24,601 nucleotides of DNA from a virus, in IMG/VR virus record IMGVR_UViG_3300019776_000384, positions 1 through 24,601 of that record; one strand, given 5' to 3'. Below the pieces are notes generated by a model that saw nothing but the letters and a program-made list of their open reading frames with translations, searched no databases and was not told where the DNA came from. Below, in pieces: positions 1-24,601 of the stretch. Numbering within the stretch: the first letter of the stretch is position 1; each line of letters begins with the position of its first letter. A program made the translations under genes and the position numbers.

Positions 1-565
1 CAGTATCAACAACAGTTCCACTTCCAGTAAACTTATAATCACCAGATGCAGTCGGGCCGACGATGATATGAGTTGCATCTTGAGTTATTGTACCTTCTGA
101 TAAATCAGATGTCATTGCACCTATGTTCAAGTTTATAGGCGCACCTGCAATCGTTGACGCACTGGCAGTTCCAGTGGCATAACTCAATTCAGTATCTTCA
201 ATGACTGTCCAGAATATTGTTGCGCCAACTCTAACAGCAGAAACAGTGATTGCATGTCTAGGTTTAATAGTCAACGTCTGAATGCCATCATTCCAAAAAA
301 GAGTAGGTGACACAACGTGCAAGATATGAGTTCCACCATTTACAATTCTGTATCTATGAAAAGTATTGTCATACAACGCATTTCCAGCTGGAAAAAGAGT
401 CACAGTGAGTTCAGATACTGTTGTGTCCCAGAACGTTGAAATATCGCTTACCAATAGCGTCCTAGATACATTGTATATCTTGACGTCTCTTACAAATAAT
501 GCCCACTGTGAAATGGGTATTGTGCTATTACCAGGTGTTTCCGGAGGATACTTGAAATAAGACAT
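1..565 (-). CDS. Fibre-like virion protein, C-terminus beyond window
   Basis: The frame is open from ATG 565 (MSYFKYPPETPGNSTIPISQ) to the window edge, about 188 codons without a stop, so the real C-terminus lies at lower coordinates outside the window. The protein is beta-rich and threonine/serine-rich, with segments WALFVRDVKIYNVS, FPAGNALYDNTFHRYRIVNGG and GATIFWTVIEDTELSYATGT, followed by GAPINLNIGAMTSDLSEGTI. This composition and the cluster context suggest a fibre or adhesin. No named family was recognised. The first residues overlap the preceding TGA. Confidence 0.75.
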   Translation of the reverse strand, partial: MSYFKYPPETPGNSTIPISQWALFVRDVKIYNVSRTLLVSDISTFWDTTVSELTVTLFPAGNALYDNTFHRYRIVNGGTHILHVVSPTLFWNDGIQTLTIKPRHAITVSAVRVGATIFWTVIEDTELSYATGTASASTIAGAPINLNIGAMTSDLSEGTITQDATHIIVGPTASGDYKFTGSGTVVDT

Positions 566-792
566 CACACTGCCTTATATACAATTAAAGATGTATCATG
601 CACTTCAGGAGCTCTAACCCAACAAGCATCAGATGTTGCCATCTCCCAAAAATCATATGTTTGCAAAATAAATGACGGCGAATTCTCCACTGGAGTTCCA
701 CCAACATAAATTCCTACTCTACCACCTTGAACTTGAATCACGCACGGCGTTGTGAGTTGTTGCCATGTATGTGTCACAGTTATATTTGTCAT
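565..792 (-). CDS. 75-aa small fibre/virion protein
   Basis: ATG 792 lies 6 nt after AAGGAAAC. The small beta-rich protein has alternating strands (ITVTHTWQQLTTPCVIQVQGGRVGIYVGG) and two tryptophans in the second half. Similar mini-proteins appear after fibre genes in marine phages. Its TGA shares one base with the next ATG (TGATG). Function not determined. Confidence 0.65.
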   Translation of the reverse strand: MTNITVTHTWQQLTTPCVIQVQGGRVGIYVGGTPVENSPSFILQTYDFWEMATSDACWVRAPEVHDTSLIVYKAV

Positions 793-804
793 CTGTTTCC
801 TTCG

Positions 805-1122
805 TTAGATCAATTTTGCTTCTAATGCACGTATTTCGGAATTAAGAACTTCCAGTTGATTTTGAGCTTCAATTTTTTCCGAATCCGTCCCCACTGCAAG
901 TCTCATAATAGGTATGTTTAAATCAATCTTTAATTTTTGAATTTCATTTAGAATTGGAAAATTGTATTCTTCTCTAATTTGTTCTTCAGATTTTATAGGA
1001 TTGATATGCGCCTCTACTTCTTTTTCTGTCATTTTGATTTTATCCTTGATTAGATGATCTTGTGAACCATCCGCCTCATATGCAAAAACTTGACCATCTT
1101 TATCTTTATAAAATTTCATCAT
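805..1122 (-). CDS. Tail fibre assembly-like protein, 105 aa
   Basis: ATG 1122 (a second ATG follows at 1119) sits five bases after AGGAG. The N-terminus MMKFYKDKDGQVFAYEADGSQDH is like phage fibre-assembly proteins that begin with a K-x-Y-x-D-x-x-G-x-V-x-A-Y strand. The second half is a charged coiled coil (EEQIREEYNFPILNEIQKL; LEVLNSEIRALEAKL). It follows a fibre gene and probably helps fold it. Confidence 0.7.
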   Translation of the reverse strand: MMKFYKDKDGQVFAYEADGSQDHLIKDKIKMTEKEVEAHINPIKSEEQIREEYNFPILNEIQKLKIDLNIPIMRLAVGTDSEKIEAQNQLEVLNSEIRALEAKLI

Positions 1123-1601
1123 CTAAGCTCCTTCCAAAATGCAATTGTCGCGTTAGTTACTGCAAGACTATATGTGGACCCATCAGGCACTTCTGCAGAT
1201 AGCGTGTATGCTTTAGCGGATGAACTGTTATTATAAAATCTACATATCTGAGCACCATTTACTGACAATATTGCATCATCCGTGATTGTTGATTGTGTTT
1301 CAATTTTTACAACAATCATTTTTCCAGAACTATTTGTATATGTAGTTCCAGCGACTCTAGATCCTGTCACATCTTGCCACGTCTGCCCCCATCCAAACAT
1401 ATAACCTTTAAGCCAAATTAAGAAATTTGCTAAAGTTATTTTTACAACACTGAAACCAGTTAAACTATTAAATATTGATAGTTCATCTGCCCCATCTATT
1501 GTTGTTTTCACTGTTGCTGAATGTGATGGAATGTTAGCTACATCAACACTTTTCGATCCATCAGGAGTTTTAAGTGTATCCAATCTTAATTCTGAAGCCA
1601 T
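1119..1601 (-). CDS. Tail fibre-like protein, 160 aa
   Basis: A 160-aa protein starting MASELRLDTLKTPDGSKSV, whose ASELR.DTL element is the usual start of T4-like fibre/virion proteins, then a helical LANFLIWLKGYMFGWGQTWQDVTGSRVAGTTYTN segment (GQTWQDVTGSRV is a recurrent fibre motif) and a beta-rich end FWKELR. It probably forms a trimeric fibre tip or a baseplate fibre. It ends four bases into the next gene (ATGATGA junction). Confidence 0.75.
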   Translation of the reverse strand: MASELRLDTLKTPDGSKSVDVANIPSHSATVKTTIDGADELSIFNSLTGFSVVKITLANFLIWLKGYMFGWGQTWQDVTGSRVAGTTYTNSSGKMIVVKIETQSTITDDAILSVNGAQICRFYNNSSSAKAYTLSAEVPDGSTYSLAVTNATIAFWKELR

Positions 1602-1608
1602 ATCATAA

Positions 1609-1625
1609 CCTTTTTAACTATTTAT
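1609..1625 (-). promoter_or_regulatory. Late-promoter-like motif upstream of the 160-aa fibre gene
   Basis: The minus strand reads ATAAATAGTTAAAAAGG. With the sheath copy it is the closest to TATAAATA. It includes the o-spanin TAG stop (1618-1620) and the AAAAAGG site for ATG 1601. Confidence 0.6.
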
Positions 1626-1851
1626 TTTTGCATTGCTCACCACGACACTGAGCAAGAACACATTCCAATTCTTCTGCGTATATTGAAAGTGATTTTACTC
1701 CAGGAAGTCCTGGTTGCAATATGGGTCGATCTGGCGATTTAAGTGTACATTGAACTGGAATTTTAACTTCCACTGGTCTATCAACATATTCAATTTTAGG
1801 CCCGCAACCGATGAGCATATATGCTATCGCCAAAAGAAATAACATTCTCAT
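1618..1851 (-). CDS. o-spanin (Rz1-like lipoprotein)
   Basis: ATG 1851 overlaps the i-spanin TGA by four bases (ATGA). The 77-aa product begins MRMLFLLAIAYMLIGCG: a short signal with lipobox L13-I14-G15-C16 for lipidation and outer-membrane sorting. The mature part is proline-rich (DRPVEVKIPVQC; SPDRPILQPGLPG) with further cysteines, the usual Rz1 composition. It pairs with the i-spanin. Its TAG stop falls inside the next late-promoter-like motif. Confidence 0.88.
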   Translation of the reverse strand: MRMLFLLAIAYMLIGCGPKIEYVDRPVEVKIPVQCTLKSPDRPILQPGLPGVKSLSIYAEELECVLAQCRGEQCKNK

Positions 1852-2213
1852 TTTGCGTCTCCATTGAATATTCTTTGTGTTTGTTTAATCGCGTCCAATT
1901 CAGCTTGACAAGATGTATCTTTAACCTGAACTGATGAATATTTTTCGATAATTTTAGGTGATGCGTTTTTAAATGCCTCAACAGCTTTTTCGACATTTAT
2001 AGCCATTTTGTCAACTGCTTCATTTTGTCTATTTACAGAACCGACGAAACTATCAACTTGCAAATGCAATCTGCCAATTTCACTTTGGTCTTTCTCTGAG
2101 TTTGCTGTTAACACTGCAACATCAGAACGTAATGAAAAAATCCATAAAGACAAAAAAAAGATGATAGCACCTAAACCAATGTAGATGTATTTATCAATTG
2201 AGAGAGTTGGCAT
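1848..2213 (-). CDS. i-spanin (Rz-like)
   Basis: I choose ATG 2213 (MPTLSIDKYIYIG) over an in-frame TTG at 2228, which would overlap the previous gene. The 121-aa product has one N-terminal membrane span at about residues 9-27 (IYIGLGAIIFFLSLWIF), then a long periplasmic coiled-coil region and a cysteine near the end. That architecture and the ATGA overlap with a lipoprotein gene make it the inner-membrane subunit of a spanin complex, which fuses inner and outer membranes in the last lysis step. No holin or endolysin is in the window. Confidence 0.85.
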   Translation of the reverse strand: MPTLSIDKYIYIGLGAIIFFLSLWIFSLRSDVAVLTANSEKDQSEIGRLHLQVDSFVGSVNRQNEAVDKMAINVEKAVEAFKNASPKIIEKYSSVQVKDTSCQAELDAIKQTQRIFNGDAK

Positions 2214-2214
2214 A

Positions 2215-2448
2215 TTACACCAACCCAAGCTCTACTAAAAGAGTTTTCAATTCATCAATTGATTTGTTCTCACACGTTGAAGGAAGATCTCTAAGATAAT
2301 CTCTTCTTGTAATGAATTCAGATGCATCAACGCCATCAACAAGCGCATTTTGAATATTCACATCGTTGATATTGAATTGATCATCTCTCCACGCTCTAAT
2401 CTTTGCTTTTGCAATTTCAATCGCTTTGTCATTTGAAACTACTATCAT
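2215..2448 (-). CDS. 77-aa fibre-cluster protein
   Basis: ATG 2448 overlaps the preceding TGA as ATGA, with AGGAG upstream. The 77-aa product is helical and charged: a series of KA helices (AIEIAKAKIRAWRDDQF), then a LRDLPSTC turn and a final helix ELKTLLVELGLV. Similar short proteins with a final L-R-D-L-P follow fibre and chaperone genes in phages. Function unknown. Confidence 0.55.
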   Translation of the reverse strand: MIVVSNDKAIEIAKAKIRAWRDDQFNINDVNIQNALVDGVDASEFITRRDYLRDLPSTCENKSIDELKTLLVELGLV

Positions 2449-2744
2449 GCTACAACTCCTTGATCATTGATTTGACTTGTGTGCCATTTAGCAAGAAGTT
2501 CAGCGTCAAACTCATTTGACTCTCCACCAAATCCAGCAGGGTCACCAATTGTAGCATCAATTTCCCACGCAGATCTAAATGTTCTATCCGATGGGATATC
2601 TGTCTCTTCAATAAACCAGTATGGCAAATCTTTAGGCACATCTTTTTCCGCAATCTGCTCTAAACTCGCAAAACTAAGAACTTCATCAGTAGGATGAAGA
2701 ATTGTTACACTCTTGTCTGGGTTTTCATAAATTATTTTTCGCAT
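2445..2744 (-). CDS. Fibre-associated 99-aa protein (chaperone-like)
   Basis: ATG 2744 follows AGGAG. The protein has an N-terminal MRKIIYENPDKSVTILHP and a centre PYWFIEETDIPSDRTFRSAWEID. The D-R-x-F-R-x-A-W pattern with an aromatic pair before it is typical of small proteins encoded after phage fibre genes, some of which are tail fibre assembly proteins. It overlaps the next ATG by four bases (ATGA). Function as a chaperone is inferred from location. Confidence 0.65.
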   Translation of the reverse strand: MRKIIYENPDKSVTILHPTDEVLSFASLEQIAEKDVPKDLPYWFIEETDIPSDRTFRSAWEIDATIGDPAGFGGESNEFDAELLAKWHTSQINDQGVVA

Positions 2745-2753
2745 TTTTACTCC

Positions 2754-3413
2754 TTATCTAAAAATTGAAACGTTAAAAACATCACTATCCGCACTCACGC
2801 CACCGTTTCCTTCATTATGAAGGAATTGAAAAGATGACAAGGAATATGTTACTGTCGAGTTTCCTGAATCTAACCAGCTAGTTAAAATTTTAGCTGAAAC
2901 GTTTGCACAGTAATTGACATCAGGCATTGCAGTCGTCAAATTCACCGTATAGTTCCCCGTACCATTGTCTCCGATAGTAGACACATTTCCGCTTCCTCTA
3001 ATAGCAACTGTTCCAGTTCCATTAAAGTTAACCCATGCTCTACATTTGAACTCTGGATATAATGTGCCTAATGTGCCTGGAATACATGAACTTTGCTGAC
3101 CATTAGTTGCAACTTTATGAGCAGATTGTGAACCAATCTGCAATTCCAATGGAAGCAGTGTTCCGGTACCTCTGTTCTCGCTTCTTAAATATGCAACTGT
3201 ACTTGATATGCCTAATGCACTGATACCACAATTATTATTATCGGAATTGTTTGCAAGATTGACCTTGGACACAACACTGGTACCATTAGGTTTAACTTCT
3301 ATATAAGTGTCACCATTGACAATATTAGTCTTAAGAGTTGTTCTATATGCTGGTGTGGCATCGGACCAGTTAGCTGTAACTTCTCTAGAAAGACCTGCTA
3401 TATTTACACTCAT
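2754..3413 (-). CDS. Tail fibre-like protein, 219 aa
   Basis: ATG 3413 follows AAGGA. The 219-aa protein is asparagine, serine and glycine rich. It contains KCRAWVNFNGTGTVAIRGSG, then DNGTGNYTVNLTTAMPDVNY, a pair of elements I know from fibre or adhesin proteins of T4-like and cyanophage-type phages. No collagen or knotted domain. It probably binds the host surface or forms a distal fibre piece. Two downstream small genes resemble fibre chaperones. Confidence 0.75.
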   Translation of the reverse strand: MSVNIAGLSREVTANWSDATPAYRTTLKTNIVNGDTYIEVKPNGTSVVSKVNLANNSDNNNCGISALGISSTVAYLRSENRGTGTLLPLELQIGSQSAHKVATNGQQSSCIPGTLGTLYPEFKCRAWVNFNGTGTVAIRGSGNVSTIGDNGTGNYTVNLTTAMPDVNYCANVSAKILTSWLDSGNSTVTYSLSSFQFLHNEGNGGVSADSDVFNVSIFR

Positions 3414-3422
3414 TCTTTATCC

Positions 3423-3674
3423 TTATACAATAACAAGAGTCGCACCATCTTCAATGGTGACAGTGACTCCATCGGCGATAGTGATTGGGCCAGCTACCAT
3501 TGCATTGGATCCGGTTTTGATTGTGGTGTTCTGACTAATTGTTGACGGGTTAACCCTAACAGCTGACCAAAACATAGCATTACCCGAAACACCCAACTCT
3601 TTGAAATTTTGTCCAGTTGGATCTGGAATATCTTGAGGATCAGTCCCGAGATATGTTACTGCTCTGCTACCCAT
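3423..3674 (-). CDS. 83-aa fibre-associated protein with a beta-helical C-terminus
   Basis: ATG 3674 overlaps the previous TAA (TAATG). The N-terminal half is polar (TYLGTDPQDIPDPTGQNFKEL). The C-terminus GSNAMVAGPITIADGVTVTIEDGATLVIV is a strand-turn series of the type found at the end of many fibre and head-decoration proteins. It is likely a short trimeric fibre tip. It is followed by a longer fibre-like gene. Confidence 0.65.
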   Translation of the reverse strand: MGSRAVTYLGTDPQDIPDPTGQNFKELGVSGNAMFWSAVRVNPSTISQNTTIKTGSNAMVAGPITIADGVTVTIEDGATLVIV

Positions 3675-3979
3675 TAGTTAATCTCCAAAATTGATAGAAA
3701 CACATCTAATGATAGTGCAGTATTAGACGTAACAGTCAACACATCACCCGCAATCATATTGATAGGTTTGTTTGGTAACGCTGTGCTGTTTGCCTTAATA
3801 GGTAAATTTTTTAAAACATTCACACCACCTACACTGATTGTCACAGCAATGTCAGTAGATAGAATATTTGTCAGATATACTGCGTGTGTAACCGCCGCGG
3901 TGCTTGCAGGCGCAGTATAAATGGCAACCGGTGTTGTGCCAATGTTTGCTTGCTTGGCGTTGGTAAATGTATTTGCCAT
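3674..3979 (-). CDS. 101-aa small virion structural protein
   Basis: A beta-sandwich-like small protein starting MANTFTNAKQANIGTTPVAI with YTAPAST, then repeated short strands (AVYLTNILSTDIAVTISVGG) and ending SLDVFLSILEIN. This form, with an N-terminal T-A-P element and a terminal S-I-L-E-I, is common among small virion proteins of marine and environmental T4-like phages, from memory. It is coupled to the next gene by a TAATG junction. Role unknown; fibre or capsid decoration. Confidence 0.7.
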   Translation of the reverse strand: MANTFTNAKQANIGTTPVAIYTAPASTAAVTHAVYLTNILSTDIAVTISVGGVNVLKNLPIKANSTALPNKPINMIAGDVLTVTSNTALSLDVFLSILEIN

Positions 3980-3989
3980 ATTACTAAAT

Positions 3990-4006
3990 CCTTTTTAAGT
4001 ATTTAA
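3990..4006 (-). promoter_or_regulatory. Late-promoter-like motif upstream of the 101-aa virion gene
   Basis: An exact minus-strand copy of TTAAATACTTAAAAAGG, just after the preceding TGA stop, with AAAAAGGA serving ATG 3979. Confidence 0.6.
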
Positions 4007-4008
4007 AA

Positions 4009-4539
4009 TCAACCACCGAGAGCAATTGCCATCGCCGCCGATTGATCAGCTGTTTCAATGTCAGCACCGATTTTGACAAATAGAGATGATGTCGTAATTG
4101 CAACACCAACAACCACAAAAGATTTGTCACCAGATGTTTCTGGAACAATTTTACCAGGCAACGATTTAGATAAATAATAAAATCTACCAGGAACAAACGT
4201 GTAACCGGTAAATTCTTTAATACCCATTACGTGTATAATAGATTCTGTCAAATCTGCAAAACCAATGACAGTGACTTGACTAGGGATAGCCAAACCATAT
4301 TTTCCAGTTAGGTAATTTGATGTTACTACATCTTCCGATATAACACCAACATCAAAGTCATTGTTATCCACTAATTTGACACTGATCTTTGTTGCATATA
4401 CATTCAACTGACCCGCTTCCATAAGAGCGATCAACTCTTTTAACGGTCGATTTAGAACGTCTGGTTGACCAGCTCCTTCGTTACCGGTGCCGTTTAGAGG
4501 TTCGCCTGCTTGAATAAGATTAATTTGTTCAACGCCCAT
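4009..4539 (-). CDS. 176-aa tail-fibre or virion protein
   Basis: ATG 4539 follows AAAGGA. The N-terminus has INLIQAGEPLNGTGNEGAGQPDVLNRPLKEL, resembling the attachment region of tail fibres (a D-V-[LT]-N-R-P-L element that often starts fibre genes), followed by a beta-rich body with YTFVPGRFYYLSKSLPGKI and VVVGVAITTSSLFVKI. Many phage fibre or baseplate-decoration proteins carry this last segment, describing a value field. The exact position in the virion is unknown. Confidence 0.65.
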   Translation of the reverse strand: MGVEQINLIQAGEPLNGTGNEGAGQPDVLNRPLKELIALMEAGQLNVYATKISVKLVDNNDFDVGVISEDVVTSNYLTGKYGLAIPSQVTVIGFADLTESIIHVMGIKEFTGYTFVPGRFYYLSKSLPGKIVPETSGDKSFVVVGVAITTSSLFVKIGADIETADQSAAMAIALGG

Positions 4540-4548
4540 ATTTTTCCT

Positions 4549-5064
4549 TTAATTCCAACTTAATGCCCAACGGACAAACATTTTTTGATTTGGTGTTTTG
4601 ACACACTCCGGAAACACTTTTCTAGCCATCATAGTACCATCACTTGAAATCAAGCCAGCTTCATTGTAAACTCTTGCACCTGCACCGTTTCCTTCTGTCT
4701 CATCCAGTACAAACACAAACTCAATCTTTTTATTGATAGTGTCTATGGTGTATGTTCTGCCAGTTTTTCTAAATGTTTCATTTCTCAATGTAACATCACT
4801 CACAACTGGAAAGATGAACTTATTGTCAACGATTCCCTGACTTCCAAGAGCAATAGTGTCTATGATTTTACCAGAATCCGCAGTTGCAACAAGATTTGCC
4901 AAAATCAAAAATCCACTATCTACAATCAGGTTCTTGTCAACATGCGAATGCACTAACTCACCGTTCTCATAAATTTCTAAATTGAAAATACCTTTAGTAG
5001 GTTTGATGATATCAAACATCATACTTCTGAGCTTTTCAATGCTCTTCATAAAATTGTTGAACAT
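4549..5064 (-). CDS. 171-aa virion/baseplate-peripheral protein
   Basis: ATG 5064 follows AAAAAGG with a somewhat long spacing; in-frame ATGs a few codons later lack a site. A short N-terminal helix is followed by a beta-rich domain beginning NLEIYENGELVHSHVDKNLIVDSGFLI, a pattern I have seen in phage tail and baseplate proteins of unknown role, and ending MFVRWALSWN. With the preceding gp7-like gene and the following fibre-like genes, a fibre adaptor or baseplate-peripheral role is likely. Confidence 0.65.
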   Translation of the reverse strand: MFNNFMKSIEKLRSMMFDIIKPTKGIFNLEIYENGELVHSHVDKNLIVDSGFLILANLVATADSGKIIDTIALGSQGIVDNKFIFPVVSDVTLRNETFRKTGRTYTIDTINKKIEFVFVLDETEGNGAGARVYNEAGLISSDGTMMARKVFPECVKTPNQKMFVRWALSWN

Positions 5065-5075
5065 GTAATAATCAA

Positions 5076-5092
5076 CCTTTTTAAGTATTTAA
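5076..5092 (-). promoter_or_regulatory. Late-promoter-like motif upstream of the 171-aa virion gene
   Basis: An exact minus-strand copy of TTAAATACTTAAAAAGG, located two bases after the preceding stop and 11 nt before ATG 5064. Confidence 0.6.
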
Positions 5093-5094
5093 AA

Positions 5095-6249
5095 TTAGGA
5101 ATCTGAGATTCCATTCATAGAAACATCACTGCTTGTGATATATTTGTATGTGATGAGTCTTCCATAATAATTTGAAACACACCCGCCGTTAGCAATCAAC
5201 CTTAAGGTGTTTGCAGAATATGATCTATTCGCGGCATAATACACGCTTGATGGAAATTTCCATAACGGTTCCGTGTACCTGATTTGTTTATTTACAGTCA
5301 AATCAGTGGTTCCAAAATCAAGCAACTCCAAGTCCGCTACGAATTTAGAAAAAGTGATTTGCCCAAAATTGTAATAAGTGTTTCCGCCCTGGGTATATAA
5401 TTTCGAAGGATCATAAAACGACTTAGACAATTCACTCAATTCAGAATCAGCGCCTAAAGGTTGAGGTGCGTAAAAACCTTCTATTCCAATATTATCACCT
5501 AAATTTTGATTTGCATATACACCGCCGTTTGCAACTTCAGCAGTAGGCGAAACGAATGCCATCAAAATATTGAAACTTTCTGCTCTAGATGTTAGTTTCT
5601 CTTTAGCATAACGATTGATAATTTGCGTGAATCCAATGTGCCAACCAGCTGGATGACAAAATGGTTTGATAAAATTATAAAACGCTTCAAAATCAATATC
5701 TGCTTGCACTTCGTATGTGAACGGTTCAATTGGATCCTCTGTGACCTCTACATAACTGCTTGTGTAACCAGCGTCTTTTAAGTTTGCAATATCTTGTTCA
5801 ATCGCCGCTCGCTCTTCAGGTGTTAAATCTGGATCTTGCAACATTTGTATCAATGCATAATAAGAGTTTGAAACACCTGGTAATAAAAACGTAAGCAAAT
5901 TTATCAAAACAAAATAAAGAGTTGAAGTTCCTTTTATTAAACTCAAATCTTTGGCAACCTTAAGCATGTCAACACCCGCTAGAAAGTCTTTACCTTCATC
6001 TAATTGCAACTGTGCAAGATAGGTGTTGAAGTAAATTCTAGCGATGTCATCACTTGTTATTTTAGATGGATCTATTAAATCCACCATTCTCATATTCAAA
6101 CTGTCTTGAACTGCTTGCAATTTGTTTAGAAACGCTTTGACTAATTCATAATACTGTGGAGCTTCGTTTCTAAACGTCTCAGGCACTAAAACTTCAGCCA
6201 AGTCTGCAAGCTTCTTCTGAAGTTTTATATCAAATGGGTTGTTATACAT
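5095..6249 (-). CDS. Baseplate wedge/tail protein, gp7 or tail-protein-I-like
   Basis: The start is ATG 6249 (MYNNPFDIKLQ), nine bases after GGGGG; an in-frame TTG at 6255 is too close to that site. The 384-aa product has an N-terminal helical region (LVPETFRNEAPQYYELVKAFLNKLQAVQDSL), an IKGTSTLYFVLINLLTFLLPG segment and a central ADIDFEAFYNFIKPFCHPAGWHIGF motif, which I associate with the tail protein I/gp7 N-terminal group that joins gp6 to the baseplate periphery. It is far shorter than T4 gp7 (1032 aa), so it may represent only its core. Position after gp6 agrees. Confidence 0.7.
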   Translation of the reverse strand: MYNNPFDIKLQKKLADLAEVLVPETFRNEAPQYYELVKAFLNKLQAVQDSLNMRMVDLIDPSKITSDDIARIYFNTYLAQLQLDEGKDFLAGVDMLKVAKDLSLIKGTSTLYFVLINLLTFLLPGVSNSYYALIQMLQDPDLTPEERAAIEQDIANLKDAGYTSSYVEVTEDPIEPFTYEVQADIDFEAFYNFIKPFCHPAGWHIGFTQIINRYAKEKLTSRAESFNILMAFVSPTAEVANGGVYANQNLGDNIGIEGFYAPQPLGADSELSELSKSFYDPSKLYTQGGNTYYNFGQITFSKFVADLELLDFGTTDLTVNKQIRYTEPLWKFPSSVYYAANRSYSANTLRLIANGGCVSNYYGRLITYKYITSSDVSMNGISDS

Positions 6250-8089
6250 AAACAATATCCCCCAACTTAATAAATGAATTAAATAGCGTTTTAACGTTGA
6301 ATGACGGAGAATATGTCATATTAATCAACGTGTCAGCAGTTGTTAATTCAGAAGCAAATGTCGGCTCCATGTATATAATAGACTCGCTCACATTAAATAC
6401 GCCCACAGTGGATCCATCATATGTGATATCTTTATAACGAACACCAAGTGTTGTGTATTCTGCACCGGTAACCAATGGTTTGGTGTTTATAGTAGCAGAT
6501 AAACTAATATCGATGTCCTCGTTGATATCATATACTTTCACCCAACCGTTTTCTAAGTATGAAACTAGATCAGTGTTGTCCTCAGGCACTGGAATATTCA
6601 CTCCACCTTTTTGTAAGTAATATCTCTTTGCACTGTTTGGAACAAAGATTACAACTTTACCTAAATCATTTGTGTTCTGAGTAAATAGATCAACGTTCCA
6701 AACCATTTTAGGCAGAAGTTGCACTTTACTAGATGCAAATGCATCGTTGACAAAAACAGCTTCAATTTCTTTTACGATTTTACCTTCATATACATAGCAC
6801 CCAAAATCACTTAATTTAGTGTCAAAGTAAGATGTAATGACATCATTAATTTGACTCTGTCTTGTAAGGACATTTGGCAACGTTCCAAGAATTGTGATAT
6901 TGAAATCAATTATGAAATAGCTAGGATGCCAAATCTTTCTCTTAGTTGAAATGATTCTGTTTTCTGCAAGCATAGCCAAGATTTCAGCTTCAACTGCCGG
7001 AGTCAAAATTGTCTGCGTGCTATCTTGTGGAATAGTGCTTAAAAAGACATAGCCACGTTTCTCAGGTGTCATTAACTCACCACCCCATGCAGTTGCAGTC
7101 TTAACCAAAGATGATTTAATTAAAAACGCCTTATAATCCATCTCGTTGACTTCTCTACCACCAGAATTGAAAAATAGCGGTGCATTTGCTTGAATAGATT
7201 CATTTGTTTCTACTGATTGACCGCCCGTAGACGCACTAAGAACAACCGGTGTGAAATCCGTGATTATTGTTCCGCTCATATCAACAGTAAAATCGGGAAC
7301 ACAATCTGAAACTCCATTTGCATCCGAGCCATTAGAAATCAAAAATGAAAATCTAACAGAGTCACCTGAACCAATAATGTTTCCAAGACTTCCGAAGAAA
7401 CTTGTTACTTTTACCCATTCAGTGTCCGGGTCATATGATGCATAATACTTAGTCACATCAGTTCTAAGATTCAATAAAGAAGATGTAGATGTCCATGCGT
7501 CACTCCATACAACTTCTGTCGATCTTTTACTAAACATGTACACGTGATCATTTTCAATATTCTTATAACCAAGCAAAAACTCAGATGTATCAGATGTAGG
7601 TGCAATTTCTAGATCCGGGTCAACGTTCCAATCAATATATTCTCCCTCTACTAAAGTTACGTCTAACGTGTTTGATGCGTTTGTAAGCAAGATGTCTTCA
7701 GTGTTGACAAAATTATACTGACCACATTTCCAATTAGAAAAAGCAGGTATTTTGATTTGATAACCAGACGGAATTGGATACGTCAATCTAACTTTCATCT
7801 TAGATGAAATTGGGCGTGTAATATCATAGCCCAATTGTTTACTAAGTGAAATAATATTTTGTTTGATTTTTGATGTAAGCAACATCACATCAGTTGCAGT
7901 AAGAGCAAATGATGATGTGACAGTTTGAATTCCATAAGACAAGATGTCAATCAAAATCGAGATATTAGAACCAAGATAGTTGACATCCGATATAACGCTG
8001 TTATCAATACAATACTGTTTTAAATCGGATCTAATGACGTTTATGTCTAGACTATCAGTTCCTAAAGGTGAAATTAATTCCGCTGTCAT
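6242..8089 (-). CDS. 6: Baseplate wedge protein gp6-like (baseplate J family)
   Basis: A 615-aa protein (T4 gp6 660 aa). The N-terminus holds the family pattern: a DINVIRSDLKQYC helix, DVNYLGSNISILIDILSYGIQ, then KIQ-type repeats MLLTSKIKQNIISLSKQLGYD. The central region has GGREVNEMDYKAFLIKSSLVKTATAWGG, the baseplate-J core (N-E-x-D-Y near a later TA.AWGGE). gp6 dimers form the inner baseplate ring joining the wedges and drive the conformational switch on contraction. The TAA stop overlaps the next gene by eight bases. Confidence 0.93.
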   Translation of the reverse strand: MTAELISPLGTDSLDINVIRSDLKQYCIDNSVISDVNYLGSNISILIDILSYGIQTVTSSFALTATDVMLLTSKIKQNIISLSKQLGYDITRPISSKMKVRLTYPIPSGYQIKIPAFSNWKCGQYNFVNTEDILLTNASNTLDVTLVEGEYIDWNVDPDLEIAPTSDTSEFLLGYKNIENDHVYMFSKRSTEVVWSDAWTSTSSLLNLRTDVTKYYASYDPDTEWVKVTSFFGSLGNIIGSGDSVRFSFLISNGSDANGVSDCVPDFTVDMSGTIITDFTPVVLSASTGGQSVETNESIQANAPLFFNSGGREVNEMDYKAFLIKSSLVKTATAWGGELMTPEKRGYVFLSTIPQDSTQTILTPAVEAEILAMLAENRIISTKRKIWHPSYFIIDFNITILGTLPNVLTRQSQINDVITSYFDTKLSDFGCYVYEGKIVKEIEAVFVNDAFASSKVQLLPKMVWNVDLFTQNTNDLGKVVIFVPNSAKRYYLQKGGVNIPVPEDNTDLVSYLENGWVKVYDINEDIDISLSATINTKPLVTGAEYTTLGVRYKDITYDGSTVGVFNVSESIIYMEPTFASELTTADTLINMTYSPSFNVKTLFNSFIKLGDIVYV

Positions 8090-8095
8090 TATAAA

Positions 8096-8112
8096 CCTTT
8101 TTAAGTATTTAA
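8096..8112 (-). promoter_or_regulatory. Late-promoter-like motif upstream of the gp6-like gene
   Basis: An exact minus-strand copy of TTAAATACTTAAAAAGG. It contains the TAA stop of the gp53-like gene (8109-8111) and gives the ribosome-binding site for ATG 8089. Confidence 0.6.
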
Positions 8113-8672
8113 TTTACCGCCCAGTCAATCTCCAACTGATTCATGATAGCTTTCATTCTATACACTACTTGTAAGCTAGGTATTTTAATAGGATCCGAAT
8201 ATGTTGTATCGGTCATAATATGCATAAACAAAAAGTCCTTTACATCCGACACAGTTAATGGATCTGTTCTATACGTGATGTCGTTTAGATTATCTATTGC
8301 GCTTTTGATTGCTGTTTTGTAATCTTGTCCTTGATAAATGAAAAAGTTGATAATGCATTCTTTAATAGTCAACTTCTGTTTAATATCAAGGTCAGTATAA
8401 TTCTTCATCAAATCTATATAGTAATCAATTGTCGTATTGATTGTACTTATAGGCAAAATTGCAAACGTGTTGTCCATCATCTTATTGAAAAAGTATAAAA
8501 TCCACCAGTCATCGATTGTCTTATAATACTTGAATGAAATGCTCATAAGATTATCGTATTGCTTTGGTGTATATAGAGAATACAGATCAGTCTCCAACAG
8601 CGTACCCCAATCAATAGTCTTAAATGTATTTAAAACTTCATTCTCTATCGGGAAATAATTGAAAAATTTCAT
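8109..8672 (-). CDS. 53: Baseplate wedge protein gp53-like
   Basis: A 187-aa protein (T4 gp53 196 aa) with ATG 8672 behind GAGGTGTAGG. The N-terminal half shows a gp53-type signature: FFNYFP, then LYTPKQYDNLMSISFKYY, a WW in DDWWILYFFNKMMDN, and a dimension-setting acidic/hydrophobic alternation after it. Its place between gp25 and gp6 agrees with a wedge role. The C-terminal half has no distinctive motif. Its TAA stop is inside the promoter motif of the gp6-like gene. Confidence 0.75.
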   Translation of the reverse strand: MKFFNYFPIENEVLNTFKTIDWGTLLETDLYSLYTPKQYDNLMSISFKYYKTIDDWWILYFFNKMMDNTFAILPISTINTTIDYYIDLMKNYTDLDIKQKLTIKECIINFFIYQGQDYKTAIKSAIDNLNDITYRTDPLTVSDVKDFLFMHIMTDTTYSDPIKIPSLQVVYRMKAIMNQLEIDWAVN

Positions 8673-8674
8673 AC

Positions 8675-9046
8675 CTACACCTCAAATGTCTTAGATAGAA
8701 CCCCTTGAGTTCCTGATTTAATTACCTTATACGTTATCGTCATGATAACAACATTTATATTTTGATACGGCTCAAACTCTACGGACATCACAGTCACTCT
8801 AGGTTCAAATTCCAATAGCACGTTTCTAACAACCGCTTCCATTCCCGCCCATGTGATTGGATCGTTTAATTCAAAAATAAACTCTGGGAAGTTAGAACCC
8901 AATTCTGGTCTTCCAGGAACTTCACCTTTCAAAATAGTCAAAAGATTAGAAATAGAATTGTTGATTGCATCAGTTTCGAATTTTAACGATACGTCTTGGT
9001 ACTGTGCATCTAAATTTTTCGATACATCGGCATAGCTAGTTGCCAT
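8675..9046 (-). CDS. 25: Baseplate wedge protein gp25 (GPW/gp25 family)
   Basis: A 123-aa protein (T4 gp25 132 aa); ATG 9046 has AGGAG upstream. The gp25 pattern is clear: INNSISNLLTILKGEVPGRPELGSNFPEFIFE near residues 28-60, then LLEFEPRVTV around residues 77-86, containing the conserved E-P-R. It is the conserved wedge component that nucleates sheath polymerisation in contractile systems (T4 phage, T6SS TssE). It is followed closely by gp53-like and gp6-like genes, the other wedge parts. Confidence 0.95.
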   Translation of the reverse strand: MATSYADVSKNLDAQYQDVSLKFETDAINNSISNLLTILKGEVPGRPELGSNFPEFIFELNDPITWAGMEAVVRNVLLEFEPRVTVMSVEFEPYQNINVVIMTITYKVIKSGTQGVLSKTFEV

Positions 9047-9296
9047 TTTTTATTCTCCTATCGTTTAGCATTGTTACTGGCGGGTTTAAATGCAAATTAG
9101 GTGAACTTAGAATCATATCACCTTCGTTTTTTAAGATAATAACGCCACCACTATAAAAAACAACGTTGTTAGGTAAACTGACATGGTAACAATTATTTTG
9201 TTGATCATATTCAATTTGAAGTCCTTTGATAAATGTCTGAAGAGGTGTTTCTTTAGGTTTGAAAAGTGCTTTTGCCTTACTAATTAGAGAAAACAT
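9036..9296 (-). CDS. 86-aa small protein next to PAAR and gp25
   Basis: The likely start is ATG 9296 (MFSLISKAKALF), preceded by GGGGAGTT; an upstream in-frame ATG at 9326 lies inside the PAAR gene and lacks a site. The product is basic at the N-terminus and then beta-rich (CYHVSLPNNVVFYSGGVIIL, then DMILSSPNLHLNPP). It overlaps the gp25 start by 11 nt. The strand-turn repeats resemble a fragment of a beta-helix, so a spike or baseplate accessory is plausible. The family is not recognised. Confidence 0.65.
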   Translation of the reverse strand: MFSLISKAKALFKPKETPLQTFIKGLQIEYDQQNNCYHVSLPNNVVFYSGGVIILKNEGDMILSSPNLHLNPPVTMLNDRRIKNGN

Positions 9297-9564
9297 TTGA
9301 ACTCCCCTCAGCGACATTAGACCCACATGATATATGATCTCCTATTCTAGCAACTGGCAATCCATTTACAAAGACACTTGATGAACCACTTACCTGAACT
9401 CCGTCATGCGTAGTATGCCCATCTGTATGCTGTGCCCATTGATCACCAACTCTAACAACACCTTTTCCATTCACAAATACATTGGAACTCGCTGATATTG
9501 CAGGCCTAGGAACAAACCCATCATGCCCGGTGCAATAATCACCTAATCTAGTTATACCACTCAT
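9280..9564 (-). CDS. 5.4: PAAR-repeat spike tip protein (gp5.4-like)
   Basis: A 94-aa protein with the PAAR layout: MSGITRLGDYCTGH at the start, then PAISASSNVFVNGKGVVRVGDQWAQH, then SGSSSVFVNGLPVARIGDHISCGS near the end. Each repeat ends in a V-x-R-[VI]-G-D strand. Conserved histidines and cysteines (C11, H14, the QHTDGHTTH stretch, H and C in GDHISCG) can form the metal site. PAAR proteins cap the gp5/VgrG beta-helix as a sharp cone. It sits two genes after the gp5-like gene, in agreement with the role. Confidence 0.93.
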   Translation of the reverse strand: MSGITRLGDYCTGHDGFVPRPAISASSNVFVNGKGVVRVGDQWAQHTDGHTTHDGVQVSGSSSVFVNGLPVARIGDHISCGSNVAEGSSNVFSN

Positions 9565-10142
9565 AGAAACTTTCCTACACTTGTTTCTTTCATATAATTA
9601 TTCACATAACTGTTTCTCAAATTTGGATTTGAAATTCCGGTTATCTGATTTACCATTGTCTTGTCAGCTGACGGCATGTAATTGTATGTCATTTCTGCCG
9701 CGGCTTTTAGACATGGATTATCAACTGCTGTACTTAATAGATCCATTGCAGTTTTCACAATTGCTAACACCGGTCCAATTGCGCTCTCTATGGCATCTAA
9801 ACCATCAACTAAAGATTTCATTCCAGCAAGCACATCGTTGGTCAAAGTTTTAAATGCATTGATCAAACCCAAATCATTACCAAATGCATCATTTATGATA
9901 GTACTCAAAAACTGATCAAAACCAGCAAACTTTGTCAACTGCGCTAACATATCAGAACATTTGATAAAATTTGAATTTCTTTGAATCCTACTAGACACTC
10001 CGCCTAAATTGTTGAAATTAGAGCTATATGAATTCGTGTTGATTGAATCATAAATAGTTTGCATCTGATTTCTATTTTCAGTTGGGATGTTCTGTCGGGC
10101 TATCTGTGTCAATAACCCACTTTTTATAGTATCAATAGACAC
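9561..10142 (-). CDS. 193-aa protein between spike and PAAR genes, probable baseplate-associated
   Basis: Starts at GTG 10142 with AGAAGGA seven bases upstream; there is no better ATG nearby. The 193-aa product is largely helical with a hydrophobic, alanine-rich middle (residues about 110-145, ESAIGPVLAIVKTAMDLLST) that is amphipathic rather than a clear membrane span. Its TGA stop overlaps the PAAR ATG by four bases (ATGA), so production is probably coupled to spike-tip assembly. I do not recognise the family. A hub component or spike chaperone would fit the location. Confidence 0.7.
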   Translation of the reverse strand: MSIDTIKSGLLTQIARQNIPTENRNQMQTIYDSINTNSYSSNFNNLGGVSSRIQRNSNFIKCSDMLAQLTKFAGFDQFLSTIINDAFGNDLGLINAFKTLTNDVLAGMKSLVDGLDAIESAIGPVLAIVKTAMDLLSTAVDNPCLKAAAEMTYNYMPSADKTMVNQITGISNPNLRNSYVNNYMKETSVGKFL

Positions 10143-10154
10143 GCTATAATCCTT

Positions 10155-10853
10155 CTAATTTAACGAGATGTTACTAGCAGACAAATTATATCCACCTGAG
10201 ATAGTTACTTGCTCATTTCCGTCAATGGTCTCATCTTTGGCGCCTGTTATGTGTGTCGTTTCATCTCCATCTATGTATCTTGTTTCTTTTCCGGAAACAA
10301 TGTGATAAGAATCAGAAGCCGATTTATATACAACAGCACCGTCTGGTCTTATTTCGATATATGCTCCAGACTTGTGTTTGATTGCAATTCTTTCATTACC
10401 AGGTGTTTCATCAAACATCATTACACCCGCGTCTGTATGCACAACGTTATTTAATGGATATTGAGCATTTCCATCTAATGATGCGGGTTCCGGACCAAGA
10501 ATAGAACTACTAGGTATATCACTGAGAGTATGATAACCGGACCCATCTTTTCCTCCTCTCACATAACCGTGATAAATAGGCAACGACGGATCTCCATATA
10601 GAAACATAACATATACTAAAGATCCAACTTTTGGAACAGTTGAAAAACCAACTTGATCTGGTTCACCTGAGAAGATTGCTCCACATTGTTCAGCCCATGG
10701 ACATGCACTTGCTTCAACAGTAGAGTCCATAATACCATGGACTCTAACTCTTACTCTATCTCTTTTCTTTGGATCATCAACAGCCACAACTTCTGCCACG
10801 TACATGCCAGACAATTTGAATGTGTCTTCACTTTGCTCCATAGTACGTTTCAT
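10155..10853 (-). CDS. 5: Baseplate hub/spike protein (gp5-like OB-fold with short beta-helix, no lysozyme)
   Basis: A 232-aa protein; ATG 10853 follows AAGGA. Residues about 15-115 form a gp5/VgrG-type OB-fold: GMYVAEVVAVDDPKKRDRVR, then CPWAEQCGAIF, a P-x-G-S-L-V-Y-V strand and a DPSLPIYHGYV end. Residues about 150-232 look like a short trimeric beta-helix with repeats of roughly eight residues (GKETRYIDGDETTHITGAKD). This is the central spike below the tail tube that punctures the outer membrane. T4 gp5 carries a lysozyme domain between these parts (575 aa); here it is absent. The PAAR gene nearby supplies the tip. Confidence 0.88.
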   Translation of the reverse strand: MKRTMEQSEDTFKLSGMYVAEVVAVDDPKKRDRVRVRVHGIMDSTVEASACPWAEQCGAIFSGEPDQVGFSTVPKVGSLVYVMFLYGDPSLPIYHGYVRGGKDGSGYHTLSDIPSSSILGPEPASLDGNAQYPLNNVVHTDAGVMMFDETPGNERIAIKHKSGAYIEIRPDGAVVYKSASDSYHIVSGKETRYIDGDETTHITGAKDETIDGNEQVTISGGYNLSASNISLN

Positions 10854-10864
10854 AATTCAGTTCC

Positions 10865-12181
10865 TTAGAAATTAGGTAAGTCAGTGAAACCTGTCACTTG
10901 AAATGTTTGGAAGAAGTCACTTTCGCCGTTCGCAGATTTTGTATCCAAAGGACTTCTTAGATAGTTATATCTGATCTTAATGCCAACTTCAGTTTGAAGT
11001 GTGTCTGGATTTTTTGCTTCAACGACATCAATATTATATGGAATGAATATTGCTCCACCCGAATCATACCCTTCAATACCCGAATGACCGATAACTACAT
11101 AATCATCCATAGCATATGAATCTTCTATCATCGAAAACCCACCAGTTACATGCGCACCTTGATATTTTGAGTTGACTAACTCATTTTTAGAATTTGATAC
11201 CAAATCAATTGTTCTCATTGCTTGTGTAACATTTGGAGAACCAATAATAAACCATTTCCCATCAATTGATGTCTGACGTCTAATAGCGCCAATAGATAAA
11301 TTGACTTTACCTAGGATATCAGTGTATGTATCTCTGATACCTGATTGCATACCAAGTGAAGCAGTGAGTGAAACAGTACCAATAGGACTAGCAATTAAGC
11401 GCAACCATTCAATGTAATCTTGTTCGATCTCTTGGATAATGATGTTTGTAAATGCAGACACCAATTTCTTATAACCGTCTTCATAAATAGCCAAGATATC
11501 TTGAATTGCTTCAAGTGTAAAACCGGTATGAATTGTCTTTGTTTTAGCTTCATATTGAATTTGTTTCAATTCAACTCTGAATTTGTTCTTTTGAGCTTTT
11601 GTTAAAAGTTCACCTTGTGCAGTTGTGTAATCACCTGCATATTGTCTGAATAATGTTCCAGCTTTAACAACGCTTGAAATCACATTCTCGATTGTGGTGG
11701 TTCCAGTTACAAATGGAATGGCATTGTCAATACTATCACCGGTAGCCCAAGTTCCAGACAAAGTATCGACTAAGATCAATTTATCTTCTACATATTTTAC
11801 AGTACCTGTCGCACTTGCAGAAGAAATTTGACCACCTTCAACAAACCCAGTCACATCACCAACTTGTAACACAACACCATTCTGAATTGATTCATCTTTT
11901 CCAGCATACTTGATCAATACAACTGGAATCTTTCCGCTTGGAGTTGTTGCTTTTACATAGCTACTAATGATAGGCAGAACTGTATTTGATTCTGTTCTTT
12001 CAATGACAGCACGTATCAATGAATTGTAGACAGAAATATCAGCTGAAACGCCAGACTCATTCAAAGACTCATTTACTGGATTGACAAATTTTGCAACAGA
12101 TCTAGATAAGTTGATCTGAAGTGGCGTCATCGCGGTTACTGATTCTTTCAATGAGTTATTTAAAAACGCATTATTTTTCAT
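10865..12181 (-). CDS. 24: Capsid vertex protein / gp23 paralogue (gp24-like)
   Basis: I choose ATG 12181 (MKNNAFLNNSLKES), correctly spaced from AAAGGTG; a GTG at 12190 would overlap that site. The 438-aa product is a diverged paralogue of the gp23-like protein. Both have a YTTAQGE[VL]L motif followed by a similar helix (KFRVELKQIQYEAKTKTIHTGF here), a TGTVKYVE-containing insertion, a GAI[FI]-type strand late in the fold, and a C-terminal GIK[IT]RY. L11-K12-E13 before S14 is a gp21-type cleavage site, as expected because T4 gp24 is also processed. It should form the pentameric vertices. It could alternatively be a second hexamer component. Confidence 0.85.
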   Translation of the reverse strand: MKNNAFLNNSLKESVTAMTPLQINLSRSVAKFVNPVNESLNESGVSADISVYNSLIRAVIERTESNTVLPIISSYVKATTPSGKIPVVLIKYAGKDESIQNGVVLQVGDVTGFVEGGQISSASATGTVKYVEDKLILVDTLSGTWATGDSIDNAIPFVTGTTTIENVISSVVKAGTLFRQYAGDYTTAQGELLTKAQKNKFRVELKQIQYEAKTKTIHTGFTLEAIQDILAIYEDGYKKLVSAFTNIIIQEIEQDYIEWLRLIASPIGTVSLTASLGMQSGIRDTYTDILGKVNLSIGAIRRQTSIDGKWFIIGSPNVTQAMRTIDLVSNSKNELVNSKYQGAHVTGGFSMIEDSYAMDDYVVIGHSGIEGYDSGGAIFIPYNIDVVEAKNPDTLQTEVGIKIRYNYLRSPLDTKSANGESDFFQTFQVTGFTDLPNF

Positions 12182-12194
12182 CGATATCACCTTT

Positions 12195-12211
12195 CCTTTT
12201 TAAGTATTTAA
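12195..12211 (-). promoter_or_regulatory. Late-promoter-like motif upstream of the gp24-like gene
   Basis: An exact minus-strand copy of TTAAATACTTAAAAAGG, continuing into AAAGGTG ahead of ATG 12181. It lies just after the 50-aa ORF and would restart late transcription downstream of the endonuclease insertion. Confidence 0.6.
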
Positions 12212-12233
12212 AATGAAAAGATCGATGAATAAA

Positions 12234-12386
12234 TTATAACTGTCGTATTTTGTCTTTCACCCTATTTTGAATATCAATATCTTCGGAGAGCAATGTCACC
12301 AAAACATTAACAACCTGCGCAAAGCTTCCAAATCTTTTTATTGTTTCGATACTCTTTGATGTAAAAAAGATAGATATCTTTTCCAT
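12234..12386 (-). CDS. 50-aa ORF coupled to the homing endonuclease
   Basis: The ATG at 12386 shares a base with the endonuclease TAA (TAATG) and has an excellent GGAGG site 5 nt upstream. It encodes 50 residues, starting MEKISIFFTSKSIETIKRFG and ending KDKIRQL, with a helical middle and no recognised motif. It ends just before the gp24 promoter motif. It occurs only as part of the inserted segment, so it may be an accessory of the endonuclease or a residue of the insertion. The strong ribosome site argues that it is translated. Confidence 0.5.
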   Translation of the reverse strand: MEKISIFFTSKSIETIKRFGSFAQVVNVLVTLLSEDIDIQNRVKDKIRQL

Positions 12387-14377
12387 TATTTCCTCCAAAT
12401 ATAAATTAAATTACCACAGTCATAAATTTTACGATATCCATTATTGAATATATTTTCAGAATCACTTAAAGATGGGTCATATACCTCTAAATTTTCTGAG
12501 ATCCTATGTTTTTGAAACATCAACCTGTTATGCAGTATTCCATCATCTTTGAAAAAGAAATAATTACATTCCGTCTTTCCTACAAATTGGAAATTTAAAT
12601 TTTCATATAACTTTCCTCTGCTCCATCGTCTGTTTGCATACGATATTATAGAATCCGGAGTTGCAGTAGAAATGAAATGTTTGAATAGTTTGGACGCACC
12701 TCCAACCACACTATGACCCAATTTATTACAAAATCTAATCAGCTCATATTGTGTAGATTTGTTAAATCTACTTTTTCCAAAAGTCATTACAGATACCAAC
12801 TCATTATTATAGAATAAACCATATCTATGAGATGCAACTGCGTATCCTTGAATATGATTATCATTTAAAAAATCTTTCATTTCGTTAAAAGTCAGCGTCT
12901 TGACAACACATTTTCGAGCATATATCTTAGTTGATTTTCCAAATGCATTCTGAATCATGCTTTCCCATATCAATTTCTTCCTCCCGACAAATTCAGAATC
13001 AAATATATGATACAGTGATATATCTTGTTCTTCACATGCTTCTGTCTTATGAAGGTGAGAATGTTTTCGAAAACTTTCATCTTCTACGTTATTAAATTGT
13101 GACCATTTTGATTTTCCAAAAGAATGCCACATTAGACCATTGTATTCAATAGCAATTTTATGTTTAGGTGAAAAAATATCTAATTCAATCGCTCTGCCTT
13201 TTTCAGATTTTATAATATCAAATCTACCATATGATAATGTCTCATCGTACGCTTGAAGAGTTCTGTATAACTGTTCTTGTTCCGTATCTTTATTACTATT
13301 GCATATTCTACATCTAGCATAAAATCCATTAGTCTTTATATTTGTTTCAAAAGTATTGCCACACGTGCATTGAAATTTTACAACCCTGGATCTGCTTGTT
13401 AACATTTCAACCTTAGAGGTTAGCACAGTTAAATTTGGATATAAATTTTGGTATTCGGTAATACATCTATCATAATAGTTAGATAACGCAATATCTAATC
13501 TTTTATTCATCGCTTCCTTAGATGCAATTATTACAGAATCGGTTTTAAATGGATTATCAACACCATACTTTTGTATCCATGTTTTCTTGGCTGTATCTAA
13601 ATTATAAAAGGTGTACCCATAAAGATTTGATTTTGTTTCCATAGCTTTTTTAGATGCATATGTTATCATATTATCACCGTTTGGAAGTATTGTCTGCATC
13701 TTTTTAATAAGCCCTTTTTTGGATGCCCGTTGATGTGTATTCAAACCATCTTCACCAATCTCATTCTTTGTCTCAACAATCTTACGATATCTTCTAGAGT
13801 AATTTAGTCTATCTTCTTTTGCTTTTATATGAGCATTTGATAGATTGACTTTAATTCGTTCTCTATCTTCACTCGTCAGTGACTCTTTATATCGAATCAC
13901 ACCGATTCGATGCTTTTCTTTAACTTCAGGATCACAGAACCGAAGTTTGAGTTTTTCAGATACCTTTTTATATACACCATTCTCAGTTTTGATTTTTGCG
14001 TGTTTTCTATTTGCGTTCGAAACATTTTGTTTCTTTTTTGGATCTTCAAAAACCTTTAACATTAATTGACTTCTATATTTGGAATCATTAGAGCATATTG
14101 AAGAGCATGTACTTCTATAACCCTTATGGTAATCGATAAACTTGACATGTTCACCGCACACTGCACATTTAGGAATACTTGATAAATTATTCAAAATAAC
14201 ATATAATCTTTCTTGAAGTTTTGCATATTCTGGCAAAAATGACGTGGCTTGCATAATTGAGTTGTATAACTCTGGATTGTTATTTTTGAAAGTAATCGGA
14301 TGCGAGATTTTAGACATGACTAAAATATCATCTTGAAAAAGTTTATTTTTAATGTCTTGTTGTAGTTTGCTTTTCAT
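12386..14377 (-). CDS. Homing endonuclease, Vsr/EDxHD-like, with two zinc-finger-like motifs
   Basis: A 663-aa protein inserted between gp23 and the gp24 paralogue; ATG 14377 follows AAAGGA. Visible parts: a Cys4 motif (C71, C74, C91, C95); lysine-rich linker repeats at about 110-300 with the TWIQKYGVDNPFKTDS type seen in phage endonucleases; a second Cys4 (C337, C339, C356, C359); and a nuclease core at about 365-465 with AIELDIFSPKHKIAIEYNG-WH (D400, E411, H418) and a later H-x-C-x-LYHIFDSE region, as in the EDxHD/Vsr group (I-Bth0305I type). The C-terminal domain (about 483-663; VASHRYGLFYNNELVSVMTF, VVGGASKLFKHF, SYANRRW) recurs in such phage proteins and I think is GNAT/Mom-like. No late motif precedes it. 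It probably cuts capsid-region DNA of related phages. Confidence 0.85.
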   Translation of the reverse strand: MKSKLQQDIKNKLFQDDILVMSKISHPITFKNNNPELYNSIMQATSFLPEYAKLQERLYVILNNLSSIPKCAVCGEHVKFIDYHKGYRSTCSSICSNDSKYRSQLMLKVFEDPKKKQNVSNANRKHAKIKTENGVYKKVSEKLKLRFCDPEVKEKHRIGVIRYKESLTSEDRERIKVNLSNAHIKAKEDRLNYSRRYRKIVETKNEIGEDGLNTHQRASKKGLIKKMQTILPNGDNMITYASKKAMETKSNLYGYTFYNLDTAKKTWIQKYGVDNPFKTDSVIIASKEAMNKRLDIALSNYYDRCITEYQNLYPNLTVLTSKVEMLTSRSRVVKFQCTCGNTFETNIKTNGFYARCRICNSNKDTEQEQLYRTLQAYDETLSYGRFDIIKSEKGRAIELDIFSPKHKIAIEYNGLMWHSFGKSKWSQFNNVEDESFRKHSHLHKTEACEEQDISLYHIFDSEFVGRKKLIWESMIQNAFGKSTKIYARKCVVKTLTFNEMKDFLNDNHIQGYAVASHRYGLFYNNELVSVMTFGKSRFNKSTQYELIRFCNKLGHSVVGGASKLFKHFISTATPDSIISYANRRWSRGKLYENLNFQFVGKTECNYFFFKDDGILHNRLMFQKHRISENLEVYDPSLSDSENIFNNGYRKIYDCGNLIYIWRK

Positions 14378-14433
14378 CAGAAGTCCTTTTGACTTAATTT
14401 GAATTATTTTAACAAATTTTAGAAGAAATGTAA

Positions 14434-14451
14434 AGGGGAGTTGCCTCCCCT
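14434..14451 (-). terminator. Stem-loop terminator after gp23
   Basis: On the minus strand AGGGGAG, loop GCAA, CTCCCCT starts six bases after the gp23 stop and is followed by TTACATTTCTTC, a broken T-rich stretch. It is a GC-rich 7-bp stem with a GNRA-type tetraloop in AT-rich DNA. A terminator or mRNA-stabilising hairpin isolating capsid transcription from the endonuclease gene is likely. Confidence 0.7.
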
Positions 14452-14456
14452 AAGAT

Positions 14457-15878
14457 TTAGAACAATGGAGTGTCTGTGAAGTCCACCGCAAAGATTTCAG
14501 CGTAGTTAGAACCACCGTTATCATCTAAAAGTGTGTTGGTTGTCAAGCCATATCTGGTTTTGATACCCATCACTGGTTGAAGTGTAGTTGCGTTTACAGC
14601 TTCAACAACTTGAAGTGGAGCATATGGGGAGTAGATCACACCCGCATCCATTTCTGTTGCACCTTTGTAGATTACCATACAGTACTCTTCGGTTGAGAAC
14701 CAGTCTTGATAAACTTTCATACCGTTTGAAAGTGTTCCAACATAAGTTGAAGCTTGGTTTTCACCAGTTTTTACACCCTCTTCGTATGCAGTCATTTTGA
14801 ACTTGCCAAGTGACTCAAATGCACTGATAACACCAGCAGTTGCTAAAAGAATGTTACCTTTACCACGTCTGTTCTTAACAGCTAAACCGTTAGATGTTTT
14901 AAGAACTTTTTGGTAAAGTCCAGCATACATCTCCATGTTCCATCTACCTTGGCTAGATGTTGTTGTAGCAACAGCAAAGTCAGGTGATGCAGTAGCAATA
15001 GATTTATATCTTTCGATGATCTCTCTGTCTAAGTCTAAGTTGATCTCAGTCTCTAAGAAGTTCATCAACTCTTCGTCAGCCGCGGCACCGTGCATTGCTT
15101 GGAGGTCTTGCACGAGTTCCATTGTGAACTCAGCTTTAAGAGCACGAGTTTTAACATCAACAGCGAGTTTTTCAACTGTTACTTTCAACTGATTCATATC
15201 ATCGCCAAGAACCTCACCTTGTGCGGTTGTGTATGGACCAGAGTAGTTTTTCAAGATCTGTTTATAACCAGACTCACTTGTGTACACTGCGCTGATTGTG
15301 TTGTCATTTGCGCCAGCTGAATACGTAGCACCAATGTCAAATTTATCACCAGCACTGATAGTACCTGAAGTGATTTCAATGATAGCCTTACCAAGTAAAC
15401 CCGCAACTTCAACATACTTAACAGTCGCAACAGCACCTGTAGAAGTTGTAATTGTGTTACCAACTGTGAGTGGTGTTACATTGTCATGAACAATGATTTT
15501 CGCACCATTTGCAATTGGAGTTGTTTTTGTTCCAGCATATTTGCTTTTGATAGCAAAAACTGAACTTGTTGGGCTGTCAACTGGTTGAACACCTGCGATA
15601 TCAAATGCGATCATATTTGGAATGATACGTCTAAGAAGTGGTTGAAGTTTCTTAGTGAACGGTTCGATGTTCGCTGATACGTTATTCTCTTGAAGTGATT
15701 TCTCTTGAAGTTGAATCATCTTCACAGCCATAGGAATTCTTGCTTCCTGGATTTTATCACCAGCACTTTCAAAAAGCTCAAGAACCTCTTCCGTTGGAAG
15801 AATTCTAGTTTTAAGACTTTCGTTAATAGTGCCAACGGCAACAGTAACTGACTCTGTCAACGCTTGTTTTGTTTTCAT
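14457..15878 (-). CDS. 23: Major capsid protein (gp23-like)
   Basis: A 473-aa HK97-fold capsid protein (T4 gp23 521 aa). The family hallmark LLRRIIPNMIAFDIAGVQPV, followed by DSPTSSVFA, lies near residues 80-110. The delta-domain propeptide upstream contains gp21-type sites at E9, E20, E37 and E45; IQE45 before A46, about 40 residues ahead of the hallmark, best matches the T4 cleavage position (E65). A beta-rich insertion around residues 125-215, also present in the gp24-like protein, precedes YTTAQGEVL. The C-terminus GIKTRYGL..N..L is typical. It forms the hexameric shell capsomers. A stem-loop follows the stop. Confidence 0.95.
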   Translation of the reverse strand: MKTKQALTESVTVAVGTINESLKTRILPTEEVLELFESAGDKIQEARIPMAVKMIQLQEKSLQENNVSANIEPFTKKLQPLLRRIIPNMIAFDIAGVQPVDSPTSSVFAIKSKYAGTKTTPIANGAKIIVHDNVTPLTVGNTITTSTGAVATVKYVEVAGLLGKAIIEITSGTISAGDKFDIGATYSAGANDNTISAVYTSESGYKQILKNYSGPYTTAQGEVLGDDMNQLKVTVEKLAVDVKTRALKAEFTMELVQDLQAMHGAAADEELMNFLETEINLDLDREIIERYKSIATASPDFAVATTTSSQGRWNMEMYAGLYQKVLKTSNGLAVKNRRGKGNILLATAGVISAFESLGKFKMTAYEEGVKTGENQASTYVGTLSNGMKVYQDWFSTEEYCMVIYKGATEMDAGVIYSPYAPLQVVEAVNATTLQPVMGIKTRYGLTTNTLLDDNGGSNYAEIFAVDFTDTPLF

Positions 15879-15907
15879 ATACGTTTTCCTTTTGGTTGGT
15901 TTCTTTA

Positions 15908-15917
15908 AACTATTTAA
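15908..15917 (-). promoter_or_regulatory. Late-promoter-like motif upstream of the major capsid gene
   Basis: The minus strand reads TTAAATAGTT, continuing TAAAGAAACC. Here the ribosome-binding site (AAAAGGA, near 15886-15892) is separated from the motif by about 15 nt, giving gp23 a longer leader than the other genes. Confidence 0.55.
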
Positions 15918-15920
15918 TTT

Positions 15921-16700
15921 CTATTTCTTCCACGATGCTTTTGAAGCGTCGTTTGGAACAGATTCACGAAGATTTTTCTTATCTTCACCTTTTGTTGACA
16001 CTACGATTGATTTCATCACGTCGACTTTTGTTTTAAATGTGTCAATGTCGCTAAACTCGACAGACTCAATTAAAGTTTTCAACTTCTCAGCTTGAACAGC
16101 AGTTAAGTCTAGAACAGCTTCAGTGACAACTTTGTCTTTTTTCATCGTATTGATTTCATCTTCGAGTTCTTTTGCTTTAGCTTTTTCTTTTTCTAATGCA
16201 TCTTTTTCCTCATCAGATTTTTCTGCTTCGTGAAGTGCAAGACCAAACATTTTGGCAAATTCAACAGCGGACTCTTGAATTTTGCGTGCTTTTGCAACGT
16301 CAACTTCATTTTGTGCATCTGGTTTAATCTCTTCCATTGCTTCGTTTACGGCAACCTGAAGAGCTCTGTTTACAGACTCGATAAGACATTTTGTGTCAAA
16401 ATCAAATTTTGCAGTCAACTCTTTTTTCAAATCATTTGCATATGCTTCAGAAAGTTCTTTAGCCAATGCACTAGATGAACTATTCAAACTTTCGTTTAGA
16501 TCATATACATGTGCCTTGGCAATTGTATCCAAATGACTTTCAACGGCAGAAACAATAGATTCCTGAAGCGATTCAAGTTTCTCGTTAGCTTTGATTTCAA
16601 CTGCGGAATCAAAAGCTTCGACGATCGTCTTTTTAACTTCAGGAGTCATAATGTTGTCATTGATTTTTGACATAGCTTCAAGTAATAGAGCTTTGCTCAT
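15921..16700 (-). CDS. 22: Prohead scaffolding core protein (gp22-like)
   Basis: A 259-aa, almost wholly helical, highly charged protein directly before gp23, as gp22 is in T4 (269 aa). A coiled coil rich in E and K spans about residues 160-190. It should polymerise as the internal core on which the capsid forms and then be digested by the gp21 protease. The sequence supports that: ten [LI]xE sites followed by A or S occur at E8, E28, E47, E70, E85, E108, E143, E158, E212 and E246. The first, LLE before A9, also sits where a capsid-targeting peptide would. Confidence 0.9.
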   Translation of the reverse strand: MSKALLLEAMSKINDNIMTPEVKKTIVEAFDSAVEIKANEKLESLQESIVSAVESHLDTIAKAHVYDLNESLNSSSSALAKELSEAYANDLKKELTAKFDFDTKCLIESVNRALQVAVNEAMEEIKPDAQNEVDVAKARKIQESAVEFAKMFGLALHEAEKSDEEKDALEKEKAKAKELEDEINTMKKDKVVTEAVLDLTAVQAEKLKTLIESVEFSDIDTFKTKVDVMKSIVVSTKGEDKKNLRESVPNDASKASWKK

Positions 16701-16707
16701 TCCGACT

Positions 16708-16724
16708 CCTTTTTAAGTATTTAA
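16708..16724 (-). promoter_or_regulatory. Late-promoter-like motif upstream of the scaffold gene
   Basis: An exact minus-strand copy of TTAAATACTTAAAAAGG. The AAAAAGGAG end is the ribosome-binding site for ATG 16700. Confidence 0.6.
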
Positions 16725-16734
16725 TATTTTCTTT

Positions 16735-16758
16735 TGTGAGGGTTTCAAAACCCTCACA
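16735..16758. other. Perfect hairpin between sheath and scaffold genes
   Basis: TGTGAGGGTT pairs with AACCCTCACA across a four-base loop (10 bp). On the transcribed minus strand it comes right after the sheath stop and is followed by AAAAGAAAAT, not a U-run, then by the scaffold promoter motif. It may be an mRNA 3'-end stabiliser or processing site, or an atypical terminator. Confidence 0.65.
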
Positions 16759-16761
16759 TTA

Positions 16762-18432
16762 CTATAATAACTCTAATTGCAACTCATCTTCAGCAATTGT
16801 TAATCTGAATGCAATTTCCTCAATAGATCTGTTTGGTAAAAATGCAACATCAACGATCAAAACATTCTGATTAATGATATCAGATGGGTTATTTTCGCTA
16901 TCACATTTGACTTTAAATCCATCATTGCCTGCGTCGGTTTTTCTGATACCTCTACCATCTTGCACGCTTTTTAAGAAACGTGTCAATTTAGAAGTAATAG
17001 AACCACGTGTAAACTCATCGTTGAAGTTGAATAATTGATATTCAAGATAGCTTTTTCCAGCTCTCCAAATGTAGTTCACTAACTCTCGAACGCCTTCATC
17101 TCTTAGCGCACTCGGTTTAGAAGTGAATGTTCTTTGACCCCACTTCACGTTACCTTTACCAGGCTTAAGAATGATAGGATTCATTCTAGATTCAATAATT
17201 GTTTTTACAGCAGTGACATCCCAATATTGGGCAAATTTTTCAACTTCCACGAATTGACCATAGTTCAGACCAGCATCACTATACCAAGGTTGAGTTGATA
17301 AATTCTGTTTAACACGTAAACCAATTAAATCACCTGCAATTCCAATCCAGCGATATCTATTGTTATAGTTATCAAAGATCAAGAATGCTTGAGCTCCAAA
17401 TGAACCATAATTTGAATTCGTTGGAAGAGTTGTAGTTGAAAATGTCTTAATCGCCGCAACAGCGGTGTCAGCATCTTTGCCTACGATGAGTTCTTTCGGT
17501 ACAGACGCTCTGAATGAACAATCTTGTCTAGTTTCACACAATGTCATCGACTCCGCTAAAGTCTTTGGATGTGAAAGAACATAGTTGATATCTACATAGT
17601 CTGCATTTTCAAACAATTTAAGAGCATTTACATAATCCGCATCTTCTGGAGCAGTGTAAACACCACCGATCAATGCAGTTGCTTCAAATGAAAACGGTGT
17701 TCCAGTTGTTACAGCATTGTTTCTGTATGCGTAGATGTATTTTGAGTTCTGATTGAATACATTCTCGATATAGTTGTCAAAACCATACGTATCTTTCCCG
17801 CCAGGATTGATATCAACTACATGTTTTTCAAGAATGTTGTTTGAAGCATCTAAAACCGCAACAGCGACTTGAGTTCCTTCAGGTGCAACTTCAAAATTAT
17901 CAACAAATGCAACTCCATTGTAAATTTCAGCAGTTGCAAAATCACTCACATTGCACAGTGCCAATTTATATACAACATCTGTCGGATATGCTGTGAAGAA
18001 TTTTAACATTCCAAGAGTTGCGTCCGAACCAGCATCAAATACAACAGTGACAGTATCAACTTTATCACGGTTTTCAATCAACATCGGTGTAGAAGCAACA
18101 ACAGTCTGACTGGTTGTAACTGTCAACGCACCATTTTTAGAAGTTGACCCAATAGGTCTAACAACTTTCATCAATGCGCCAAGAGAACCAACTTTATATT
18201 TCCAGACACGTGAGATGTTGAACCATTCATCAAAGTTTGCGTCAGTTGGTGTACCAAACGTATTCTTCAATGTGGTTTCGTTGCCAATATCAATGACTTT
18301 GTTTGCTTCACCGATTCTACTCGATAGCAATGCAGAACAATTGATACTGACTGTCGCAGTTATAACCAACGATTCATCGAACACTTGCAAATATACGCCA
18401 GGCACGTTTCGTTTTTGATATGCGGTAGCCAT
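16762..18432 (-). CDS. 18: Contractile tail sheath protein (gp18-like)
   Basis: A 556-aa protein, within the range of shorter gp18-family sheaths (T4 659 aa). The N-terminus MATAYQKRNVPGVYLQVFDES has the family pattern of a conserved P-G-V-Y strand. The C-terminal part holds the sheath core: the FVEVEKFAQYWDVTAVKTII region, GQRTFTSKPSALRD and VRELVNYIWRAGKSYLEYQLF, the helices and strands that interlock subunits. It forms the contractile outer tube. No tail tube (gp19) gene follows, unlike T4, where 18, 19 and 20 are adjacent; here the sheath lies between the accessory block and the scaffold gene. Confidence 0.93.
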   Translation of the reverse strand: MATAYQKRNVPGVYLQVFDESLVITATVSINCSALLSSRIGEANKVIDIGNETTLKNTFGTPTDANFDEWFNISRVWKYKVGSLGALMKVVRPIGSTSKNGALTVTTSQTVVASTPMLIENRDKVDTVTVVFDAGSDATLGMLKFFTAYPTDVVYKLALCNVSDFATAEIYNGVAFVDNFEVAPEGTQVAVAVLDASNNILEKHVVDINPGGKDTYGFDNYIENVFNQNSKYIYAYRNNAVTTGTPFSFEATALIGGVYTAPEDADYVNALKLFENADYVDINYVLSHPKTLAESMTLCETRQDCSFRASVPKELIVGKDADTAVAAIKTFSTTTLPTNSNYGSFGAQAFLIFDNYNNRYRWIGIAGDLIGLRVKQNLSTQPWYSDAGLNYGQFVEVEKFAQYWDVTAVKTIIESRMNPIILKPGKGNVKWGQRTFTSKPSALRDEGVRELVNYIWRAGKSYLEYQLFNFNDEFTRGSITSKLTRFLKSVQDGRGIRKTDAGNDGFKVKCDSENNPSDIINQNVLIVDVAFLPNRSIEEIAFRLTIAEDELQLELL

Positions 18433-18443
18433 TTCTTTAATCT

Positions 18444-18468
18444 CCTTTACTTAATTTAAACTATTTAT
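18444..18468 (-). promoter_or_regulatory. Late-promoter-like motif upstream of the tail sheath gene
   Basis: The minus strand carries ATAAATAGTTTAAATTAAG, then AAAGGAG as the ribosome-binding site for ATG 18432. ATAAATA is one of the two copies closest to the T4 late promoter TATAAATA. The motif includes the acb1 TAG stop (18461-18463). Confidence 0.6.
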
Positions 18469-18898
18469 TTTTCAACCAATCCGGGTCTAATTCTTCTACA
18501 TATTCTTGACCCAGACAGATACAAAAATCAGGATTTTTCAAATAAGAAAAATCTACATCTCCACAATCATATTCAATTGTCACATGAGGACGATAAATAT
18601 CATAATCGAATTGAGCACCTGCTTCTCTAGTCCTTACAAATTCACATTGAAGCTCTACGGAGTCAAGCATGATAACCAGACATCCATTCAACATATCAAA
18701 ACGGCTATGACCAGGTTCGACTCTAATTGTCTTGTCAACCATAGCCGGATAGAAATCAAACGCTTTTCGACTGTATGCAATTGTCACATGCATTTCATCT
18801 GGTTTTGTGACAACCAAACCTTGAGATGCGCAAAACTCAATCAATTCTTCGGAATTTAGAACTTTCATTGCAACATATGTTCCGTTGACGTTGTCCAT
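18461..18898 (-). CDS. acb1: Anti-CBASS cyclic-oligonucleotide phosphodiesterase, Acb1 (T4 57B) homologue
   Basis: The start is ATG 18898 (MDNVNGTYVAM), five bases after AAAGGA; the ATG at 18904 overlaps that site. The product is 145 aa (T4 Acb1 152). It is a 2H phosphoesterase with two H-x-T motifs, HVTIAY at H37 and HVTIEY at H105. They are 68 residues apart, against 69 between H44 and H113 in T4 Acb1. The wider context also matches my memory of T4 57B: GTYVA near the start, YDxxxYRPHVT around the second motif, and YVEELDPDW near the end. The known enzyme degrades cyclic di- and trinucleotide messengers of bacterial CBASS immunity. Activity is inferred. The TAG stop lies inside the sheath-gene promoter motif. 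Confidence 0.88.
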   Translation of the reverse strand: MDNVNGTYVAMKVLNSEELIEFCASQGLVVTKPDEMHVTIAYSRKAFDFYPAMVDKTIRVEPGHSRFDMLNGCLVIMLDSVELQCEFVRTREAGAQFDYDIYRPHVTIEYDCGDVDFSYLKNPDFCICLGQEYVEELDPDWLKNK

Positions 18899-18904
18899 AC
18901 ACAT

Positions 18905-18921
18905 CCTTTTAAACTATTTAA
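18905..18921 (-). promoter_or_regulatory. Late-promoter-like motif upstream of the acb1 homologue
   Basis: The minus strand reads TTAAATAGTTTAAAAGG, the G-variant of the recurrent motif. It includes the nrdD TAA stop (18918-18920), and its AAAAGG end forms the ribosome-binding site of ATG 18898. Promoter activity is inferred. Confidence 0.55.
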
Positions 18922-20714
18922 AAATGACGAAGATGATATAATCTTCGTCCCTCTTCTTCTTGTCTTGCATCAGTCCAAGAACTGATTCTTTTTAAATAAC
19001 CGATGATCCTTGTTGCATAGTCGACATCTTCAGATCCACAACTAGGGCAAACTTTTAATGTTCTTTTGTCTATGTTATTGCACACATTACAAATCGTCAC
19101 CTTAACGTTGGTGCAGAAATAATTACAGCCAGTTTTTGCTGAAATGCACATCAACTGGTAAAACTGTTCTGCGTCCAAATATTGTTCCAAGTTTAAATGC
19201 AGTGCAGAACCACCATCTAAAAATTTATTGATTTCTCTGCCATGCAAAATGAATTTGTCAATCACCGAAATATTTTCATCTTCAACTGGATAAAAATATG
19301 AATTGTATATCGGTCTAGGAACTTCTAATCCATCTTCATAATCCCATTTGGCATGTTTCTTTCCTAAGTTTTCACCTGGGACAAATTCAGTGTTGAACAT
19401 GTATCCATATTTTTCTTTGGCTTCTTTATTTTTATCAAAAATTACTTTCAATACACCTGACACAAATTCTTTATATTCTGCGTTATTGCCCGCAGTGTAA
19501 CCAAGATATTCGGCACCTTCTAAAAGTCCATTAATGCCGATGGTTAGAAACTGTTTCTCTAAAGAAATGAAACCCGCATCATATACAGTTAGCAAGCCAT
19601 TATCTTTGAATTGTTGAATGATATGTCTAAACGCCACCTGAAACTTATGCATGTCGTCAATCTGTTTTGCAAGAGCTTCATGTAAGTTGTCTTTGTTTTG
19701 TTGGATGAATCTATTCATGTTCAGCGTCATAACTGAAATAGATCCAGTTGAAACACCGCCAGCCCCCAGTGAATAAGAAAACGTGTTGTCAACAATCTCA
19801 TTTCTCAATCTACAACAACTAGCAAGCGAATCCGGACTGTCTGACTGATAAATGAAAAATGAGTTTCCTTCTGATAGTTGTTTAGCGCACATTCTAGCAA
19901 ACTCTTCATCTTTAGGTTTTTCATTGTCTACAAGCATCGCCGCGGTAACAACTGGAAACGTCAATACTTTTCTAGTTCTCTCTTCATTGAACCATGTCAT
20001 AAAGAATTCTTGAAACTTCTTCAATGATTCCCAAGATGGAGCAGTGAAGTCTGGATATCTAAAATCACCGAACATAGATTGAAAATATTCTTTATCATAT
20101 AAGCTGATATTCCAAAATACGCTTTGATAACCTCTTGCCGCGGCAGGCTGATTTAACGCATACACCACGTGTTGAAGATGATTTTCAACTTCTTTTTTAT
20201 GCGTGTTCATATAGTCATCGCCATAATCTTTTCGAGCAAAATAATCAAAATACATCAAAAATTCTACAGTTGCAACAGCACCCGCAAATTGACTTGAAAT
20301 TGCAAACACTAGATTAACAAACGACCCACAGAACGATGAAATATGTTTTGGTGCTTCACTATCACCGCCCATTTTAACAAGCCCATCAAGCAAAAATGGA
20401 TACATTGAAATGCTGGTGCAATATGGAATTCCTGGACTTGCAGTTTCATCATGTTTGTATATGATATGATTTTTCAATTGTCTAGCATATTCATCAGCTG
20501 TATCTTTTCCAAACAAGGACGTTAATGTCCTTTTCATCAACTCTCTATTTACTGCAATATTAACATCTTTATTCATCTCGGATGCCAATGTTGCAACATT
20601 CTTTTGGCTTACGTTAGCATTTGCGTCAAACTTAGAACCATTAGAAGCATTTGTGGCGGTTAGATAATGATCTAAAAACTGAATTTTTGAGTCTAGAAAT
20701 TTTTGTGTTATCAT
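18918..20714 (-). CDS. nrdD: Anaerobic (class III) ribonucleoside-triphosphate reductase NrdD
   Basis: I start at ATG 20714 (MITQKFLDSK), which overlaps the nrdG stop as ATGA and has AAAGGA upstream; an in-frame extension to 20747 lacks such a site. The product is 598 aa. It has the class III signature set: a cysteine-containing active-site region including SLASCCRLRNEI, a C-terminal zinc site CNVC-x10-CPSC, and the glycyl-radical segment RIIGYL with the radical glycine near residue 572. It reduces ribonucleoside triphosphates to dNTPs for phage DNA synthesis under anaerobiosis. No ATP-cone regulatory domain is evident at the N-terminus, so allosteric control may be simplified. Its TAA stop lies inside the next late-promoter-like motif. 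Confidence 0.93.
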   Translation of the reverse strand: MITQKFLDSKIQFLDHYLTATNASNGSKFDANANVSQKNVATLASEMNKDVNIAVNRELMKRTLTSLFGKDTADEYARQLKNHIIYKHDETASPGIPYCTSISMYPFLLDGLVKMGGDSEAPKHISSFCGSFVNLVFAISSQFAGAVATVEFLMYFDYFARKDYGDDYMNTHKKEVENHLQHVVYALNQPAAARGYQSVFWNISLYDKEYFQSMFGDFRYPDFTAPSWESLKKFQEFFMTWFNEERTRKVLTFPVVTAAMLVDNEKPKDEEFARMCAKQLSEGNSFFIYQSDSPDSLASCCRLRNEIVDNTFSYSLGAGGVSTGSISVMTLNMNRFIQQNKDNLHEALAKQIDDMHKFQVAFRHIIQQFKDNGLLTVYDAGFISLEKQFLTIGINGLLEGAEYLGYTAGNNAEYKEFVSGVLKVIFDKNKEAKEKYGYMFNTEFVPGENLGKKHAKWDYEDGLEVPRPIYNSYFYPVEDENISVIDKFILHGREINKFLDGGSALHLNLEQYLDAEQFYQLMCISAKTGCNYFCTNVKVTICNVCNNIDKRTLKVCPSCGSEDVDYATRIIGYLKRISSWTDARQEEEGRRLYHLRHF

Positions 20715-21175
20715 TTGAGTCCTTTTTGAAATTTGTAGTTTAAACACTCTCCAGAAGAATTAAAAAATCTTTGGTTTGTATGTATATTATTTAAACCACC
20801 AAATTCCTCTATAAAAGGACCAACCTTATAGTAATCTAATAATGGAAGAATACTTTCTGGAATTGAATCTTTGTTGCTATATAGACATGTTTTCAATTTG
20901 AATCCACCAACAGCAATGTGCAAAAGATTTGATAGTTCTGTTTCATCCCATTCTCCACCTAAAAACAACACGCATGTAATATAAGGTCTAACTTTCAATA
21001 CTTCCGAAATAAAAGCGTCGGCATCTAAACGTTTTGATGTTCCATCTACATGATGTAGATGTGGAGAATGACATCCTTTGCATTTACCACCACACCCAAT
21101 CATGCTAAAACATAAAGACACCTCTTCAGGTACTTCTTGGAAAACTATATTGGTAGAATAATAATGCAAAGACAT
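20711..21175 (-). CDS. nrdG: Anaerobic ribonucleotide reductase activating protein NrdG
   Basis: A 154-aa radical-SAM activase, the usual NrdG length. The iron-sulphur motif C28-x3-C32-x2-C35 lies in GCGGKCKGCHSPHL, and FLGGEWDE gives the GGE SAM-binding motif. NrdG reductively cleaves S-adenosylmethionine to place the glycyl radical on NrdD, enabling oxygen-free dNTP synthesis. The ATG at 21175 follows AAAAGG. Its TGA stop overlaps the nrdD start by four bases (ATGA), so the two should be coupled. The order nrdG then nrdD is reversed relative to T4, suggesting separate acquisition of the pair. Confidence 0.93.
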   Translation of the reverse strand: MSLHYYSTNIVFQEVPEEVSLCFSMIGCGGKCKGCHSPHLHHVDGTSKRLDADAFISEVLKVRPYITCVLFLGGEWDETELSNLLHIAVGGFKLKTCLYSNKDSIPESILPLLDYYKVGPFIEEFGGLNNIHTNQRFFNSSGECLNYKFQKGLK

Positions 21176-21220
21176 AATAACCTTTTCAATAATGGAATGT
21201 CGTCAAAAATCAACGAGAGG

Positions 21221-21253
21221 ATGTCTAGGCGATAAATATATCAACCTAGACAT
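21221..21253. other. Hairpin in the nrdG leader
   Basis: ATGTCTAGG at 21221-21229 pairs with CCTAGACAT at 21245-21253 (nine bp). Inside the loop GATA/TATC can pair for four more. No U-run follows on either strand, so a simple intrinsic terminator is unlikely. It lies between the probable nrdG promoter motif and the nrdG ribosome-binding site, so it would be in the 5' leader and could act in mRNA stability or translation. Confidence 0.6.
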
Positions 21254-21256
21254 TTA

Positions 21257-21267
21257 ATGTATTTAAT
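21257..21267 (-). promoter_or_regulatory. Late-promoter-like motif (variant) upstream of nrdG
   Basis: The minus strand reads TTAAATACATT, matching the first eight bases of the recurrent motif but lacking the fused AAAAGG. It includes the TAA stop of the 347-aa gene (21263-21265). Unlike the other copies it is about 80 nt from the next ATG (nrdG, 21175), leaving a leader that contains a hairpin. Confidence 0.4.
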
Positions 21268-22306
21268 AGCTTTCTATGAAAGTATCGCTGATAACCCAAC
21301 CAGCCATACCTGAGATTTTGAAGTAATCACTTGAATCGTATGCGTACCCAACTTTGGCAATCTTATCTTCCGCAATCTGAAACACCATCTGTTGACCTGC
21401 GTTAAAAATGAATGATAACACAGTGTGATCTTTTAAAGAAGATGGCATTTTGGAATATATCAATCCACACATAGTGTATAGATCGCTTTTGATTCTAAAA
21501 TCTTTGGTTTCAATTGCATGATAACAAATCACATTGAATTTGTAACTTCCTAAGATTGTATGTATCAAGGCATCTAATTGTTGATTGCCTTTAGAATTTG
21601 AATGAATACTCAACGAACCTTTACTAAAATCTACGATATATGCAACTTTGCTGTCTATCTTGATATTGATTCTAGACATCACTGTCATTGGATGGATCAA
21701 CGTAATGTTCATTCCATTCTTTGCAACATTAATGTCCTTTGGAATATCAAATTCAATTTTTTGCACGCCCAGTTCTACCAAGTCTTCTTCAAATGGAATA
21801 AACACCTCAGAATTCAATTCACCACTTGAAGTTTGAATTCTTTTGATTTCCGCAGTGTTAATATCCTTCTCAAGATCCGGAGCAACATATGGATCAAACT
21901 GTGAAGCTAACACTTTGGCGTCTTTAGCGATACCTTTTAAGTTCTGAAGTATGCGCATATTCATCTTTAGGTCAGAAAACTTTTTAACTGTTAATGGTAA
22001 TTGATGATAATCAGGTAACAACTCTTTTGATTCAGATCCGGATAACATGTACCCAATAGCATACGCAACAGAAACCTTAGACCCGGACTCTTTGTTTTTC
22101 ATAAGAATATACAAATTGCCTTCAATGTTTCTAGGATGTATAAATCCAACGTGCCACATGCCGTTTTTAACGTCTGATAAAATAAAAGTCTTCGCTCCTA
22201 TTTCTCTCTGAATAAGTTTGAAGTATTTCATAATATTGCTGGACGTTATTGTTATCGCTTCTCTGACGGTGGCATTTTTTGCCACCAGATCATGAAATCT
22301 ACTCAT
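21263..22306 (-). CDS. 347-aa phage protein of unknown function
   Basis: The ATG at 22306 follows a GGAG site. The 347-aa product is not recognised. It is mixed alpha/beta, has no signal peptide or membrane span, and contains strand-rich segments (KTFILSDVKNGMWHVGFIHP; VAKNGMNITLIHPMTVMSR). It reads like two similar beta-rich halves joined by a helical linker around residues 100-150. The start ATVREAITI includes VRE before A, a near but imperfect protease site. It sits between the Dps-like head gene and nrdG, and its TAA stop lies within a late-promoter-like motif. It could be another internal head protein or an accessory protein; the sequence does not decide. Confidence 0.6.
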   Translation of the reverse strand: MSRFHDLVAKNATVREAITITSSNIMKYFKLIQREIGAKTFILSDVKNGMWHVGFIHPRNIEGNLYILMKNKESGSKVSVAYAIGYMLSGSESKELLPDYHQLPLTVKKFSDLKMNMRILQNLKGIAKDAKVLASQFDPYVAPDLEKDINTAEIKRIQTSSGELNSEVFIPFEEDLVELGVQKIEFDIPKDINVAKNGMNITLIHPMTVMSRINIKIDSKVAYIVDFSKGSLSIHSNSKGNQQLDALIHTILGSYKFNVICYHAIETKDFRIKSDLYTMCGLIYSKMPSSLKDHTVLSFIFNAGQQMVFQIAEDKIAKVGYAYDSSDYFKISGMAGWVISDTFIESY

Positions 22307-22348
22307 TCTATTATCTCCGAATTTTATTTTGTGGGTTGAATAGACATG

Positions 22349-23308
22349 TTAATTTAATGTCAACTTGTAGAGCAATTCATCGACAAGCTTTTGCATGTCA
22401 ATCATAACGTCGTTCAATGAAGCATGATCGGCGTCTTGTGTTGCCTCAAGTCCTTCGGAAACAATATCTCTGAATGATCTAATGATCGAATCAAAGTTGT
22501 CATTTGTCAATTGGAATGTATATACAAGAGTGTCACTGTCATTGACATTCATGTCATAACCCATTGATAAAAGCTTCTCGATGAGTTCATCTGCCAAGTC
22601 TTCGATTCCCTCATAAAAATCTTTGAATGCCAAGTGCTGTGCAAAAGAAATAGTGTTCAAATGAAATAGATGAACTTGGGTTCCCATTGCCAACGCATGT
22701 AACGCAGTGATTTTCACTGGAGTGCAATCAAACTCTTCATAGTAGCCAGGTCCCATATCGTCTGCATCTGCATCGCCATCGTAATCTTCATTGAGTTTCA
22801 ACATCTTTTTCAAAATGCCTGTGATGTATGCATAATCTTGATCGCGGTTTTCTTCTTTCGCCGCATCTTTTGCTTCTTTCCACAGTTTTTCAACTTCTTC
22901 AACGGACTTGCCACTTTTTTCAGCAAATGATTTCACCACGGGCACGGCTTCTTTTAAATTCAGCATTCTTTTAAGAATACCGATTACATTATCCGGGTCG
23001 CTGTTTCCTTGACTGTCGGCAATCTTCTTAGCTTCTTGCCATTTAGCTTCAATCTCTTCTTCTGATTTGCTTGCTCTGTTTGCTAAATCAGCGATGATCT
23101 TGCTTGCTTCATGCATGTCGTCTTCGTCTTCATCTTTCTCATCTTTGAAAACACATGCGTCAACTTCTTTCAAAAAGGAATCTTGCTCACTCTCAGAGAG
23201 TTTATCAAATCCTTCCTCTGTAATGCCGTGTTCTAGCAACTTAGCATTAAAAGCGGATTTATACAATTCCGTTGTCTCTGCCATTGCTTCGTGTAAATCA
23301 ATTTTCAT
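22349..23308 (-). CDS. Probable packaged head protein: two helical repeats plus Dps/ferritin-like domain
   Basis: A 319-aa protein directly after the protease, with an AAGGAG site before ATG 23308. The N-terminus MKIDLHEAMAE contains L5-H6-E7 before A8, a gp21-type site and capsid-targeting-like peptide. Residues 55-64 are very acidic. Residues 72-121 and 124-173 are two copies of one helical repeat (pattern S/GKS-EE-[IV]E..W.EAK, then ITGILKKML). The C-terminal domain from about 195 looks ferritin/Dps-like: H213, H225, D240 and E244 have the exact spacing of the Dps ferroxidase ligands (12, 15, 4). I associate such phage domains with DUF5856, from memory. Inference: a protein packaged in the head, possibly iron- or DNA-related. 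It could instead be a second scaffold component. Confidence 0.75.
   Translation of the reverse strand: MKIDLHEAMAETTELYKSAFNAKLLEHGITEEGFDKLSESEQDSFLKEVDACVFKDEKDEDEDDMHEASKIIADLANRASKSEEEIEAKWQEAKKIADSQGNSDPDNVIGILKRMLNLKEAVPVVKSFAEKSGKSVEEVEKLWKEAKDAAKEENRDQDYAYITGILKKMLKLNEDYDGDADADDMGPGYYEEFDCTPVKITALHALAMGTQVHLFHLNTISFAQHLAFKDFYEGIEDLADELIEKLLSMGYDMNVNDSDTLVYTFQLTNDNFDSIIRSFRDIVSEGLEATQDADHASLNDVMIDMQKLVDELLYKLTLN
22790..23095 (-). repeat. Tandem protein repeat (2 x about 50 codons) inside the Dps-like gene
   Basis: Two adjacent copies encode residues 72-121 and 124-173 of the 319-aa protein. Shared positions include the SGKS/SKSE start, the EE[IV]E helix, W90 and W143, the EAK helix, and [IT]GILK[RK]ML before a hydrophobic-lysine end. 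DNA identity is low, so the duplication is old or selected at protein level. Confidence 0.8.
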
Positions 23309-23317
23309 TCATTCTCC

Positions 23318-23947
23318 TTAAAATAGTCTTATAATAGATTTTGCCAAATGATCTCTTAATTGAATTTGTTCACCCATGCTTAATTCATGGAAAACGCATT
23401 TACAGTTAGGATCTTTATTAACTTCCAACAACATATCATCTAATGTATTCGTTGGATTTTCAACACCTTCAGACAAACGACAAATTTGGCAAGATTGAAG
23501 TGTCTTAATGACATCCGCTGTGTGAAAATATAAATCGTCTTGAACAACTTTATCTTCATCTAAACTTCCAGAACCTCTAGTAGATATGCCATATGTGTTT
23601 CCATTGGCAACGCCTTCTAGAACTTCTTTTCCGGTTGGTGTTGAATCTAAAATTTCAACTTTACAGTATGCAATTCCAGAATCTTCGTCCCATGATACTT
23701 CAGTTAAAACTCCACACGCCTTTTCTTTGATTAAATCATCGTATGTTGGATGTTCAAGTTCAGAATATACAGTCTGTGGCATTTTACTTACTCTAGCAGA
23801 CAAATCTAAAACCGCACGTCTTAAGATTGGTTTTGGATATAATCTGCCATTTCTATTTCTGACATCAGCTTGTGTCATAGGACCACGCAAAACGACCTTG
23901 CCATTTTCATGTAGAACTTGAAACGTAGTCGATGACGAATTTAACAT
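23318..23947 (-). CDS. 21: Prohead core protease (gp21-like, S21/S80-type serine protease)
   Basis: A 209-aa protein close in length to T4 gp21, the protease that matures the prohead by cutting scaffold, capsid and internal proteins after [LI]xE. The features seen fit the family: an N-terminal strand region with MTQADVRNRNGRLYPK, the histidine motif SELEHP (family form ELDHP) as the expected catalytic histidine, and the GISTRGSGSL segment carrying the expected catalytic serine. The C-terminus is a short helix-rich tail. The start ATG at 23947 overlaps the stop of the preceding core gene. Probable substrates are the downstream scaffold, gp23, gp24 and the Dps-like protein, all with matching cleavage sites. 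Confidence 0.93.
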   Translation of the reverse strand: MLNSSSTTFQVLHENGKVVLRGPMTQADVRNRNGRLYPKPILRRAVLDLSARVSKMPQTVYSELEHPTYDDLIKEKACGVLTEVSWDEDSGIAYCKVEILDSTPTGKEVLEGVANGNTYGISTRGSGSLDEDKVVQDDLYFHTADVIKTLQSCQICRLSEGVENPTNTLDDMLLEVNKDPNCKCVFHELSMGEQIQLRDHLAKSIIRLF

Positions 23948-24114
23948 CAGTCTTCCTTCTTTTTCTCTTTATACTGTTCAAGCTTTTGCGCGAATGCTTG
24001 AAAATCTGGGTTCTCGCCAACCTTTTCATAAAAAGCAGTTTTCAATGATTGTGTTAAAGCAACATTGTCACCAGATTTGATATACTCTTTAACAGCTTTA
24101 CCAATTCCACTCAT
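23947..24114 (-). CDS. 55-aa prohead core protein candidate (gp67-like position)
   Basis: A short frame starting at ATG 24114 behind an AAAGGA site and ending in TGA, sharing one base with the protease ATG (TGATG junction), so the two are likely translationally coupled. The product is 55 aa, starts MSGIGKAVKEYIKSGDNVAL, is predicted helical, and ends in a highly charged KEKKKED tail. Small charged proteins between portal and protease in T4-like phages are prohead core components (gp67, gp68). The function is inferred from location and composition; no specific motif was recognised. Confidence 0.7.
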   Translation of the reverse strand: MSGIGKAVKEYIKSGDNVALTQSLKTAFYEKVGENPDFQAFAQKLEQYKEKKKED

Positions 24115-24123
24115 GTTAATTTT

Positions 24124-24140
24124 CCTTTTTAAGTATTTAA
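24124..24140 (-). promoter_or_regulatory. Late-promoter-like motif upstream of the 55-aa core gene
   Basis: On the minus strand this reads TTAAATACTTAAAAAGG, an exact copy of the recurrent 17-nt motif. TTAAATA resembles the T4 late promoter TATAAATA, and the AAAAGGA end is the ribosome-binding site of the ATG at 24114. It lies between the stop of the 98-aa gene and the 55-aa gene. Promoter activity is inferred. Confidence 0.6.
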
Positions 24141-24141
24141 T

Positions 24142-24438
24142 TTAAAAGCTTATTGCCGTATATTCAGGTCTCATAAAGTTAGACCCACTCTCTTTGTGTC
24201 TATCATTGTAAATACGTCTAAGAAGTCTTTTCTGTTCATCTAGAGTATTTATGTAGATTCCTTTTGGCTCTCCAAAACACTCTTTACAAAAAGAATCAAC
24301 TTGCACGTTATCACGCCAATCTAAATCCAAAAGACGATGTAATATAGTTGGATCATTTTGGATCATTTTTGATAACGTGTCATTTAGCTTTTTTAATTTC
24401 TTGTTGGTTACTGCTTCAACTAAATCAACAAATTTCAT
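24142..24438 (-). CDS. 98-aa small head protein with capsid-targeting-like N-terminus
   Basis: A 98-aa protein between the portal fragment and the 55-aa core protein. The ATG at 24438 has AAGGAT just upstream. The N-terminus MKFVDLVEAVTN contains L6-V7-E8 before A9, matching the T4 gp21 protease rule ([LI]xE, cut before A/S), and resembles the roughly ten-residue capsid-targeting peptide of T4 internal proteins. The remainder is basic and helical (KKLKKLNDTLSKM) and has one CxxC pair (FCKECFG) followed by a basic stretch (KRLLRRIYNDRHK). Position suggests a gp67/gp68-type prohead core or packaged internal protein. I do not recognise a specific family. Confidence 0.75.
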   Translation of the reverse strand: MKFVDLVEAVTNKKLKKLNDTLSKMIQNDPTILHRLLDLDWRDNVQVDSFCKECFGEPKGIYINTLDEQKRLLRRIYNDRHKESGSNFMRPEYTAISF

Positions 24439-24447
24439 ATCATATCC

Positions 24448-24601
24448 TTATTCAAAATCTGGAGGAGTATTATCTGGTTCATCGGGTGGCACTGTTTCGT
24501 CAGTCACTGGGTAAAACCATGGATCATTCTTTTCAGCTTGTATAAGTTTCTTTTCTGCTTCAAACTCTTCTTTGGTCATATTCCATACGTTTTTAATAAC
24601 G
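24448..24601 (-). CDS. Portal protein (gp20-like), C-terminal fragment
   Basis: The frame is open from the window edge to a TAA stop at 24448-24450 and encodes about 50 C-terminal residues, starting near VIKNVWNMTKEEFEAEKKL and ending in an acidic, proline-rich tail. The start lies outside the window. The assignment rests mainly on position: it directly precedes the small prohead proteins and the prohead protease, where T4-like phages place gene 20 (the dodecameric portal that docks terminase and neck). A lysine/glutamate-rich helix followed by an acidic tail also fits my recollection of gp20 C-termini. No diagnostic motif survives in the fragment, so it could be another head protein. Confidence 0.6.
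   Translation of the reverse strand, partial: VIKNVWNMTKEEFEAEKKLIQAEKNDPWFYPVTDETVPPDEPDNTPPDFE

Follow-up and report, generated by a model that had tools for sequence, protein, structure and literature searches.

The acb1 locus

The window analysed here was a virus record of 24601 bases, representing the entire contig available. The acb1 gene (18461–18898, minus strand) encoded a 145-residue 2H phosphoesterase, assigned by Pfam PF23474, PDB entry 7t26, Foldseek and a residue table. It was flanked on one side by nrdD, the large subunit of anaerobic ribonucleotide reductase (18918–20747, minus strand; PF13597, 2.8e-111; PHROG 25611, 1.5e-146), and on the other by the tail sheath gene (16762–18432, minus strand; PHROG 23, 6.9e-57), and this placement, proposed in the first-pass annotation, was borne out by gene calls and profile matches. 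An nrdG-like activase gene (20711–21175, minus strand) was recognized by the motif CGGKCKGC and its position before nrdD, together with a marginal match to PHROG 626 (0.0093). The start codon of acb1 was placed at 18898, with an AAAGG ribosome site 6 nt upstream. An in-frame ATG at 18904 was less favoured, and the 145-residue reading was preferred because of the AAAGG 6 nt before 18898.

The block beyond the sheath gene contained the head scaffolding protein (15921–16700, minus strand; PHROG 237, 2.3e-12) and the major capsid protein gp23 (14457–15878, minus strand; PF07068, 1.1e-88). The prohead protease, a gp24-like paralogue, gp25, gp6 and a gp5-like spike were also found among the T4-type genes of the window. 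A 663-residue ORF resembling an HNH homing endonuclease (12386–14377, minus strand; PHROG 3339, 8.7e-111) occupied the gap between gp23 and the gp24-like paralogue. When the major capsid and sheath proteins were compared with those of the nearest named phages, the identity was only about 30–35%, and the window was therefore assigned to a deep T4-like lineage. A megablast search of the whole window against phages gave no match. The known range of Acb1 now includes a deep, uncultured T4-like lineage.

Profile, fold and functional residues of the encoded protein

The 145-residue protein matched the Pfam Acb1 profile PF23474 with an E value of 5e-32 (111 bits against a cut-off of 27) over its full length, residues 7–145 being aligned with positions 1–143 of the 144 in the profile. 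The best sequence match in the PDB was the Acb1 of Erwinia phage FBB1 (7t26, 2.8e-12), followed by the Pam3 portal protein. An AlphaFold model built from an 18-sequence alignment (pLDDT 86.7, pTM 0.81) was searched with Foldseek, and the FBB1 Acb1 structures 7t26 and 7t27 ranked first (7t26: 1.7e-09, TM 0.76/0.80). A phosphodiesterase of Burkholderia phage BCSR5 and then LigT (3.8e-04) were found at lower ranks.

In T4 Acb1, the functional residues are Tyr12, Trp74, Phe107, Trp147 and Glu141, with a tetrad of His44, Thr46, His113 and Thr115 (Hobbs 2022, PMC9117128). The tetrad residues of T4 and FBB1 corresponded here to His37, Thr39, His105 and Thr107, and the two H-x-T motifs (H37-V-T39 and H105-V-T107) lay 68 residues apart, as the first-pass annotation had noted. 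The ligand-contact residues corresponded to Tyr8 (Tyr12 in T4/FBB1), Phe67 (Trp/Phe74), Tyr99 (Phe/Tyr107), Trp141 (Trp147) and Glu135 (Glu141). All nine catalytic and ligand-contact positions were thus kept, with the same letter as FBB1 at every one. The FBB1 protein and T4 gp57B shared the fold, the HxT/HxT tetrad, the four aromatic stacking positions and the adenine-contacting glutamate with the window protein, and all three were free-standing and about 145–152 residues long, although the identity of the window protein to these biochemically tested Acb1 proteins was 31–34%. The motifs given for T4 57B in the first-pass annotation (GTYVA, YRPHVT and YxEELDxxW) were correct only approximately, the sequences being GLYVA, YRPHIT and YSEELDLEW in FBB1, and GLYVA, YTPHIT and YKEPLKLDW in T4.

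A different 2H enzyme, of the LigT, 2'-5' RNA ligase or RNA cyclic phosphodiesterase type and acting in RNA end repair, was considered, since the protein also matched PHROG 755, labelled 'RNA ligase', and LigT structures were present among the fold matches. However, the LigT Pfam profile remained below threshold (E 0.2; 12.3 bits against a cut-off of 23.3), the TM scores of LigT were only about 0.6/0.5, and the ligand-contact residues of Acb1 were retained. Many T4 57B/Acb1 genes carry the 'RNA ligase' annotation, and the label is therefore an old name and not evidence. An RNA-end enzyme is thus extremely unlikely. Profile, nearest solved sequence, predicted fold and functional residues all upheld the first-pass identification, including the preference for Acb1 over other 2H families; on sequence and modelled structure, the protein is a genuine, apparently intact Acb1 and an ordinary member of the known family.

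Relatives and lineage

The same acb1 lineage was found on two further IMG/VR contigs, L090 and L091, in which acb1 was 63–67% identical to that of the window and lay upstream of the sheath gene. A single-protein scan of viral contigs gave no confirmed relative, and none was detected when a two-sequence alignment was run against prokaryote genomes, so the lineage is known here only from the window and these two contigs. The Acb1 of L091 (IMG/VR contig 3300031521_000303), 63% identical to that of the window, kept nine of nine functional residues. When the two acb1 genes were compared, dN was 0.29 and dS was 1.74, the latter near saturation, which gave a dN/dS of about 0.17. These values were similar to those of the protease gene, and acb1 is under purifying selection.

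The gene order in L091 was gp20 portal, protease, DUF5856, orf347, phoH, clpP-like, acb1, a small ORF, sheath, scaffold and gp23. Thus, phoH and the clpP-like gene preceded acb1 in L091, whereas nrdG and nrdD preceded it in the window, and a small ORF separated acb1 from the sheath gene in L091; the position upstream of the sheath was common to both. The acb1 gene stays near the sheath while the preceding gene pair changes. In most Straboviridae records examined, acb1 followed gene 3, the dNMP kinase gene and 57A, unlike its position between nrdD and the sheath in the window, where it had its own late-type motif. The position beside the sheath, retained in a relative, is new, although the novelty is mild; the gene has come to occupy a second site of the T4-type genome. 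The interval between orf347 and acb1 (4729–6713 in L091; 18918–21175 in the window) was a variable auxiliary-gene slot. The 347-residue protein of the window (21263–22306, minus strand) had a counterpart in L091, conserved at 60% and likewise positioned within the block of head genes, and PHROG and Pfam searches with it gave no matches.

Acb1 domains of another type were fused to portal proteins. Among the best 80 IMG/VR relatives (L010–L089), the Acb1 domain was C-terminal in a larger protein in all 80, mostly of about 600–690 residues, and the phiPSA1 protein had Pfam matches to both Phage_portal_3 and Acb1. The identity of these domains (phiPSA1, Pam3 and L010–L089) to the window protein had a median of 35% and reached 39%, slightly above that of FBB1 and T4. 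However, they formed the C-terminal domain of a Phage_portal_3 portal of about 620 residues, whereas the window Acb1 was free-standing with a shorter middle loop. The HxT/S tetrad was present in 79 of the 80 portal-fused relatives and Trp147 in 53, whereas the aromatic residue at position 74, kept in the window protein as Phe67, was found in none.

In a tree calculated without the two very long rows JA13 and Slicko01, the window lineage fell on the branch that joins two clades, that of Straboviridae 57B (support 100/99) and that of the portal-fused domains (99/96), the latter of which included two free-standing proteins from Rhodobacter and Phaeobacter phages. When the very long branch of JA13 was included, the placement was not settled (AU p values of 0.21 and 0.097). 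Since long branches meet in the tree, direct descent from either clade is not claimed, and the window protein and its relatives are best described, from their sequences, as a third Acb1 lineage. Their separateness (31–39% identity to the other lineages) and the short middle loop relative to the portal-fused domains would be compatible with an Acb1 fold that has shifted its target, for example to a different cyclic dinucleotide or to a signal that acts as a decoy. Against this, the substrate-contact and catalytic positions were identical to those of FBB1 throughout, and the homologues tested previously share activity on 3'3'-cGAMP and cAAA (Hobbs 2022, PMC9117128), which makes a shifted target very unlikely.

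Late-type motif and proposed function

A late-promoter-like motif, TTAAATAGTTTAA, was located at 18909–18921 (minus strand), where it overlapped the end of nrdD and stopped 10 nt upstream of the start codon of acb1; this copy read TTTAAATAGTTTAA. The same motif preceded the tail sheath gene at 18456–18468 (minus strand), overlapping the end of acb1. There were 10 copies of the pattern TAAATASTTWAA in the window, each of them on the minus, coding strand (start sites 24128, 18909, 18456, 16712, 15905, 12199, 8100, 5080, 3994 and 1613), against 0.01 expected from dinucleotide shuffles, which confirmed the late-type motif that had been reported ahead of acb1. The genes behind it were a small gene at 24114, acb1, sheath, scaffold, gp23, the gp24 paralogue, gp6 and, in the downstream block, three genes that start at 5064, 3979 and 1601. 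Nine copies thus preceded virion-type or late-block genes and one preceded acb1, and the motif scan of the window found none upstream of nrdG or nrdD.

The shared motif WTAAATASTTWAA was strongly enriched upstream of acb1 and the late-type genes, often with AAAGG directly after it. When compared with the T4 late element, the AAATA core was alike, but the canonical element TATAAATA itself was absent from the window. Variants of the late consensus are documented in T4 relatives (PMC2988020), and we infer from its sequence that WTAAATASTTWAA is such a variant and a putative late promoter. Its reading as a mere extended ribosome site was disfavoured, because the sheath and major capsid copies were 23–26 nt away from the start codon, and a ribosome site distinct from the motif was present there; the spacing elsewhere was 8–15 nt. 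In L091, no motif was found immediately upstream of acb1, while the preceding clpP-like gene had one, which acb1 probably shares. A private acb1 motif is therefore not conserved.

In T4, Acb1 activity begins about 15 min into infection, in step with CBASS, whose onset is late (Hobbs 2022, PMC9117128, the only literature found on the timing of T4 57B transcription), and 57B itself lies beside virion genes, its neighbours being 57A, 1, 3, 2, 4 and ipI. Late expression of acb1 is therefore to be expected. The first-pass annotation had seen a tension with early immune evasion, pointing to delayed protection or a different target, and this argument did not hold. By analogy, the late-gene setting agrees with what is known of T4 and is unsurprising, and the putative late-type control of the window gene would be consistent with the timing of T4 activity.

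The gene product is very probably an active Acb1 that would cut CBASS messengers, and the gene would be transcribed late from its own putative late-type promoter. The two HxT motifs would form a metal-independent acid–base tetrad, residues Tyr8, Phe67, Tyr99 and Trp141 would stack on the bases, and Glu135 would contact an adenine. Cleavage of CBASS cyclic di- and trinucleotides is predicted to occur 3' of adenosine, as T4 Acb1 and nine further homologues cleave 3'3'-cGAMP and cAAA (Hobbs 2022, PMC9117128), and it would prevent effector-driven cell death. Transcribed together with the virion genes from its putative promoter, acb1 may yield a protein that accumulates as CBASS signalling peaks, as in T4.

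The location of acb1 inside the virion block, behind a late-type motif, could alternatively mean that the protein is incorporated in the virion and injected with the DNA, so that the following infection would be protected from its outset. A parallel is offered by other, temperate phages, whose portals carry a fused Acb1 domain, and the Pam3 portal sequence matches the window protein; none of the papers found describes a virion-borne Acb1. However, the gene is free-standing in the window lineage, the gp20 portal of L091 had no Acb1 match, and T4 Acb1 activity in infected cells is seen only late (Hobbs 2022, PMC9117128). Packaging in the virion is accordingly highly improbable for this lineage. 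The large set of portal-fused Acb1 domains nevertheless makes virion-borne CBASS evasion a testable question, and L004 (1624–3426), L099 (1612–3459) and PDB entry 8hds were noted together with this set.
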